Source: Candidatus Cloacimonadota bacterium | GTDB lineage: Bacteria; Cloacimonadota; Cloacimonadia; Cloacimonadales; WRIO01 | DNA length: 62,938 nucleotides | Direction of reading: 5' to 3' | Assembly: GCA_029553545.1 (NCBI GenBank) | Contig: JAKPKU010000237.1 | Coordinates: 1-62,938, forward strand | The notes under the pieces: model-generated | Databases searched by the model: none | What the model was told of the DNA's origin: nothing | The model's input: the letters and a program-made list of their open reading frames with translations, nothing else | Shown here: one piece after another, positions 1-62,938 of the stretch | Position numbering within the stretch: position 1 is the stretch's first letter | How the letters are laid out: each line of letters opens with the position of its first letter | Made by a program: the position numbers and the translations under genes

Positions 1-33
1 GTCTATTTCTGAATCGATAAAGCTACCTGACAT
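1..33 (-). CDS. Probable IS transposase, N-terminal 11 codons only
   Basis: An ATG at base 33 reads leftward out of the window as MSGSFIDSEID. An AGAGGTG ribosome binding site precedes it. The same start is seen at the right end, where 37 codons are visible and contain an LLDWSRI-like stretch. Such a stretch is typical of the N-terminal region of IS5/IS1182-type DDE transposases. Assignment rests on that short match and on the duplicated, inverted context. Confidence 0.5.
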   Translation of the reverse strand, partial: MSGSFIDSEID

Positions 34-64
34 TGAACACCTCTTTTATTCTTTAATTAATGCC

Positions 65-92
65 ATTATATAATACCCTATATTATTGTCAA
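65..92 (-). promoter_or_regulatory. Transposase promoter, left copy
   Basis: On the minus strand there is a perfect TTGACA (87-92) and a perfect TATAAT (65-70) separated by 16 bases. It points toward the transposase start at base 33. This is the best sigma-70-type promoter seen in the window. Confidence 0.7.
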
Positions 93-124
93 GTAATATT
101 TTAACTATATTTTTTGTCTGCTTT

Positions 125-1687
125 CTAATTCAAAGCTCTCAGGTTTTGAATGTATTGACACATTTGAATTTCATCTTTTTTATCTGTTAAGACTATCAGA
201 TAATCTCCACCAAACATTTGGGTGTTTCCTTTTGGAATAATCTCTTGATGCCCTCTACGAATGCCCACAAGTAAACATGACTTTGGCCACTCTACGTCCA
301 TAATTCTCTTTTGATCGATGCTTGAGCCTAACCTTACAGCTATTTCTAAAATCACTTTATCATGTTTATCTTCAGATAATATATTCTTATTATCTTTAAT
401 AAAACGAGTTAAAAGGGTCTCATAAATTGGCTCAGACCTCATCAGATCAGAGACTAAATAAGCTGTTATAGAAACAACACTTAGAGAAAGCAAGTGGCTA
501 AATGATCCTGTCATCTCTGTTATTAAAAGACTGCCAGTGATAGGAGCTTTAACTATAGCTGTAAAATATCCAGCCATTGCTAATACAATAAAGTTGTTCA
601 AATAAATAGGGTCAATATTTGTTGCCTTTGTTGCAATATAACCATACACATTGCCAATTAAAGCGCCAATGACTATTAAAGGTAAAAAGATACCACCAGG
701 TGCACCACTACCATAGCTGATCATAGTAAAGATAAATTTTACAAACAAAAGTACTAATAGAAACTGAAGAGTCGTACTTTTATGGACGAGATCTATGACT
801 AAATGGTGCCCACCACCTAAAACATCAGGTAAGAAAAAACCTAAGATACCCGCAATAAATATCGGTAAGACTAATTTAAAAGGCTCTGGTAACCATTTGA
901 TACTCTTATAATAATTGAGAGAAAAAATTAGTGATTTGTTAAAAAAAACTCCTGATATACCAATAACTATGCCAAGTAAAACTATGAGCCCGTAATATTT
1001 CAAAGGTAAAATCTCTAAAGCTGACAGATTGAAAACAGGCTGGAAGCCAAAAATAACCTTATTAAAAAAATCTGCTGTTATACAAGCAACAGTAGTGGGG
1101 AGGAGGACAAGGGGAGAGAAATTCTTATGAACTTCTTCTAACACAAAAACTATACCAGCTAATGGTGCGCTAAAAGCCCCTGATAGTCCAGCGCCGGCAC
1201 CTGAACTGATAAGATATTTTTCTTCAATTCTTATACGTTTGAAAATACGACTAACACCTTTACCAATTAAAGCACCCATTTGAACGGAAGGTCCTTCACG
1301 CCCCAGGGATAAACCTGCTCCAATCATCAATGCGCCGTTTATAAACTTATTTACAAGAGTTTTCCACCAACTCATATCAATATGTCCTAATAACTCGCCT
1401 TCAACTTGAGGAATGCCGCTTCCACTAATCATTGGTACTTTCTTTGTGCGATATTTGACAAAAATAGCCACTCCAAAAAGGATCAAAAACCAAAGAGGTA
1501 TAGCCCAATAGTTATTTTTCATATAAGTATAGGCATGATTAGTAAATTTGCCAGCATAGTCAAGCATGATGCGATATGCAACAACAACAATGCCTGCAAT
1601 GAGCCCAACAAGAATAGATTCAAAAACTAATTTCATTTTAATATCTTGCCAATGTCTCATTGTATTTAATAAACTATTTTTTCTCAT
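125..1687 (-). CDS. ClC-type chloride/proton antiporter with C-terminal TrkA_C domain
   Basis: This is a 520-residue inner-membrane ClC protein. Selectivity-filter motifs are visible: GSGIPQVEG (near 89-97), GREGPSVQMGA (near 129), GSGAPGGIFLP (near 327) and AMAGYFTAIVKAPITG (near 373). The gating glutamate of GREGP is present, and so is a glutamate in FVLEEVH at the position of the internal proton glutamate of the E. coli protein. This suggests H+/Cl- exchange rather than a channel. Residues 440-520 form a TrkA_C/RCK_C-like domain (GDYLIVLTDKKDE). The start overlaps the stop of the upstream gene as ATGA. The last four codons and stop come from the adjoining IS end, so the natural C-terminus may have been longer. 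Confidence 0.93.
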   Translation of the reverse strand: MRKNSLLNTMRHWQDIKMKLVFESILVGLIAGIVVVAYRIMLDYAGKFTNHAYTYMKNNYWAIPLWFLILFGVAIFVKYRTKKVPMISGSGIPQVEGELLGHIDMSWWKTLVNKFINGALMIGAGLSLGREGPSVQMGALIGKGVSRIFKRIRIEEKYLISSGAGAGLSGAFSAPLAGIVFVLEEVHKNFSPLVLLPTTVACITADFFNKVIFGFQPVFNLSALEILPLKYYGLIVLLGIVIGISGVFFNKSLIFSLNYYKSIKWLPEPFKLVLPIFIAGILGFFLPDVLGGGHHLVIDLVHKSTTLQFLLVLLFVKFIFTMISYGSGAPGGIFLPLIVIGALIGNVYGYIATKATNIDPIYLNNFIVLAMAGYFTAIVKAPITGSLLITEMTGSFSHLLSLSVVSITAYLVSDLMRSEPIYETLLTRFIKDNKNILSEDKHDKVILEIAVRLGSSIDQKRIMDVEWPKSCLLVGIRRGHQEIIPKGNTQMFGGDYLIVLTDKKDEIQMCQYIQNLRALN

Positions 1688-4293
1688 ATATTATACTTTT
1701 CTTTTAGATAATTAATTTCATCATCTTTGTTGTTTATTTCTTTATTAATTTTTGCAACATATAATTCTTTAAGTACTTTTGCTATGGTTTTACCTTCTGT
1801 TACACCTCTGTCAATGAGGTAATTACCGTTTAACTCAACATTAATAAAACTGTCGTATAATATGTAGTTCTTGATAAAGTCGAACATCTCTTCATCATGG
1901 TAACATGAAGCAATAGACAATAATATTTCATGCCTTAAAGTTCTTATTGATAAACAAAGCTCGCCTTTGCTTTTCTTGTTTAGATTTGTAGAGAGGAATT
2001 CATAGGCTTCAAAAAACTCTTTAAGTGTTTTTTTTGCAAGTGATGGGAATTTATATTGTTCAAAAAACTTCTCAGCAGAGCGATAACTCATATCATTACA
2101 GAGTATACAAGTAAAAATAAGCCATTTTAATATTGTTCTTTTTTTAAACGACTCTTTGTACCAAAGAATGATACGCTCCGCACGCTTCATTTGCTTTTGC
2201 TTTTCATTTGTCATGTTTAGATTGGGATTAATACTTTTTAGAATACTAAGCTCTTCTAATCTGGCAAAAAATAGGTTTACATGCTCATCATCACATGCTT
2301 TTACAAACTCTTGTGTAATACGCTCAACTGCTACATTTTGTATTAATTTTAAGTCAAGGGCAGACATAATCAAATGCTTTGTCTTTGTATCAATTTCAAA
2401 TTGGTATCTTTGTTCAAATCGTACTGCTCTAAGGATGCGGGTAGGGTCATCGGAAAAGCTCATATTATTGAGCGTTTTTATTATCTTATTTTGGATATCT
2501 TTACGCCCATTATAAAAATCAAATAACCTACCAAAATGTTTTTGATTAATCTGAACAGCAATACTATTGATCGTTAAATCACGCCTATATAAGTCGTTTT
2601 TAATTGATGACATCTCAACAGCTGGTAAAATGCCAGGTTTGTCATAAATCTCAGAACGCGCACTTGCAAAGTCAACTTTTATGACATTAGTACGTTTATT
2701 ATTAAATACAACGACAGCAGTTCGAAACTGTGAGAACCCAGCAAAAGGTAAGTTTAGTCTGTCACTGAGTGCCTTACTAAACTCTATAGCATCACCTTCA
2801 ATAACAATATCTAAATCCATACTCTCTTTATTCATTAAAAGATCACGTACAAATCCGCCAACAAGCCATGCATCTTTTTGTAATATATCTGCAAAATCAG
2901 CTATCACTTTTATGACTTCAAGAACACTTGGATTTATTTTGTTCAAAAGCCCTTTTACATTATCAAAGCTCTCTTGATTGAGTTTTGTTTGTTGTTCAAA
3001 TGTAGCTTTTATTATATCTCTACGAGATACAATCCCGACAAGTTTTGAATTGCCTTTGCTGTCCGTATCAATAACAAGTAGACGCCCAATGCTATGCTTG
3101 ATTAACATCTCTTGCGCTTTATAAATAGAGGTGTCTGAAGTAATAGAGATAATGTCTGTCGACATTATATGATCAACAGTCTTTGAACTTAGCTTGTGCA
3201 ACACAGCTTGCCCAACATCTTTTTTAGTTACGATGCCAACGACCTTTTTGTCCTTTAGGATAGGTATAGCCCCAAAATTATGATTACTAAGTTTTTTGCC
3301 TACTTCAAAAATTCTGCTTCGAACATTGGCAGTTTCAACATCTTTGCTCATTATATCAGCTACAGTCCCATATTCTTTAATACTGCGTAAAATAAGGTCA
3401 TATACTTTCTTTTTTAGAGATTCAAGATCAGTTTGTTGAACTGATGCTGAAGCTGAAGATGGATGACCACCACCACCAAAATCTTTTAGTATAGAGTTCA
3501 CTTGGATAAATGAATAGTCACTTCTACCAATAATGATTATTTTTTCAGGCAGTTTCATAAAAAAGAACATACATTTCATATTTTCAGACTGCCTAATATA
3601 ATAAAGAAGGTTTGAGATATTATAAATCTCCTCTTTTAGCTCTATATCAAGATAATTTATTATGACTCCTCTTATCTCATATGTTTCTAAAGAAGAGGCG
3701 ATTTGGTTCATAATCTTCAAATTCTTAGTGTTGAGTTGTGGCTGTATATAGTTTTTTATAAACCCAATAGATGCTCCATTATTTAGTAAATATGCCATAG
3801 CAGAAAAATCATCTGGACTTGTGTTTATGGCTTTAAATGAGCCTGTATCAGAGTATATACCCAATGCCAAAATACCAGCAGTTAAAGGGTCAGGGGAGAT
3901 GCCTTGATCGATCATTTCTTTAATTAATATAGTTGTACATGCACCATAATCTTCATGCCTAAAACAAACAAAATCATCTCTATTAGAGGGTGGGGTATGG
4001 TGATCGTAGCAGATGATAGGGATATTTGGTTTGGTTTTTAAGAAAAGACCAATTTTCCCAGCTCTATCAAAGTTAGAGTTGTCTACCAAGATAACACTTT
4101 TAATCTTATTAAGGTTTACATTTTTTTCTTTAATTAAATCAAATCTTTCAGGGTAATCTTTGAGAAGCTGCTTTACTCCGACATCAGGAGCACCAGAAAG
4201 GCATAGTTTTGCTTCAGGAAATAATAACTTTGCTGCAATCATCGAAGAGAAAGCGTCTAAATCGCAATTCACATGGCTAATAATGATAATCAT
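1684..4293 (-). CDS. DHH phosphoesterase / CBS pair / tRNA nucleotidyltransferase fusion
   Basis: This 869-residue three-part protein has a DHH/DHHA1 phosphoesterase at about 1-300, with HVNCDLDA, CYDHHT and GGGGHPSSASASV. Two CBS domains follow at about 310-430. A class II nucleotidyltransferase head and body follow from about 470, with LVGGFVRDLLM, the catalytic pair in DLDIVIEGD, and RRDLTINSIAV. The family is known as CBS/polyA-polymerase-like and includes A-adding or CCA-adding tRNA enzymes. The DHH part could act on nanoRNA or cyclic dinucleotides; this is inference. It lies 3 bases downstream of recO and overlaps the ClC start, so the three are probably co-transcribed. Confidence 0.88.
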   Translation of the reverse strand: MIIIISHVNCDLDAFSSMIAAKLLFPEAKLCLSGAPDVGVKQLLKDYPERFDLIKEKNVNLNKIKSVILVDNSNFDRAGKIGLFLKTKPNIPIICYDHHTPPSNRDDFVCFRHEDYGACTTILIKEMIDQGISPDPLTAGILALGIYSDTGSFKAINTSPDDFSAMAYLLNNGASIGFIKNYIQPQLNTKNLKIMNQIASSLETYEIRGVIINYLDIELKEEIYNISNLLYYIRQSENMKCMFFFMKLPEKIIIIGRSDYSFIQVNSILKDFGGGGHPSSASASVQQTDLESLKKKVYDLILRSIKEYGTVADIMSKDVETANVRSRIFEVGKKLSNHNFGAIPILKDKKVVGIVTKKDVGQAVLHKLSSKTVDHIMSTDIISITSDTSIYKAQEMLIKHSIGRLLVIDTDSKGNSKLVGIVSRRDIIKATFEQQTKLNQESFDNVKGLLNKINPSVLEVIKVIADFADILQKDAWLVGGFVRDLLMNKESMDLDIVIEGDAIEFSKALSDRLNLPFAGFSQFRTAVVVFNNKRTNVIKVDFASARSEIYDKPGILPAVEMSSIKNDLYRRDLTINSIAVQINQKHFGRLFDFYNGRKDIQNKIIKTLNNMSFSDDPTRILRAVRFEQRYQFEIDTKTKHLIMSALDLKLIQNVAVERITQEFVKACDDEHVNLFFARLEELSILKSINPNLNMTNEKQKQMKRAERIILWYKESFKKRTILKWLIFTCILCNDMSYRSAEKFFEQYKFPSLAKKTLKEFFEAYEFLSTNLNKKSKGELCLSIRTLRHEILLSIASCYHDEEMFDFIKNYILYDSFINVELNGNYLIDRGVTEGKTIAKVLKELYVAKINKEINNKDDEINYLKEKYNI

Positions 4294-4296
4294 ATT

Positions 4297-5040
4297 TTAA
4301 TAATACAAATCCAATGCTTTTAGTTTTATAGGCTTATTATAATGCACTACAAATAGTTTGTTTAATAGTCTTTTAAAATGGTTTATAAATAGTTCGTTTT
4401 CTTGCAGGTTTTCTATCATACTCCAAAAAGAATTTGGATAATAGAGTATAAAACTGAGAGTACTATCCAGCATCTCGATTGTATCTGCGTGAATAATATC
4501 TTTTGAGCACAAATTACAGGCAGCCCTATCGTTTTCATCAAATGCGACTATCTGGTTTTTTTCTGATTGACAATAATCACAAGGAATAGACGTAATGTGT
4601 GGGTTAATTATTCTAAGAAGATTAATGCTAAATCTTGCAAAATATACCAAATACAAAGACTCAATAGTCTTGGAAAACAGGAAAAACCTCTTTGTGTAAT
4701 TATAAACATTATTAATTTCTTCGTCACTTATATAAATATTTCTTAAGAGCTCAATAGCTGCTGATAAACATACAAGTTGCTTAAATGAGCTATTTTGAGA
4801 ATATCTATTAACAACAAAACAGTTTTGTAAAACATAAAGCTCGGCATTTGCTCCTTTGGTTAGCTTTAATTCAAGTTCATTATAGAGTTGAATAGCATCT
4901 TGGTTTGGGTTATTTGCTTGTTTTAGCCCATGAGCTATAAATGAAATAAAACCAAGATCTAAAGAAAAGCATTGTACAATTGCACTTGATTCTTTCCAAT
5001 CAGTCTTTTGTATAATAATAGCTTTAGTAGTATAGTTCAT
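4297..5040 (-). CDS. recO: DNA repair protein RecO
   Basis: This 247-residue protein has the RecO layout. The N-terminal OB fold opens with TTKAIIIQKTDWKESSAIV and contains FISFIAHGLKQ. A helical C-terminal part carries a four-cysteine zinc site, CDYC near 150 and CNLC near 175. RecO anneals single strands and loads RecA with RecR in gap repair. The start overlaps the stop of the upstream histidine kinase by four bases (ATGA), and cca-type fusion begins 3 bases downstream. Confidence 0.88.
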   Translation of the reverse strand: MNYTTKAIIIQKTDWKESSAIVQCFSLDLGFISFIAHGLKQANNPNQDAIQLYNELELKLTKGANAELYVLQNCFVVNRYSQNSSFKQLVCLSAAIELLRNIYISDEEINNVYNYTKRFFLFSKTIESLYLVYFARFSINLLRIINPHITSIPCDYCQSEKNQIVAFDENDRAACNLCSKDIIHADTIEMLDSTLSFILYYPNSFWSMIENLQENELFINHFKRLLNKLFVVHYNKPIKLKALDLYY

Positions 5041-6947
5041 TGAGGATTTAAATATTTATTAATTGTACTATTCAGCTCATCAATTGAAAATGGTTTAATT
5101 AACACTGCATCGAAACCAAAGTTACGATAATTAAGTACAATTGGGTCGTCAGGAAAACTACTCAGGAGTATAATATGTAGATTTGGATTTATGATCCTTA
5201 ATCTATCAATTATATTGTTTTCTTCATCTGTTTCTATGGTAACTGAATCAGCAATAAGTATATCATATGGCTTTTGACTATAAATGCTTGCTTTGTATTT
5301 ATTTAATAAATCATCTTTGTTTAATGCACAACCTACATCAAACCTAAGGTGTAATAATAATTTCTTTATCATTAAGCATTCTATTTCGTCTTCGTTTAGA
5401 ACCAAGATATGGGTTTTATTGTTAACTGACGAAATATTATCATTGTTTACTTTTTTATTTATTCTGTTAGACATGTCTTCTGAAGGTATAGTAATATAAA
5501 AAGTGGACCCAATGTTTTCTTTAGATTCAACGTCTATATAACCATTGTGTTGTTTTATTATTGAGTAACTGGTCGTCAATCCCAAACCATTAGCCATTCC
5601 TTTTGTTGTATAATAAGGGTCAAAAATGTATTTTTGGTTTTCTTCGCTTATACCATTGCCATTATCTTCAATACTTATTCTTATATAATTTTGGTCATAA
5701 AGAGGCATAAGTGTATTATCAGTAGGGGAATAATTATACACTTTTATGTACACTATACCAATATCATTCATTGCTTGTTTTGCATTAATTACAATATTGT
5801 GGATTACTTGAGAGATTTGTTCTTGGTCTATCATAACCAGATGCAGATTAGGATCAAAAACAAAGCTACATGATACATTTGATCCAATCACAGCAAGAGT
5901 TGCAGCTTCTGTTATTAGCTCTTTGATATCGATTCTTCGCTTCATGGGTGACCCACCACTTGAAAAAGTGAGCAATTGATTACTCAGTTCTTTAGCTTTA
6001 TTGCATGCGTTTTCTGCCTCTTCAAGGTATTTATAAATATTAGAATTGCTTGATAACGAAAGCTTGCTTAGGTTAACATTCCCCATTATTGCTGATAGTA
6101 TATTATTAAAACCATGAGCCATGCCTGCTGCGAGGTGCCCTATGGAGTTTAATTTGTTTTCTTTAATATGGAATTCATCGATTCTTTTTTTTTCTGTATT
6201 ATCTGTTATAATGAACAATACGTTTTTGGTGTTTTCGTATGTTAATGGTAGAATCTCTATTTGTGCAAAGAATTCTTTGCCATGAAGATTAATTAGGGTA
6301 CACTCAAATTGAAGGTATTCTCTTGTCTGAAAAACATTTTGGGCATGTTTAATAATTGTTTCCTTAGATTGATCAAAGAATAATGTATTAAATGCAATTT
6401 CAGTGTTATTCTTCAATTTAAATATATTAAATAGTGTTTTGTTGAAGTAAACGATATTAAACTCTTGGTCAAGCTCAAAAATTGCAAATGGTGATCTATT
6501 AAATATATTATTAAGTCGGTCATTAGCTTTTGCAATTTCTTTATCTTTTTCTTTTAAAGACTTTTTAATATACCAATTGTCAAGAAACTTATTTACAAGG
6601 TTTGGTAAATCATTAAACATTTCGGGGCTTTTCACCAGGTAATCAAGAGCGCCCATTTTTATAGCTTTTACAGCATATTCTTCATTTCCGAAGCTGGTCA
6701 TTAGGACGATAGGAATTAGATCTATGGTGTTTGTGTTACTTATTAAACAAATCCCTTCTGCATCAGGTAGTATTAGATCAGAAATAATGATATCTGGAGG
6801 ATTGTTTTTTATTTGAGAAATAGCATTTTCTACTGTTGTTGCATGGGTTAATGTATACTTATCTGATCGATTTCTAAAGGAGTAATCAATAAGATAAAAA
6901 TGATCAAAATTATCTTCGACGATTAATATTTTTATTTTTTTTTTCAT
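5037..6947 (-). CDS. Hybrid sensor histidine kinase: REC-PAS-HisKA-HATPase-REC
   Basis: This 636-residue cytoplasmic protein lacks membrane segments. An N-terminal receiver (KILIVEDN, phospho-acceptor Asp in IIISDLILPD, Lys in LVKSPE) is followed by a PAS domain (about 145-260, NRSPFAIFELDQEF). A HisKA domain comes next with its phospho-His in GMAHGFNNIL; the usual HDFNN Asp is Gly. Then a HATPase with DNGNGISEE and GLGLTTSYSII, and a C-terminal receiver (Asp in ILIADSVT, Lys in LIKPF). No DNA-binding output domain is nearby, so it probably signals to an unlinked partner. It precedes recO with a four-base overlap. Confidence 0.9.
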   Translation of the reverse strand: MKKKIKILIVEDNFDHFYLIDYSFRNRSDKYTLTHATTVENAISQIKNNPPDIIISDLILPDAEGICLISNTNTIDLIPIVLMTSFGNEEYAVKAIKMGALDYLVKSPEMFNDLPNLVNKFLDNWYIKKSLKEKDKEIAKANDRLNNIFNRSPFAIFELDQEFNIVYFNKTLFNIFKLKNNTEIAFNTLFFDQSKETIIKHAQNVFQTREYLQFECTLINLHGKEFFAQIEILPLTYENTKNVLFIITDNTEKKRIDEFHIKENKLNSIGHLAAGMAHGFNNILSAIMGNVNLSKLSLSSNSNIYKYLEEAENACNKAKELSNQLLTFSSGGSPMKRRIDIKELITEAATLAVIGSNVSCSFVFDPNLHLVMIDQEQISQVIHNIVINAKQAMNDIGIVYIKVYNYSPTDNTLMPLYDQNYIRISIEDNGNGISEENQKYIFDPYYTTKGMANGLGLTTSYSIIKQHNGYIDVESKENIGSTFYITIPSEDMSNRINKKVNNDNISSVNNKTHILVLNEDEIECLMIKKLLLHLRFDVGCALNKDDLLNKYKASIYSQKPYDILIADSVTIETDEENNIIDRLRIINPNLHIILLSSFPDDPIVLNYRNFGFDAVLIKPFSIDELNSTINKYLNPQ

Positions 6948-6976
6948 TATAACCCCATTTAATTACATATGATATG

Positions 6977-8047
6977 CTAATTTAACCCATCTACAACATT
7001 GTCTACAAACCAGTTAATTTCTAAGATCTCTTTTTCATTTAAAACATTATTTTTATCAACTCGCAGTTCGCCTTTATTATCATAAATAGGACCTGCAAAG
7101 GGATGTAAACTATGATTTATTATTTCTTGTTTTTTACTTTCAACGATTTGTTTTATTTCATTAGATACAAATGAATTAAATGGTGCAAGAGTAACTAAAT
7201 CCTGTTCAATACCCCAATAAATATCTTCATTTGTCCATGTTTTATTATAGACTGCTTTACTTATATACTCATAAGCACTATACCAATTCCAAATAGGAGA
7301 TGTTATATTTGAGTTTGGTGCTGCACTTCTCATATTATTATTATAACCAACTGATAGGATACCGAGCTTCTCTGCTTCTTTTTGCACAGCAGGTGAGTCT
7401 TGATCTTGCATAACAATATCGCAACCCATCGATTTGAATTCATTCACCGCTATACGCTCATTAACTTCATCGCTCCATGTATGCATCCATTTTACATACA
7501 ATTTTGCATTTGGATTAACTGATGCAATTCCCCTTGCATATGAATTGATGTGCCCAACCACTTCGGGTATGGGGTCTGATACAACTATACCAATTTTGTT
7601 AGTTTTTGTTAATAAGCCGACAGCAACGCCAGCTAAATAAGTTGCTTGATACATTTTTCCAAAATAAGTTCCAACATTACTTGATGTTTGTTTTCCACTG
7701 CAATGCATAAAAGTAATATTTGGGTACTTATTGGCAACTTTAAAAAGGGCTTCTCCATGATCATATGATGTCGCAAAGATAAGATTATAGCCATTTCTTG
7801 CAAGTTGTTCAATTGCATCTTGTGCTTCTTTGGTCGATGAAATGTTTTCTATAGCTGTCGTTTTTTCAACGAAATCAAGTTTGTTTAGAGCTTGTCTTGC
7901 TTGTTCGTGCGCATAAGTCCAACCAGAATCACCAATGGGACCAATATAAATAAAACCTGCTTTAATTTTTTGATTCTCTTCTTTTGATTTACAAGAAATA
8001 AGAATAATACAGGATATACACATAAGTACAATAAGTATATTTTTCAT
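6977..8047 (-). CDS. BMP-family (PnrA-like) substrate-binding lipoprotein, copy 2
   Basis: This 356-residue protein has a lipoprotein signal (hydrophobic stretch ending LISC, Cys near 19). The basic-membrane-protein/Med fold is shown by FIYIGPIGDSGWTYAHEQ and GTYFGKMYQATYLAGV. Family members bind nucleosides for ABC uptake in the PnrA branch. No BMP-type ATPase or permeases sit nearby, so ligand and partner are unknown. It is a close paralogue of the next gene upstream, 18 bases away; the pair arose by tandem duplication. The neighbouring histidine kinase suggests it could also act as a periplasmic ligand sensor, which is inference. Confidence 0.87.
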   Translation of the reverse strand: MKNILIVLMCISCIILISCKSKEENQKIKAGFIYIGPIGDSGWTYAHEQARQALNKLDFVEKTTAIENISSTKEAQDAIEQLARNGYNLIFATSYDHGEALFKVANKYPNITFMHCSGKQTSSNVGTYFGKMYQATYLAGVAVGLLTKTNKIGIVVSDPIPEVVGHINSYARGIASVNPNAKLYVKWMHTWSDEVNERIAVNEFKSMGCDIVMQDQDSPAVQKEAEKLGILSVGYNNNMRSAAPNSNITSPIWNWYSAYEYISKAVYNKTWTNEDIYWGIEQDLVTLAPFNSFVSNEIKQIVESKKQEIINHSLHPFAGPIYDNKGELRVDKNNVLNEKEILEINWFVDNVVDGLN

Positions 8048-8065
8048 TTTAATAACTCCTAATCA

Positions 8066-9139
8066 TTAAAGTCCGTCGATAACATTGTCTGCAAACCAAT
8101 CAATTATGAGTAATTCATAATCGTTTATTACTTTACCTTCATTCACGCGTAAATTACCATTATTATCATAAATGGGTCCACTAAATGGGTTTCTTAAATC
8201 ATTTTTTAATTCATACTTTCTTTTTTCTACTTCATCTTTTACTTCTTTTGGAACGGAATTATTAAATGGTGCTAAATCGACTAACCCTTCTTTAATGCCC
8301 CAAAAAATTGGTTCATTATCCCAAGTTTTATTATATACTTGCTCTGCAACATACTTGTACACGACATACCAATTCCAAATTGCTGCGGTAATTTGAGAAT
8401 TTGGAGCCAGTTTACTCATATCGTTACTATATCCAACAGATAAAAGCCCTTGACTTTCGGCTTCAATTTGTGTTGTAGAAGAGTCTGTATTATGTAAAAT
8501 AATATCACAACCCATTTTTTTAAACTCTTTAATATATTCAGTTTCTTTTTTTGGATCATTCCAAGAATTAGTCCATTTGACATATAATTTGGCATTGGGG
8601 TTTGTTGATTTAATACCAAGTGCATAACCATTAATATGCCAAATAACTTCAGGTATAGGTTCTGATGCCACTATTCCAATCTTGTTAGTCTTAGTTAGCA
8701 TTCCAACGCTTACTCCTGCTAAATAAGTTGCTTCTTGCATTTTACCTAAAAATGATCCAACATTAAATGCTCTGCCAGAATCACGACATTGCATAAAAGT
8801 GATATCAGGGTATTTGGTTGCAGATTCGATAACTGCATCGTAATGCTCATATGAAGCAGCAAAGATGAGTTTATAGCCATCATCAGCAAGTTCCGATATT
8901 ACTCGCATAGCATCTTCTTTTGTACTAATATTTTCAATGGCTATTGTTTTTTCTACAAAATCAAGCTGTTTAATCTGTTGTCTACCTTGTTCATGTGCAT
9001 AAGTCCATCCAGCATCGCCAATAGGTCCTACATAAATGAAAGCGATTTTAAGCTTATTGTTTTGATTAGTATTTTTATGACATGATGATACATTAAGTAA
9101 TAGCAATAAGCATATTAGCACTACTACAGTATTTTTCAT
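8066..9139 (-). CDS. BMP-family (PnrA-like) substrate-binding lipoprotein, copy 1
   Basis: This 357-residue paralogue of the adjacent downstream gene shares FIYVGPIGDAGWTYAHEQ, ENISTKEDAM, TKTNKIGIVASEPIPEV and the C-terminal ending WFADNVIDGL. It has an N-terminal lipobox ending NVSSC. Ligand-site residues around EVIWHINGYALG and GYSNDMSKLAPNS differ from copy 2, which could mean a different ligand. An AGGAGG-type ribosome binding site precedes the start (ctcctaaaag region on the minus strand). It lies 26 bases after pyrG. Nucleoside binding is known for the PnrA branch; the substrate here is not determinable. Confidence 0.87.
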   Translation of the reverse strand: MKNTVVVLICLLLLLNVSSCHKNTNQNNKLKIAFIYVGPIGDAGWTYAHEQGRQQIKQLDFVEKTIAIENISTKEDAMRVISELADDGYKLIFAASYEHYDAVIESATKYPDITFMQCRDSGRAFNVGSFLGKMQEATYLAGVSVGMLTKTNKIGIVASEPIPEVIWHINGYALGIKSTNPNAKLYVKWTNSWNDPKKETEYIKEFKKMGCDIILHNTDSSTTQIEAESQGLLSVGYSNDMSKLAPNSQITAAIWNWYVVYKYVAEQVYNKTWDNEPIFWGIKEGLVDLAPFNNSVPKEVKDEVEKRKYELKNDLRNPFSGPIYDNNGNLRVNEGKVINDYELLIIDWFADNVIDGL

Positions 9140-9165
9140 ATAACCTCCTAAAAGTCATTTTAATA

Positions 9166-10758
9166 CTATTTTTTAGCTGCCTTTATAAAATGTCTAAATA
9201 ATGGGTGAGGGGTCTCTGGGTTTGATTTAAACTCTGGGTGGAATTGGACACCTATAAAGAAAGGGTGATCCTTGATTTCAACGGCTTCAACAAGTAAATT
9301 ATCAGGGGATAAGCCACTTATTTTCATCCCAAATTCTTCAATAACGCTTCGATATTTATTATTAAATTCATATCTATGTCTATGACGCTCAGATATACTC
9401 TCTTTTTGATAGATTTTTGCTGCAAGGCTATCAGGTTTTAGAATACAAGGATAAGCACCTAATCTCATGCTGCCACCTAAACCATTAATATATTTTTGGT
9501 CTGACATTAAATCAATAATAGGGTTTTTGCAGTTTTCATCAAATTCACTACTATAAGCATCTTCTATCTTACATACATTTTGTGCAAATTCAATCACAGC
9601 AACTTGCATACCTAAGCATATTCCCAAAAACGGTATATTATTTGTTCTTGCATATTTTACAATATTAATCTTCCCGCTTATGCCTCGAATGCCAAAACCT
9701 CCTGGTACTAAAATCCCATCAATATTACCCAAAAGCTCTTTATAGTCTTGTTCATTATAATTTGCTTCTGAGTCGATCCATTTAATACTTAATTTCACAT
9801 TGTTCCAAGCAGCAGAATGGCTTAATGCTTCTACTACACTTTTATAAGCGTCTTTATGATCTATGTACTTACCACATAGCGCAATATTCACAGTGCCATC
9901 TTGAGGGTTTTTGTTATTAGTTAAAAACTTATCCCACTTTATAAAATCTACTTCTTTTTCCTCAATTCTTAAATGCTTGCATATGCGGCTTTGTACCCCG
10001 TGTTGGTAATAGATTTTTGGTATTTCATAAACACAACTGACATCGATAGCACTAAACACATCATGCTCATTTACATTGGTAAAAAGAGCTATCTTTTGTT
10101 TTATCTCTTCATCTAATTCTTGTTCGCATCGACATAGAATAAGGTCAGGTTGAATACCTATTTCTCTAAGTTTATAAGCACTATGTTGTGTTGGTTTTGT
10201 TTTAACCTCGCCAGCTGTATGAATATATGGCACATACGATAAAAAGATAAACATTGAGTTTTCATACCCAACATCTAACCTAAATTGTCTTACAGCTTCT
10301 AAGAAAGGTAAGCTTTCGATATCGCCAACAGTTCCGCCAATTTCAGTGATTACTATATCATTGTCTTCTGCAAGCTTGCTAATAAAGTGCTTAATTTCAT
10401 TTGTAACATGTGGTATAACTTGTACAGTCTTGCCTAAGTATTCGCCTTTTCTTTCATTTTTGATTACATTTTCATAAATAACACCTGAAGTGGTATTCGA
10501 GTTTCTGTTTGTAGAAAGTCCTGTAAAACGTTCATAATGCCCTAAATCTAAATCTGTTTCTGATCCATCATCGGTTACAAATACTTCACCATGTTGAAAG
10601 GGACTCATTGTTCCTGGATCAACATTTAAATATGGATCAAGCTTTTGCATTGCTACTTTGTAACCCATCTTTTGCAACAAAAAACCGATTGATGCAGATG
10701 CAATACCTTTACCAAGAGATGATAATACACCTCCTATTACGAAAATATGTTTTGCCAT
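9166..10758 (-). CDS. pyrG: CTP synthase (glutamine-hydrolysing)
   Basis: This 530-residue enzyme is of normal length and aminates UTP to CTP. The synthetase domain starts MAKHIFVIGGVLSSLGKG with the ATP loop SLGKGIASASIG and continues with KLDPYLNVDPGTMSPFQHGEV cut across the usual UTP/Mg site. The glutaminase domain has GFGIRG, the nucleophile Cys in FLGICLGMQ (near 378) and the HPE triad part in GVQFHPEFKS. The downstream BMP lipoproteins and the upstream M29-like gene follow with short gaps. Confidence 0.97.
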   Translation of the reverse strand: MAKHIFVIGGVLSSLGKGIASASIGFLLQKMGYKVAMQKLDPYLNVDPGTMSPFQHGEVFVTDDGSETDLDLGHYERFTGLSTNRNSNTTSGVIYENVIKNERKGEYLGKTVQVIPHVTNEIKHFISKLAEDNDIVITEIGGTVGDIESLPFLEAVRQFRLDVGYENSMFIFLSYVPYIHTAGEVKTKPTQHSAYKLREIGIQPDLILCRCEQELDEEIKQKIALFTNVNEHDVFSAIDVSCVYEIPKIYYQHGVQSRICKHLRIEEKEVDFIKWDKFLTNNKNPQDGTVNIALCGKYIDHKDAYKSVVEALSHSAAWNNVKLSIKWIDSEANYNEQDYKELLGNIDGILVPGGFGIRGISGKINIVKYARTNNIPFLGICLGMQVAVIEFAQNVCKIEDAYSSEFDENCKNPIIDLMSDQKYINGLGGSMRLGAYPCILKPDSLAAKIYQKESISERHRHRYEFNNKYRSVIEEFGMKISGLSPDNLLVEAVEIKDHPFFIGVQFHPEFKSNPETPHPLFRHFIKAAKK

Positions 10759-11811
10759 TTATACCTCACTTAAAATATTTATATCTTGTTTATAAAGCTT
10801 CGCTTGCGGATTTGCTAAGTTTATGATTTTATTGTTTATTAAGAGTCTTATGTTACAATTTTTCAACACACATTCGTCGTATAAAGAGTAACCAATGGGT
10901 GATTTTAGGTTAGGATTCATGCCTATTACAAGGTGTGCTTCCTGGATATTGTTGGAAAGAAGACTCATTAAAAAATTATCACCATTACGACTTAAAAAAT
11001 CAACAGCAATAATTTTTCCTTTTTCAAATATAATTTGGACATCTTTAATACATTGATTTTCATAATATATTTGCTTGGCAAAAAGAATTCCATCGAGGAG
11101 TTTGTGATTGATCCTCTTTTCAATTTTACCTGTAGGTAATACAATATAGCAACGATTAAAAAACTCGCCATTATATATTAAGCTATCTTCAATGTTAAAA
11201 GTTATTTGTAAAGATCTATCATCGGTCATCAAACTCCACACCACATTATCTTTTAGCATATTATCTATAATAAATGTTTGTTTTTTTAAATCGTGATAAT
11301 TTATGCCAAGCGCTCTTAAATAGAGGTTTTGTAGAATGGAATAATCAAGTTGATAATATTTAGCCAATGCCTTTGTAGGAAGTCCCATTAATACAACTTT
11401 TTTCCCTTGTTTTTTAATCTGGTGCCACATATCATCAGCAGAATGGTTGTATCGGTTGAGATAATAATCAGGAATGTCTTGTATAAAGTATGGGTTTGAT
11501 TTCCAACTAAAATCGATAAAAATATCTGCAAGGCTGACCCATTTTTCATAGTAGTGACTGGGAAGAGCAATAGTTTCATTGTTAAACTCAGAAAATACTC
11601 TTTTTCTTAGGTTTTCAGAGGCAATATCCAAAATAGGAAACGCTGATGCCTTTCGAACTGCTATTGCAAACTCCTCTAACATAGGTAGCTCTATCAATGG
11701 ATCATCCAAGTTGTAGCCATTATGAATTTCAGCACTTAGGTTTACAATATGATTCTGTTTGATTTTGATAACATTATGAGTAATGTTAAATACAATTGCA
11801 GCAATGTCCAT
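10759..11811 (-). CDS. Degenerate M29-like aminopeptidase homologue
   Basis: This 350-residue protein has the overall order of M29 (AmpS/PepS) aminopeptidases. There is a Rossmann-like N-half (residues 1-190), then YIVLPTGKIEKRIN near 225 where active members have a LPTGE motif, then IIFEKGKIIAVD, then VIGMNPNLKSPIGYSLYDE near 300. The family's metal ligands appear lost: the Glu of GE(V)xxGTNP, the His of the GT-H-ALG motif (here CNIRLLIN) and the last HxD are all absent. It is therefore probably not a metallopeptidase. It ends flush against pyrG and starts 5 bases after murI. Family assignment is by eye. Confidence 0.5.
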   Translation of the reverse strand: MDIAAIVFNITHNVIKIKQNHIVNLSAEIHNGYNLDDPLIELPMLEEFAIAVRKASAFPILDIASENLRKRVFSEFNNETIALPSHYYEKWVSLADIFIDFSWKSNPYFIQDIPDYYLNRYNHSADDMWHQIKKQGKKVVLMGLPTKALAKYYQLDYSILQNLYLRALGINYHDLKKQTFIIDNMLKDNVVWSLMTDDRSLQITFNIEDSLIYNGEFFNRCYIVLPTGKIEKRINHKLLDGILFAKQIYYENQCIKDVQIIFEKGKIIAVDFLSRNGDNFLMSLLSNNIQEAHLVIGMNPNLKSPIGYSLYDECVLKNCNIRLLINNKIINLANPQAKLYKQDINILSEV

Positions 11812-11816
11812 GTTTT

Positions 11817-12650
11817 TTACTCTGGGTTTAAATAGTTATTTTCAATATACCAAGTCTCACCAAGTTTGACTTTGGATAATGAAAAATTATTAATATTAAG
11901 AATGTCTTGCGCAATTTTGCAAAACTTATCTTCATTATCACTTACGAAGAAAAAGTCCTTACCGATACAATTATCGGTATTCTTTGAGATTTTGGATTCA
12001 ATATCAGTCAATATTGAGATTGCTGAATCTACAAGATGAACATCTTTGCCCATAACTTCTTGAATTACTGGCTTTAGGATAGGGTAATGAGTGCAACCTA
12101 ATACTAAAGTATCAATATCTTTGTCCTTTAATTCGTGTAAATACTCATTTGCAATATCTTTGGTTATTGGATGATTTACCCAACCTTCTTCTGCAAGAGA
12201 TACAAATAGGGGACAGGCTTTAGAATAGATTTCTGCATCAGGCTTTATTGACAGTATTGTCTTTTTGTAGGCTTCGCTGCGTATGGTGCCTTCTGTTCCA
12301 ATTACACCTATTCTACCATTCTTTGTATGTGCTACTGCATTTCTTGAACCTGCTTCTATTACGCCAATAATTGGAATATCGAATATTTTTTGTAAAATAT
12401 CGAGAGAAACGGCTGATGATGTATTGCACGCAATTACGACCATCTTAACGCCTTCTTGTATCAAAAATCGAGTATTTTGAATGGAATAATCAATCACTGT
12501 GTGTTTTGATTTAGGACCGTATGGTACACGGGCTGTATCGCCAAAATAGATGATATCCTCATAAGGGAATTTCTTACGAATCTCTTTAAAAACGGTTAAA
12601 CCACCGACACCAGAATCAAAAACACCAATTGCTTGTTTTTTATTTTTCAT
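11817..12650 (-). CDS. murI: Glutamate racemase
   Basis: This 277-residue enzyme makes D-glutamate for peptidoglycan. The hallmarks are IGVFDSGVGGLTVFKEI at the N-terminus, the first catalytic Cys in VIACNTSSA (near 75) and the second in LVLGCTHYPIL (near 187). FGDTARVPYGPKS is also conserved. It follows the M42 peptidase by 9 bases and precedes the M29-like gene by 5, so the group is probably one transcript. Confidence 0.96.
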   Translation of the reverse strand: MKNKKQAIGVFDSGVGGLTVFKEIRKKFPYEDIIYFGDTARVPYGPKSKHTVIDYSIQNTRFLIQEGVKMVVIACNTSSAVSLDILQKIFDIPIIGVIEAGSRNAVAHTKNGRIGVIGTEGTIRSEAYKKTILSIKPDAEIYSKACPLFVSLAEEGWVNHPITKDIANEYLHELKDKDIDTLVLGCTHYPILKPVIQEVMGKDVHLVDSAISILTDIESKISKNTDNCIGKDFFFVSDNEDKFCKIAQDILNINNFSLSKVKLGETWYIENNYLNPE

Positions 12651-12659
12651 TTATTTCTC

Positions 12660-13724
12660 TTATGGTAGTATTTTTTCTAATACCTTTTCATCTATCGTTT
12701 CAATTAGTTTTATGATAAGATCTAATGTTGCTTGGTAGTCAGACATTTTCATCATGCAATTATGACTATGTGCATATCGTACGGGTACAGCTAAGACGAT
12801 AGTTGGAACACCTATATTTGAAATATGAATCTTTCCAGCATCTGTTCCACCAGATTTTCGGACTGCAATTTGATAAGGTATTTTATATTTTTCGCAAACA
12901 TCAATCACAAGGTTTTTGAAAGCAGGATTTGTTAGCATTGTTGGATCGATTACTCTCATTTGTAGACCTTTACCCATACCACATTGAACTTCGTCACGAT
13001 TTCCTGGAAAATCATCTCCAGGTGATCCCTCAAGTACAATTGCAATATCTGGTTTAACTAAGTTTGCGATAGTTTGAGCGCCTCTCGTTCCGACTTCTTC
13101 TTGGGCTGAGCCTGCGCAATATATTGTATTTGGATGATTATTATTTTTAAAATACTGTGCAGTTTCTATGGCTAAAGCAATCCCAGCTCTGTCATCGAAC
13201 GCTTTAGATATCATGATGTCTTTTTTATCGATGAAATGATAATGGGGGATAGGTACCACAAAATCTCCCTTTCTAATTTCAAATGACTCTTCGATCTCTT
13301 TATCAGATTCAGCACCTAAATCGATATACATATCATCAATACTAAGTTTGCCTGAAGTATCTTTTAAATGATGAACAGGGACAGATCCAATTATTCCAGT
13401 AAAACGCTCACCTTTATGATTAATAACTTCAACAGGAGAGGACATTAATGTACGTGGATCCCATCCGCCAATACTGATAAATCTTAATAAACCATTTTTT
13501 GTAATAGAATGTACCATAAAGCCGATTTCATCGAGATGTCCAACAACTAATATCCTTGGTTTTTCAGAAGTGCCTTTCAATTCAAAAGCAATAGAGCCTA
13601 AATTGTCTTTAACAAAAGGAACGTCGGTTCCAATTTGATTTTGCATATATTCTTTGATTAGTCTTTCATCACCTGATACACCAGATAAAAGTGTAATTTG
13701 TTTTAAGATTTCTTTTGATTTCAT
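12660..13724 (-). CDS. M42-family metalloaminopeptidase
   Basis: This 354-residue member of the M42 glutamyl aminopeptidase/tetrahedral-peptidase group has dinuclear metal ligands in VVGHLDEIGFM (His, Asp), KAFDDRAGIAL (Asp), and SAQEEVGTRGA (catalytic Glu pair). A late His is in VRYAHSHN. Members trim short peptides in the cytoplasm, and some were once annotated as cellulases. It is the first gene of the minus-strand group leading to pyrG; the 1.5 kb upstream of it has no gene. Confidence 0.93.
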   Translation of the reverse strand: MKSKEILKQITLLSGVSGDERLIKEYMQNQIGTDVPFVKDNLGSIAFELKGTSEKPRILVVGHLDEIGFMVHSITKNGLLRFISIGGWDPRTLMSSPVEVINHKGERFTGIIGSVPVHHLKDTSGKLSIDDMYIDLGAESDKEIEESFEIRKGDFVVPIPHYHFIDKKDIMISKAFDDRAGIALAIETAQYFKNNNHPNTIYCAGSAQEEVGTRGAQTIANLVKPDIAIVLEGSPGDDFPGNRDEVQCGMGKGLQMRVIDPTMLTNPAFKNLVIDVCEKYKIPYQIAVRKSGGTDAGKIHISNIGVPTIVLAVPVRYAHSHNCMMKMSDYQATLDLIIKLIETIDEKVLEKILP

Positions 13725-14093
13725 AATATTCTCACTTTCATTATATGTTTATTACATTATTTCATTTTTTTATATTTTGTCAAGGTTTTTCATATTTATT
13801 TTACGATATTTATATAATTGATTCTTGTAAGGGTTTAAATAGGAATATTTACAATAAAGATGTTAGCAAAATAATCAATAATCATATATATACAATTAGT
13901 AAACAACGATCTCCTTATTTATTGGAAGGACTATTATGGGTGGGGTAAAATTTATTTGAATCTAAATCTTCAGATGTCAATTTTAAGCAGTTTTATAAAA
14001 ATATTATTTGGTGCTTGCATGGTAAATAGAGTTTATTAATCTTTAGTTGATACAAATCTTAATTTTTATTAATTCACATTTTTAAGGCAATAA

Positions 14094-14181
14094 ATGTCCC
14101 TTTGATCTCCTTTCGATACCTATAAGATTCTCGTTCATTCTCCAAGATAGCAAGGGGAATGTAAGAGGTATCAAAGGGGTA
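14094..14181 (+). repeat. Nested-hairpin intergenic repeat, copy 1
   Basis: The core TTCTCCAAGATAGCAAGG followed by GGAATGT is shared with 25341-25423 and 61911-61992. The copy can fold on itself: CCCTTTGAT pairs with ATCAAAGGG, GATACCT with AGGTATC, and an inner CATTC(T)CC with GG(G)GAATG. It lies in a gap with no gene. Confidence 0.8.
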
Positions 14182-14392
14182 ATGTATTGAAAGATAGTTC
14201 TTTCCAGTTTGTGTTATCATAAAGGTAAAAAGAGGGTAAAATGGTATATCTTGTAGGTTGATTTTAAGTGTAATTTACTATTATTTTGGAACTGAAGTCA
14301 GGGCGTAATAGCTTATATTTAGATATTAGTTTGTTTTGAATAAAGTAAAAATAGGGGAGGGGTGGTTACTTAGTAAATGAAATTATATGGAT

Positions 14393-14669
14393 GCGTTGAT
14401 AATTGCATAAATCAGAATATCAGACTTGAAAATTACTAAAAGATGAAAACTGAGATAAGTAATGTAATTGATCTGATCCAGCTAAGAAGAGTTGTTCGTA
14501 CAAAAAAAAATCATCTCTAAAGCCGCTTGTAGTAGGCATCTGCTGATTTGGTCGAAAATAGTTTTCGAAAAACTCCATTTTGTAAACCCTATATATATAG
14601 AGGGTGGTGTTTTTATTTTTGATTTTGCTTTATTCTTGTATAAGCTATTTTGAGTACGATGTAACAGTC
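14393..14669 (-). mobile_element. Non-autonomous TIR element (MITE-like), copy A
   Basis: On the minus strand this copy begins GACTGTTACAT and matches 41926-42200 and 51619-51897 over about 277 bases. The best block is CCCTCTATATATATAGGG, then AGTTTTTCGAAAACT, then AAATCAGCAGATGCCTACTA. It has no transposase-size frame. Terminal bases are more diverged than in copy B. Confidence 0.75.
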
Positions 14670-15212
14670 TTTATTAGGAGAGTTGGTTCGAGCTTTGTAA
14701 AGGGTAATAAAGTGTATATTAAAGAGAATTAGAGCAATATGATGCTAAATCGTTGAAGATATATTAAAATTTAATAATGTTTATTAATATTTTTTGCTAT
14801 GCAATGATAAAAATATCCGTTAAAATGTTATAGTTTATCAATTTTTTAATAATTAAATTTAAAAATTTGTTTTTCTCATTTCGAGAAGAGAAGAGAAGTA
14901 AAGATGAATTATAGTTAATAAAAGATTTGACTTTATTTATTATTAAGAAAGAAAAATCATTATATTTGTAGAGCAGATTTAAAATTATTGTATATTGAGA
15001 ACTATGTAGATTTGATATGTTTTTTTAGGTTATTTGTTTAATTGACTTAGTATTAACAAGAAGTTTTATTATAATGACGATTTGAAAGTTATTATTTACA
15101 GGATAATACAATTTTAATCAAAAAGAGTATAAGTAGCCTATCAATTAGCTTGCTTATTATTACCTGATTACAATTAGAATCATAAGCAATATTATGTAAA
15201 CCATAAGATGAA

Positions 15213-15242
15213 GCAAAATAATAGAGCCAGGATACTGGCTCT
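15213..15242 (-). terminator. Rho-independent terminator of the thioredoxin/OsmC/MarR operon
   Basis: A perfect 8-base-pair stem AGAGCCAG/CTGGCTCT with a four-base loop lies just past the thioredoxin gene's stop. On the minus strand it is followed by ATTATTTT. Confidence 0.8.
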
Positions 15243-15248
15243 ATATAA

Positions 15249-15698
15249 TTATTTTTTAAGTAAAGATTTCAAATGATCAATGTAAGCAGTTGCTCCACCT
15301 TTTTGATAACCAGTGACATTTATTACTTTACCTTTGGAATCTGTTAAGACGATAGTTGGAAATCCTTGTACTTGGTATTTTTGTGCTAAAGCGCGATTTG
15401 AGTTTTTAACCTGTTCAGTTTGAGCAATTTTTTGAGGGAAATCTATTTTTAGAAGGATTAAATTCTTTTTTGCATAGTTCTCGAATTCCTTCGTATCAAA
15501 AACTTCTTCGCTGAGTCTTTTGCACCAGATACACCAATCTGATCCTGTAAAGTTTATTAGAATTGGTAATTTGCTTTCTGTTGATTGTTTTAATGCTTGA
15601 TCATAATCTTCTAACCACACTAAATTATTAGAGCTTTTTGCGCAAGCAACGACGAAAACACTTAGAAATACTAAGAGTATAATAAATTTTGTTTTCAT
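15249..15698 (-). CDS. Thioredoxin-fold lipoprotein (DUF255/DsbD-gamma-like)
   Basis: This 149-residue protein has a signal sequence ending in the lipobox VVAC (Cys near 19). The thioredoxin fold shows active site SDWCIWCKRL (CxxC near 57-60) and the cis-proline in QGFPTIVLTDSKGKV. It is probably an envelope thiol:disulfide reductant. The start codon overlaps the stop of the OsmC gene, so the two are translationally coupled. This links a periplasmic thiol reductase with a peroxide-detoxifying OsmC-type protein. Partner for reducing it (a DsbD/CcdA) is not in the window. Confidence 0.85.
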   Translation of the reverse strand: MKTKFIILLVFLSVFVVACAKSSNNLVWLEDYDQALKQSTESKLPILINFTGSDWCIWCKRLSEEVFDTKEFENYAKKNLILLKIDFPQKIAQTEQVKNSNRALAQKYQVQGFPTIVLTDSKGKVINVTGYQKGGATAYIDHLKSLLKK

Positions 15699-16117
15699 AT
15701 TTCTTCTCCATTAAGAATTATTTTTACTTCGATTTCAAATGCTTTTTGCAGCATTGCTGAAACAGCGCAATACTTATCCTTTGACAAGCTAACTGCTTTT
15801 TTAATACTGTCTGGTTTTAAGCTTTCGCCTTCGAAAATATATGACAATACTGCCTTTTTGAATACCATTGGATGAGTGTCTTCTGTATCAGCCGATACTT
15901 TTAATTGAAATTTAAAGTCTTTAAATTTCATCTTTTCTAAAATAGATACTACATCCATCCCAGTACAAGCTCCCAGAGCTGACAATAAGAGTCCTTTTGG
16001 ACGTGGCCCTCTATCATCTCCACCACCTTCTTTTGATACATCGAGTACAAATTCGTGGTTATCTAATTCTGTTAAAAAAGTAAATCTTTCTTTCCAAGTT
16101 AATGTTGTTTCAATCAT
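15695..16117 (-). CDS. OsmC/Ohr-family peroxiredoxin
   Basis: This 140-residue protein has the two redox cysteines of the OsmC family in GACTGMDVVSIL (near 51) and KYCAVSAML (near 117). It also has the glycine-rich GGGDDRGPRPKGLLLSALG. The family reduces organic hydroperoxides with thiol cofactors. It sits 9 bases downstream of a MarR regulator and overlaps the thioredoxin-fold gene, a layout typical of a peroxide-response operon. YhfA-like members of this family have no proven peroxidase role, so substrate is uncertain. Confidence 0.88.
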   Translation of the reverse strand: MIETTLTWKERFTFLTELDNHEFVLDVSKEGGGDDRGPRPKGLLLSALGACTGMDVVSILEKMKFKDFKFQLKVSADTEDTHPMVFKKAVLSYIFEGESLKPDSIKKAVSLSKDKYCAVSAMLQKAFEIEVKIILNGEEI

Positions 16118-16126
16118 AATTTTACC

Positions 16127-16588
16127 TCATTTCTTTTTTTTGTTTTTTTGTGGCATCTTCTTGAGCAGATTTAACCACAAATTTAAAGCTTCATATATAC
16201 TTAAACGCTCATTATCGGTTAATTTAGATAGCATTTTATTGTATTTATCGACTGATTCTATTGTATATTTTTCAACCATTTTCTTTCCCTTATCGTTGAT
16301 TTGAGTATAGAAAATACGTCTATCAGTGTCTGATTGTTTCCTTACAACGAGATCTTTACGTTCCAAACTATCAATTAGATGAGTAATTCTACTATGTGTC
16401 ACACCAAGTTTGCCTGCAAGTTCTTTCATAGTTATTATTGAGTTAGTGTGCAGTAAAATATGTAATAAGTTACATTCTACTCTGCCAAGCTTTGAGCATT
16501 TTCTTTGCATGAATTCGACATTTCCCATAAGCTTGGCAATTTTATTAGTAACTTCGTTTAATCTTTCTCCAACTTCTATTTTTTCCAT
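16127..16588 (-). CDS. MarR-family transcriptional regulator
   Basis: This 153-residue winged-helix protein has recognition region MKELAGKLGVTHSRITHLID and wing LVVRKQSDTDRRIFYTQI (DxR motif). I place the start at 16588, five bases after GGGGG, giving MEKIEVGERL. The frame stays open 48 codons further upstream and would add a hydrophobic segment, but no ribosome binding site supports that start. It probably represses its own operon with OsmC and the thioredoxin gene. The C-terminus is lysine-rich. Confidence 0.85.
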   Translation of the reverse strand: MEKIEVGERLNEVTNKIAKLMGNVEFMQRKCSKLGRVECNLLHILLHTNSIITMKELAGKLGVTHSRITHLIDSLERKDLVVRKQSDTDRRIFYTQINDKGKKMVEKYTIESVDKYNKMLSKLTDNERLSIYEALNLWLNLLKKMPQKNKKKK

Positions 16589-16828
16589 TTTGCCCCCATA
16601 TATTTGGTTATTATTAGTATTAAAAACTATATATATTATAAGTGATAGTATAAAAAAAGCAAATATAATATAAATAATTATTGTTAGTAAGCTCATAAAA
16701 TCATTTTTCTTGCTAACTACCATAGAAAACATTGGTGAAAAATATTATTTAATATTATATAACCACCTTATATACAATTGATTAGAGAAATGATCAACAA
16801 ACAAATAAATAGATAGATTAAAAATTAA

Positions 16829-16857
16829 TTGACAACAATACATTAAAACTATTTAAT
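16829..16857 (+). promoter_or_regulatory. Possible promoter of the kinase operon
   Basis: TTGACA (16829-16834), a 17-base spacer and TTTAAT (16852-16857) lie immediately before the kinase ATG at 16864. If real, the transcript would be nearly leaderless; no Shine-Dalgarno sequence is seen there. Confidence 0.4.
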
Positions 16858-16863
16858 AAACTT

Positions 16864-19800
16864 ATGAATGATTACAAACATCCAACAGCTAAAAAAAATA
16901 AGCATGGTATCAAAAAACCATTCGAAGAAGAGGTTTATAAAAATTTTCAATTAAAGGAAAATGATATCATTGCAGATAAATATCGTATTATAGAAAAGAT
17001 TAATTCAGGATTATTAAGTGAAGTATATCTTGTCGAAAACATGACAAATAATAAGTTCCAAGCAATTAAAATCTTTGGTAAATATAATGAGATCAGAGAC
17101 ATATACGATTTTATTCGTATCAATACAACCTTAATGCAAAAGCTTAATCATAAGAATATCGTTAAAATTAGCGATTTTATTGATTCAAATTATGTTTTAC
17201 AGGAAATGGAATACGTAAAAGGGAATTCACTTGAATCTTTGATATATAAAAAAGACATTAAGAAATCACAGCTTCTCCCCTACTCTTTACAAATAGCTGA
17301 AGCAATGAAAGAAGCACATGATAACAATATTCATCATACCGACTTAAAGCCTGCTAATATATTAATAAATGATCAAAACACAGTAAAGATAATAGATTTC
17401 TCACACCCTCAAATACATAAAATGTTATTTATCGAAGAAGTTTTGACAAATGAATATCTTGCACCTGAATTTTCAAACCTTACTAATGAGCCTGATGAAC
17501 TTGATTATAATCAACAAGATATATTTGCATTCGGAGTTACCTTATACGAATTATTGTATAAAAAACTACCTTTCCATAAAGATGGTAGAGTGATAAATTA
17601 TAAGATTCCAAGAAGAATAAGGCACAGTAAGAATCCTATTGATAAGATAATTAAAGGTTGTTTATACTATTATCCTGAAGATAGGTATCAAAGCTTTGAC
17701 GAAATAATTGAAGATTTAAAAAAGATTAAACCACAAAAAGACTTTTCATTCAATATGATTAAAAAAACTATTTCAAAGCAATTTAAGTTTACAAGCCTTA
17801 AACCATACATACAAGATGATTTTAAATACCTTTGGCTCGCTTTGTTGTCACTCTTTTTAATTCTACCGTTTTATCTAATTGTCCAAAGGAATACAGAAAC
17901 ACTTGACAATGAGATACTTATCGACTCTCCCCCATTTTCAACATACATTAATATGAACTATCAAGGTAAACCGCCATTTAAAACTCGATTGACCAAAGGA
18001 GATCACATAGAGTTTGTAGATGAGAATGGAAAGAGTCAATTTGAGATGATATATGACCAAGAAAAGAAAATAGACCTTAAGTTTACTAAGAAAAAGATTT
18101 TTTTAAATAATCGTCTTTATGGGCAAATTGTGGATAATGTAACAGACCTTCCTCTGAGCCCATCCCTTAAGTATGTTAAATCTAAAATCTATTTATCAAA
18201 GAAAGACTTTAAGCGACAAAAAAAGAGGCTAATTATTAGTCTGGGGGAGAATATAGATGAGCAGATATTGGATCAGTTGCCTGAAAAAACTGAATTTATA
18301 AATCTAAAAAACAATAATCGAATTCGAAGTATTAAAAAGCTCCTCAAGCTTCAAGGTTTACATGGGCTAAACCTTGAAGGCTCAACAGTTAATACTGATG
18401 ATATTAAAGAGTTTAGAAACCTCAAGCATTTAAATTTAAAAAAAACAAAAATCAAACGCATCTCCCCCATTGTCAGAAATTCTAAATTAAAGAATCTTGA
18501 TATAAGCAATACCGATATTAGATCAGTTGATGCGATTGTAAATCTGAAAAATATCGAAAACATTCATGTATCTGGCGATTCTCTCAAAGATATTAGACCA
18601 TTTTTAAATCTACCAAATCTAAAATCAATCAGCACTAATAGAGAAATATACCCTGACTTAGATATGGATTCATTAAATAGACTGATAAAGAATAATCATG
18701 AGCATCAAACGGTAAAACGTATTTACAATAATAAGAAAAAAAACAATTACAATTATATTATCTTTTTTTTAGTAACACTTTTAATGTCAATTATCATAGT
18801 CTTTTTGATAAGGATATTTTTCTATAGAAAGCATAACAATCTGCAGGAGTCACATCTTGATGAGCATGTCGAATCCACTGACGATGAGACAATTCCTAAA
18901 ACACAAAAATATAGTGATAGAGAAATTGGGCATATAAAAAAAGCTATTGCAGATAAGCGGCTACATTTACCTCCTAAAGATAATGCCTTATACTATCTTA
19001 GTGCTTTATTAAAAAACAATAATAACGATGAAACTCTTTTAGAGTTAAAGAATGAAGTCCTTAATAGTCTGAAAGAGAAATGTGAGTTACACACAAAACG
19101 TTCAGAACATGAAGCCGTATATCTTATTAGTTCTGAATGCAATAAGTTTTTCCCTGATCCAATTTATAGCAAAAAGCTAAATGAAATTAAGAGAAAGTTA
19201 ATTAAAAACTATGGGCTTCATATGGTTAAATTAAAAGGTGGTAAGTTCTTAATGGGAGACTACACTGTTCAATATACTGACAATTTTAACTCTGCTCACG
19301 AAGTACATTTAGATGCATTTAAAATAAGCCGGACTGTAATAACTAATAGCCAGTTCTGTGATTTTTTAAATTCACAAGGCAACCAAATAGAGTTCGGCAC
19401 ACCCTGGTATAAAGAAGATAGCCAGTATGCAAGAATAGAGAAATCCAAAAGTTTCTATGTGTGTAAAGAGCCTTACCAAGACTTCCCTGTATACGATGTC
19501 AGTTGGTTTGGTGCAGTGCGTTTTTGTGAATGGAAAGGTGGAAGGTTGCCTACTGAAGCTGAATGGGAGTATGCTGCTCGTTCTGGCGGCAAACAGCATC
19601 TTTACGCTGTTAAAGGCGAGTTAAATAAAAATAAGGCAAATTACCTTGTAGATATAAATGATACTTTGTGGCATTCTGTTTTTCCAGTCAAAAGCTTTAA
19701 ACCCAATAATGCTAAGCTTTATGAGATGAGCGGTAATATACTTGAATGGTGCCAAGACTGGTATGATAAGTATTATTATGAAATTTCACCTGATAAAAAC

Positions 19801-19953
19801 CCTAAAGGACCACAACAAGGCGAAATGAAGGTCGTACGAGGTGGTGCATGGTGCTTTGGAACTGAACATATGAAAACCTTTTACCGTGGTAGTGCAAAAC
19901 CTTTGACACGTAACAATTTTATAGGGTTCCGTATGGTAATACCCCATAATTAA
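16864..19953 (+). CDS. Transmembrane Ser/Thr kinase with LRR and SUMF1-like domains
   Basis: This 1029-residue protein has a kinase at about 38-290: Lys69 in FQAIKIF, Asp160 in HHTDLKPANIL, DFG changed to DFS at 178-180, and LAPEF at 199. A membrane helix lies at about 322-340. Next come a possible PEGA-like segment (350-420) and a leucine-rich region (about 459-598, repeats such as LKHLNLKKTKIKRI). A second helix is at about 628-650. A SUMF1/FGE-like C-terminal domain runs from about 788 with GRLPTEAEWEYAAR, MSGNILEWCQDWY and FIGFRMV. By topology the kinase and SUMF1 parts are cytoplasmic and the LRR periplasmic. The glycine-rich loop is weak and FGE's cysteine pair is missing. It leads a five-gene operon. 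Confidence 0.88.
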   Translation: MNDYKHPTAKKNKHGIKKPFEEEVYKNFQLKENDIIADKYRIIEKINSGLLSEVYLVENMTNNKFQAIKIFGKYNEIRDIYDFIRINTTLMQKLNHKNIVKISDFIDSNYVLQEMEYVKGNSLESLIYKKDIKKSQLLPYSLQIAEAMKEAHDNNIHHTDLKPANILINDQNTVKIIDFSHPQIHKMLFIEEVLTNEYLAPEFSNLTNEPDELDYNQQDIFAFGVTLYELLYKKLPFHKDGRVINYKIPRRIRHSKNPIDKIIKGCLYYYPEDRYQSFDEIIEDLKKIKPQKDFSFNMIKKTISKQFKFTSLKPYIQDDFKYLWLALLSLFLILPFYLIVQRNTETLDNEILIDSPPFSTYINMNYQGKPPFKTRLTKGDHIEFVDENGKSQFEMIYDQEKKIDLKFTKKKIFLNNRLYGQIVDNVTDLPLSPSLKYVKSKIYLSKKDFKRQKKRLIISLGENIDEQILDQLPEKTEFINLKNNNRIRSIKKLLKLQGLHGLNLEGSTVNTDDIKEFRNLKHLNLKKTKIKRISPIVRNSKLKNLDISNTDIRSVDAIVNLKNIENIHVSGDSLKDIRPFLNLPNLKSISTNREIYPDLDMDSLNRLIKNNHEHQTVKRIYNNKKKNNYNYIIFFLVTLLMSIIIVFLIRIFFYRKHNNLQESHLDEHVESTDDETIPKTQKYSDREIGHIKKAIADKRLHLPPKDNALYYLSALLKNNNNDETLLELKNEVLNSLKEKCELHTKRSEHEAVYLISSECNKFFPDPIYSKKLNEIKRKLIKNYGLHMVKLKGGKFLMGDYTVQYTDNFNSAHEVHLDAFKISRTVITNSQFCDFLNSQGNQIEFGTPWYKEDSQYARIEKSKSFYVCKEPYQDFPVYDVSWFGAVRFCEWKGGRLPTEAEWEYAARSGGKQHLYAVKGELNKNKANYLVDINDTLWHSVFPVKSFKPNNAKLYEMSGNILEWCQDWYDKYYYEISPDKNPKGPQQGEMKVVRGGAWCFGTEHMKTFYRGSAKPLTRNNFIGFRMVIPHN

Positions 19954-19962
19954 AGGATGTAC

Positions 19963-20586
19963 ATGCGTAGTGTTTTAATTATTATATTTTCTTTTATTTC
20001 AATTAGCTTGTTTGCACAATATAGCGAAAGCCTTATTTCAGAAGCTTATGATGATATTGTGAGCTTGATGAACACAATGCCAAATGAGTCATCATTGATT
20101 CTTTATGAAGAATTTAATGGCAATTTTGGTGCTGAATTTACTAATGTATTAAAAGCTAAATTGAGCAAAGATAAAGGCTATAGTTTTATTAATGAGCAAG
20201 AGCAAAAACGTCTATTCTCTGAACAGTTGAAGCTAACTGATCCTATATATGACAATATGCCAGCTACACCTACACTGCAACCGCCTAAATGGCTTTTAAC
20301 AGGGGAAGCTAATTTATTGATTACTAAGAAATACTGGAAAAAGCACTATCTATTTAATATCAACTTTACTTTGTTAAATATACAAAATGGTACAAACGAC
20401 TTTATTTATGCTAAGAGTTTTAAAAGGAAATGGTCGCCACCGATTTTTATAACAGTAATAATCTTTATTGCTTTTATAGGTATTTTACGTTATATTGTAT
20501 ATAGTTTTAAAGGTTATTATGCTTTACAAGTGTATCTTAGCGGTACGCTTTTTTTAATAATCTATTTAATATGGGTATTTTTATAG
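19963..20586 (+). CDS. Membrane protein with possible CsgG/LpoB-like domain
   Basis: This 207-residue protein has a signal sequence (MRSVLIIIFSFISISLFAQ), a soluble segment of about 120 residues and two C-terminal membrane helices (FITVIIFIAFIGILRYIVY and LFLIIYLIWVFL). The soluble part (SSLILYEEFNG, EQEQKRLFSEQLKL, PKWLLTGEANLLI) resembles CsgG/FlgO/LpoB folds, in which short-lived or outer-membrane assembly roles occur. That match is by pattern only. I chose the second ATG because AAGGA sits five bases before it; the first ATG overlaps that site. It lies 9 bases after the kinase-LRR-SUMF1 gene and 12 before the GGDEF gene. Confidence 0.6.
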   Translation: MRSVLIIIFSFISISLFAQYSESLISEAYDDIVSLMNTMPNESSLILYEEFNGNFGAEFTNVLKAKLSKDKGYSFINEQEQKRLFSEQLKLTDPIYDNMPATPTLQPPKWLLTGEANLLITKKYWKKHYLFNINFTLLNIQNGTNDFIYAKSFKRKWSPPIFITVIIFIAFIGILRYIVYSFKGYYALQVYLSGTLFLIIYLIWVFL

Positions 20587-20598
20587 TTAGAGGGAGTT

Positions 20599-22101
20599 AT
20601 GAACATATCAGGTAAACTGTTATTAGAAGGCAAAAAAAGGGTATGGGATTTAGATACTTGGCTTGGGCAAACTAAAGATTTTATTATACAAGAGATCAAT
20701 TTATTTGCAAAGAAAGAGAAAAATGATACAATTTTTTTAAGGAAGACTATATATGAGAATATCCTTTCCTGTCTTACTAATAATAAAGTATTTACGAAAG
20801 AGATAAGGCAAAAAATTATTGTTTCATATATCTTTTTCCAAACTAAAGAATACAAGCTATCAGAAGAATATATAACTTCTATAATTGATAAAATCAATCC
20901 AAAGTCGACAGACGAGTATCGAGTCAGATCGTATATTGACTTTTGTTTCGCACAAATTTATTTGCAGAAAGCTGATTTTCGTCGATCAAATGAGTTCTTT
21001 ATAAAATCTTTTATTGGGCTTAAAGACAGTATGAGTCCACATGAAAAGGTCTTTTTTATACTGTCATGGATCTTCTTGTTTATAGAATGCAAATTTTATG
21101 ATTATACAGATCAACTTCTATCATTGATTAGCAGTTTCTATTTACCAAGACAAGATGACAACTATGCAAGACTACTCTACTTAAACTTTCTTAATCAAAA
21201 AAAACAGAATAATTTGGTTACTGCAATAAATTGGGCAAACATGCTCTTGCCCATGGATACTAATAATTTGGATGAAGATGACTGGTATTCTGTACATATT
21301 TTTGCTGGAGAATACTATGCCTCAATCAATAAAAACTTTGACAAGTCTATCTACCATTTTACTTTTGCTAACTCTTTTTTGTCATTAAAATGGAAAAAGT
21401 TTATTAACTTTATAAGTGAATTGAAAAACTATCTAAAGATTACTGATTATTTGAAAGTTAGGCTTGTTTATGAAGATAAGATGCTGGAAATTATCCTGGA
21501 AAACAATCTACACAGCTCGCACTATCTACACTCTTTAAAATCAGCATACGAAGAGCTGGAGATTTTGTATAAACAAGTGCGTGAAATGTCAATGACAGAC
21601 AGCCTTACAAGTTTGAATAATCGGCACTATTTATGGGACAAAGCACCTGAATTTATGAACCTTGCAAATCTCCAAAACGTAAGTATTAGCTGCATAATGA
21701 TCGATCTTGATGACTTTAAAGATATAAATGATTTATATGGTCACCAGATAGGCGATGATATCTTGAAACAGGTCGGAGCAATAATAAAGGGGGCTTTTAG
21801 AAGATCTGATATAGTAATAAGGTTTGGAGGGGAGGAGTTTTTAATACTACTTTTAAAATCAAACTTAGAAAATAGTAATATGTTGTGTCAAAAACTTAAA
21901 GAAAAAATAGAAGAGCATATCTTCAGTGTAAAAGGCATCGAAATCAAAATCAGTGTGTCTATAGGAATTAGCTATCGGAAGAATGTTGTAAATAGCATGA
22001 AATTACTTGAAGAAATGATTGAAGAAGCGGACTTAGCAATGTACTATTCAAAAACAAATGGTAAAAACCAAGTTACCTTTTATAAAAAAAAATGTAAGTG
22101 A
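20599..22101 (+). CDS. Diguanylate cyclase with TPR-like N-terminal region
   Basis: This 500-residue cytoplasmic protein has an alpha-helical N-terminal part of about 320 residues, probably TPR-like, with no membrane helix. The C-terminal GGDEF domain is intact: [28 protein letters not shown], active loop [11 protein letters not shown] and VSIGIS. An inhibitory RxxD site (RRSD) lies five residues before GGEEF. It should make c-di-GMP under product feedback. It follows the membrane protein by 12 bases and precedes the ABC ATPase by 7. A 23-base piece of this gene (near 21100-21122) is repeated at 25598. Confidence 0.9.
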
Positions 22102-22108
22102 GGGAGAA

Positions 22109-23212
22109 ATGGCTCAAGTTTTAATAAAAAATGTGAACAAAATCTATGAAAATGGCTTTCATGCCGTTAAAGACGTCAATATTTTAGCAGAAGATGAAGA
22201 ATTTGTCGTTTTAGTTGGACCTTCAGGCTGTGGGAAAACAACTACTCTACGTATGGTCGCAGGCCTTGAAACAATCAGCTCAGGTGAGATATTAATCGAC
22301 AACAGGGTCGTCAATGATGTTTTACCAAAAGATAGAAATATAGCTATGGTCTTTCAAAACTATGCTTTATACCCACATATGACCGTTTTTGAGAATATGG
22401 CTTTTGCTTTAAAACTAAGAAAAATGAATAAAGCTGAGATCAAACAAAAAGTTAAAAACGCTGCTGAGATGTTAGGCATTGATATGCTTTTAGATAGAAA
22501 GCCAAAACAACTGTCAGGTGGTCAACGACAGCGTGTTGCTCTGGGAAGAGCTATTGTACGCAATCCACAAGTATTCCTATTTGATGAACCATTGTCTAAC
22601 CTTGATGCTAAAATGAGAGTACAAATGAGAGCTGAAATATCAAGACTGCATAAAAACTTGAAAACAACAATGTTATATGTTACTCATGACCAAATTGAAG
22701 CAATGACCATGGCTGACAAAATAGTTGTCATGAAAGATGGTGTGATACAACAAATTGGAAGCCCTTTAGACGTATATAATAAGCCATCAAATCTATTTGT
22801 GGCTGGCTTTATAGGAAGCCCTGCTATCAATTCATTCACAGGAAAGCTTTATACCGAAAACAACCAATTATTCTTTGTTTATGAAAACATGAAAATAGCA
22901 TTGACAAATGAACAAAGAAATGCAATAAAAGATTATAAGTCTGAAGAAATTATCTTTTCTATTAGACCAGAAGATATTTATGATGCAAACTTCGATAGCT
23001 TGATTGAGCAAAAACAAACAACAGAAGCCTTTTGTGAAATTGTAGAGCCTTTGGGAAATGAATATATGGTTTATTTAAAAATAGGCACAAAGGATATTAC
23101 TGCTCGTTTTGACCCTAAAAAGTTGCCTGAAACTAATAAGAATCTGATGGTAAGTTTTGATATATCAAAAACTCGCTTGTTTGATGTAAATACGCATCTA
23201 AGATTGTTTTAG
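22109..23212 (+). CDS. ABC transporter ATPase, UgpC/MsmX/MalK type
   Basis: This 367-residue ATPase has Walker [15 protein letters not shown]-loop [12 protein letters not shown], signature [15 protein letters not shown], Walker [15 protein letters not shown], and H-loop [16 protein letters not shown]-terminal TOBE/MalK-like regulatory region runs from about 240. Members energise carbohydrate or glycerol-phosphate importers and can be shared among several. No matching permease or binding protein is adjacent, so it may be an orphan shared subunit. The start chosen ([13 protein letters not shown]) follows GAGGGAGAA; the frame extends upstream into the GGDEF gene without support. Confidence 0.93.
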
Positions 23213-23220
23213 GCGTATTT

Positions 23221-24012
23221 ATGCAAGAAACATTATTTAAATTAAACCCAGAGAATAATATCGTTGCAGCTGCCATACATGCAGGAAGCCATATCAGAAA
23301 AGAACTGGAAGAGATAATAGGCTTAAACAGGAATATTCTTTTGCATGAAGAAGACCCGATGACTGATCATATTGCAATCTTGTTCGACTCTTTTATCATT
23401 CAAAATACAAGCAGGTTTGAATACGATACAAATAGACCTATATCCTCTGCAGTTTATCAAAAGCCACCGGATTGTTGGGGATTAGAAATATATCCAAACC
23501 AAATTGATAGCAAAATGGTGCTTATTTCAGAGAATAAATATCGTGAGTTTTATAAACACATTGATATGTTTTTTAATGAATTGTGCAAAGAACATAAACA
23601 AATATTTGTGTGGGATATACATAGCTTTAATAATAGAGGACGCCCAGATATTAGTCACGAGCATATAGACAATGCAGTGCCTGATATATGTTTGGGCACA
23701 AGCAATACTAACCCGAAGTTTCATGATTTATTTAAGGAAATAGCCAATAATATAGCGAGAGAAGACTATTTAGGAAAAAGACTTTCTGTAGAATTTAACA
23801 ATCCTTTTCCTGGCGGCACTTTTCCAAGGTATTTAAATGCAAACTTTGATGGCAAGGTCGTAGCGTTTACTCTTGAGATCAACAAAAGGATCTTTATGAA
23901 AAGCAATAAGCATCGATTTGATGAGTCTGATGCGATAATTGATTTGCGAGCCTTGGCAAGATTGAGAGAAATCATCCATAACCAAAGCTCGCTTATTAGT
24001 TCAAGTCTTTAA
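23221..24012 (+). CDS. N-formylglutamate amidohydrolase-family protein
   Basis: This 263-residue member of the FGase/HutG family has metal-site motifs AAIHAGSHI (near 18), DTNRP (near 75), VWDIHSFNNRG (near 136) and a late EINKRIFM. The family cleaves N-formylglutamate to glutamate and formate at the end of histidine breakdown, or related N-formyl/N-carbamoyl substrates. hutU lies 22 kb away, so a histidine role is possible but unproven. It ends in a four-base overlap with the convergent pseudogene; its last 25 codons are duplicated at 25626-25703. Confidence 0.75.
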   Translation: MQETLFKLNPENNIVAAAIHAGSHIRKELEEIIGLNRNILLHEEDPMTDHIAILFDSFIIQNTSRFEYDTNRPISSAVYQKPPDCWGLEIYPNQIDSKMVLISENKYREFYKHIDMFFNELCKEHKQIFVWDIHSFNNRGRPDISHEHIDNAVPDICLGTSNTNPKFHDLFKEIANNIAREDYLGKRLSVEFNNPFPGGTFPRYLNANFDGKVVAFTLEINKRIFMKSNKHRFDESDAIIDLRALARLREIIHNQSSLISSSL

Positions 24013-25031
24013 TCTTTTTTACTCTGTCTAATAATAGTTTTTGCAAAGTCAACCAAATACAAATCTATAGGGAAGAATGTTTTATTGATTTCTTTGACAA
24101 AACGTTCTGTTGCGGTCTTAATGCCTTCTTTTATTTTAGCTCTATTCTCCTTTTGATATTCCCTTACTTCTTTTTCAGGCACTTCTTCTTTGGTCTCCCA
24201 AGTAGCGAATATCCCGTCATAATCATTATAATCATAGTCTGTGCTGGGATAATAGCCGTATAAAGAAAGGTTGATTACATAGTCGATATCAGGTTCATAA
24301 AAAAGGTCTTTAACATTAAATGCCTTACCACCCCAAATTTTGTTCAATTCATCAGCTAACTCTTCAAGAATAGTATGCAACTTCTCTATTTTGAAGTTTT
24401 CTGGTTTTACCAATGCTTTTACTAATTCAACGAACTTTTATTCCAAATCATGCTTTAGTTGCTCTGTTGTTTCACTAAAGTAGTCAGAGAGTTTTCTGAG
24501 ATAAATGTCAACCCGAGTATCGAGGCTGTCATCGTTTGGACGTGTTTTCACTACACCAGGGTTTGATGGCAACTTATACCATTCAAAAGCTTCCATATAC
24601 TTTTCAGTGATTTCTTCGAAATGTTCATTTAACAAGTATCGTTTTATAAAACTAAATGGGTTGTCGACTTTACTATCGTATAAAAGCCTAACAGATTGTT
24701 TAATCTTTATTAATACATCTTCAGAAAGATCCTTAGCGTCAAAATCAGAGATAATATCAAAAAAGTCATAGTCCTCTTCATATTGATCAACGTAAGGCGC
24801 ATAGGTATTGAGATTATTAGACCTTCTTTGCTTTTCTTTTTCTACTTTTTGACGGAGCATTCTTTCTGCTAATTCAGCTTCACTGGGTTCTTTAGTTTCT
24901 TCTTTTTCATTCGCAAACGCACTAAAAAAGCTTCGAATGCCTTCAGCAAGGTTACGGGCTGTTACTTTTTCCACTTCTTCGACTTCTTCGACTTCTTCGT
25001 CGTGTCTTTCATTCAAGTCTTCGTTTTTCAT
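24009..25031 (-). pseudogene. Unknown protein X, copy 1, interrupted by one stop codon
   Basis: This gene is homologous along its length to copy 2 (25706-26773); both share LLNEHF-EIT, EAFEWYKLPSNPGVVK, RPNDDS, KLSDYFSETTE and FYEPDIDYV. After the codons for KHDLE an AAA codon has become TAA (24438-24440), and reading continues in the same frame to the normal stop. Copy 1 also lacks about 20 residues near 50-75 that copy 2 has. The start follows GGAGGATAAC. I recognise no family: an acidic N-terminal segment is followed by an alpha-helical, charged body without signal or membrane helix. Suppression or readthrough cannot be excluded. Confidence 0.85.
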
Positions 25032-25062
25032 GTTATCCTCCATTTTGTTTTTTGTTGGCAGA

Positions 25063-25093
25063 ATTATAACATATGGTTTGGACACAGTGTGTC
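25063..25093 (-). promoter_or_regulatory. Promoter and palindromic site of gene X, copy 1
   Basis: On the minus strand a TATAAT box (25063-25068) stands 12 bases downstream of a perfect 6+1+6 palindrome, GACACACTGTGTC (25081-25093). The palindrome occupies the -35 area, where no good -35 hexamer exists. This suggests control by a dimeric regulator. Confidence 0.55.
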
Positions 25094-25100
25094 TCAAGTG

Positions 25101-25190
25101 GTAAAAAAGTTGGCATATTTATTCAATTTATTTAAAGACTGCTTGATTACATCTATTAATTCTGTGAGTTACAATACTTTAACATTAGAC
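25101..25190 (-). pseudogene. Decayed tail of a WYL-regulator gene (duplication remnant)
   Basis: The sequence parallels the 3' end of the intact WYL gene (26852-26931): both contain ATCTATTAATTC, then TACTTTAACATT at matching spacing. It is the far end of the unit that was tandemly duplicated together with gene X. Reading frame and stop are no longer intact. Confidence 0.65.
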
Positions 25191-25625
25191 TTTGCATGAG
25201 CAAATTCTTTAAAAAAGTGAGAGTATAAAGATTGCTGCTGTTTCATAATCTCCAAATTACAAATTGAGAAATTATCACTACTTGAAAAATTAGATGATAA
25301 TACAAACCTTTTCTTACCTCATAAAAATTCATAATAAATCTCCTTTACATTTCCTTTAGAATCCTATAAGACTACCGTTCATTCTCCAAGATAGCAAGAG
25401 GAATGTCAACGGATTCATATAGGCATATTACTAATAAATAGACATATACAACAATAGAAAGAGACATGGTGATAAGTAGGGAAATCAGCCCTGATAATAG
25501 GAATATTTATTTTTATTGCCATCTTTAATATTAAAATATGGCTCTTTTCAAAATGTAATTTTCCCAGGCTGTTTTGATTCTCTGTGAAACAGCATCAGAT
25601 TATACAGGTCAACTTCTATCCATTA
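25191..25625. other. Duplication junction region without genes
   Basis: There is no credible gene. It contains the nested-hairpin repeat copy 2 (25341-25423) and a 25-base piece nearly identical to the interior of the GGDEF gene (25596-25620 versus 21098-21122). It lies between the two copies of the duplicated unit. Confidence 0.6.
25341..25423 (+). repeat. Nested-hairpin intergenic repeat, copy 2
   Basis: This copy carries the core CATTCTCCAAGATAGCAAGA followed by GGAATGT. Outer arms GAATCC and GGATTC can pair, as can the inner CATTC(T)CC and GGAATG. It sits at the junction of the tandem duplication. Confidence 0.8.
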
Positions 25626-25703
25626 TTAATTGATTTACGAGCCTTGGCAAGGTTGAAAGAAATCATTCATAATCAAGGCTCGCTTATTAGTTCAAGTCTT
25701 TAA
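25626..25703 (+). pseudogene. Duplicated C-terminal tail of the N-formylglutamate amidohydrolase gene
   Basis: The last 25 codons of 23221-24012 are repeated here with about 90% identity; reading frame and stop are kept (IDLRALARLKEII to SLISSSL). There is no start or upstream part. It marks the edge of the duplicated unit and is convergent with gene X copy 2, just as the parent tail is with copy 1. Confidence 0.9.
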
Positions 25704-25705
25704 TA

Positions 25706-26773
25706 TTATCTACTCTGCTTAACAATAGTTTTTGCAAAGTCAACCAAATGCAAATCGATTGGGAAGAATGTTTTATTGATTTCATTTGCAAAGCGATCAT
25801 ATGCAGTCTTAACTGCATCTTTTATTTTAGCTTTGTTCTCCTTTTGATATTTTCTTACTTCTTCCTCAGTTACTTCTTCTTTACTTTCCCAAGTGCAGAA
25901 TATTCCATCATAATCATTATATTTATAATCTATGTCGGGATAATAGCCGCTTAAAGAAAGATTTACTACGTAGTCAATATCAGGTTCGTAAAATAAGTCT
26001 TTAACACTAAATGCTTTAGCACCCCAAATTTGATTCAATTCATCAGCTAATTCGCCAACAATTGCATGCAATCTTTCTATTTTGAAGTTTTCAGGTTTAA
26101 TGTACGCTTTTAATAATTGAACGAATTTTTTCTCCAAATCATACTTTAGTTTCTCTGTAGTTTCACTAAAGTAATCAGAGAGTTTTCCGAGATAATCATC
26201 TATACGGTTGCTAATACTGTCATCATTTGGGCGTATTTTTACTACACCAGGGTTAGATGGCAGCTTATACCATTCAAAAGCTTCCATATAAGTTTCAGTA
26301 ATCTCTTTGAAATGTTCATTTAACAAGTATTGTTTTACAAAACTAAATGGGTTGTCAATTTTGTAATCATATAAAAGCTTTACAGATTGTTTAATCTTTA
26401 TTGTTACGTCTTCAGAAAGATCCTTAGCATCAATGTTTGAGATAAGCTCTAAAAAGTCATATTTTTCGACATCTTGATCAATATAAGGTGCAAGTATTGT
26501 AAGGTTTTCAGCCTTTCTTTGTTTTTCCTTTTTTGCATTTTTGAAGTTTTCAATGATTTTTTGCTTTTCCTCTTTTGATTTAGGATTAAGCCAGAAGAGA
26601 ATGTTTTTGAGTTCTAATTCTTCTTCATTTAGCTCTCTACCACTGGGTTCTTTAGGTTCTTCTTTTTCATCTGAAAACATACCAAAAAGATTTTGCATGC
26701 CTTCCCAAATATTATTAAGTTTTAGTTCTTCCACTTCTCTGTCGTGTCTTTCATTCAAGTCTTCGTTTTTCAT
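25706..26773 (-). CDS. Unknown protein X, copy 2 (intact)
   Basis: This 355-residue protein of unrecognised family is soluble and highly charged, with an acidic Glu-rich segment at about 10-60, then a helical body with EAFEWYKLPSNPGVVK, YFSETTEKLKYDLEKKF and FYEPDIDYVVNLSLSGYYP. It has no signal or membrane segment. The start at 26773 follows GGAGGATAAC; the frame is open 22 codons further upstream through the promoter, which is unlikely to be translated. It stands downstream of a WYL regulator whose 3' end adjoins its promoter. The diverged copy 1 is a pseudogene. Confidence 0.75.
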   Translation of the reverse strand: MKNEDLNERHDREVEELKLNNIWEGMQNLFGMFSDEKEEPKEPSGRELNEEELELKNILFWLNPKSKEEKQKIIENFKNAKKEKQRKAENLTILAPYIDQDVEKYDFLELISNIDAKDLSEDVTIKIKQSVKLLYDYKIDNPFSFVKQYLLNEHFKEITETYMEAFEWYKLPSNPGVVKIRPNDDSISNRIDDYLGKLSDYFSETTEKLKYDLEKKFVQLLKAYIKPENFKIERLHAIVGELADELNQIWGAKAFSVKDLFYEPDIDYVVNLSLSGYYPDIDYKYNDYDGIFCTWESKEEVTEEEVRKYQKENKAKIKDAVKTAYDRFANEINKTFFPIDLHLVDFAKTIVKQSR

Positions 26774-26804
26774 GTTATCCTCCATTTTGATTTTTATGGG
26801 CTGG

Positions 26805-26835
26805 ATTATAACATATGGTTTGGACAGAGTGTGTC
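26805..26835 (-). promoter_or_regulatory. Promoter and palindromic site of gene X, copy 2
   Basis: TATAAT (26805-26810 on the minus strand) is preceded by GACACACTCTGTC (26823-26835), an imperfect version of the palindrome before copy 1. There is no -35 consensus at normal spacing. A regulator-dependent promoter is likely; the WYL protein encoded just upstream is the obvious candidate, which is inference. Confidence 0.55.
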
Positions 26836-26851
26836 TCAAGTGGAGAAAGTT

Positions 26852-27826
26852 TTAGTATAATTCGTTTATTTCTTTTAAGGGCTTTTTTATTTCATCTATT
26901 AATTCTTGAGGCTCTAATACTTTAACATTTGCGCCATATGATAAAACATATTTCTTTATTTCATTTATGGAGGTTGCTGGTATTTGTAATAAGACTTTAC
27001 CATCATCGAGTAATTTGACTTTTTGTTTTGGGTGCCAAATGCGCTCTTTGATGTAAGCTGCAATCTTTTCAGAGAAAAGCAGTTTAACTTGAAATGGCTT
27101 TCCCGCATATATACCAAAGGAATCTTCAAAGAATTTTTGTGCATTAAACTCAACATTGTCTCTTGGTTCGGAAACAATCTCTGTGCTACGCATACGGTTT
27201 ATGGCATATATAAGAATTGCTTTTCTCTCTTTAGAAAAGGCTGCAATATAGATATTATTCTCATGAATCTTTAGGCATAATACGGTTACCAAGTGTTCTT
27301 TTTCGGTATTGGATAAGACACTATTATATTTAAAATACAATTTTTTACCTTGTATTAGAGACTGTAAAATCTTTTTCAAGTTTTTACTTTCTTCTTGGTT
27401 CCATACAATTGTTGATTTGGTATCTGGCAGAATTGAGTTCCATACCTTTTGATAGAATTTTAATAATTCTGGAGAAGATTGGCTATGCATCTTGTCAAAA
27501 CAGTTTTTTACTACATCATCAAAGTAGCTTTGTAAAGGATGTGCACTCTTAAACATAAATAACAAAGTTAAAAACTCTTCTTGATTAAAGCTTATAGATG
27601 GGAATCTATAATGTGGGAGCATTTTGTAAATAACTTGGTTGTTCTGACTAATGTTTTCAGAATAAATAGGAAAAGATAAAGAAGAAAGATATGAAATATC
27701 ACGCTGAATTGTTTTTTTAGATACCCCTCTTTCCCTTGCAAGAGTACTTAAGGAGATTCCTCTATTGGCATGAGCATAAATACTCTGCAAAATGCACCAC
27801 TGCCTAAAAAAGCTTTTTTCTTCCAT
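26852..27826 (-). CDS. HTH-WYL transcriptional regulator
   Basis: This 324-residue protein has an N-terminal winged helix (LSTLARERGVSKKTIQRDIS, near 25-45) and a WYL-type domain at about 150-240 (KKLYFKYNSV, IYIAAFSKERKAILIYAINRM). A WCX-like C-terminal dimer region follows. WYL proteins respond to ligands, often nucleotides, and control defence, repair or metabolic genes. It starts two bases after the LRAT-like gene's stop and is the last gene of the nine-gene run; the unknown gene X follows with its own promoter. Confidence 0.88.
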   Translation of the reverse strand: MEEKSFFRQWCILQSIYAHANRGISLSTLARERGVSKKTIQRDISYLSSLSFPIYSENISQNNQVIYKMLPHYRFPSISFNQEEFLTLLFMFKSAHPLQSYFDDVVKNCFDKMHSQSSPELLKFYQKVWNSILPDTKSTIVWNQEESKNLKKILQSLIQGKKLYFKYNSVLSNTEKEHLVTVLCLKIHENNIYIAAFSKERKAILIYAINRMRSTEIVSEPRDNVEFNAQKFFEDSFGIYAGKPFQVKLLFSEKIAAYIKERIWHPKQKVKLLDDGKVLLQIPATSINEIKKYVLSYGANVKVLEPQELIDEIKKPLKEINELY

Positions 27827-27828
27827 GC

Positions 27829-28242
27829 TTACTTCATAAACGTACAGTTCTGAGCAAACTTATAACCATCTGCATTCCTAAAAAGCTGGACTTTCTTTTT
27901 ACCTATATAAAGTTGAGCATTTTTCACTATTTGCTCAGGTCTATTAATCTGTTGTTTTTCTTTCTCATTGTATAATCGAACTTCAACATTGCCCCCATTT
28001 AAAAATTCAGAAAGAGATGATACAATGATCTCTTGTCTAAGCCCGATTTTTGTAGTTGAAAAATGGATTACTTCATCATCATTTACATAAATACCATGAT
28101 TGTAATATGGCGTAAAGGTATCCCATCTTTTTACCCTGATGTGGTCTCCAAACTTTGGGTTATCATATTTCCATTGGCTTTTATTTTTAAATAACGAAAA
28201 ACCTTGTACACCCAAATCTGGCACATTATTCTTACTTTTCAT
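27829..28242 (-). CDS. LRAT-like (NlpC/P60 superfamily) protein, short
   Basis: This 137-residue protein has the circularly permuted papain-like layout of LRAT domains: first His in YYNHGIYVNDDEVIHFS (near 46) and the catalytic Cys in QNCTFMK, third residue block from the end. Typical members continue NCEHF plus 20 or more residues; here the gene stops four residues after the Cys. Activity is therefore uncertain. LRAT-type proteins act as acyltransferases or thiol peptidases. It sits between the efflux adaptor and the WYL regulator in one operon. No signal peptide is seen. Confidence 0.7.
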   Translation of the reverse strand: MKSKNNVPDLGVQGFSLFKNKSQWKYDNPKFGDHIRVKRWDTFTPYYNHGIYVNDDEVIHFSTTKIGLRQEIIVSSLSEFLNGGNVEVRLYNEKEKQQINRPEQIVKNAQLYIGKKKVQLFRNADGYKFAQNCTFMK

Positions 28243-28253
28243 TTTTCTTACCT

Positions 28254-29384
28254 TTAAAAGGATATGGACATTGATTCTTGTCCATTCTGTTTTTTAGGTT
28301 CTTGTAAGGAAATACGGTCGCCAGCCTTTAGCCCCTGCAAGATTTCTACTTTTTGTAAATCATTGATACCCAATTTCACTTGTACACTTTGCTTAATAGA
28401 GTCTTCTGTTGCAAAGTATACTATGTCATTGCCTTGTTCATCATTAAAGATTGCTCTAATTGGTATAGTTACAATTTTAGAGCGTTTTTCACCGTATATT
28501 GTAACATTGGCTGAAAGTCCTGGTTTTAATCGATTATCTTTTTGACTTATAACGATTTCTACAGGAAAGACTTTAACATTGTTTTCAGAAATAGCTTTTG
28601 CTGAGATCTTACTAATAAAGCCATTATAAGAGTCATATGGGAAGGCATCAATATGTATATCGCATTGTTGTTTCATCTTAATTTTTGCAATATCAACCTC
28701 ATTTATAGTGGTTTTGACGAGCATTTGAGTTATGTCTGCCACTTTAATTAAAACAGTTCCATCGCTATATGAACTATTACTTGAAGAAACCATCTCCCCC
28801 TCTTCTACATTGCGCTCTATAACAGTTCCTGAAGCTGTTGCGTACACTTTTGAGACATTATTTGAAGTATCAATTTCTTTTATTAAATTAAACTGGTCTA
28901 ATGTTATATTGTAGTCAAGCCTTGCCTTTTCGAGTTCATCTTTTGCATCATCAAATTCTTTTGTTGATACATAATCGCCACGGTGTAAAGTTTGTATGTT
29001 TTCAAAGTTATTTTCTGCATTTCTGAGCCGAATTTCAGCAACTTTAAGCTCATTTTTGATTGATGATATACTACGGGCTTGATTGTAATCAGGTTCTATA
29101 TCAGCTATTAAATCGCCAACTTTTACATAATCATTTTCATCAACATATAGTTTCAACACCTTGCCGCTAATTTTTGATTTAATTGCAATTTCTTTTATGG
29201 GTTGTATTTCACCAATTTCTTCTATTTTGATGGTTATTTCTCCCAGAGTAACTTCAAGAGTTTGTATTTTTTGAGTATCGACTACTTTATCTTTTTTCTT
29301 GGCAAAAACGAATATTAGAATAGCTACTATAATAATGATTATTATTGCCAATACGACCCATTTCTTTTTAGATTTTTTCTTCAT
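28254..29384 (-). CDS. Periplasmic adaptor (membrane fusion) protein of an efflux pump
   Basis: This 376-residue HlyD/MacA-type adaptor has an N-terminal anchor helix (WVVLAIIIIIIVAILIFVFA), a biotinyl-lipoyl half KISGKVLKLYVDENDYVKVGD, a coiled-coil hairpin at about 105-180, the second lipoyl half YATASGTVIERNVEEGE, and beta-barrel and membrane-proximal domains (RLKPGLSANVTI). It bridges an inner-membrane transporter to the TolC-type channel encoded 10 bases upstream. The matching inner-membrane pump (MacB or RND) is not in the window. The C-terminus ends GQESMSISF. Confidence 0.92.
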   Translation of the reverse strand: MKKKSKKKWVVLAIIIIIIVAILIFVFAKKKDKVVDTQKIQTLEVTLGEITIKIEEIGEIQPIKEIAIKSKISGKVLKLYVDENDYVKVGDLIADIEPDYNQARSISSIKNELKVAEIRLRNAENNFENIQTLHRGDYVSTKEFDDAKDELEKARLDYNITLDQFNLIKEIDTSNNVSKVYATASGTVIERNVEEGEMVSSSNSSYSDGTVLIKVADITQMLVKTTINEVDIAKIKMKQQCDIHIDAFPYDSYNGFISKISAKAISENNVKVFPVEIVISQKDNRLKPGLSANVTIYGEKRSKIVTIPIRAIFNDEQGNDIVYFATEDSIKQSVQVKLGINDLQKVEILQGLKAGDRISLQEPKKQNGQESMSISF

Positions 29385-29394
29385 TTGCCCTCCC

Positions 29395-30654
29395 CTACCA
29401 TCTATCTAATATTTTATTAGATTTGAGATAATTCAATTCTTGTTGCTTTTTTAAAAGTGTATAATATTTAGAATTCATGCTTAACTGTGCTTCGAGGTAT
29501 TGTATTCTTGATTTATCAAGATCAAGAATATTTATCAGACCCATTTCAAAACGCTTTTGTGCAATTTCTAAGTGAGTTGTTGATAATGCAAGCTTTTGCT
29601 TGTATATTTCATAGCTTTGTTTATAAATATTGAACTCATTAATTGATTGCTGGTATTTGACCTTTTGCTGGCTGGTAAGGTCTTTGTGGTTAATCTCTAA
29701 CATCTTACTTTGCTTTTTTTGTACACTATGCACTGACCCTTTATCTAAAAAGCTAAACAATGGGTATGAGAAATAGACCCCATAAGTATAAGAATCATCA
29801 TACTCTTTTGGTTTAAAAATAGGGTTAGCCTCTTTATCGGTAACCCCAACTCTATAAGCATAACCGAAATAGATATTTGGGTAGAGCGATAATTGGGAGG
29901 AAGTGATATTTAGTTTGTTTTGTTTTAACTTGTTTTCACTGATCTTGATTGCATTATTATCAGTAAAATCGTTTTCGATACTATCTGTATTTGATAATTC
30001 AATATCCTCAAATTCATATCCTAAATCCTCGGTATTGAGCATTTGAAATAAGTCTTGCCTTTTTGAATACAAAGTCTTCTCAAGCTCTAACAGATCGGTC
30101 ATTGCAGTCAGTGTATCTATTTGGCTGGCTTGTAAATCGTATATTGTCTTTTTATCGTTCAAATACTGAATGTTTATTTGTTCATATATCTTTTTTTGCA
30201 AGAGGAAGTTTTCATTAAGGATATTTATATTCTTTTGAGTCTGGAGTATATCTATAAATAGATAAAATACATTCAAAGCTATTTCTTTTTTCTTATCTTC
30301 AAATTCGAGTTTGCTATTAGTTTTTTCAAGTCGTGTTTTTTTAAAATTAAAATAAGTTGGATCATTTAAATAAATGTTTTTTGAAACAGACAAAGAGGAA
30401 TTATATTGCCGACCCATTGTCCCATCTTGCGCAGAGAGATTATAATCGGCATTTGGTAAGAAATCATATATTGCTGAATTATAGTTTTGATCTGTAATAT
30501 CTTTTTGAATTTGTTCAAGCTGCATACTATTTGAATTTTGTATTGCAATGCTTATTAAATCGACTAATTCATATTTCTCAGCAAACAGTGCATTTAGCCA
30601 GCCGACAGCTACTATGCACGCAATTATAAATACCTTTTTATGTGATTGATGCAT
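29395..30654 (-). CDS. TolC-family outer-membrane efflux channel
   Basis: This 419-residue protein has a signal peptide (about 1-25, ending LFA) and two long helical OEP repeats. Conserved segments are LVDLISIAIQNSNSMQLEQI at the N-terminus and FEMGLINILDLDKSRIQYLE near 375. Three copies would form the outer-membrane duct. It precedes the adaptor gene by 10 bases and follows the TonB_C/barrel gene by 52. Substrate is unknown. Confidence 0.92.
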   Translation of the reverse strand: MHQSHKKVFIIACIVAVGWLNALFAEKYELVDLISIAIQNSNSMQLEQIQKDITDQNYNSAIYDFLPNADYNLSAQDGTMGRQYNSSLSVSKNIYLNDPTYFNFKKTRLEKTNSKLEFEDKKKEIALNVFYLFIDILQTQKNINILNENFLLQKKIYEQINIQYLNDKKTIYDLQASQIDTLTAMTDLLELEKTLYSKRQDLFQMLNTEDLGYEFEDIELSNTDSIENDFTDNNAIKISENKLKQNKLNITSSQLSLYPNIYFGYAYRVGVTDKEANPIFKPKEYDDSYTYGVYFSYPLFSFLDKGSVHSVQKKQSKMLEINHKDLTSQQKVKYQQSINEFNIYKQSYEIYKQKLALSTTHLEIAQKRFEMGLINILDLDKSRIQYLEAQLSMNSKYYTLLKKQQELNYLKSNKILDRW

Positions 30655-30706
30655 TATATCTCCTTTTTTATAATAATATATGCATTTTTTATGCCATGGC
30701 TAATAA

Positions 30707-32626
30707 TTAATTTAAGAAGTTCCAGCGTATTTGACCAGAAAACTGCATTAAGTTGATTTCTTCTGCTAAATAGCTTCCTTCATTGGTGATATTATGGGCT
30801 TTAATTGTAATGTCAAAAAGCTTTGTTATCTGTATTTTTGCAAAAATATCAGTAATAAAAGAACGTTCACTAATAGCAGTTTTAGTAATAACTTGATCTG
30901 CAAAATATGTATCAACGCCAAGAGTTACATAGTTGTCTCTATGAAAATCTCTCTTAATTGCGATTTGAGTTTTATTTAAAAACCTTGGTTCGTAGTGTAG
31001 GATATCAGTGTTTTGGTATTCAAGTAATTGTCTCATATTCAAAGTATATAAGCTATATGGTATAGAAATATTATTTTTAAGAGTGACAAATGCATAGCTT
31101 TCTTCTTGACTGTACATATTATCGTAGTAAAGAGTCTGGCTTTGCTTTCTATTGCCAATGACTATTTCTGAATTGCTCTGTGCCCAATTCATTGCAAGGT
31201 TAATGCCTATTTGATTTTTTACATTCTGATTAACAAAAAGGTTCTTGTTAAAGATAGAATTAAAACTGTTATTATAAAAAGAAACCCCAAGTGCATAGTG
31301 TTTCATAAAGGTAATGTCAGCTTTGGAACTTAACTGTTTCTCAGAATTTTTAGCATCGTATATGAATTCATTGTCAAAAGACAAGATGCCTTTATTAAAA
31401 TTATGATTAACTCCTAATAATGAATTTACTTCTTTATTATATGAGATAGAGTCTAAGTCGGTATTAAGATCTTTGGTGTAATACTGCCAAAATAGGTCGA
31501 ATTTGTTATTAAAAAGTGGTTTGGGTAGTTGTATGCCTAATAGATAAGATTTGCTCTGAAAATCGATTTTTTGCATAGAGCTAACACTCTGTTTTTCATG
31601 AACTTTGTTGTAACCCAAAAATAAGTTTTTATAAGAACCTAAAGCCCAAGATTCATAGCTTTTCTCATTTATTAAGTCTTCTATCCCATTAGCAAAATAG
31701 TAATTATTCAAGCGCTCTGAAGAATAATCATGGTCATGATTTTCATATCCAATATTTACATTAAAGCCGTTTCTTTTATAGGAAACGCTATTTCGCATGA
31801 TTGCTGCACTTTCATTAATCTGAGGGACTTCTCCCTGATAAGCAAGAAAACTGCTCTCAAACAATAAATTCTCTATGTTAAAAACATGGTTCTTTTCTGC
31901 TTTAACATTTGCAAAAGAAATGTTGTTCTCTGCCATTGCTAAATCAGCAGAAATCAGCATAACTTGCTCTGGATAGTTTTGAGTATGGATATTTGTGATA
32001 TTAATCTTATTTTCTTCAAAATGATATAAATTAATATTATTTTGATATAAAAGGTTAAGGTTTTTATTGTTATAATTACTTATAAAGCCATTTTTCTTAA
32101 TAATCTGATTATGATATAATAATCCTTTTGGATATACATTTACAGGGTAATAAAAGTTATTATAGTATGATTTATCCTTTTCTGCTATGTTTCGTTCTAT
32201 ATAATTTTCAATCTGTATTTTAAGTGTATCTGGATCAATACCTTTCTTTTTCATAAATAATTTATCAAAAATATTAGGTTGATTGTTTTCTATTTCGAAT
32301 ATCACTACCAGCTCTTCGGCTACTGTTTCTTTATTTTTATAAGCAGGTGTAAAAATGCTTTTATTCAGTGCGTCAATGATGTACATTGATATATCATTTG
32401 CGCTTTCAGGCATATGTAATATTTCAAAAGATCCGTCTTCCTTAATTAATAATTGAATTTCAACTATCTGCTTTTTAATTCGAAGGTTGTCTGGGAACTC
32501 TGGTTTAGCAAGTTTTATCACTTCTGCCTTAGATGAATCAGGAACGACTATGTAATTGTCTGCAAATAATAAAACATTGATACTTAGAAAAATAAAAACT
32601 AATAATTTGGTTAAAGATGTTTTCAT
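30707..32626 (-). CDS. TonB C-terminal-like domain fused to an outer-membrane beta-barrel
   Basis: This 639-residue protein has a signal peptide (1-22, ending LLFA). Residues about 35-110 resemble a TonB C-terminal domain (AKPEFPDNLRIKKQIVEIQ, IIDALNKSIFTPAYKNK). The remainder, from about 190, is built of alternating amphipathic strands rich in Asn, Tyr and Ser and ends FSGQIRWNFLN, like a putative porin or TonB-receptor barrel. No clear plug domain is seen. Fusions of TonB_C with barrels exist in some Deltaproteobacteria. It starts one base past the SDR gene's end and precedes tolC-like and adaptor genes, suggesting a shared transport task. Confidence 0.7.
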   Translation of the reverse strand: MKTSLTKLLVFIFLSINVLLFADNYIVVPDSSKAEVIKLAKPEFPDNLRIKKQIVEIQLLIKEDGSFEILHMPESANDISMYIIDALNKSIFTPAYKNKETVAEELVVIFEIENNQPNIFDKLFMKKKGIDPDTLKIQIENYIERNIAEKDKSYYNNFYYPVNVYPKGLLYHNQIIKKNGFISNYNNKNLNLLYQNNINLYHFEENKINITNIHTQNYPEQVMLISADLAMAENNISFANVKAEKNHVFNIENLLFESSFLAYQGEVPQINESAAIMRNSVSYKRNGFNVNIGYENHDHDYSSERLNNYYFANGIEDLINEKSYESWALGSYKNLFLGYNKVHEKQSVSSMQKIDFQSKSYLLGIQLPKPLFNNKFDLFWQYYTKDLNTDLDSISYNKEVNSLLGVNHNFNKGILSFDNEFIYDAKNSEKQLSSKADITFMKHYALGVSFYNNSFNSIFNKNLFVNQNVKNQIGINLAMNWAQSNSEIVIGNRKQSQTLYYDNMYSQEESYAFVTLKNNISIPYSLYTLNMRQLLEYQNTDILHYEPRFLNKTQIAIKRDFHRDNYVTLGVDTYFADQVITKTAISERSFITDIFAKIQITKLFDITIKAHNITNEGSYLAEEINLMQFSGQIRWNFLN

Positions 32627-32627
32627 T

Positions 32628-33608
32628 TTAGTCCTTAATCCAATTGTGCAATTTATACCAATTGTATGTAATAGATAAATTATCTAAGAGTTGTTTTCTG
32701 GGTTTAAATCCCAAAGTGTTAACAAGTTTAGAATTTGAACACAACCAGTTCTTGTGTTTAAATTCGGTTGCCTTTTGTTCATTAAAAATGGGTAGTTTTT
32801 TGTTTAATCTGCCAAGCATTTCTGTTATAGAACCTGACATTAACACTAAATAATCTGGTATAGAGAAAGATACTATTATTTTACCCATCGCCAAAGCTAA
32901 GTTATTTATAAAGCTTTTAATTGTATAAATGCGCCCGTCTGAGCAATAAAACACTTGTGAAAAAGCTTTTTCATTATTCATTGTAGTTTCAATTATTCTT
33001 ATGAAATCATCAATATAGATTAAGCTTATATACTTGTCATTTGTGCCTGGATGTAAGGCTATATGTTTATTAACGAGCTGGAAAAATGCTAAAAAGTCTT
33101 TATCCCCTGGTCCATAAATAGAAGCTGAGCGTAGTATTGTCCAATTCTTTTTACAAAACCTTTGAATATTCTTTTCAGCTAATAATTTTGATTTACCATA
33201 CCAGCTAACAGGTTGAGGTATATCAGTTTCTTTTACTGAGCTATTATCATCGCCAGGACCACCAGCAGCTTGACTACTTATGAAAATAAAATGCTCAAGC
33301 TTTTCTGATTGGTTGGCTATATGAACTAAATTACATGTTAAATCAACGTTATTTTTACATATCTCTTCAAATGACCGAGCTTTTGTTTGCGCTGCGCAAT
33401 GTACCATAATTTCAGTATTATCAATAAGGCTTTGAATTAATACCTTGTCGTGGTAATCAACACACTTTATTGTTACTTTTCCGTTAAGCAAAGCTGTGTT
33501 GGATCCCTCACGGACTAAACCAATTACATTATAGCCTTTTTGAGCTAAATAATTACAAAGTCGGCTACCAACAAAACCATTTGCACCGCTAACTAATACT
33601 CTTTTCAT
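32628..33608 (-). CDS. NAD-dependent epimerase/dehydratase (extended SDR)
   Basis: This 326-residue protein has the nucleotide loop GANGFVGSRLCNYLAQKG at the N-terminus, the active-site YGKSKLLAEK (YxxxK near 153) and SSQAAGGPGDD upstream of it. The extended-SDR fold acts on nucleotide sugars or on 3-beta-hydroxysteroid-like and isoprenoid substrates; substrate cannot be assigned. It follows the nucleotidase gene by 9 bases and abuts the TonB_C/barrel gene. No sugar-nucleotide pathway genes are adjacent. Confidence 0.85.
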   Translation of the reverse strand: MKRVLVSGANGFVGSRLCNYLAQKGYNVIGLVREGSNTALLNGKVTIKCVDYHDKVLIQSLIDNTEIMVHCAAQTKARSFEEICKNNVDLTCNLVHIANQSEKLEHFIFISSQAAGGPGDDNSSVKETDIPQPVSWYGKSKLLAEKNIQRFCKKNWTILRSASIYGPGDKDFLAFFQLVNKHIALHPGTNDKYISLIYIDDFIRIIETTMNNEKAFSQVFYCSDGRIYTIKSFINNLALAMGKIIVSFSIPDYLVLMSGSITEMLGRLNKKLPIFNEQKATEFKHKNWLCSNSKLVNTLGFKPRKQLLDNLSITYNWYKLHNWIKD

Positions 33609-33617
33609 ATAAAACCT

Positions 33618-35129
33618 TTATTTAGAAGCTTTGATTATTTGAGGGGTTATTTGTATTTTAATCTTACCATTAAGTTTGGTCTTTATATAGTCAACTACTA
33701 TTTCACGATCGAACTTTTGAGATATTGATAATTTCTTACCATTTAAAAACTCTGTATAAGAGTCTCCCCCATTTGCCAAATACGAATTAGTAAGTATTCT
33801 GTATGTTTTATTTGCTTCAATTACTTTGTTATTCAGTTTTATCTGCTCAATGCTCTTATTGGCATTGAGAGTTATTTTTATATTATTAGAAAAATGTAAG
33901 TACCCGCCAGTATTAACTTTTGTATTAATAGATTTTTCAACAATGTTTATTATATCAGCACCTCTTAATTCAAGTAAAACTGTGTAGTTATCGAATGGAA
34001 ACACATTGTAAATATCTTCTTTTTTAACATCGCCTTTATTTAGAAAATGTCTAACGCCACCTCCATTTGTCACACTAAAGTCAGGCTTTTCTTTTTCATA
34101 ATACCATAACATTGCTTGTACGCAGAGGCTTGCAAGTTCGTTTTCTTTCATACGAACAGTTTCTGTACCATAATACTTATCAGACTTTCCGATTATTTCT
34201 CCCATTAATTGTGTTGCTTCTTTTAAATAGGGCGACAGTAGATCGTGTAATACTTTATCATCTTTTTCTGTTGAAACGATACTTATAGGCTCCCAATTCA
34301 AAAAAGTAAGACCTTTATCAGAAATATCAAACTCAGCCTTGCCAATATGTGTACCCCAGCAATTCGCTTGTACAACAGGCACTTCTTTCTTTGTCTTTTC
34401 ATTTGTTACAAAAATAGGTTTTTCAAGGTATGTGTGACTATGCCCATCAATTACAAGGTCAATATTATCAACTAATCTCGCCAATCTTAATGAACCATAA
34501 TTGTCATCTTTATTTATGCCTAAATGAGTTAAGGCAATGATATAATCGACTTTATCTTTAATTAAATCTACTATTTGTTGTGCAACTTTTACTTCATCGA
34601 TTATCTGTAGCTCATTAGTGACAGCGATTGGTGCTGAGTATTCAATGGTAGTAGTAGTCAACCCAATTATTCCAATTTTAAGTCCATTCATCTCAATAAT
34701 TAAATATGGCTCAGCTAAATATGATCCATCTTTATTTAGAATATTAGCACATAAGAATGGGAATTTCGCCTCTATTTGTTGGTCTTTTAAGTTTTGTAGT
34801 GATTTATAGAACTCATGATTTCCTAAAGTCATTGCGTCATATTTTAGATAATTATATCCTAAGAAGTCAGGTGCTGCATTAAACAAGTTTGATTCAAATA
34901 ATCCATCATTAATATCACCACAATCTAATAGAATAACATTTTTATTTTCTTCTCTAATCTGATTAATAATTGTTGCACGTGCTGGTAATCCGCCTACCAT
35001 TATTTCGTTTTCTTTAAAACCAAAAGGCCTCCCGTGATGGTCATTTGTATGCAAAATAATTAACTTCTCTCCATAAATATTTAGCACAAGAACAAACAGT
35101 AATAATAAAACGATGTAATACTTTTTCAT
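33618..35129 (-). CDS. 5'-nucleotidase/UshA-family periplasmic metallophosphoesterase
   Basis: This 503-residue protein has a signal peptide (1-20). The metallophosphatase domain shows ILHTNDHHGRPFG, LLDCGDINDG, TLGNHEF and VIDGHSHTYLE. The C-terminal specificity domain has VTNGGGVRHFLNKGDV and FPFDNYTVLLELRGADI. It dephosphorylates periplasmic nucleotides or related esters. It lies between an ABC permease (3 bases) and the SDR gene (9 bases). A phosphate- or nucleoside-scavenging role next to BMP lipoproteins elsewhere in the window is possible but speculative. Confidence 0.93.
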   Translation of the reverse strand: MKKYYIVLLLLFVLVLNIYGEKLIILHTNDHHGRPFGFKENEIMVGGLPARATIINQIREENKNVILLDCGDINDGLFESNLFNAAPDFLGYNYLKYDAMTLGNHEFYKSLQNLKDQQIEAKFPFLCANILNKDGSYLAEPYLIIEMNGLKIGIIGLTTTTIEYSAPIAVTNELQIIDEVKVAQQIVDLIKDKVDYIIALTHLGINKDDNYGSLRLARLVDNIDLVIDGHSHTYLEKPIFVTNEKTKKEVPVVQANCWGTHIGKAEFDISDKGLTFLNWEPISIVSTEKDDKVLHDLLSPYLKEATQLMGEIIGKSDKYYGTETVRMKENELASLCVQAMLWYYEKEKPDFSVTNGGGVRHFLNKGDVKKEDIYNVFPFDNYTVLLELRGADIINIVEKSINTKVNTGGYLHFSNNIKITLNANKSIEQIKLNNKVIEANKTYRILTNSYLANGGDSYTEFLNGKKLSISQKFDREIVVDYIKTKLNGKIKIQITPQIIKASK

Positions 35130-35132
35130 TAA

Positions 35133-36752
35133 TCAATTCCTTTCAAAGTTTAAATATTTTATTTTCTCGCCAACACTAAATACGACGATTGCTGTAAAGA
35201 TTAAAAGTAAAGACATATTTGTAGCTGATGCAAATTGCCTTGCAGATATATATCGATAAATGCAAATAGGGATTGTTACAAACCTGTTTGCGAGCATTGA
35301 AGCAGAGCTTATTTCACCTAATGATATTGCAAAAGAAAAAGACAGAGCAGTTATTAAAGGCTTATAGATTAAAGGCAAAACGACTTTGATATATGTTTTT
35401 TTCATACCAGCACCAAGGCTTTGTGCAGAGTGTATCAAATTTATCCCAACACTATCAATAGCAGCAGATATGGAGCTATAACAAAAAGGTAAACAAATAA
35501 TGGACTGAGCTATTACTAACAGCATAAAAGGTTTGTGCATCGCTGACTTAAAAATAAATAAATAGCCTAAACTAAAAGTTATACCAGAAATGCCTAATGG
35601 CAATAGTATTAAGCTTTCGATTGCCTTTCTATATTTACAGTGTGATAATGAAACTCTAAATAAAAGGCTAATTACCAAGCTAATCAGTGCTACTAACGAG
35701 CCCAAGATGACACTATTTAAAATGGGCTGATATGTATAAGTACCGATATAAGGATCAAATTGAAAAAGCTTAGTTAAGAATAATAAAAATGTTTTAAATG
35801 AATATACAAATATTGACAGTAACGGTGAAATTATAAACACTAAGAAAAGAGATAATACTATTATTGATATTACTTTTAAACTGTTTATTTTTTTAAACAA
35901 AGGGGTACTAAGTTGTTTTGGTCCTTTTGTTAATCCAAGGACTCTTTCATTTTTCTTGGTAAAGATCGAGGATAATGTGAGCATTATCAATGAAATAAGA
36001 ACTTGAATACAGCTTAAAGCTATACCTTTTTCTGTTTCTAATAAGTGTTTAACAAAGATAAAAATATTTACTTCAATGGTAGTATATTTTATGTCTCCTA
36101 ATACTAAGACTATTCCAAATGACATAAAGCAATAAAGAAATATTAAAACAGAGACATTAATCAAGGCTGGCATAATACAAGGGATCGTGACTTTAAAAAA
36201 ACTAATAAACCTATTTGCTCCAAGTGTTCTTGATGAGATAATTAGATTAGAATTAAAGCTTTCTAAGGTATCGCTAAGCATTTTGACTAATAAGGGGACA
36301 TTATAAAAAACATGAGCCATTAGTATTGCTTTTAATGAATATAAGATCTGGATATTTAGATTAAAAAAAGATAATATCTTATTTACAAAACCTTGTTGCC
36401 CATAAAAAAGTATAAATCCCAGTGCAACACTGATCCCAGGCAATACAAAAGGAACCATCAATACTGCTCTAATCTTATCTTTAAATGGAAAGTCATAATA
36501 TGAAAATACTAAAGTAATTGGTAAACCAATTAATAGAGTAAAAAATAAGCTTAATATAGCTTGTTTAAAAGTAAAAAAGATAACTGAACGTTGCCAATTT
36601 TGTTGAAAAATATTAGTAAATACATCAAAGGTAAATGAACCATTTTGTATAAATGCTTTTTGTAGTATAAACAGAATAGGATAATAAAAAAATATCACTA
36701 AAAAGGCAAGAGGTAGTACTATAAGAAGGTTGTAATAATGGTAATTTCTCAT
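35133..36752 (-). CDS. ABC transporter permease, fused double module (ThiP/FbpB type)
   Basis: This 539-residue inner-membrane protein has about twelve membrane helices in two homologous halves. Each half has an EAA-type loop: SRTLGANRFISFFKVTIP near 190 and AQSLGAGMKKTYIKVVLP near 455. This fused architecture is usual for iron(III) or thiamine importers. No binding protein or cognate ATPase is adjacent; the MalK-type ATPase 13 kb away is not the expected partner. It overlaps the methyltransferase stop by one base (TAATG). Confidence 0.88.
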   Translation of the reverse strand: MRNYHYYNLLIVLPLAFLVIFFYYPILFILQKAFIQNGSFTFDVFTNIFQQNWQRSVIFFTFKQAILSLFFTLLIGLPITLVFSYYDFPFKDKIRAVLMVPFVLPGISVALGFILFYGQQGFVNKILSFFNLNIQILYSLKAILMAHVFYNVPLLVKMLSDTLESFNSNLIISSRTLGANRFISFFKVTIPCIMPALINVSVLIFLYCFMSFGIVLVLGDIKYTTIEVNIFIFVKHLLETEKGIALSCIQVLISLIMLTLSSIFTKKNERVLGLTKGPKQLSTPLFKKINSLKVISIIVLSLFLVFIISPLLSIFVYSFKTFLLFLTKLFQFDPYIGTYTYQPILNSVILGSLVALISLVISLLFRVSLSHCKYRKAIESLILLPLGISGITFSLGYLFIFKSAMHKPFMLLVIAQSIICLPFCYSSISAAIDSVGINLIHSAQSLGAGMKKTYIKVVLPLIYKPLITALSFSFAISLGEISSASMLANRFVTIPICIYRYISARQFASATNMSLLLIFTAIVVFSVGEKIKYLNFERN

Positions 36753-37552
36753 TAGAAAAGTTTTATTTTTTTATCTTTAGGTTCGCTTACAAAACCTTCA
36801 ATAGGTTTTTCTGCGGTAATTGCATACCACTCTATCTTCTCCAATTCAGTTTCGTTTTGGTTACCAAGTTTTGATACTTTAAAGTTCTGATAGTTTAATC
36901 CTTCAATAATACCTTTAATTGTCTCAAAAGTAAATGGATAATATATTTCATAAAACTGCCTTTTACTGGCTATTTTATTATCTATCTCTTCAAAAATAAG
37001 ATAATTAAAAGTAATTGAACCACTTTTATTATAGTCCCAAACTTGCACATAATTGACTCGCCCTTTATCTCTAATGATTGGGTTAAACAAATAAAACCGC
37101 TGTTGTCTTTTGAGAATATTATCCCAATTTCGACTATCAATATAGAGAGTACCGCCAGGTCTCAGTACGCTATCCATCTGTTTGATTGTGTTTTCTAAAT
37201 CTTCATTCTTTGTATGAGCTAAAGAATTACCAGTGCACATAACACAATCGAAGTCTCTTTTCATGTTTTTAGACAATTCCTTATAATCAGACAGAATAAA
37301 CTGTGCAATCAAATTCTCTTTTGCAAAGTTAATTTTAGCTTTACGGATCATGTTTTGATTGATATCTGATCCTGTACATGAATATCCTAATTTAGCCATT
37401 GGTAACAACATTTTGCCTGTTCCGACAGAACAATCTAATATGTCTTGAAATTTCTTTTTAGCAAAAATCGACTTATAAAAAGACAAACATTCATCTTCAA
37501 AAGCTTCTGAGTAAAACAAATCATAAAGATCAGGAAAATCATAATATTTCAT
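36752..37552 (-). CDS. SAM-dependent class I methyltransferase
   Basis: This 266-residue methyltransferase has motif I ILDCSVGTGKMLLPMAKLG (near 38), the acidic end of strand 2 in CTGSDINQNMI and motif IV DCVMCTGNSLAHT. It resembles glycine/sarcosine-type or ubiE-like small-molecule methyltransferases, but the substrate is not evident. It is first of the nine-gene minus-strand run, preceded by the terminator of the oxidoreductase operon. Confidence 0.85.
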   Translation of the reverse strand: MKYYDFPDLYDLFYSEAFEDECLSFYKSIFAKKKFQDILDCSVGTGKMLLPMAKLGYSCTGSDINQNMIRKAKINFAKENLIAQFILSDYKELSKNMKRDFDCVMCTGNSLAHTKNEDLENTIKQMDSVLRPGGTLYIDSRNWDNILKRQQRFYLFNPIIRDKGRVNYVQVWDYNKSGSITFNYLIFEEIDNKIASKRQFYEIYYPFTFETIKGIIEGLNYQNFKVSKLGNQNETELEKIEWYAITAEKPIEGFVSEPKDKKIKLF

Positions 37553-37574
37553 AACATAACCCTGTATTATATTT

Positions 37575-37603
37575 AATGGGGTCAGTGGCTAACTGACCCC
37601 ATT
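37575..37603 (-). terminator. Terminator-like hairpin after the 2-oxoacid oxidoreductase operon
   Basis: A perfect 12-base-pair stem AATGGGGTCAGT/ACTGACCCCATT with a five-base loop lies between the gamma-subunit stop and the methyltransferase start. The 3' flank on the minus strand is only A/T-mixed. Confidence 0.7.
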
Positions 37604-37619
37604 TATTTATTGTAACTAA

Positions 37620-38156
37620 TTATCTTGCCAATTCCATACCTTTTTTAATTGCTTCAAGGTTTAATGCTAATAATTCTGCATTTCTATCTTTTAAAAAAGA
37701 TGTAAGGTGGTCAGCTAAAGTATCGTATTTGATAATATTGGTTTTCTCAATAATGATTCCAATAGCGATCATATTTAAAACTTTATCATCACCAATTTCT
37801 TTTGAAATCTTATTAAGAGGCGCAACAACATAATCAACGCCGTCTCTTTTTACAACATTTGGACAAAGATCTTCATTTACCACAATTAAACCATTAGCTT
37901 TAACTGAAGGTCCAAATTTATCCAATGATGGCTGGTTTAATGCAACCATTATATGAGGAAAAGAAACAACAGGAGAGGCGATTTCTGTATCAGAAACAAC
38001 AACAGATACGTTTGCAGTACCGCCGCGCATTTCTGGTCCGTATGATGGTAACCAAGATACATTTTTACCCTCGCTCATAGCTGATTGTGCGATAAATTTA
38101 CCGATTGCTAAAGCGCCTTGTCCACCAAAGCCTGAGAATATCATTTCAGATTTCAT
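37620..38156 (-). CDS. korC: 2-oxoacid:ferredoxin oxidoreductase, gamma subunit
   Basis: This 178-residue gamma subunit of the POR/KOR/VOR family has IFSGFGGQGALAIGKFIAQ at the N-terminus, SYGPEMRGGTANV near 40 and VALNQPSLDKFGP near 85. It forms part of the CoA-dependent complex that oxidises a 2-oxoacid to acyl-CoA with ferredoxin. Its start overlaps the beta-subunit stop by four bases. The symbol is given by family; the complex could equally be the branched-chain VOR enzyme. Confidence 0.92.
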   Translation of the reverse strand: MKSEMIFSGFGGQGALAIGKFIAQSAMSEGKNVSWLPSYGPEMRGGTANVSVVVSDTEIASPVVSFPHIMVALNQPSLDKFGPSVKANGLIVVNEDLCPNVVKRDGVDYVVAPLNKISKEIGDDKVLNMIAIGIIIEKTNIIKYDTLADHLTSFLKDRNAELLALNLEAIKKGMELAR

Positions 38157-38908
38157 TTTTGACCTCCTTCAGTCCCTTTATCTCTAAAGACACCTGGTTT
38201 GAAGAATGGAATCATGTTTTCTTTTGCCCATTGTTGTGATTTTACTGGATCTAATCCCCAGTTAGTTGGGCAAGTTGATACAAATTCTATAAATGTGAAT
38301 CCACGTCCTTCTTTATTGTAAGTCAATGCCTTTTGAACCGCTTTTTTAGCTTTGATAATTTCTGGCACGCTTAATAAAGATACTCTTTCAATATAATATG
38401 GTGCTTCAAGTGTATTAAGAAGCTCACAAACTCTTACAGGATAACCAATATCATTGGCATCACGTCCATATGGAGATGTAGTTGTTTTCATTCCAGGTAA
38501 TGTAGTTGGAGCCATTTGTCCACCAGTCATGCCGTAAATTGCATTGTTTACAAAGAAAACTGAAATATGTTCGCCACGATTTGCTGCATGAACAATTTCA
38601 GCGGTACCAATAGCTGCCAAGTCACCGTCGCCTTGATATGTAAAAACATTCATTTCTGGACGTGCTCTTTTCATACCAGTAGCAACAGCTGGTGCACGCC
38701 CGTGAGCTGCTTGAGCCATATCAAAGTCAAAGAATTTATATGCAAATACAGAGCAGCCAACTGGAGCCACACCTGTCATTTGATTTTTTAAGCCAAGTTC
38801 GTCAACGGTTTCTGCGATAAGTCTATGTGCTACACCATGCATACAGCCGGGACAATATGTAAAACTGACTTCACGTAGTGAATCAGGTCTTTTTGCTATA
38901 ATTGCCAT
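38153..38908 (-). CDS. korB: 2-oxoacid:ferredoxin oxidoreductase, beta (thiamine diphosphate) subunit
   Basis: This 251-residue subunit has the cysteine motif YCPGCMHG near 19 and thiamine-diphosphate/Mg motif QGDGDLAAIG followed by VNNAIYGMTGGQMAPTT. It has no internal 4Fe-4S ferredoxin domain, as expected for the four-subunit type. It lies between alpha and gamma genes, 9 bases after alpha. Substrate (2-oxoglutarate versus 2-oxoisovalerate) cannot be fixed from sequence alone. Confidence 0.93.
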   Translation of the reverse strand: MAIIAKRPDSLREVSFTYCPGCMHGVAHRLIAETVDELGLKNQMTGVAPVGCSVFAYKFFDFDMAQAAHGRAPAVATGMKRARPEMNVFTYQGDGDLAAIGTAEIVHAANRGEHISVFFVNNAIYGMTGGQMAPTTLPGMKTTTSPYGRDANDIGYPVRVCELLNTLEAPYYIERVSLLSVPEIIKAKKAVQKALTYNKEGRGFTFIEFVSTCPTNWGLDPVKSQQWAKENMIPFFKPGVFRDKGTEGGQK

Positions 38909-38917
38909 GTACTTCTC

Positions 38918-40000
38918 CTATAAATAAGCTTTAATTTTTTCTTTAATTTCTTCTGGGGTAAACACTAAACCGCCAACTTTACCCATAAATTCAACTGGAA
39001 CTTTACCATTTACAGCAAGTTTAACATCTTCAACCATTTGTCCTAAGTTCAATTCGAATACAAACACTCTTTTTACATTTCCATGTATAGTTTTTGCAAT
39101 TTCTTTATATGGATAAGGCCATACAGTAATTGGGCGAATTAAACCAATATTGCGACCTTCTGCATTTAGATCATCTATTGCAGATTTCACAATACGCGCT
39201 GCTGTTCCAAATGCAACACAAACAAATTCATTATTATCATTGATGTTATATTCTTCATGTTTTACTTCATTTTTTTCGATTTCTTTATAAATCTGTTCTA
39301 AATTAAGCACATGACGTTCTAATACATTTGGATCTATTTCAAGAGAGTTGATTTCATTATGGTGATGACCTTTTCCGTCTTCATTTGTATGAATACACCA
39401 ATCATAATGCTGTTTACCGAGTTCTTCGATTTCTTTGTCTGTTTTGTATTCTTTAAATTCAACAGGTTCCATCATCTGACCTAAAAGCCCGTCTGATAAA
39501 ATCATCACAGGAACTCTATATTTGTCAGCTAAATCAAAGGAATCTGATGCCATGTCGGCAAATTCCTGTACTGAGCTTGGTGCGAGAACTATTAAGCGAT
39601 AATCACCATGTCCGCCACCTTTGGTTGCTTGAAAATAATCGCCTTGAGCTGGTTGAATATCACCAAGACCTGGACCACCACGTTGAACATTAATGATGAC
39701 TGCTGGGAGTCTTGCACCAGCAAGATAAGAGATACCTTCCATTTTTAAAGATATACCTGGTGATGATGATGAAGTCATGACTCTTTTTCCCATACCTGCT
39801 GCACCGTATACCATATTAATTGCTGCAACTTCGCTTTCAGCTTGCAAGAATGTTCCTTTTACTTTTGGCATCATCTTTGCCATATATTCGATCAACTCGC
39901 TCTGAGGAGTAATTGGGTATGCAAAATACAATCTACATCCTGAACGAATAGCTGCCTCTGCGACTGCTTCATTACCTTTCATTAAAACTTTGTTGCCCAT
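38918..40000 (-). CDS. korA: 2-oxoacid:ferredoxin oxidoreductase, alpha subunit
   Basis: This 360-residue subunit has KGNEAVAEAAIRSGCRLYF, FAYPITPQSELIEYMA, TSSSSPGISLKMEGISY and NVQRGGPGLGDIQPAQGDY. The order delta-alpha-beta-gamma and the alpha sequence are closest to what is usually annotated VorB/KorA. The insert near 205-215 (DGKGHHHNE) is histidine-rich. Ten bases separate it from the delta ferredoxin gene. Confidence 0.93.
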   Translation of the reverse strand: MGNKVLMKGNEAVAEAAIRSGCRLYFAYPITPQSELIEYMAKMMPKVKGTFLQAESEVAAINMVYGAAGMGKRVMTSSSSPGISLKMEGISYLAGARLPAVIINVQRGGPGLGDIQPAQGDYFQATKGGGHGDYRLIVLAPSSVQEFADMASDSFDLADKYRVPVMILSDGLLGQMMEPVEFKEYKTDKEIEELGKQHYDWCIHTNEDGKGHHHNEINSLEIDPNVLERHVLNLEQIYKEIEKNEVKHEEYNINDNNEFVCVAFGTAARIVKSAIDDLNAEGRNIGLIRPITVWPYPYKEIAKTIHGNVKRVFVFELNLGQMVEDVKLAVNGKVPVEFMGKVGGLVFTPEEIKEKIKAYL

Positions 40001-40009
40001 CTTTCCTCC

Positions 40010-40213
40010 TTACTTTTGAACTGTTATTGCCACATCGGGGCAAGTTCTGTAACACATTGCACAAGCAATGCATTTCTCTTGGTCAAAACATTCTGCGTAA
40101 TGATAACCTTTTTCATTGATATTCTCAGAAAATCTTATAACTTTCTGAGGACACACACTAATACACAAACCACAGCCTTTGCAGTAGTTAGGATCAACCG
40201 TCATTTTTTGCAT
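40010..40213 (-). CDS. korD: 2-oxoacid:ferredoxin oxidoreductase, delta ferredoxin subunit
   Basis: This 67-residue two-cluster 4Fe-4S ferredoxin has CKGCGLCISVCPQKV and CIACAMCYRTCPDV. It is the electron-acceptor subunit of the complex. It is the first gene of the operon, with an AAGGAGAG ribosome binding site. Confidence 0.93.
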   Translation of the reverse strand: MQKMTVDPNYCKGCGLCISVCPQKVIRFSENINEKGYHYAECFDQEKCIACAMCYRTCPDVAITVQK

Positions 40214-40292
40214 ATTGGCTCTCCTTTATTTTTTTGTTGTTTTGTTGATTATATTTCATATTATTATTTGTTCATTTTTTCTTAATACTATA

Positions 40293-41087
40293 TTATAGAT
40301 AGTCATTGATCTCAATTCTCAAGCTATTTGCAGACTTATAAGCAGCTTCTGCAAAGTTTGTTGAGCTATCGGCAAATATTATTGCCCTCGATGAGTTGAT
40401 TAAGAAGCCAGATAAATCAGAATTAATTTTTGCATTAACAGCTACATCCTTTACTGATCCACCTTGTGCCCCAACACCTGGTACAAGGAATAAAGACTCA
40501 GGCATGACTTCTCGTAGAGTTCTTAGCTGCTCAGTCTGAGTTGCGCCAACAACGGCACCTACTTTTGATTTTCCCCATTTATTTATATCTTGAGAAATAG
40601 ATTTGAATAAATCATTTGGTAAAAGATAATCTTTTGCTGAAGGGTTAGAAGTCAAAGCTAAAGAAAATACAAAACGATTCTCTTTTTTAAAAATAGCATT
40701 ATATACATCATTACCCATAAGTGGATTTACAGTAATTGCATCTACTTTCATTTCGTCAAAATAACCATCTGCATAATGCTCCATCGTATTGCCTATATCA
40801 CCGCATTTTACATCTAAAATTATAGGTATATGTGTAGGTATATATTCAATTGTTTTTTCAAGTGCTTCAAGACCTTTTTTCCCAGCAGATAAATAAAATG
40901 CATAGTTTGGTTTATAAGCAGCAACGACACTCTTTGTTGTATCGATTATTTCTTTATTGAAGCGCCATATAGGGTTTGGGTCATTCTTCAGGCAATCTGG
41001 AATTTTATTTATGTCACTATCTAATCCAACACAAACAGAACTATTGTTTGCTTGAATTATGTCTAATGTTTTTTTATAAAAACCCAT
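40293..41087 (-). CDS. pyrF: Orotidine-5'-phosphate decarboxylase, type 2
   Basis: This 264-residue enzyme converts OMP to UMP. The catalytic Asp-Lys-Asp array is in LDVKCGDIGNTM (near 93). VCVGLDSDINKIP, TVNPLMGNDV and FLVPGVGAQGG are also typical of the longer type-2 subfamily. It follows pyrR by six bases. Confidence 0.95.
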   Translation of the reverse strand: MGFYKKTLDIIQANNSSVCVGLDSDINKIPDCLKNDPNPIWRFNKEIIDTTKSVVAAYKPNYAFYLSAGKKGLEALEKTIEYIPTHIPIILDVKCGDIGNTMEHYADGYFDEMKVDAITVNPLMGNDVYNAIFKKENRFVFSLALTSNPSAKDYLLPNDLFKSISQDINKWGKSKVGAVVGATQTEQLRTLREVMPESLFLVPGVGAQGGSVKDVAVNAKINSDLSGFLINSSRAIIFADSSTNFAEAAYKSANSLRIEINDYL

Positions 41088-41093
41088 ATATCA

Positions 41094-41630
41094 TCACCTT
41101 ACCCAGATTTTAACAGAATCTTCTTCATCTGTTTCTGTAAAACAGACTTTAATAATTTCATCTGATGAAGTGGGTACATTCTTCCCAACATAGTTTGCTT
41201 TAATTGGCAATTCACGATGACCACGATCAATTAGTACACAAAGCTGTATTTCTTTTGGTCGTCCATAGTCCAATAATGCTTCCAAAGCAGCTCTTACTGT
41301 TCTCCCTGTGTATAAAACATCATCACATAAAACTATTCGTGAACCTACAAGTTCAAAGTTGATTGACGAGCTCTTTATAACTGGTTGATGTGCAATTGTG
41401 GTTAAATCATCACGATAAAGAGTAATATCTAATAATCCAACAGGAATGTCTATATTTTCTATGGATTTTAAATAACCTTGCAATCTTTGAGCTATAGGAA
41501 CTCCTCGTGTTCTTATCCCAACTAAATAGAGATTATCCAATCCTTTGTTTTGTTCAATAATTTCATGTGCCATACGTTTTAAAGCTCTATCAATAGCATC
41601 GCTATCCATGATGACACTTTTTAAATTCAT
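41094..41630 (-). CDS. pyrR: PyrR bifunctional regulator/uracil phosphoribosyltransferase
   Basis: This 178-residue protein has PRPP-binding loop [18 protein letters not shown] (near 97), [15 protein letters not shown] and [10 protein letters not shown]. PyrR binds pyr mRNA leaders and often has phosphoribosyltransferase activity. It is co-transcribed with pyrF after a GGGAGG ribosome binding site. I could not identify an anti-terminator pair in the short leader. The MITE-like copy B lies further upstream. Confidence 0.93.
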
Positions 41631-41925
41631 AAATCCTCCCTTGAAAGCATAAGAAGCTTTACTAAATAAAATATAATATTCACACTATATTTAAACAAAT
41701 TAAAACTATAACAATTTTTGTCAAGAAAATTCACATTATATTTGATTGTTTTCTTTAATACTCTCAAAAGTAAATTGACTTTTTGTGATAATATTTATAG
41801 ATATCCATTCGTATTTAGCTATACTTAGTATTTTAAGATTTCTTAATCTCAATGCTTTACGCTGCCAGGATAACAAAAAAAAGAACTTATTATTAATATT
41901 ATTAATTAAATTGTATGTTTAAAAA

Positions 41926-42200
41926 GGCTATTGCATAGTAACCAAAATATCTTATAAAAGAATAAAGCTGAATCATAAATAAAAACAAAGCCCTCTATAT
42001 ATATAGGGCTTATAAAATGGAGTTTTTCGAAAACTATTTTCGCCCAAATCAGCAGATGCCTACTACGAGCGGGTTTAGAGATGATTTTTTTTTCAACAAC
42101 TATCCTTAGTTGACTCAGATCAATTACATTTCTTCCATCTGTTCTCCGTATTTAGTATCGTTCGAGTCTGTAAAGCTGAATTTTGCATTAATGAACAGCC
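41926..42200 (+). mobile_element. Non-autonomous TIR element (MITE-like), copy B
   Basis: This 275-base copy starts GGCTATTGCATAGTAACC and ends ATGAACAGCC, so the tips GGCT(A)TT and AACAGCC are inverted repeats. It contains the conserved CCCTCTATATATATAGGG hairpin, AGTTTTTCGAAAACT and AAATCAGCAGATGCCTACTA. There is no transposase-size frame. This copy best defines both ends. Confidence 0.78.
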
Positions 42201-42238
42201 TTAGTAATATAATATATTGTATTATCTTATAGCTTATA

Positions 42239-42267
42239 CTTGACAAATTTTTGCCTTGTATTATTTT
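42239..42267 (+). promoter_or_regulatory. Probable pdxY promoter
   Basis: TTGACA is followed 16 bases later by TATTTT, and the pdxY ribosome binding site AAAGGAGG follows near 42301. It lies just downstream of the TIR element. Confidence 0.45.
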
Positions 42268-42317
42268 GATCAATAATCATCTTAATAAGACAATTGTAAT
42301 GAAAGGAGGCTTTTCAA

Positions 42318-43187
42318 ATGAAAAACCCAATACCTCGGATTGCTGCGATACATGACCTTTCTGGATTAGGTAAAGTATCACTGACTGCGATAATCCCAAT
42401 ACTATCAACGATGGGCGTACAAGTTACTCCTCTTGTAACAGCTGTTTTATCTTCTAATACTGAATATGATGGATTTGAAATGCTTGATTTAACAAAAGAG
42501 ATGAAGCTATTTTTGAACCATTGGAAAAAAGAGAACATTAAATTTGATGCAATTTATAGTGGTTTTTTGGGCTCAGAGCAGCAAATTGATATAGTTAGAG
42601 ATGTCATAGATTATTATCAAAATGATGATTTGCTTGTTGTTGTCGACCCCGTTTTAGGAGATGATGGTAAAGCTTACAAACCCATGACAACTGGATTAAT
42701 AGAGCAAATGAAAGTCTTAATCAGCAAAGCAAATACAATAACTCCAAACCTAACTGAGCTATGTCTTCTCTTGGATATCCCATATATAAACACTCCAGAA
42801 ATAGGACAAATCAAAGATTGGGCTTTTCAATTATCGCAAAAAGGACCTGAGAACGTAGTTATTACAGGAGTACAGAATGATCAAAATCCTCATTTAACAA
42901 GCGTAATTGCATACACAAAAGCTATCAATAAGTTTTGGAGGGTATCGTGTAGTTATTTACCAGCGTCATATCCAGGCACGGGCGATATCTTTACCAGCGT
43001 CTTAATTGGTAGCCTTTTACAAGCTGATTCTTTGCCAATTGCAATTGATCGTGCTGTCCAATTTACCTCGCAAGCGATTCGTAGCACTTTTGCCAGAGAT
43101 AGAAATATCAAAGAGGGTGTTCTGATAGAAAAGGTTCTCGACAGTTTAAAGTCACCAGCAATAATTAGTAGTTATGAGCTTATTTAA
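42318..43187 (+). CDS. pdxY: Pyridoxal/pyridoxamine kinase
   Basis: This 289-residue ribokinase-fold enzyme phosphorylates pyridoxal, pyridoxine or pyridoxamine. Motifs are AAIHDLSGLGKVSLTAI at the N-terminus, VDPVLGDDGKAY near 112, TPNLTELCLLL near 138 and the anion hole PGTGDIFTSVLIGSL near 215. AAAGGAGG eight bases upstream sets the start. It may be monocistronic; nadC has its own upstream gap of 85 bases. Confidence 0.88.
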   Translation: MKNPIPRIAAIHDLSGLGKVSLTAIIPILSTMGVQVTPLVTAVLSSNTEYDGFEMLDLTKEMKLFLNHWKKENIKFDAIYSGFLGSEQQIDIVRDVIDYYQNDDLLVVVDPVLGDDGKAYKPMTTGLIEQMKVLISKANTITPNLTELCLLLDIPYINTPEIGQIKDWAFQLSQKGPENVVITGVQNDQNPHLTSVIAYTKAINKFWRVSCSYLPASYPGTGDIFTSVLIGSLLQADSLPIAIDRAVQFTSQAIRSTFARDRNIKEGVLIEKVLDSLKSPAIISSYELI

Positions 43188-43272
43188 CTCTATACAAAAA
43201 AAATCAAATTGTTTATTGACATATTTTAAATATTAATTAAATTGGAATTATGAACAAGAATATGGGGTATAA

Positions 43273-44094
43273 ATGAATATTAATGAACTAATAGTATTAG
43301 CTTACAAAGAAGATATTGGCACAGGCGATCTCACTACACAGTATCTTGATTTACCTAAAAAAGAGTCACTTGCTCATTTAATTGCAAAGGAACAAGGCGT
43401 AATTTGTGGGCTTGATGTTGCAAAGCAGGCTTTTCTTTATATTGATTCATCGACACGTTGGGTTGCATACAAAAAAGACGGTGATTTTGTAGAGAAAGGC
43501 GATATTATAGCCAAAGTAGAAGGTTACTCATGCTCTCTTTTGCAAGCAGAAAGGGTGGCATTGAATTTTTTACAAAGAATGAGCGGTATTGCAACTCTCA
43601 CCCGAAAACATGTAGATCTGATTAAACCCTATAATGCAAAGCTTTTAGACACAAGAAAAACTACCCCACTATTAAGAAGCCTGGAAAAATATGCAGTCCG
43701 CACAGGTGGAGCTTTTAATCATCGTTTTGGTTTATATGATATGATTATGATAAAAGATAATCATATCCTAGCAGCTGGATCTATTACAGAAGCTGTTTCA
43801 AGAATCAAATCAAAGAATACAAGTTATAAAATCGAAGTTGAAGTCAAAAATTTAACTGAGCTTCAAGAGGCCGTTAATAATAATGTTGATCGAGTAATGT
43901 TAGATAATATGTTGCTTGATCAAGTAAGTGAAGCTGTTAATTTATACAAAGGAAAAGTTGAAATGGAAGTATCAGGCAATGTTAAGCTCGATACTATTGA
44001 AGCTATAGCTGCTACAGGAGTTGACTATATTTCAAGTGGTTCATTAACCCATTCTTATCAATCTATGGATATAAGCCTGTTATTTAAGGAGTAA
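43273..44094 (+). CDS. nadC: Nicotinate-nucleotide pyrophosphorylase (carboxylating)
   Basis: This 273-residue quinolinate phosphoribosyltransferase makes NaMN in NAD synthesis. Motifs are EDIGTGDLTT, ERVALNFLQRMSGIAT, LDTRKTTPLLRSLEKYAV, GGAFNHRFGLYDMIMIKDNH and EVSGNVKLD in which several substrate Arg/Lys/His sit. Length is normal. nadA and nadB are not in the window. The zinc-ribbon gene follows by four bases. Confidence 0.96.
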   Translation: MNINELIVLAYKEDIGTGDLTTQYLDLPKKESLAHLIAKEQGVICGLDVAKQAFLYIDSSTRWVAYKKDGDFVEKGDIIAKVEGYSCSLLQAERVALNFLQRMSGIATLTRKHVDLIKPYNAKLLDTRKTTPLLRSLEKYAVRTGGAFNHRFGLYDMIMIKDNHILAAGSITEAVSRIKSKNTSYKIEVEVKNLTELQEAVNNNVDRVMLDNMLLDQVSEAVNLYKGKVEMEVSGNVKLDTIEAIAATGVDYISSGSLTHSYQSMDISLLFKE

Positions 44095-44098
44095 TTTT

Positions 44099-44809
44099 AT
44101 GAATAAACAGTTAGAGACTCTCATTAAAATGCAAGAAATCGACGATATTATTGGTCATAAATATGTATTAAAAAATGATTTACCAAACAAATTAAGCGAA
44201 TTAATCAGCGACGTAGATATTTGTGAGGCAGAGCTTTCAAAAATATCAATCGAGCTTGATAATAATGTCAAAAAACAAAAAGATAAAGAGCTTGATGTAA
44301 AAAACCAAAAAGATAGTATCAGAAAGTATGAACAACAACTCGATGGAATCAAAAACAATAAAGAATATAAGGCTCTGAACAGCCAGATATCAACATTAAA
44401 AGATAAGATATTTAATTTTGAGTCAGAACTAATTGCTGTGATGGATGAAGAAACCGCATTAAAAGAAAGAAAAAAGCAAGCAGAAGAGAGCCTTAAATCA
44501 GCCAAAAAGGCATTAAGTGAAAATGAAGATATCCTAAAAAAGGAAATCATAAAAGTCGAAGATGATATTGTTGAGCTAAAAGGCAATCGAAATTCAATTG
44601 CTCATGAAATACCAATGTCTTTGGTAAAAAAATACGCTCAATTAATAAAAAATAAGAATCGCAAAGCAGTTGTATTTCTAAATGGCAACTCATGCGGTGG
44701 ATGTGGTTTTCATATCAGACCGCAATTGCTAATTGAAATAAAACAAAATGACAATGTAAATTATTGCGAGAATTGCGGGCGAATTATTGCCCCAAATGTT
44801 GATAATTAA
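44099..44809 (+). CDS. Coiled-coil protein with C4 zinc ribbon (DUF164/CdsZ-like)
   Basis: This 236-residue protein has a long coiled coil (about 5-170, Lys/Glu heptads) and a C-terminal zinc ribbon: CGGCGF near 198 and CENCGRII near 222. Members of this family bind nucleic acid or ribosomes in several bacteria, but the exact task is not settled. It is linked to nadC by four bases, and RNase P RNA follows immediately. Confidence 0.85.
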   Translation: MNKQLETLIKMQEIDDIIGHKYVLKNDLPNKLSELISDVDICEAELSKISIELDNNVKKQKDKELDVKNQKDSIRKYEQQLDGIKNNKEYKALNSQISTLKDKIFNFESELIAVMDEETALKERKKQAEESLKSAKKALSENEDILKKEIIKVEDDIVELKGNRNSIAHEIPMSLVKKYAQLIKNKNRKAVVFLNGNSCGGCGFHIRPQLLIEIKQNDNVNYCENCGRIIAPNVDN

Positions 44810-44825
44810 ATTATTATAGAGTGTT

Positions 44826-45218
44826 AAAGAGAAGACTAAATGTCTGCTCGCAATAGCGAGAGGAAAGTCCGAACACCACAGGACAAGATACTTCCTAACG
44901 GGAAGACGCAGCGATGCGTAACAAGCTCCACAGAAATAAACCGCTTGATACATGCTATCAAGTAAGGGTGAAATGGTAGTGTAAGAGACTACCAGTCATG
45001 TCGGTGACGATATGAGCTCGGAAAGCTTTATCTGGTGCAATACCAAATAGAAGTGATTTTGTTTTATACAAGCAGAATTGTCCGTTTTGCATATCACTTG
45101 GGTAGGTAGCTAAAGTCGTCTCAAATGAGCCATTTGGATAGCGATATACGGCTGAGATGAATAGACATTGTTTTGCCTTTTAAGCAAAATACAGAATTCG
45201 GCTTATGGTCTTCTCTTT
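44826..45218 (+). ncRNA. rnpB: RNase P RNA, bacterial type A
   Basis: P1 pairs AAAGAGAAGAC at the 5' end with GTCTTCTCTTT at the 3' end. Conserved blocks are present: GAGGAAAGTCCGAAC near 44862, a GGGTGAAATGGTAGTGTAAGAG block near 44967 split by the usual loops, and ACAGAATTCGGCTTATGGTC at the end. It is the catalytic RNA that trims tRNA 5' leaders, and a tRNA gene follows directly. Confidence 0.95.
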
Positions 45219-45253
45219 ATTATAGCTAAAATTATAGCTTAAAAGCTAAAAAT

Positions 45254-45330
45254 GCCCCCGTAGCTCAGTAGGATAGAGCAATTTCCTCCTAAGAAAAAGG
45301 TCAGCCGTTCGAATCGGCTCGGGGGCGCCA
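45254..45330 (+). tRNA. tRNA-Arg (anticodon CCT)
   Basis: Acceptor arms GCCCCCG/CGGGGGC match fully and a CCA tail is encoded. The D stem is GCTC/GAGC, the T arm AGCCG-TTCGAAT-CGGCT. The anticodon loop CTCCTAA gives CCT, reading AGG. The first anticodon-stem pair is A-A. Confidence 0.93.
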
Positions 45331-45363
45331 TCTGATTTACAAATACTAAATATGAGGTAATTA

Positions 45364-46251
45364 ATGACCTATCAAAAAGCAGTACAAGATTTGAAAAAAC
45401 TTGAAGAAAACCCTATTAAAACCATGTATTACAATGAAGTTTTGCTTAGTTGGAGTAAAGTATTAAAAAGTCTAAATGCAGATTATAATATGGAAAACTT
45501 TGAGGCAATGGCAAAAGCCTTAAGTAGCCACCTACAATATTTAAAAAATCCAAAATTTCTCTTTAAGAATAAAGATTTTGAAAACGGTTTTCAAGAATCA
45601 GATCCTGTCTTCAATATATCTTATTTACACGATATAATTAGTTATTTGCTTAAACCTTCTGGTTTATTAAATGAACCATCATTAGAGCTAAATCTACAAT
45701 CGTTTAATTATAATATGCATCTAAAACTGTGTTCTTTTTCAAATATTGTTGCGCACAATCAAATTGAATTTGAATCAAGTGACCCTGTTTTCTCACTATG
45801 TATAAAAATGTTTATGCAATATAAGGCTGTCAGCAAACAGGGATTTAAAAATGACTCCTTTAAATACCCACTCCTTATATTTATGGTTTTTAAAAGCTAT
45901 GGTAAAAAAGAGTATAATCAAGTTGATGTTATCAAACAACAATTATTCAAATGTAATCCAAACGCTTATTTAGGAGTCATTGCGGAGTCTATTGACAAAA
46001 ATGCAGCAAACTATATATTAAACAAAAATACTAATGTTTTTATTCTTAGAAGCGGACATAATTATGATAGCAGGCATCTCCAAAGGGTATTGTTTAATTT
46101 TAGAACTAAAATATATAACTATCTAAATGAGAGGCAAATTGACTTCTCTGAATTTGTCAAAAATGGTTTTTACCAAGAAAATTATACTTCAAGTAATAAA
46201 AACTATAAAAAGAAAAAATTTATAAATAATAATCGGAGGAATGATGGATAA
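45364..46251 (+). CDS. Unknown protein upstream of hutU
   Basis: This 295-residue protein belongs to no family I recognise. It is soluble and mostly helical, with sequence features such as MYYNEVLLSWSKVL near the start, VIAESIDKNAANYILN near 205, and FILRSGHNYDSRHLQRVLF near 225. The last 25 residues are very basic (KKKKFINNNRRNDG), which could bind RNA. It is preceded by a GAGGT ribosome binding site and overlaps the hutU start by 11 bases, so expression of the two is coupled. Confidence 0.7.
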   Translation: MTYQKAVQDLKKLEENPIKTMYYNEVLLSWSKVLKSLNADYNMENFEAMAKALSSHLQYLKNPKFLFKNKDFENGFQESDPVFNISYLHDIISYLLKPSGLLNEPSLELNLQSFNYNMHLKLCSFSNIVAHNQIEFESSDPVFSLCIKMFMQYKAVSKQGFKNDSFKYPLLIFMVFKSYGKKEYNQVDVIKQQLFKCNPNAYLGVIAESIDKNAANYILNKNTNVFILRSGHNYDSRHLQRVLFNFRTKIYNYLNERQIDFSEFVKNGFYQENYTSSNKNYKKKKFINNNRRNDG

Positions 46252-48247
46252 GATTGCAATTAACGACGCAATGTTTGTGAAACTATCAAGTGATCTACCT
46301 GAGAAAAAAGAGTTTCAAAAAGGCATTAGGCGTGCACCATCTCGTGGATATCACTTAAATGAGCAAGATACGTTAACAGCACTCAAAAACGCATTGAGAT
46401 ATGTGCCACAAGAATTACACAAAACTCTTGCGCCAGAATTTTTAGAAGAGCTTAGGACAATGGGCAGAATTTACGGCTATAGATACCGCCCAAATGGTAG
46501 AATTTATGGTAAACCAATCAATGAATACAAAGGCATCCCACAAGCTCGCGCAATGCAGGTTATGATAGATAACAATCTTGACTTTGATATTGCACTATAC
46601 CCATATGAATTAGTCACCTATGGAGAAACAGGGCAAGTGTGTCAAAATTGGATGCAATATCAATTAATAAAGAAATATCTTGAAGTAATGACAGAAGACC
46701 AAACACTTGTTGTAAACTCTGGTCACCCATTAGGACTATTCCCCTCAAAACCAGATGCACCACGTGTTATCTCTACAAATGGCTTGATAATTGGCAAATG
46801 GGATAATCCAGAAGACTTTAAAAGATTAACTGCTTTAGGCGTTGCAAACTATGGACAGATGACAGCGGGCGGCTGGATGTATATTGGACCTCAAGGCATT
46901 GTTCACGGCACTTATATTACCTTACTAAATGCTGGACGTCAATATTTGAATATTCCTTCTGATAAAGATCTAAAAGGTGTTTATTTCGTATCATCAGGTT
47001 TAGGTGGAATGTCTGGTGCACAATCAAAAGCAGCTGAGATAGCAGGCGGTATCGGAATTATTGCAGAAGTAGATAAAAGTAGAATTGATACACGCCACTC
47101 ACAAGGTTGGGTAAATCTTGTTTCTGATGATTTGTCACAAATTGCACTTTGGATGAAAGAATATAAAGAAAAAAAGACGCCTATATCTATCGCCTATCAT
47201 GGGAATATTGTTAATCTACTCGAGTACTTTGATGAGAATAATATCCATGTCGAACTGATTTCAGATCAAACATCTTGTCATGCTGTTTACGAAGGTGGCT
47301 ACACTCCTGCAGGCACATCTTTCGAAGAAGGTCGCCGCTTAATAAAAGAAGACCAAAACAAATTTAAACAACTTGTTGATGAATCTTTAATCCGTCATTT
47401 TAAAGTGATTAAACGATTAACAGCTAAAGGGTCTTATTTCTGGGATTATGGCAATAGTTTTATGGCTTCTATCTTTGATGCTGGCGAAAAAAGCATTGCA
47501 AAAAATGGCGTCGATACAAATGAAGGCTTTATTTGGCCCTCTTACGTAGAAGATATTATGGGACCTATTTGCTTTGATAATGGTTATGGTCCATTCCGTT
47601 GGGTTTGTTTGAGTGGCAAAGACGAAGATTTGCACAAAACAGATCAAGCAGCAATGAGCTGTATAGACCCCAATAGGTCTCCTCAAGATAGAGATAATTA
47701 CCATTGGATAGCATCAGCTGAGGAGAATAAACTTGTTGTAGGTACTAAAGCAAGAATCCTCTATGCCGACGAAGAAGGTCGTATTAGAATTGCTCTCAAG
47801 TTTAATGAAATGATTAGAAAAGGTGAAATTGGTCCAGTAATACTCGGTAGAGATCACCATGATGTTTCAGGTACAGATTCACCATTTAGAGAAACTTCTA
47901 ATATTTATGACGGCAGTAATCTAACAGCCGATATGGCAACACAATGCTTTGCTGGAAATGTGGCACGTGGCATGACTTTAGTAGTATTATCAAATGGTGG
48001 CGGAGTTGGCATCGGACGTTCAGTCAATGGTGGTAATGGTATTGTGCTTGATGGAAGCAAAAGAATGGACACTATTGTTTCTTCAGGCTTGTCTTGGGAT
48101 GTGATGGGTGGCGTTGCAAGAAGAAATTGGGCACGTAATGAAAACGCTATTAAAACTGTCAGTGAATGGAACATAAAACACCAAGGACTTGGACATATAA
48201 CGATACCATATGATTGCGATCAAGATTATTTAAAAACACTTATATAA
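46241..48247 (+). CDS. hutU: Urocanate hydratase, long form
   Basis: This 668-residue enzyme of histidine breakdown is of the longer type also seen in Bacteroidetes and animals (the Pseudomonas/Bacillus type is about 550). Motifs include GQMTAGGWMYIGPQGIVHGT, VSSGLGGMSGAQSKAAEIA (NAD+ site), DTRHSQGWVNLV, and a C-terminal active-site region DYGNSFMASIFDAG through GPFRWVCLSG. hutH and hutI are absent; an FGase-type gene lies at 23221. A GGAGGA site sits tight to the first ATG; the second ATG (46244) is an alternative. Confidence 0.94.
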   Translation: MMDKIAINDAMFVKLSSDLPEKKEFQKGIRRAPSRGYHLNEQDTLTALKNALRYVPQELHKTLAPEFLEELRTMGRIYGYRYRPNGRIYGKPINEYKGIPQARAMQVMIDNNLDFDIALYPYELVTYGETGQVCQNWMQYQLIKKYLEVMTEDQTLVVNSGHPLGLFPSKPDAPRVISTNGLIIGKWDNPEDFKRLTALGVANYGQMTAGGWMYIGPQGIVHGTYITLLNAGRQYLNIPSDKDLKGVYFVSSGLGGMSGAQSKAAEIAGGIGIIAEVDKSRIDTRHSQGWVNLVSDDLSQIALWMKEYKEKKTPISIAYHGNIVNLLEYFDENNIHVELISDQTSCHAVYEGGYTPAGTSFEEGRRLIKEDQNKFKQLVDESLIRHFKVIKRLTAKGSYFWDYGNSFMASIFDAGEKSIAKNGVDTNEGFIWPSYVEDIMGPICFDNGYGPFRWVCLSGKDEDLHKTDQAAMSCIDPNRSPQDRDNYHWIASAEENKLVVGTKARILYADEEGRIRIALKFNEMIRKGEIGPVILGRDHHDVSGTDSPFRETSNIYDGSNLTADMATQCFAGNVARGMTLVVLSNGGGVGIGRSVNGGNGIVLDGSKRMDTIVSSGLSWDVMGGVARRNWARNENAIKTVSEWNIKHQGLGHITIPYDCDQDYLKTLI

Positions 48248-48252
48248 ATTAG

Positions 48253-48281
48253 AAAAGCGGGCTTTAAAGCCCGCTTTTTTT
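48253..48281. terminator. Bidirectional terminator between hutU and the phosphatase gene
   Basis: The perfect palindrome AAAAGCGGGCTTT/AAAGCCCGCTTTT has T-runs on both strands and lies between convergent genes. Confidence 0.88.
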
Positions 48282-48888
48282 ATAAATCAGTTACTGTTTC
48301 ACCTTTTTGTTTAATAGGTTCACCTTCTAAAGTAAATTCAACTAATGATACTCCACAGGGCTTAATATTTTTTGACTTTAATTTCCAATATTTACTTATC
48401 ACTGCATAGAGCAATAATGCATGAATTCTCGCTGAATGAGAGACGACCAATATACCTTTTTCTCCAGACATAAAAAAAAGACGATATAAATCTCTAATCT
48501 CTTTTAATTGCTTAATAAATAAAAACGAGTACAAAGACTTAATTACGCACGTTGCAATCCACATATTTGTCGATAGCTTGATCCCTTTTAAAAAGAAAGG
48601 CGGCTTCATAGTTATTTCTTGCAAATTATCTTCATAATAAATTGGACGTTTTGAAATGTTTACTATTTTTGCTGTTTCCTTTGTTCTCTCGAGAGGGCTG
48701 GAAAACACGACACTATATTTACCTTCTAATTCTTTTGCGACATCTTTACACTGCTCGACGCCATTTTCAGTTAACTCTGAATCACCCCAACGGTAAATGC
48801 TTTCAATAAAATCATTATAGCTAATTCTCAATGACCAATCTTCCAGAAGGTGCTCAGCTTCTCCATGTCTTAATATATATATTTTCAT
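48280..48888 (-). CDS. Histidine-phosphatase (phosphoglycerate-mutase-like) family protein
   Basis: This 202-residue protein has the phospho-His motif YILRHGEAEH at the N-terminus, SSPLERTKETA near 60 and the second catalytic His in VVSHSARIHAL near 150. SixA/CobC-type phosphatases are related, but the substrate is unknown. The stop overlaps the terminator and the start overlaps the mltG stop by four bases. Confidence 0.85.
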   Translation of the reverse strand: MKIYILRHGEAEHLLEDWSLRISYNDFIESIYRWGDSELTENGVEQCKDVAKELEGKYSVVFSSPLERTKETAKIVNISKRPIYYEDNLQEITMKPPFFLKGIKLSTNMWIATCVIKSLYSFLFIKQLKEIRDLYRLFFMSGEKGILVVSHSARIHALLLYAVISKYWKLKSKNIKPCGVSLVEFTLEGEPIKQKGETVTDL

Positions 48889-49874
48889 ACTCTTTTCATT
48901 TCTCTTTGTTTTCTTAAATGCTCCTGATAAGTTTTAGTGAAAATATGCCTTCTATCTGGCATTGCAAAAAAGAATAAATAATCTGTTTTATCAGGATTAA
49001 TGCAAGCGTCTATAGTTGATACTGCGGGCGAGCAAATCGGCGTAGGCGGCAACCCAAAGTGTTTGTATGTATTAAATGGTGTATCAGATTTTAAATCACT
49101 GTAATAAAGCTTCCCTTTTTTGATGCCATACTCTTCTAAATGATAGGTAGTAGTTGGATCAGCTTGTAACAGCATCTTTTTATTTAATCTATTTATATAA
49201 ACACTTGCAATGAGTGGTTTTTCATCATTAAATACAGCTTCTCTTTCAACAATTGAGGCAAGCTTTAGTATTCGATAAAACTGGGCTTTATTTTCAATAT
49301 TAATGTTTTTGGCATGTAGCCTTGCAAATAGGTTAAAAACCATTTTTTTTAGAATCTCTTCTTCTTGATTATTCTTGTTAAAGATATATGTGTCTGGATA
49401 TAAAAAACCTTCAAGGGTCGACGCTTTAAAACCTGTTATTTGGCGAGTAAATACTGAATCATTGACTAATTCTGTCATGCGCTCTAAAGAACCTAATTCA
49501 TGGCTATTTATCAGTCTTATAGTAGCATACATTGACAAGCCCTCAGGTATAGTTATCTGCTTTACTTCTATTTCTCCACTGATGATTTTTTCTATTGCAG
49601 TTTTGATAGATATTTTACCATTAAATAGATATGTACCTTTTTTTAGTTGCTTGTCACAATTCTTTATTCTTACAAGTATATTAAAAGCAAAGCTTGATTT
49701 TATGATTCCTTCCGTTTGTAGTTCTTCAGAAATACTACGTGCAGGTTGCCCGTTCCTAATAGTGAATAGTTTATTATCTACTTTAACTTGAATATTTATC
49801 ATTATCAAAAATACAGCAGTAATAAAGAGAAACAATAGAATAATTGATAAGATTAAAAAAGTGTATTTATTCAT
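48885..49874 (-). CDS. mltG: Endolytic transglycosylase MltG
   Basis: This 329-residue protein has one N-terminal membrane helix (about 6-28), a LysM-like segment, and the catalytic Glu in LASIVEREAVFNDEKPLIASV near 215 (split by the usual loop). PFNTYKHFGLPPTPICSPAV and DYLFFFA follow. It cleaves nascent glycan strands at the inner membrane and sets glycan chain length. Its start overlaps the ruvX gene by eight bases, a pairing common across bacteria. Confidence 0.94.
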   Translation of the reverse strand: MNKYTFLILSIILLFLFITAVFLIMINIQVKVDNKLFTIRNGQPARSISEELQTEGIIKSSFAFNILVRIKNCDKQLKKGTYLFNGKISIKTAIEKIISGEIEVKQITIPEGLSMYATIRLINSHELGSLERMTELVNDSVFTRQITGFKASTLEGFLYPDTYIFNKNNQEEEILKKMVFNLFARLHAKNINIENKAQFYRILKLASIVEREAVFNDEKPLIASVYINRLNKKMLLQADPTTTYHLEEYGIKKGKLYYSDLKSDTPFNTYKHFGLPPTPICSPAVSTIDACINPDKTDYLFFFAMPDRRHIFTKTYQEHLRKQREMKRV

Positions 49875-50286
49875 TTACATTTACTTTCAAATAGCTCGTT
49901 AAAATAAGTGCAGCAGCGGTTTGATCTATTACTTTTTTACTATCTTTAATACTTAATCCTTTTTCAATTAGTATCTTTTTAGCATCTGATGTTGAGTATC
50001 TCTCATCCCACAAGATAATTGGGATATTTATACTTTCTGATAAGCTTTCATAAACCCTACGGACTTCTTGTGTTTTTTGAGTATCAAACCCAGCCACACT
50101 GATTGGCAAACCGAGTATTATTTTACCTACATTTTCTTTTTTTATTATTATATTGATTTCTTGAATCAGAGTGTCAATTCCGTTATTATTTAAAGTTAAA
50201 TATGGTTTTGCTATTATTCTAAGTGGATCACTTAAAGCTAAACCAATATTCTTTTCACCGTAGTCAACTGCTAATAATCTGTACAT
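49867..50286 (-). CDS. ruvX: Putative pre-16S rRNA nuclease / RuvX (YqgF)
   Basis: This 139-residue RNase H-fold nuclease has MYRLLAVDYGEKNIGLALSD at the start, LGLPISVAG near 70 and WDERYSTSDAKKIL near 98, with catalytic acids in VDYG, DER and DQTAAALIL. YqgF trims 16S rRNA 5' ends or resolves Holliday junctions. It follows two lipoprotein genes and overlaps mltG. Confidence 0.94.
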   Translation of the reverse strand: MYRLLAVDYGEKNIGLALSDPLRIIAKPYLTLNNNGIDTLIQEINIIIKKENVGKIILGLPISVAGFDTQKTQEVRRVYESLSESINIPIILWDERYSTSDAKKILIEKGLSIKDSKKVIDQTAAALILTSYLKVNVNE

Positions 50287-50295
50287 AATCTAATT

Positions 50296-50865
50296 CTAAA
50301 CTATTGATTCATCTACCCAAATAGCAATTACCCAGCGTCCATCCTCTTGCTTTAAATAAAATCGTGCATATCCAATAGCAGTAATATCTGAGGAATAATT
50401 GTAATATAAATGCAAGTAAAAAGGACATAAAACAACCACCCAGTTTTCGTGTCCAATTTGATTATCATTTACCCAAGATGACTGTGGGGGTATTTCAAGT
50501 GTTAATAGAATATTGTCTGGTGAAGCAAAAGATCCATCGCTCGATCCCTTTGAAAAAAGATTAGTATGATATTCGACTTCTTGTTCAAAGCCCCACCAAT
50601 CAACGCCAACAGCACTGATATCAGAGTTCAAGATTTGAAATCTAAAAGACTTTGATAAGCAAGATTTATACAATTCTATATCTTTTTGATTATAAGCTAA
50701 AGTTAAATTTCTTAGCACATTATCTGGTGTTGTTGGTGGATAACCAAGTGTTTCTGGATTATTTTGTTTATTTTCAATTCCTGGGTTAAAGGGGTTTTCA
50801 CATGACAGAGTGAATAAAGCAATAAACAAAACTATTGCTGTAGTAATCTTATAGCGCAAATTCAT
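50296..50865 (-). CDS. Lipoprotein of unknown function, paralogue of the next gene
   Basis: This 189-residue protein has a signal and lipobox (FTLSC, Cys near 22) followed by a Pro/Asn-rich linker and an NTF2-like alpha/beta domain. VLRNLTLAYNQKDIELYKSCL near 52 and VIAIWVDES at the end correspond to motifs in the neighbouring gene. Function is unknown. It overlaps the upstream paralogue by 17 bases. Confidence 0.75.
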   Translation of the reverse strand: MNLRYKITTAIVLFIALFTLSCENPFNPGIENKQNNPETLGYPPTTPDNVLRNLTLAYNQKDIELYKSCLSKSFRFQILNSDISAVGVDWWGFEQEVEYHTNLFSKGSSDGSFASPDNILLTLEIPPQSSWVNDNQIGHENWVVVLCPFYLHLYYNYSSDITAIGYARFYLKQEDGRWVIAIWVDESIV

Positions 50866-51427
50866 TCTTTATTCTCCCCCATGTCCAACTTGATGATAGT
50901 CGATAGTCATTCCACTCTTTTATAACCCAAAAACCATTATTATCTTTGATCATATATATTCTAAATTGCCCAGCAAAAACATGTGGTAATCCATTTATAT
51001 TATGTGGGATTGTTAACTCATAATTTCTATAAAACCATGCACGGTCAACTTGAATATTATCATTTTGTGAAGTTATTTTACTTAAAGTTAGTGCCATTGC
51101 TGAGTTTGCATTGATTCTTTGAAAAGCGTTGATTAACATTTCTGTTTCACTACTTTTATTCCATGAAACAGGTAATGAGAAGTCTGAGACATCTTGATTG
51201 TCGAAAAAGAAACTAAATCCATCAGCAAATAGGTTTTGATAATTATACACATTTTCTCTATAATTATATGAAAACAAGAGGTTTTCAAGTGTTTTTTCTG
51301 GTGTAATAGGGAAAGAATTCCACTCCGCTGGCTTATCAGGTTTTTCCGATTCTCTTGGTGTAAATACATCACAACCTGATAATGCTATAATACAAATAAA
51401 TAAAACTAAATATAATAACTTTTTCAT
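50849..51427 (-). CDS. Lipoprotein of unknown function
   Basis: This 192-residue protein has the lipobox ALSGC (Cys near 19), then a short linker and an NTF2-like domain: TLENLLFSYNYRENVYNYQNL, VDRAWFYRNYEL, and WVIKEWNDY near the end. It is the first of a four-gene minus-strand run with its paralogue, ruvX and mltG. The paired domains suggest an envelope protein family that was duplicated; ligand unknown. Confidence 0.75.
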   Translation of the reverse strand: MKKLLYLVLFICIIALSGCDVFTPRESEKPDKPAEWNSFPITPEKTLENLLFSYNYRENVYNYQNLFADGFSFFFDNQDVSDFSLPVSWNKSSETEMLINAFQRINANSAMALTLSKITSQNDNIQVDRAWFYRNYELTIPHNINGLPHVFAGQFRIYMIKDNNGFWVIKEWNDYRLSSSWTWGRIKNEFAL

Positions 51428-51618
51428 AATTCAAATATAGACTGAATGCAAAAAATGTCAAGAGTTTTTTGTAGATCTTTTTTATTCTGCATCTTCTCTG
51501 CCCTTCAAGTAGCATTTATATAATATACTCAGCCACATTATAATAACCAAAACCTGTTAATATTACAACATTATTTTATTGTTAAACTGAACTTTTTTCA
51601 TTTACCAAGATTATTAGA

Positions 51619-51897
51619 GGCTGTTGCATAGTATCCAAAATAGCCTATAAAAGAATAAAGTAGAATCAAAAATAAAAACATCACCCTCTACATATATAGG
51701 GTTTACAAAATGGGGTTTTTGATAAACTATTTTCACCTAAATCAGCAGATGCCTACTACGAGCTGATTTACAGATGATTTTTTTCATAGCAATTACTATC
51801 ATTAGTTGAAACAGGTCAATTACATTACATCTTTAGTTTTCAGTATTCTTCAATTCTGTAAACCTATATTATTCATTAATCAACATCAAATCACTCA
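51619..51897 (+). mobile_element. Non-autonomous TIR element (MITE-like), copy C
   Basis: This copy begins GGCTGTTGCATAGTATCC and aligns with copies A and B along its length, including the CCCTCTACATATATAGGG hairpin and AAATCAGCAGATGCCTACTA. The far tip is less well preserved. The element is preceded by AGA and sits in a promoter region. Confidence 0.75.
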
Positions 51898-51990
51898 AAA
51901 ATATATAAACAATATATCTTTTTGTTATTATTTATTGTGCTTATTATTCTGTTTCTCTCTATTATTCAGCTATTATAGGTTTTTAATAAA

Positions 51991-52008
51991 TTGGCACTTA
52001 AAATGCTA
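51991..52008 (+). promoter_or_regulatory. Possible sigma-54 (-24/-12) promoter
   Basis: TTGGCAC, six bases, then TGCTA gives the GG-N10-GC spacing of sigma-54 promoters. The predicted start would leave an 18-base leader with an AAGGAGG ribosome binding site before the ATG at 52035. It is a single short match in an AT-rich gap. Confidence 0.35.
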
Positions 52009-52034
52009 TATTAAAGTATTACAAGGAGGGTAAA

Positions 52035-52763
52035 ATGGACAAGATATTCTTAATAACGATTGTGGTACTATTATTACTATTACCCATTTTAAATACAGAA
52101 GCAAAGTCAAATAACAGTAATACCAGCTTAACTGAATTAGATCTAAAATCTGTAAATAGTGTAGAGACTTCTATTGCATGTGCGATCTATTTAACCCAGG
52201 GTAAAACGCCAAGTATTAGCGTTAAAGGACAAGGTAAAGATAATTTAAACATCTATGTTAAAGGGAAAACACTCTATATTAAAAGCAAAGATGAAGGTTT
52301 TTCTTTAAAGCACATTTTTAAGAACAAAACTGCAGACTTGGTTATAACTATATGTTTAAAGGACATTAAAGGTATTAATGTAAAAGGGGCAGCGTCTATT
52401 GAGAATAGCACACCATTAGAGGGTAGCGATCTAAGTATTAGACTAAATGGTGTAGGAGCAATTGAGCTAACTGAGCTAAATTACAATAATATAAATGCCA
52501 AACTCGAAGGTACAGGCGCAATAGAACTCGAAGGCACAACTAATACTCTATATTTAAGTTTAAAAGGCGTAGGCAGTATTGAAACTGAAAACTTGAAAGC
52601 ATATTCTTGTAAAGCATTTAATTATGGTATTGGTGCAATAAGCCTCTATGCTGAAAACGAGTTAGAAGCAACTTTATCAGGTGTTGGCTCAATAGAATAT
52701 TATGGTAATCCAAAAGTAATAAAACACGTGAATGGTATAGGTACAATCGACAAAGCAAATTAA
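52035..52763 (+). CDS. DUF2807 family envelope protein (GIN-domain beta-solenoid)
   Basis: This 242-residue protein has a signal peptide (about 1-22, ending TEA) and then a DUF2807/GIN domain: LKSVNSVETSIACAIYLTQG, DLVITICLKDIKGINVKGAA and repeated G(V/T)G(S/A)IE units (LNGVGAIEL, LEGTGAIEL, LKGVGSIE, LSGVGSIEY). This repeat forms a right-handed beta-helix. Members are common in Bacteroidetes, and their role is not established. An AAGGAGGG ribosome binding site precedes the ATG. The rRNA methyltransferase gene is convergent, two bases away. Confidence 0.88.
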   Translation: MDKIFLITIVVLLLLLPILNTEAKSNNSNTSLTELDLKSVNSVETSIACAIYLTQGKTPSISVKGQGKDNLNIYVKGKTLYIKSKDEGFSLKHIFKNKTADLVITICLKDIKGINVKGAASIENSTPLEGSDLSIRLNGVGAIELTELNYNNINAKLEGTGAIELEGTTNTLYLSLKGVGSIETENLKAYSCKAFNYGIGAISLYAENELEATLSGVGSIEYYGNPKVIKHVNGIGTIDKAN

Positions 52764-52764
52764 A

Positions 52765-54111
52765 TTATTGAAGCTTTAAATGACACAAGCTTTCAATATG
52801 CCATGTATGTGGGAACATATCGTAAGGGTGTATCACATCAATGCAATACCCTTTTGAAATAAACAAGTTTAAGTCGCGCACTTGAGTTGATGGATTGCAG
52901 CTCATATAGATAATCTCAGATATCTTCAAATCTGCAATTAGGTTAATTGTCTCTGTTTCCAATCCCTTACGAGGTGGATCAAAAACTATCAAGTCAATTT
53001 TATTATCTTTCACTACTTTTGGCAGAACGGCTTCTACCCCACCTTGAACAAACTCGATATTGTTAATATTATTGTACTTTGCATTATATTCTGCATTAAC
53101 TATTGCCTCAGAGTTTGATTCAATGCAAATGACTTTATTATGTCTTTTTGTTAAAATAAGCCCAATTGTGCCTGTGCCAGAGTATGCGTCAACTATTGTT
53201 TTATTTTCACCAGTAATGCTTAAAATGTGTTGATATATGGTAAAAGCTTGTTGATGATTCACTTGATAAAAAGCTTTATAATGTACTTGTAGTTTAAGAT
53301 CATCAATTAACTCATGAAGATATGCCCTTCCATAAAGCACTTTCTCCTCTCCTCCCAAAATAACATTACTCTTATCAGGCTGTATGTTTTGAATTATACC
53401 AACTACCATAGGAAATTTATCAGTTATCCTTTTAACAAGAAGCTTTGAAAAAGGCAGTTTTCTTGTCTTTGTAACAAGTATCAAAAGGACTTCGCTTGTG
53501 TCATGATTAGTTCTAATGCCAATGTGCCTTAAATTGCCACTGTGGCTATCTTCTTCATATATCTTAATATTAGTGTCTTTGACATAGTCTATTATTTCAT
53601 CAGCTATCATGTTAAACAAAAGAGGATGAAGCAAGCATTCTTTTTGTGGCTTTACATTATGCGAGCCTCGCTCAAACATCCCATAAGCTGGCACTCCATT
53701 AATCATACTTAAAGGCAAGAATGACTTATTTCTATAATGATATGCTTGCGGAGAAGGTTTAATGGGATGAACACATGCAGCACTATTTAAACTTTTATAA
53801 ATATCTTTTATAATAATGTCTTTTAATTCAAGTTGTTGTTGGTAATCGATATTGACCCAATTACACCCCCCACAGCGGTCGGATATACTGCATTTAATGT
53901 CTTTTCTTAGCGGAGATGGTTCAATGATCTTTGTTATTTGAGCAAAGGCGTTTTTCTTTTTGAAATATAAAACTTCAACATCGACGATATCATTGGGCAG
54001 GGCATTTTCTATAAAAACAGTAGTATCATTTGCATAAGCAATACCATAGCCTTGATGTATGCATTTTTCAACTTTAAGGCTTGTTAAATATTTTGTATTA
54101 TCAAGACTCAT
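52765..54111 (-). CDS. 23S rRNA (uracil-5)-methyltransferase, RlmD/RlmCD type
   Basis: This 448-residue TrmA/RumA-family enzyme has an N-terminal TRAM domain (GYGIAYANDTTVFIENALPG-like, ending QITKIIEPSP), a 4Fe-4S cysteine set (CSISDRCGGCNW near 72 and a later KECLL), SAM motif VDAYSGTGTIGLIL near 312, FDPPRKGLE and the catalytic Cys in YMSCNPSTQVRDL near 408. It methylates uridine at C5 in 23S rRNA. Position specificity cannot be told from sequence. Confidence 0.92.
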   Translation of the reverse strand: MSLDNTKYLTSLKVEKCIHQGYGIAYANDTTVFIENALPNDIVDVEVLYFKKKNAFAQITKIIEPSPLRKDIKCSISDRCGGCNWVNIDYQQQLELKDIIIKDIYKSLNSAACVHPIKPSPQAYHYRNKSFLPLSMINGVPAYGMFERGSHNVKPQKECLLHPLLFNMIADEIIDYVKDTNIKIYEEDSHSGNLRHIGIRTNHDTSEVLLILVTKTRKLPFSKLLVKRITDKFPMVVGIIQNIQPDKSNVILGGEEKVLYGRAYLHELIDDLKLQVHYKAFYQVNHQQAFTIYQHILSITGENKTIVDAYSGTGTIGLILTKRHNKVICIESNSEAIVNAEYNAKYNNINNIEFVQGGVEAVLPKVVKDNKIDLIVFDPPRKGLETETINLIADLKISEIIYMSCNPSTQVRDLNLFISKGYCIDVIHPYDMFPHTWHIESLCHLKLQ

Positions 54112-54120
54112 TTAATCTGT

Positions 54121-54879
54121 TTATAATCTGCCGATTAATTGCATAAACTTGAGTTTCCATACCATATAAACTGCTTCATAGATAATCTTTTTAGACATCT
54201 TAGACTGACCGCTTCTTCTATCAGTAAATACAATTGGCATTTCATGAATATCAAATCTGTTTACCCATGCTCTAAAGTTTATTTCAATTTGAAATGAATA
54301 ACCATCAGCCATTATTTTTTCTAAGTTAATTTTCTTTAAAACATCAGAGCGTATACATTTAAACCCACCTGTTGGGTCTTTAATAGGCATACGAGTTATT
54401 ATTTGAACATACTTAGAAGCAAAATAGCTCAAAATTAGTCTTGATAGGGGCCAATTTACAACATTTATCCCACACACATATCTCGAACCGATAATAACAT
54501 CATGCTCTTCGGATAGTTTTACCATTTGGGGTATCATATTCGGATCATGTGAAAAGTCGGCATCCATTTGTATAATAGCATCATAATTATGTTTTAATGA
54601 ATACATAAAACCTTCAACATATGCCGTACCAAGCCCCATCTTACCTTTTCTTTTTAAAAGATGAATTCGACTATCTTCTTGCGACATCTCTTCGACTTTT
54701 GTTGCCGTATTATCAGGAGAATTATCATCGACTATTAATATATCTATGTCAATATCAGCTTGACTGTCAGAATCATGTGTATGTGCAAAAGGTATTCCTG
54801 TTTGTTGAAATACTGCTTTTATAATAGCTTCAATATTATCCATTTCATTGTATGTAGGTATTATCAAAAGGTATTTCAT
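54121..54879 (-). CDS. Polyprenol-phosphate mannose synthase (DPM1-like GT2)
   Basis: This 252-residue soluble glycosyltransferase has IIPTYNEMDNIEAI, the metal site in QMDADFSHDP, IGSRYV, and RMPIKDPTGGFKCIR with DRRSGQSKMS near 226. These are the marks of dolichol/polyprenol-phosphate mannose synthases rather than generic GT2. It charges a lipid-phosphate carrier with mannose from GDP-mannose at the cytoplasmic face. It follows an acyltransferase by 3 bases and belongs to the polyprenol cluster to 58446. Confidence 0.9.
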   Translation of the reverse strand: MKYLLIIPTYNEMDNIEAIIKAVFQQTGIPFAHTHDSDSQADIDIDILIVDDNSPDNTATKVEEMSQEDSRIHLLKRKGKMGLGTAYVEGFMYSLKHNYDAIIQMDADFSHDPNMIPQMVKLSEEHDVIIGSRYVCGINVVNWPLSRLILSYFASKYVQIITRMPIKDPTGGFKCIRSDVLKKINLEKIMADGYSFQIEINFRAWVNRFDIHEMPIVFTDRRSGQSKMSKKIIYEAVYMVWKLKFMQLIGRL

Positions 54880-54882
54880 TTC

Positions 54883-55641
54883 TTACTCCTTTTTATCTTG
54901 GTTATTATCAAGTAATTGAGAGTCAGGAACAGGCTTTGAATATTTTGCTGGGCTCCCAATCCAAATTTCTTTTTCAGGCACGTCTTTTGAGACAAGCGAA
55001 GCACCAGCAACAAGGCAGTCCTCATTAAGGGTTTTACCTGGTAAGACTATCGATCCAACACCTATCCTGGCGCCTCTCTTCATTGTAATGCCTTTAAAGT
55101 GCTTAAATCTTTCTTTATCACGGCCCGCATAATTATCATTGCTTGTAGCAACACAGGGAGCAACAAAGCAATAATCTTCAACTGTTGAATATGCAGTCAA
55201 ATAGACATTTGTTTCAAGCTTATTTCTATTACCGATAGTACAATAATTCTCAATAGCCACACCACGACCAATGATATTATAGTCATGTATTTTAACATTT
55301 TCACGAATGGTAGCCATGTCAGCAATTAGATTATTATTTCCAATTTCACACTGAATATAGATTATTACATTTGCACCAATAAGGCAATTATCTCCTATGA
55401 TAGTAGGTGACCAATTGTTTTGATCTTTAAAAATACTACGAGGTGAAAACATAGGCTTTTTGCCAATTATTGTATTATCGTCGATTCTACAACCTGAGCC
55501 TATCTTTACATTATCGTGAATTACTACATTGCAACCCAAAACGCAATCTTCGCCAATTTCAACATTATCCATAATCACAATATTATGCCCTAAAATAGTA
55601 TTATCTCCAACTGATGCAGTTGGCGCTATATATTGGTTCAT
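54883..55641 (-). CDS. Hexapeptide-repeat acyltransferase
   Basis: This 252-residue left-handed beta-helix protein has repeated (I/V)GxxxxI units over most of its length (SVGDNTILGHNIVI, NVEIGEDCVLG, RIGVGSIVLPG). It also has NNWSPTIIGDNCLIG and CVATSNDNYAGRD near 165. Related enzymes N-acetylate nucleotide-activated amino sugars (WlbB/PglD-like). It may modify surface glycans made by the neighbouring transferases. Confidence 0.85.
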   Translation of the reverse strand: MNQYIAPTASVGDNTILGHNIVIMDNVEIGEDCVLGCNVVIHDNVKIGSGCRIDDNTIIGKKPMFSPRSIFKDQNNWSPTIIGDNCLIGANVIIYIQCEIGNNNLIADMATIRENVKIHDYNIIGRGVAIENYCTIGNRNKLETNVYLTAYSTVEDYCFVAPCVATSNDNYAGRDKERFKHFKGITMKRGARIGVGSIVLPGKTLNEDCLVAGASLVSKDVPEKEIWIGSPAKYSKPVPDSQLLDNNQDKKE

Positions 55642-55660
55642 TTATTCTCCCTAATGTTTA

Positions 55661-56590
55661 TCAATTAATCTTTTCTTTAATTGAAATATTCTTTTGTTTA
55701 TTATATTTACGGCTTTGATTTACAAGCAGCTCACCTATAAGCCCGATTGAGATAAATTGGACACCTACAACGAGTAATAGTACAGCAAAGAAAAGTATTG
55801 GACGATTAGACAGATATGTTAAATGAAGAACACGCATGATAAATAAATAAGCTGTTATAAAGAGTCCAATAGAAGACAAGACAGTACCAATACCGCCAAA
55901 GAGATACAAGGGGCTTCTGGAAAAATCAGTAACTAATTTTACTGTTAATAAGTCTAAATATCCCCTTAAATAGCGTTCAAAACCATATTTCGACTTACCA
56001 TATTTTCTGGCACGATGTTCTACACTTATTTCTTTAATTTTAAAGCCTTTTGCTTTTGCTAAAGCTGGTATATAGCGGTGCATTTCTCCATACACATCAA
56101 TCTCTTTAACAACCTCGTTTCGATAAGCTTTAAAACCACAATTATAATCATGAAGCTTCAAACCAAATGTCTTAGATGTCACAAAATTAAAAAGCTTAGA
56201 AGGTATTGTTTTAGAAATAGGATCATGTCTTTTTTGCTTCCATCCAGTGACTAAATCATAACCTTCATTAATTGCTTCGATAAATTTAGGTATTTCTTTT
56301 GGATTATCTTGCAGATCAGCATCCATTGTAAAGACTATATCGCCATCTGCTTCTTCAAAGCCTATTTGTAGGGCAGAAGACTTGCCGAAATTCTTACGTA
56401 AAGAAATGACACGTACACATGTGTCTTCAAGGGCAATCGCTCTCATAATCTCGAGTGTTTTATCAGTGCTGCCGTCGTCAATAAAGATTACTTCATAATC
56501 ATAACCTGAGATATGTTCTATTATTTCTTTATATAGAATTTTTATACTACTCTCTTCATTAAATGCTGGAATTATAAGCGATAACTTCAA
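55661..56590 (-). CDS. GtrB/ArnC-type membrane glycosyltransferase (GT2)
   Basis: This 309-residue protein has a GT2 catalytic domain at about 1-225 with IIPAFNEESSIKILY, FIDDGSTDKTLEIM, FTMDADLQDNPKEI and KTFGLKLHDYNCGFKAYR. Two membrane helices follow (about 232-256 and 265-290). It makes polyprenyl-phosphate sugars such as undecaprenyl-phosphate glucose, or L-Ara4FN in the ArnC branch. It starts downstream of the phytol/dolichol-kinase-like gene. Confidence 0.9.
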   Translation of the reverse strand: MKLSLIIPAFNEESSIKILYKEIIEHISGYDYEVIFIDDGSTDKTLEIMRAIALEDTCVRVISLRKNFGKSSALQIGFEEADGDIVFTMDADLQDNPKEIPKFIEAINEGYDLVTGWKQKRHDPISKTIPSKLFNFVTSKTFGLKLHDYNCGFKAYRNEVVKEIDVYGEMHRYIPALAKAKGFKIKEISVEHRARKYGKSKYGFERYLRGYLDLLTVKLVTDFSRSPLYLFGGIGTVLSSIGLFITAYLFIMRVLHLTYLSNRPILFFAVLLLVVGVQFISIGLIGELLVNQSRKYNKQKNISIKEKIN

Positions 56591-56600
56591 TCTAAGACTC

Positions 56601-57236
56601 CTATTTAAACAAAATACGATAAATATTACTTGAAGATTCGATATTTTCTGGCAATAAAATATAAGTTAAAATCATAATCAATCCAGAAATAACTGGAATT
56701 CTAACATTATCATCGACTGGTATATTTATAAACTCTGCTATTGTTGCTCCTAAAGCGCCAGTAAAAGCAATGATTGGGTTAATATAGAATAAAGAAAATA
56801 CAAATGTACTTAAAAAGCAGGCGATAGACCCTTCAAGACTCTTACTCACAAATGTAAATTTACGTTTACCAAAAGTAATACCTATTAAAGCAGCAAATGT
56901 ATCGCCAATCGACAAGAAACATAGTGAGAGGAAGGCAATATCTGGTGGATAGAATGCAATACAGAAAATAGAAGAAGTAAGAAGAAATGATGCACCACTA
57001 AAATTATATATCTCATGTCGGCGTAGCATCACCCCAAATACAGTGTAGAAAACACGCTGAAAAGACTTATTTTCGAGTCTTAAGTACTCAATGATGATAG
57101 AAACAATAGCCAAAAAGAGTAATATTAATAGAGCTGTTTTTTTCTCAGAATCTAATACATAACGATAAAGCATAGGTATTAGAATTGAGCTAAAATGTAT
57201 GCTCTTACGCATCAATTCTTTTGTTTCTTTTGTCAT
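56601..57236 (-). CDS. Dolichol/phytol kinase-like membrane protein (SEC59/VTE5)
   Basis: This 211-residue protein has about six membrane helices and CTP-transfer motif DTFAALIGITFGKRKF followed by KSLEGSIACF (about 110-140), as in dolichol and phytol kinases and CTP-dependent relatives. An ATG at 57236 (MTKETKELM) fits better than an upstream TTG in frame. It would phosphorylate a polyprenol or isoprenoid alcohol; a CDP-transferring CarS-like role is a weaker alternative. It follows the reductase gene directly. Confidence 0.78.
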   Translation of the reverse strand: MTKETKELMRKSIHFSSILIPMLYRYVLDSEKKTALLILLFLAIVSIIIEYLRLENKSFQRVFYTVFGVMLRRHEIYNFSGASFLLTSSIFCIAFYPPDIAFLSLCFLSIGDTFAALIGITFGKRKFTFVSKSLEGSIACFLSTFVFSLFYINPIIAFTGALGATIAEFINIPVDDNVRIPVISGLIMILTYILLPENIESSSNIYRILFK

Positions 57237-57237
57237 A

Positions 57238-58446
57238 CTACCAATCAAATTTAATCTTAGATGCTAAGAATGATGTTGCCATCTTTGCAACGAGCATCGG
57301 CTCTTCTTTTAATGCAACTTTAAACAGTGCATGCAGATTCAATTCATCTTGATTTATACTTTTAACAGCGCCAACAATACTATTAAACTTCTTGTCGCTC
57401 ATTTTAATAAATGATGATTTTACAGAATACATAAATCTTTGGTTTGCACCCAATACTTTATCCCAGCGTTTTTCATATTCGCTCATGAACTTTTTACTAA
57501 AATCATTAGCTTGCAATGCTTTTGTACATGTTTCACCACAAATTCGACCTGCAATCATTGCTTGAACTATCCCGCCGCCTGTAATTGGGTTTACCTGTCT
57601 TGCTGCATCGCCAACCAGCATTACATGATCTGCTACAAAATCAGTTCCATGTTTGGTAGGCACACCACCGCCAACTGTATAGCTCACAGAAGCATTAGGA
57701 AAGTTTTTTTCCATAAATTTATTTAAATAATATAAAGGTCCAATATTAGGCTTTGTTTCTATTCCACAAATACCTATTCCTATATTTGCTGAATATTCAG
57801 ACTTGGGAAATAACCAAAGATAGCCTCCAGGAGAGACTTCTCTACCAAAATAAAACCGGCACAATTCTGGGTTTATTTTAATATTGTTAACTGTGTATTG
57901 AACGCAAGTCTCCAAGTCTTCCAGTTTTATTGTAGTGTTTATACCTGCCCACTTGCCGACTTGTGATTCAATACCATCAGCACCAATAATAATCTTACAA
58001 TTCACAGAGTAATTCTTTCCAAGATATCTGTATTGTACACCAGATATTTCACCGTCATTGTTTTTTGTAAAGCCAATAGCATCAGCTTTTGTGAGGATTG
58101 TTGCACCTTTAGAACAGGCTAAATCTACTAATGCTCTATCAAAAATACGTCTTTCAAGCACATATCCGTCACCATTATTATACATTTCAACAAAATTACC
58201 ATCTGGTGAATGTAAAGATGCTCCCTTGATCATTGTACAAATCCACTGTTCATCTGGTTCAATAAAAGGAGAAATACCTGTAACAGACACTCCTTCTGCA
58301 CAACGCACAGGAATTCCGACTTCTCTATCTCTTTCCAGAATTAAAACTGATGCTCCATTTTCCGCAGCATATCGAGCAGTTACAGCACCAGCAGGACCTC
58401 CGCCGATAACAACAACATCATAATATGGGGCAATCTGCTTAATCAT
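57238..58446 (-). CDS. Geranylgeranyl-reductase family flavoprotein
   Basis: This 402-residue FAD enzyme has dinucleotide motif VVVIGGGPAGAVTARYAAE, the reductase-specific VRCAEGVSVTG with Cys near 48, PGGYLWLFPK (the PxxYxWxFP signature) near 218 and LVGDAARQVNPITGGGI near 280. The family saturates isoprenoid double bonds, for example in archaeal lipids, dolichol or chlorophyll side chains. The adjacent ferredoxin is a likely electron donor. Start overlaps the ferredoxin stop by four bases. Confidence 0.9.
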   Translation of the reverse strand: MIKQIAPYYDVVVIGGGPAGAVTARYAAENGASVLILERDREVGIPVRCAEGVSVTGISPFIEPDEQWICTMIKGASLHSPDGNFVEMYNNGDGYVLERRIFDRALVDLACSKGATILTKADAIGFTKNNDGEISGVQYRYLGKNYSVNCKIIIGADGIESQVGKWAGINTTIKLEDLETCVQYTVNNIKINPELCRFYFGREVSPGGYLWLFPKSEYSANIGIGICGIETKPNIGPLYYLNKFMEKNFPNASVSYTVGGGVPTKHGTDFVADHVMLVGDAARQVNPITGGGIVQAMIAGRICGETCTKALQANDFSKKFMSEYEKRWDKVLGANQRFMYSVKSSFIKMSDKKFNSIVGAVKSINQDELNLHALFKVALKEEPMLVAKMATSFLASKIKFDW

Positions 58447-58628
58447 TTCTCCTCCTCCTCAATAGCTTCAAATGGGCATACTTTTACACAATTTAGGCAT
58501 TTAATACATTTTTCATTATCAATATTTATTTCAAATTCTTTTACAACAATAGCACTTACATAGCATACGCTTACGCAAGTCCCACATACATCACACAAGG
58601 ACTTATTTACCTTCAAAACACCCTCCAT
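58443..58628 (-). CDS. Two-cluster 4Fe-4S ferredoxin
   Basis: This 61-residue ferredoxin has CDVCGTCVSVC near 12 and CIKCLNCVKVCPFEA near 40. It is coupled by overlapping start/stop to both the RecJ-like gene upstream and the geranylgeranyl-reductase gene downstream. It is the probable electron source for that reductase. Confidence 0.9.
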   Translation of the reverse strand: MEGVLKVNKSLCDVCGTCVSVCYVSAIVVKEFEINIDNEKCIKCLNCVKVCPFEAIEEEEK

Positions 58629-60274
58629 TATTCATAATTAACTACGTTCAATTTTGTACAATCTTTGGAATACTTTATGTATATTGCCTCAATAGTATTA
58701 CCTTGTGAACTATTAAAAGATTCAATAACTTTTTCATAGTTGTTGAAAACATTCTTATGTTCATCTAATACACATGGTTTTAAAACTTTAAATACGGGGT
58801 ATGGGTTACCATCACCAAATGGCATAAACAAATTGTATAATTCGATAAGCTCTTCATAAACAGCATCATAGTATTCGAAAGTAATAAAATCATTTGAAGC
58901 AATATACTCATTTTTCTTCTTATTATGTTCTACATATTCATGGTATTGTTCGATAAAAGCACTAAAATTAGTCTTTTTTAATAAGAAACCTGCTGCCCTT
59001 GCATGTCCTCCATAATTTTCAAACAATTCAGACATAGTTTTAAAACAGCTTATCCAATTAAAATCACCAATACTTCGTGCTTCACATGCGATATTATTTT
59101 CATCTTTATCTATTAGCATAACAATTGGGCATTTATACTTACTCAATAATAAATTCGCTAATGTCCCAAGTATTGAATATGCAAGACTATTACTGTTATC
59201 ATAAAACACTATACTAATAATCTTTTGACCGTAATAAAACAAATACAGGCGATCGTCTATTGACTGAATACGATCATAGTTCATTTGTTCATCTATTATC
59301 TTTATAACGTGTTCATTTATATAGCTTTCATTAGTTTGCAATACTTCATTGTAATTGTTTTGTAAGCTAATTATTTCATTATACACATTTTCAAGATCTT
59401 CTCTCTTATTAGAATTTAAAAAAGAAAAACATAAGTGCTCGCCATTTTCTTGTCTGCCATAATAAAATAGTTTTACTGTGTTTAATAGAAAATCATATTT
59501 TTCATGACGATGTATTAAATATCTACTCTTTTCTAATAAATACTGTATTGCTGGGTGTGCTAAGGAAATATCCCAATCATGGATTAATTGTCTTATAATG
59601 AGTCTATTAATGCTCACTAATGGTACTCTGTCAGCGATTGTACCAATTGCAGCCCAAAACAAATAATCTTTTTTAAAATATGCTTGCTTTAGTTCTTGGC
59701 TCAATAAAAAAACAAAGAAGTAGGCTACACCAGCACCCGCAAGCATCTCGAGCGATATATTATCTTTGAAATACAAATCATTTTTTTCTATCTTTGTAAA
59801 CAACTTAGGATTGACAATTGAGTAGGCTTTTGGCACGATATCAGGTATAATATGATGATCAATAATAATCGTATCTATTTCCATTTTATTGAGCTTTACA
59901 ACACCCTCAATCGAACTCAAACCATTATCAATAGCAATAAAGAGATTTACACCGTTCTTTGCAGCATAATTAATTACATTAGAATAAATGCCATGATGCT
60001 CTATTTCTCGGTTTGGTATATAATAATCTACCTTATCATATGCTTGTTTCAAAAAATCATATAATATGAAAGTACCAGTTATTCCATCTGCATCGTCATG
60101 ACCGAATATTAAAATTTTCTCATCATTTTTAACAGCCTTAACAATTCGTTCTATTGCCTTCTCTGAGTGTTTTGATATCTCTTCAAGATTAACAAGATCG
60201 ATTTCTCCATCTAAAAAACAAATATCTTTGTTTCTGCTTTCATTAATAAAATCAATTACTTTCTTATAAATCAT
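58628..60274 (-). CDS. recJ: RecJ-like single-strand-specific exonuclease (DHH/DHHA1)
   Basis: This 548-residue protein has phosphoesterase motifs LIFGHDDADGITGTFIL, LFIAIDNGLSSIEGV and IIIDHHIIPDIVP, then GAGVAYFFVFLLS and a DHHA1 motif GGHARAAGFLLKK near 427. Length is near that of RecJ (about 570), with a C-terminal OB-like part. It digests 5' ends of single-stranded DNA in repair. The start overlaps the outer-membrane protein's stop and its own stop overlaps the ferredoxin start. Confidence 0.88.
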   Translation of the reverse strand: MIYKKVIDFINESRNKDICFLDGEIDLVNLEEISKHSEKAIERIVKAVKNDEKILIFGHDDADGITGTFILYDFLKQAYDKVDYYIPNREIEHHGIYSNVINYAAKNGVNLFIAIDNGLSSIEGVVKLNKMEIDTIIIDHHIIPDIVPKAYSIVNPKLFTKIEKNDLYFKDNISLEMLAGAGVAYFFVFLLSQELKQAYFKKDYLFWAAIGTIADRVPLVSINRLIIRQLIHDWDISLAHPAIQYLLEKSRYLIHRHEKYDFLLNTVKLFYYGRQENGEHLCFSFLNSNKREDLENVYNEIISLQNNYNEVLQTNESYINEHVIKIIDEQMNYDRIQSIDDRLYLFYYGQKIISIVFYDNSNSLAYSILGTLANLLLSKYKCPIVMLIDKDENNIACEARSIGDFNWISCFKTMSELFENYGGHARAAGFLLKKTNFSAFIEQYHEYVEHNKKKNEYIASNDFITFEYYDAVYEELIELYNLFMPFGDGNPYPVFKVLKPCVLDEHKNVFNNYEKVIESFNSSQGNTIEAIYIKYSKDCTKLNVVNYE

Positions 60275-61500
60275 TTGTACAATCCTATATCGTCTGGTTT
60301 AGGGATCTCCCTATGATCTTTCCTATTCAAAGGTTTTTTAAAAATATCAAAACCATTTGTTCCAATACTAAACATGATACCGTTTTCTTTGTAATCAGTT
60401 TGATTACTACTTCTATTAAAATATTTAACAGCAAAATCTATTCTTGCCTCACTTGATTTCACAGGTACTGAGAGCCCGTATGTCAAAGAAGTTTCACTTA
60501 ATTCGTGAGAGTTATTCTGGATGCTATTTAAAGGCATTGTTTGATATGCACCACCGATTCTTTGTGATATTTTCTTAAATTTCTTATTACTACTTTTATC
60601 ACCTTGATATTCACCACCTAAAGCAATTCTATATGTATCATTTGCATTATTATATGCATCGCTTTGGCTCCACATATCATAATCAATATCTGCAGCAATT
60701 GCAAGGTGATTATCGAATTTATAAGCCATACCAAAAGATGTTCTTAATGGCATTTCAAATGTATCAGAGCTGACTTGCTCATTAATAGTAACTGTTTTAT
60801 AATTCTGTTTTCCTTCAAGCTTTATAGGTGTGCATATAGCACCACCAATGGAAAAGTTTGGGTTTATGAGCTTTGAAAAACTTACAGTAAATCCAGGGTT
60901 TTTAAAAGATTGCTCGATTTCGTACTTTGGGTTAATCATATTATCATCATCAAATTCAACTTTAACATAGTCAACTTTATGCCCAAAAAGGTAATTAGCA
61001 GCTAAACCAAGATTAATTTTCTCAAATTTGTATGCATAAAATAAGTCAACTTGATATATCGAATTGTCTGCTTTTCTGATTTCTGAAAAACTACTTTCAG
61101 CACTATCATTATCACTTTCAGAAGTAAACTTGCCATTTGCAACAGATTGATAATTAAGCCCAATTCTGTTTTTATAGATAGGGACACTTATATTAAAAAA
61201 AGGTAAATATGAAAAATCTCCATTAAAAGAGGTATGGCTATTAGTATCTTTTGTATTGATAGAACCAAAATTAACGCCTGTAGAAAACATTGTGTAGTGA
61301 CTCTGGCAAGCAAGTGATGCATTTTTGAGGCTTGTATTCGGTCTTAATAGATTCCCTATACCAGTCCCACCCATTCCAAGTCCATAAACATCGCGCCCTG
61401 AATAAGTCTCTGGCATACCGTAATAGCTAAAAACAGACGTACTCATTAGCAAAATAGGCAATGCTGCCAATGTAAGTATAATCACAATTTTTTTTACCAT
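60271..61500 (-). CDS. Outer-membrane beta-barrel protein (OmpP1/FadL or PorV-like)
   Basis: This 409-residue protein has a signal peptide (about 1-25) and N-terminal GRDVYGLGMGGTGIG, typical of PorV/FadL-like proteins. Repeated amphipathic strands follow (INLGLAANYLFGHKVDY, NPNFSIGGAICTPIKL, LRTSFGMAYKFDNHLAIAAD). I chose ATG 61500 because GAGGTGATT precedes it; a GTG two codons earlier is less likely. Role is unknown, possibly hydrophobic uptake. It heads the run to the polyprenol cluster. Confidence 0.85.
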   Translation of the reverse strand: MVKKIVIILTLAALPILLMSTSVFSYYGMPETYSGRDVYGLGMGGTGIGNLLRPNTSLKNASLACQSHYTMFSTGVNFGSINTKDTNSHTSFNGDFSYLPFFNISVPIYKNRIGLNYQSVANGKFTSESDNDSAESSFSEIRKADNSIYQVDLFYAYKFEKINLGLAANYLFGHKVDYVKVEFDDDNMINPKYEIEQSFKNPGFTVSFSKLINPNFSIGGAICTPIKLEGKQNYKTVTINEQVSSDTFEMPLRTSFGMAYKFDNHLAIAADIDYDMWSQSDAYNNANDTYRIALGGEYQGDKSSNKKFKKISQRIGGAYQTMPLNSIQNNSHELSETSLTYGLSVPVKSSEARIDFAVKYFNRSSNQTDYKENGIMFSIGTNGFDIFKKPLNRKDHREIPKPDDIGLYK

Positions 61501-62093
61501 AATCACCTCGATAATATATTAAATAAAACAAAAAAATACTATAACATTACAAAGTTTATTATTTTTTGTATTTTGTCAATTAAAATTATATTGTTCATTA
61601 AAAATACCATACCCAAAAAACTATTGAATGTATAATGATTACTTATTACTTGCCAGAGTATAGCTGATTGTATCAACATTTAATGTTTGTATATGTATTG
61701 CCCCAAAGAGCCTACTTTGAGTACAATATAATGATTGTTAGCGCATTTTATCTTTCTTCATGATCAAGGTTGTGAATACTTAATCTCACTATAGAAAATA
61801 AAACACATTTTTGAATAAAAATTGTTTGCCATAACCATCAAATCTCTTTAAATTATATTAATAGATAAAATGAGTTTTATTACTCAAAGTAAATATCTAT
61901 AATAAAGTCTCTTACATTCCCTTTTGATGCCCTTTAGTTTACCTTAAGTTCTCCAAGATAGGAATAGGAATGTCAAGGGAATGCGAAGGAAAAAGAAGGA
62001 GGTTTTTGGTGAATATTTTGGATAAAAGAGCGAGTTTCGAGGTAATATATTTTTTTGTTTGTTTATTTGATAAAGAAGATATGGAGGATAGTT
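61501..62093. other. Intergenic region before the last gene
   Basis: A divergent gap of 593 bases with one nested-hairpin repeat (61911-61992) and otherwise AT-rich sequence. No gene is visible. Confidence 0.6.
61911..61992 (+). repeat. Nested-hairpin intergenic repeat, copy 3
   Basis: This is the most diverged copy: TTCTCCAAGATAGGAATAGG continues to AATGTCAAGGG. The arms CATTCCC and GGGAATG can pair. It lies about 100 bases before an unknown gene. Confidence 0.72.
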
Positions 62094-62672
62094 TTGAGAG
62101 TATATTTAAAGGGTGATCATAATTTTCCTAAGAGGATAGATGGCAATATATTAGCCTATTATGCTAATAATAATGTTGTGATAATGCGCAAGTCAGTGAA
62201 GAGGGCTATATTGCCACAGAATATTAATATAAAGAATAATCAGCCTTATCTTTGTGCCTTATGGAACGAGATGAGCCTTGGTATTAAAGCTGTATTTACT
62301 GATTATGCAAAGGCTTACAAGATAGATACCAGACAAAAAAGAACTCAAGGCGTCTCTTCATTTAGCATGTTTATTTATTTTTTATATAGATTACAGAAGC
62401 GCTATCAGGTTCAGATAAAGGATATGACTGTAAGTTTTATAATGAAAATTTTCAGTCAATTTAATACGATAAAAAAATTGATGAAGAACTCCCTTTTATA
62501 CTCCTTAAACAGGAGGTTTTCCTTACAAAATAGCAAGCTGGTGAAGAAAGAAAAACAACCTGAGTTACCACCAGAAGCCAATATAAATGAGTTTGATAAA
62601 GAAAAAGATACAAATGAGTGTGTGCATAATAAGAATAGCATTAAAGCCAAAGATGATGGGGGAATTCCATAG
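62094..62672 (+). CDS. Unknown basic protein
   Basis: This 192-residue protein has no family I recognise. Residues 1-105 are basic with LKGDHNFPKRIDGN, VVIMRKSVKRAILP and IDTRQKRTQGVSSFSMF. The last 40 are charged and look disordered (KKEKQPELPPEANINE). A GGAGG site lies four to five bases before a TTG at 62094; no ATG has such a site, so a TTG start is my choice. It sits between the third hairpin repeat and the right IS end, which suggests an accessory or mobile origin. The ending DGGIP* is 45 bases from the IS end. Confidence 0.5.
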   Translation: MRVYLKGDHNFPKRIDGNILAYYANNNVVIMRKSVKRAILPQNINIKNNQPYLCALWNEMSLGIKAVFTDYAKAYKIDTRQKRTQGVSSFSMFIYFLYRLQKRYQVQIKDMTVSFIMKIFSQFNTIKKLMKNSLLYSLNRRFSLQNSKLVKKEKQPELPPEANINEFDKEKDTNECVHNKNSIKAKDDGGIP

Positions 62673-62766
62673 CTTTTTTGTCTAATTATAAAGCATTTTA
62701 CCAATAAATAATAGTATTGAGAGCTTTGAATTAGAAAACAGACAATAAATATAGTTAAAATAATAC

Positions 62767-62794
62767 TTGACAATAATATAGGGTATCATAGAAT
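62767..62794 (+). promoter_or_regulatory. Transposase promoter, right copy
   Basis: TTGACA (62767-62772), 16 bases, then TAGAAT (62789-62794). The -10 has one change from the left copy's TATAAT, so this copy is probably weaker. Confidence 0.6.
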
Positions 62795-62825
62795 GGTATT
62801 AATTAAAGAATAAAAGAGGTGTTCA

Positions 62826-62938
62826 ATGTCAGGTAGCTTTATCGATTCAGAAATAGACAGTATTGTTGAGAAATTCTCAGATGAACCAGTAATAAAAGTT
62901 TTAAAATTATTAGATTGGTCTCGAATTAATAAATTATC
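62826..62938 (+). CDS. Probable IS transposase, first 37 codons
   Basis: An ATG follows AGAGGTG by four bases. The visible protein begins MSGSFIDSEIDSIVEK and continues to EPVIKVLKLLDWSRINKL at the window edge. The LLDWSRI-type segment and leading helix are like the N-terminus of IS5/IS1182-family transposases. The catalytic DDE part is outside the window, so family is tentative. Confidence 0.55.
   Translation, partial: MSGSFIDSEIDSIVEKFSDEPVIKVLKLLDWSRINKL

What the first reader, a model, noticed from the sequence alone, without database searches (positions are those of the whole stretch)
25063..26835. Palindrome in the -35 position of both gene X promoters
Copy 1 has the perfect palindrome GACACACTGTGTC and copy 2 the near-palindrome GACACACTCTGTC, each 12 bases upstream of a TATAAT box and with no -35 hexamer. 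A WYL regulator gene ends right beside it. WYL proteins often control defence or stress genes, so the regulator plus unknown protein X may form a small uncharacterised module.
Basis: partly seen in the sequence, partly recalled or inferred. Interest (0 to 1): 0.6.

Follow-up and report, generated by a model that had tools for sequence, protein, structure and literature searches.

The report
WYL-regulator promoters of gene X
In a little-known bacterial phylum, gene X is driven by an unusual promoter whose missing recognition box is replaced by a conserved site that a neighbouring stress-sensing regulator most likely binds to switch it on, and relatives of that regulator sit beside the same kind of promoter in front of other defence-like genes.

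Summary
Copy 1 has GACACACTGTGTC and copy 2 GACACACTCTGTC, each 12 nt upstream of TATAAT on the minus strand, 16 bp past the end of a WYL regulator gene. The two copies come from one tandem duplication, so they are not independent, and copy 1 of X carries a stop codon. The palindrome alone is no rarer than chance.

Comparison across Cloacimonadota carries the case. X sits beside an orthologous WYL gene in all three genomes where it was found. All four X promoters read GAC[A/C]-N5-TGTCCA-N10-TAT[A/C][AG]T. More distant WYL orthologues sit beside other cargo (dynamin GTPases, LRAT, AAA, GIY-YIG, patatin-dynamin). In six such clusters, operons begin with the same proximal half, TGTCCA-N10-TATNAT. 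There the distal half is CCCC, so the conserved unit is TGTCCA plus the -10 box, not the palindrome. It matches the mycobacterial PafBC promoter tTGTCRgtg-8-TannnT in bases and spacing, and the regulator's closest solved relatives are DriD, then PafBC.

Best explanation: a DriD/PafBC-type WYL activator binds at the -35 position and recruits RNA polymerase to X. Its ligand is unknown (single-stranded DNA by analogy). X is an all-helical orphan of unknown function. Binding, activation and induction are inferred, not shown.

The parts
26823..26835 (-). Palindrome-like operator in the -35 position of X copy 2: GACA-CACTC-TGTC
   Evidence: arms GACA/TGTC kept in G001 (GACA-TAGCT-TGTC) and as GACC-TAATC-TGTC in G005
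26821..26826 (-). Proximal half-site TGTCCA, invariant in all 14 aligned promoters (selected on in 10 of them)
26805..26810 (-). -10 box TATAAT of X copy 2 (TATNAT in most relatives), 10 nt after TGTCCA; TGN extension present in this genus
25081..25093 (-). Palindrome GACACACTGTGTC in the -35 position of X copy 1
25063..25068 (-). -10 box TATAAT of X copy 1
25706..26773 (-). Gene X, intact copy 2, 355 aa, predicted mostly helical, no known family; GGAGG ribosome site at 26779-26783
24009..25031 (-). Gene X, copy 1, interrupted by TAA at 24438-24440; the part after the stop still shows dN/dS about 0.20
26852..27826 (-). WYL regulator, 324 aa, wHTH-3-helix bundle-WYL-WCX; closest solved structures DriD, then PafBC
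27829..28242 (-). LRAT-fold protein (137 aa) directly upstream of WYL, probably co-transcribed; LRAT genes recur beside WYL orthologues
25094..25186 (-). Decayed remnant of the WYL 3' end from the tandem duplication
25627..25703 (+). Remnant of the N-formylglutamate amidohydrolase 3' end from the tandem duplication

Best explanation
The element is a regulator-dependent promoter. The WYL protein encoded next door, a DriD/PafBC-type transcription activator, binds the TGTCCA half-site (in X promoters extended to the pseudo-palindrome GACA-N5-TGTCCA) in place of a -35 hexamer. It holds the housekeeping RNA polymerase, which uses only the TATNAT -10 box, and so switches on X when its WYL domain binds a ligand, by analogy single-stranded or damaged nucleic acid. 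X is probably a stress or defence effector of a WYL-controlled locus whose cargo differs between lineages. Shown by sequence: gene pair, promoter anatomy, fixed spacing, constraint, recurrence in WYL clusters, relationship of the regulator to DriD. Inferred: binding, activation rather than repression, ligand, function of X.
For: Fixed anatomy GAC[AC]-N5-TGTCCA-N10-TAT[AC][AG]T before every X: two copies here, G001, G005. The promoter is under constraint: 37/38 identity between the copies against about 55% neutral expectation, and TGTCCAAACCATATGTTATARTYCWGCC is kept in G001 although synonymous sites are saturated. The same half-site and spacing stand before the operons beside WYL orthologues in 6 further genomes, up to three times in one cluster. 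Genome-wide, 9 of 39 exact matches in 12 WYL-bearing genomes fall in the short WYL-cluster stretches (0.25 expected, P about 9e-12). The extended motif occurs 18 times in 125 genomes, 10 of these in WYL clusters, against 3 for the reversed control. In this genome most other matches lie inside genes and only the X promoters fit well. The recognition helix is nearly unchanged across orthologues. Closest solved structures are DriD, then PafBC, ahead of CapW and BrxR. Literature: PafBC consensus tTGTCRgtg-8 nt-TannnT (PMC5656591), i.e. TGTC then 12 nt then TAnnnT as here; DriD sites overlap poor -35 elements at a fixed distance from -10 (PMC12340889); SiwR binds a 19-bp imperfect palindrome before its neighbour gene and activates it (PMC10693628).
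Against: No binding or expression data exist for this organism. In this genus the -10 has a TG extension, which can work without a -35 and an activator. The promoter scan can also read TTGAGA-18-TATGTT here. In three more divergent WYL clusters (G004, G083, G098) no clear copy of the motif was found. In ten of the 14 aligned sites TGTCCA and the -10 were search criteria, so their invariance there is partly built in. CapW also binds ssDNA yet is a repressor, so family resemblance does not settle the sign of regulation. Gene conversion could contribute to promoter identity between the copies.
Confidence: 0.6

Rival explanations
1. The WYL protein is a repressor of the BrxR/CapW kind: it sits on the palindrome, blocks RNA polymerase and is released by a signal such as phage infection or DNA damage.
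For: BrxR and CapW are WYL repressors linked to phage defence (PMC9122601, PMC9122588) and match the WYL model structurally. The neighbours of WYL orthologues look defence-like. The TG-extended -10 in this genus could fire without activation.
Against: The half-site is at one fixed distance from the -10 in 14 promoters, as activators that replace the -35 require; repressor sites usually vary in position. No -35 hexamer is present. DriD and PafBC are closer than BrxR and CapW by sequence and fold.
Confidence: 0.2
2. The element is a constrained promoter of X, but it is bound by another regulator or by a lineage-specific sigma factor; WYL is only a neighbour.
For: In this genus the whole spacer AAACCATATGT is conserved as well, more than a half-site needs. 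G042 has the promoter before a cluster gene with no WYL detected. No binding evidence.
Against: Genomes with WYL carry the extended motif in their WYL clusters and genomes without WYL show only scattered, chance-level matches. G042 is about 80% complete, so its WYL may be missing from the assembly. A sigma factor would have many genomic targets; only X promoters fit well in G000, G001 and G005.
Confidence: 0.15
3. The palindrome is a chance feature carried along by the duplication, without regulatory meaning.
For: Perfect 13-base palindromes are as common here as in shuffled sequence; the two copies are a duplication; the distal arm is not kept outside X promoters.
Against: The element resists change against a synonymous divergence of 0.68 and is conserved in G001 and G005.
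Confidence: 0.05

Closest known systems
PafBC of mycobacteria and the RecA-NDp promoter (tTGTCRgtg-8 nt-TannnT)
   Same: WYL activator; TGTC half-site 12 nt upstream of a TAnnnT -10 box, no -35 hexamer
   Different: PafBC is a heterodimer of two genes and controls a broad DNA-repair regulon; here one WYL gene and a local regulon; C instead of R after TGTC
DriD of Caulobacter crescentus
   Same: Closest solved relative; wHTH-3HB-WYL-WCX; pseudo-palindromic site overlapping a poor -35 at a fixed distance from -10
   Different: DriD acts on several scattered DNA-damage genes; here only the adjacent locus; ligand not tested
SiwR of Mycobacterium smegmatis
   Same: Single WYL activator controlling the adjacent genes through an imperfect palindrome between the -35 and -10 regions
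   Different: Targets are DinB/YfiT-like genes; here an orphan helical protein, and in relatives dynamin/LRAT/AAA cargo
BrxR and CapW (WYL repressors of BREX and CBASS)
   Same: WYL regulator beside defence-type genes with palindromic operators
   Different: They are repressors and more distant in sequence and fold

Membership tests
DriD/PafBC-type WYL activators | wHTH, helical linker, WYL and WCX domains in one chain | tested here: met
   Pfam HTH_11, WYL, WCX; model order wHTH-3 helices-WYL-WCX
DriD/PafBC-type WYL activators | Closer to DriD/PafBC than to repressor WYL proteins | tested here: met
   Only DriD chains found by sequence; Foldseek ranks DriD, PafBC, then CapW/BrxR
DriD/PafBC-type WYL activators | Site in the -35 position at fixed distance from -10, with poor -35 hexamer | tested here: met
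DriD/PafBC-type WYL activators | WYL domain binds single-stranded nucleic acid through conserved arginines | tested here: inconclusive
   R211 (of A208-x-N210-R211) and R262 invariant across orthologues, but the first Arg of DriD's RLDRM is Ala here; binding not testable
DriD/PafBC-type WYL activators | Activates transcription | not testable with these tools
   No expression data
PafBC | tTGTCRgtg-8 nt-TannnT promoter | tested here: met
   Core TGTC and 12-nt spacing to TAnnnT met; R position is C
PafBC | Heterodimer of two WYL proteins | tested here: not met
   A single matching WYL gene at E <= 1e-10 in this genome and no second WYL at the locus
PafBC / DriD DNA-damage regulon | Sites upstream of scattered DNA-repair genes | tested here: not met
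   Good matches in G000, G001 and G005 are the X promoters; others mostly lie inside genes
Known defence systems (PADLOC) | X matches a known defence protein | tested here: not met
   Best hit LeoBC E=0.53

The most novel reading that the evidence does not exclude
Cloacimonadota carry a family of DriD/PafBC-type WYL activators used as a portable switch for exchangeable, membrane-centred defence clusters (dynamins, LRAT, patatin-dynamin, AAA, GIY-YIG, X). Operons of a cluster are marked by the same promoter, TGTCCA-N10-TATNAT, so that DNA-damage-like signals from phage infection turn the cluster on by activation instead of by relief of repression. X would be a new helical effector of this kind.
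Probability: 0.35. Interest if true: 0.75.

Novelty: new variant of a known kind. Interest (0 to 1): 0.55.

Why it matters
WYL activators that replace the -35 element are known in depth from Caulobacter and mycobacteria, as regulators of DNA-repair genes; the WYL regulators known beside phage-defence genes are repressors. A third lineage with the same promoter geometry, tied to a local, cargo-swapping, defence-like locus, would join the two and give a short DNA tag (TGTCCA-N10-TATNAT) for finding such loci and their unknown effectors, X among them.

Tried and rejected
Relatives of X in genome contigs, IMG/VR, phage and plasmid records: none beyond the three Cloacimonadota genomes. X in Pfam, NCBIfam, PADLOC, PHROGs and PDB sequences: nothing credible. 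X model too weak (pLDDT 56.5) for its fold matches to mean anything. X as a GTPase-free dynamin stalk: profile comparison gave probability 0.7%, rejected. WYL relatives in viral contigs: none. The pattern CNNNTGTCCA... was set at a wrong offset and is ignored. Other near-palindromes in the genome (C9, C20) lie in a repeat array and inside a gene, not at promoters. No paper on WYL in Cloacimonadota or on WYL with dynamin/LRAT loci was found in the library.

Full report
WHAT IS THERE. The window is a contig of a Cloacimonadota genome; the same-genus relative G001 is the record JAJBBH010000075.1, titled Candidatus Cloacimonadota. On the minus strand the order is: outer-membrane and efflux genes, HlyD, LRAT-fold gene (27829-28242), WYL regulator (26852-27826), X copy 2 (25706-26773), X copy 1 (24009-25031), which meets an N-formylglutamate amidohydrolase gene on the other strand. 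Both X copies begin with the stated element: GACACACTSTGTC, 12 nt, TATAAT, then GGAGG and ATG.

DUPLICATION. The two X copies belong to one tandem duplication that took the 3' end of the amidohydrolase gene, X and the 3' end of WYL (remnants at 25094-25186 and 25627-25703). Copy 1 has an in-frame TAA (24438-24440). dN/dS between the copies is 0.24, and 0.20 after the stop, with dS 0.68: both were under selection for long and the stop looks recent.

IS THE PALINDROME MORE THAN CHANCE? As a palindrome, no: 36 perfect 6+1+6 palindromes in the window, about 32 in shuffles. As a conserved element, yes: 37 of 38 bases from CACTTGAG to TATAAT are identical between the copies, against about 55% expected for neutral sites (P about 6e-9). 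Gene conversion could add to this. It cannot explain G001, where TGTCCAAACCATATGTTATAGT is kept although synonymous sites are saturated.

RELATIVES OF X. X was found in 3 of 125 genomes of the class: here, G001 (about 40% identity) and G005 of another family (21%, E=4e-8 in direct comparison). Two marginal partial matches (G026, G119) are disregarded. In all three the orthologous WYL gene is adjacent. In G005 the order is X then WYL on one strand, which would give self-regulation if they share the X promoter, followed by dynamin-type GTPases and a HerA-like ATPase. The promoters read GACA-CACTG-TGTC, GACA-CACTC-TGTC, GACA-TAGCT-TGTC and GACC-TAATC-TGTC, each followed by 12 nt and TATAAT, TATAAT, TATAGT or TATCAT. 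The centre varies and the arms stay. A contig end of G005 carries a near-identical copy of this promoter with one base less in the spacer.

WYL FAMILY. Orthologues occur in 13 of 107 genomes of the order (G100 is a weak match). They sit beside exchangeable cargo: dynamin GTPases, LRAT proteins, AAA ATPases resembling IetA, GIY-YIG-like proteins, a patatin-dynamin fusion, TerB. Operons in six of these clusters (G037, G049, G068, G051, G028, G052) start with [AG]CCCCT[GA][AT]T[CT]TGTCCA-N10-TA[TC]NNT, up to three per cluster. The proximal TGTCCA and its distance to the -10 are the same as before X; the distal arm is different. In ten of the 14 sites TGTCCA and the -10 were search criteria, so the independent support is the location, the flanking conservation (C at -7 in 14/14, T at -2 in 13/14) and the enrichment: 9 of 39 genome-wide exact matches in the cluster stretches against 0.25 expected. 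With the extended motif, 10 of 18 matches in 125 genomes lie in WYL clusters and the reversed control gives 3. One further match (G042) precedes a homologue of a cluster gene in a genome with no detected WYL. In G004, G083 and G098 no clear site was seen.

REGULATOR. Pfam gives HTH_11, WYL and WCX. The only solved relatives found by sequence are DriD chains. The model (pLDDT 76.7) shows wHTH, three helices, WYL, WCX and matches DriD best, then PafBC, then CapW and BrxR; whole-chain TM-scores are low because the domain arrangement differs, while the C-terminal part matches DriD at TM 0.8 of the target. An arginine of the WYL loop (R211) is invariant, but the first arginine of the DriD motif is alanine here, so ssDNA as ligand is only an analogy.

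MECHANISM. PafBC promoters are tTGTCRgtg-8-TannnT (PMC5656591): TGTC, 12 nt, TAnnnT, the geometry seen here. PafBC inserts between promoter and sigma domain 4 (PMC11804915). DriD binds a 20-bp pseudo-palindrome over a poor -35 at fixed distance from -10 (PMC12340889). SiwR activates its neighbour through a 19-bp imperfect palindrome (PMC10693628). The simplest reading is that this WYL protein does the same for X. Steps shown by sequence: anatomy, constraint, co-occurrence, relationship of the regulator. Steps inferred: binding, sign of regulation, ligand, function of X. Against it: a TG-extended -10 in this genus, and an alternative reading TTGAGA-18-TATGTT that relatives do not keep.

X ITSELF. 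No family, no fold match; predicted helical. A dynamin-stalk origin was tested and not supported.

VERDICT.

Noticed in passing
L102:1501-1522 (-) and 223-1458 (-), own genome contig C44: TTGTCCA-N10-TATACT lies 43 bp upstream of a Card1-type CARF nuclease gene; it lacks the C at -7 and may be chance, but is a candidate second target of the WYL protein.
   Followed up: partly
L012:2300-2998 and L013:1473-1859 (own genome contigs C9 and C20): Arrays of GTGTGTTATAGTGAGTTGT-like repeats giving low-complexity reading frames (NTLQRTF...); one near-palindrome falls in such an array.
   Followed up: no
L081, L083, L084, L089: WYL-led clusters with several dynamin GTPases, LRAT, AAA (IetA-like), glycine-zipper, GIY-YIG-like and HerA-like proteins; they look like undescribed defence or membrane-stress loci.
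   Followed up: partly
L082:3417-5972 (+): Fusion of a patatin phospholipase with a dynamin GTPase directly downstream of a WYL orthologue.
   Followed up: no
L083:2208 (-), L084:2825 and 3524 (-): Promoters of this type followed by a conserved leader (GATGGATTYGGCACGG...CCGGCCTG, imperfect) before the start codon; perhaps a second control element.
   Followed up: no
L047:1400-1585 (contig end in G005): Near-identical second copy of the G005 X promoter and N-terminus with one base less in the spacer; strain variant or assembly fork.
   Followed up: partly
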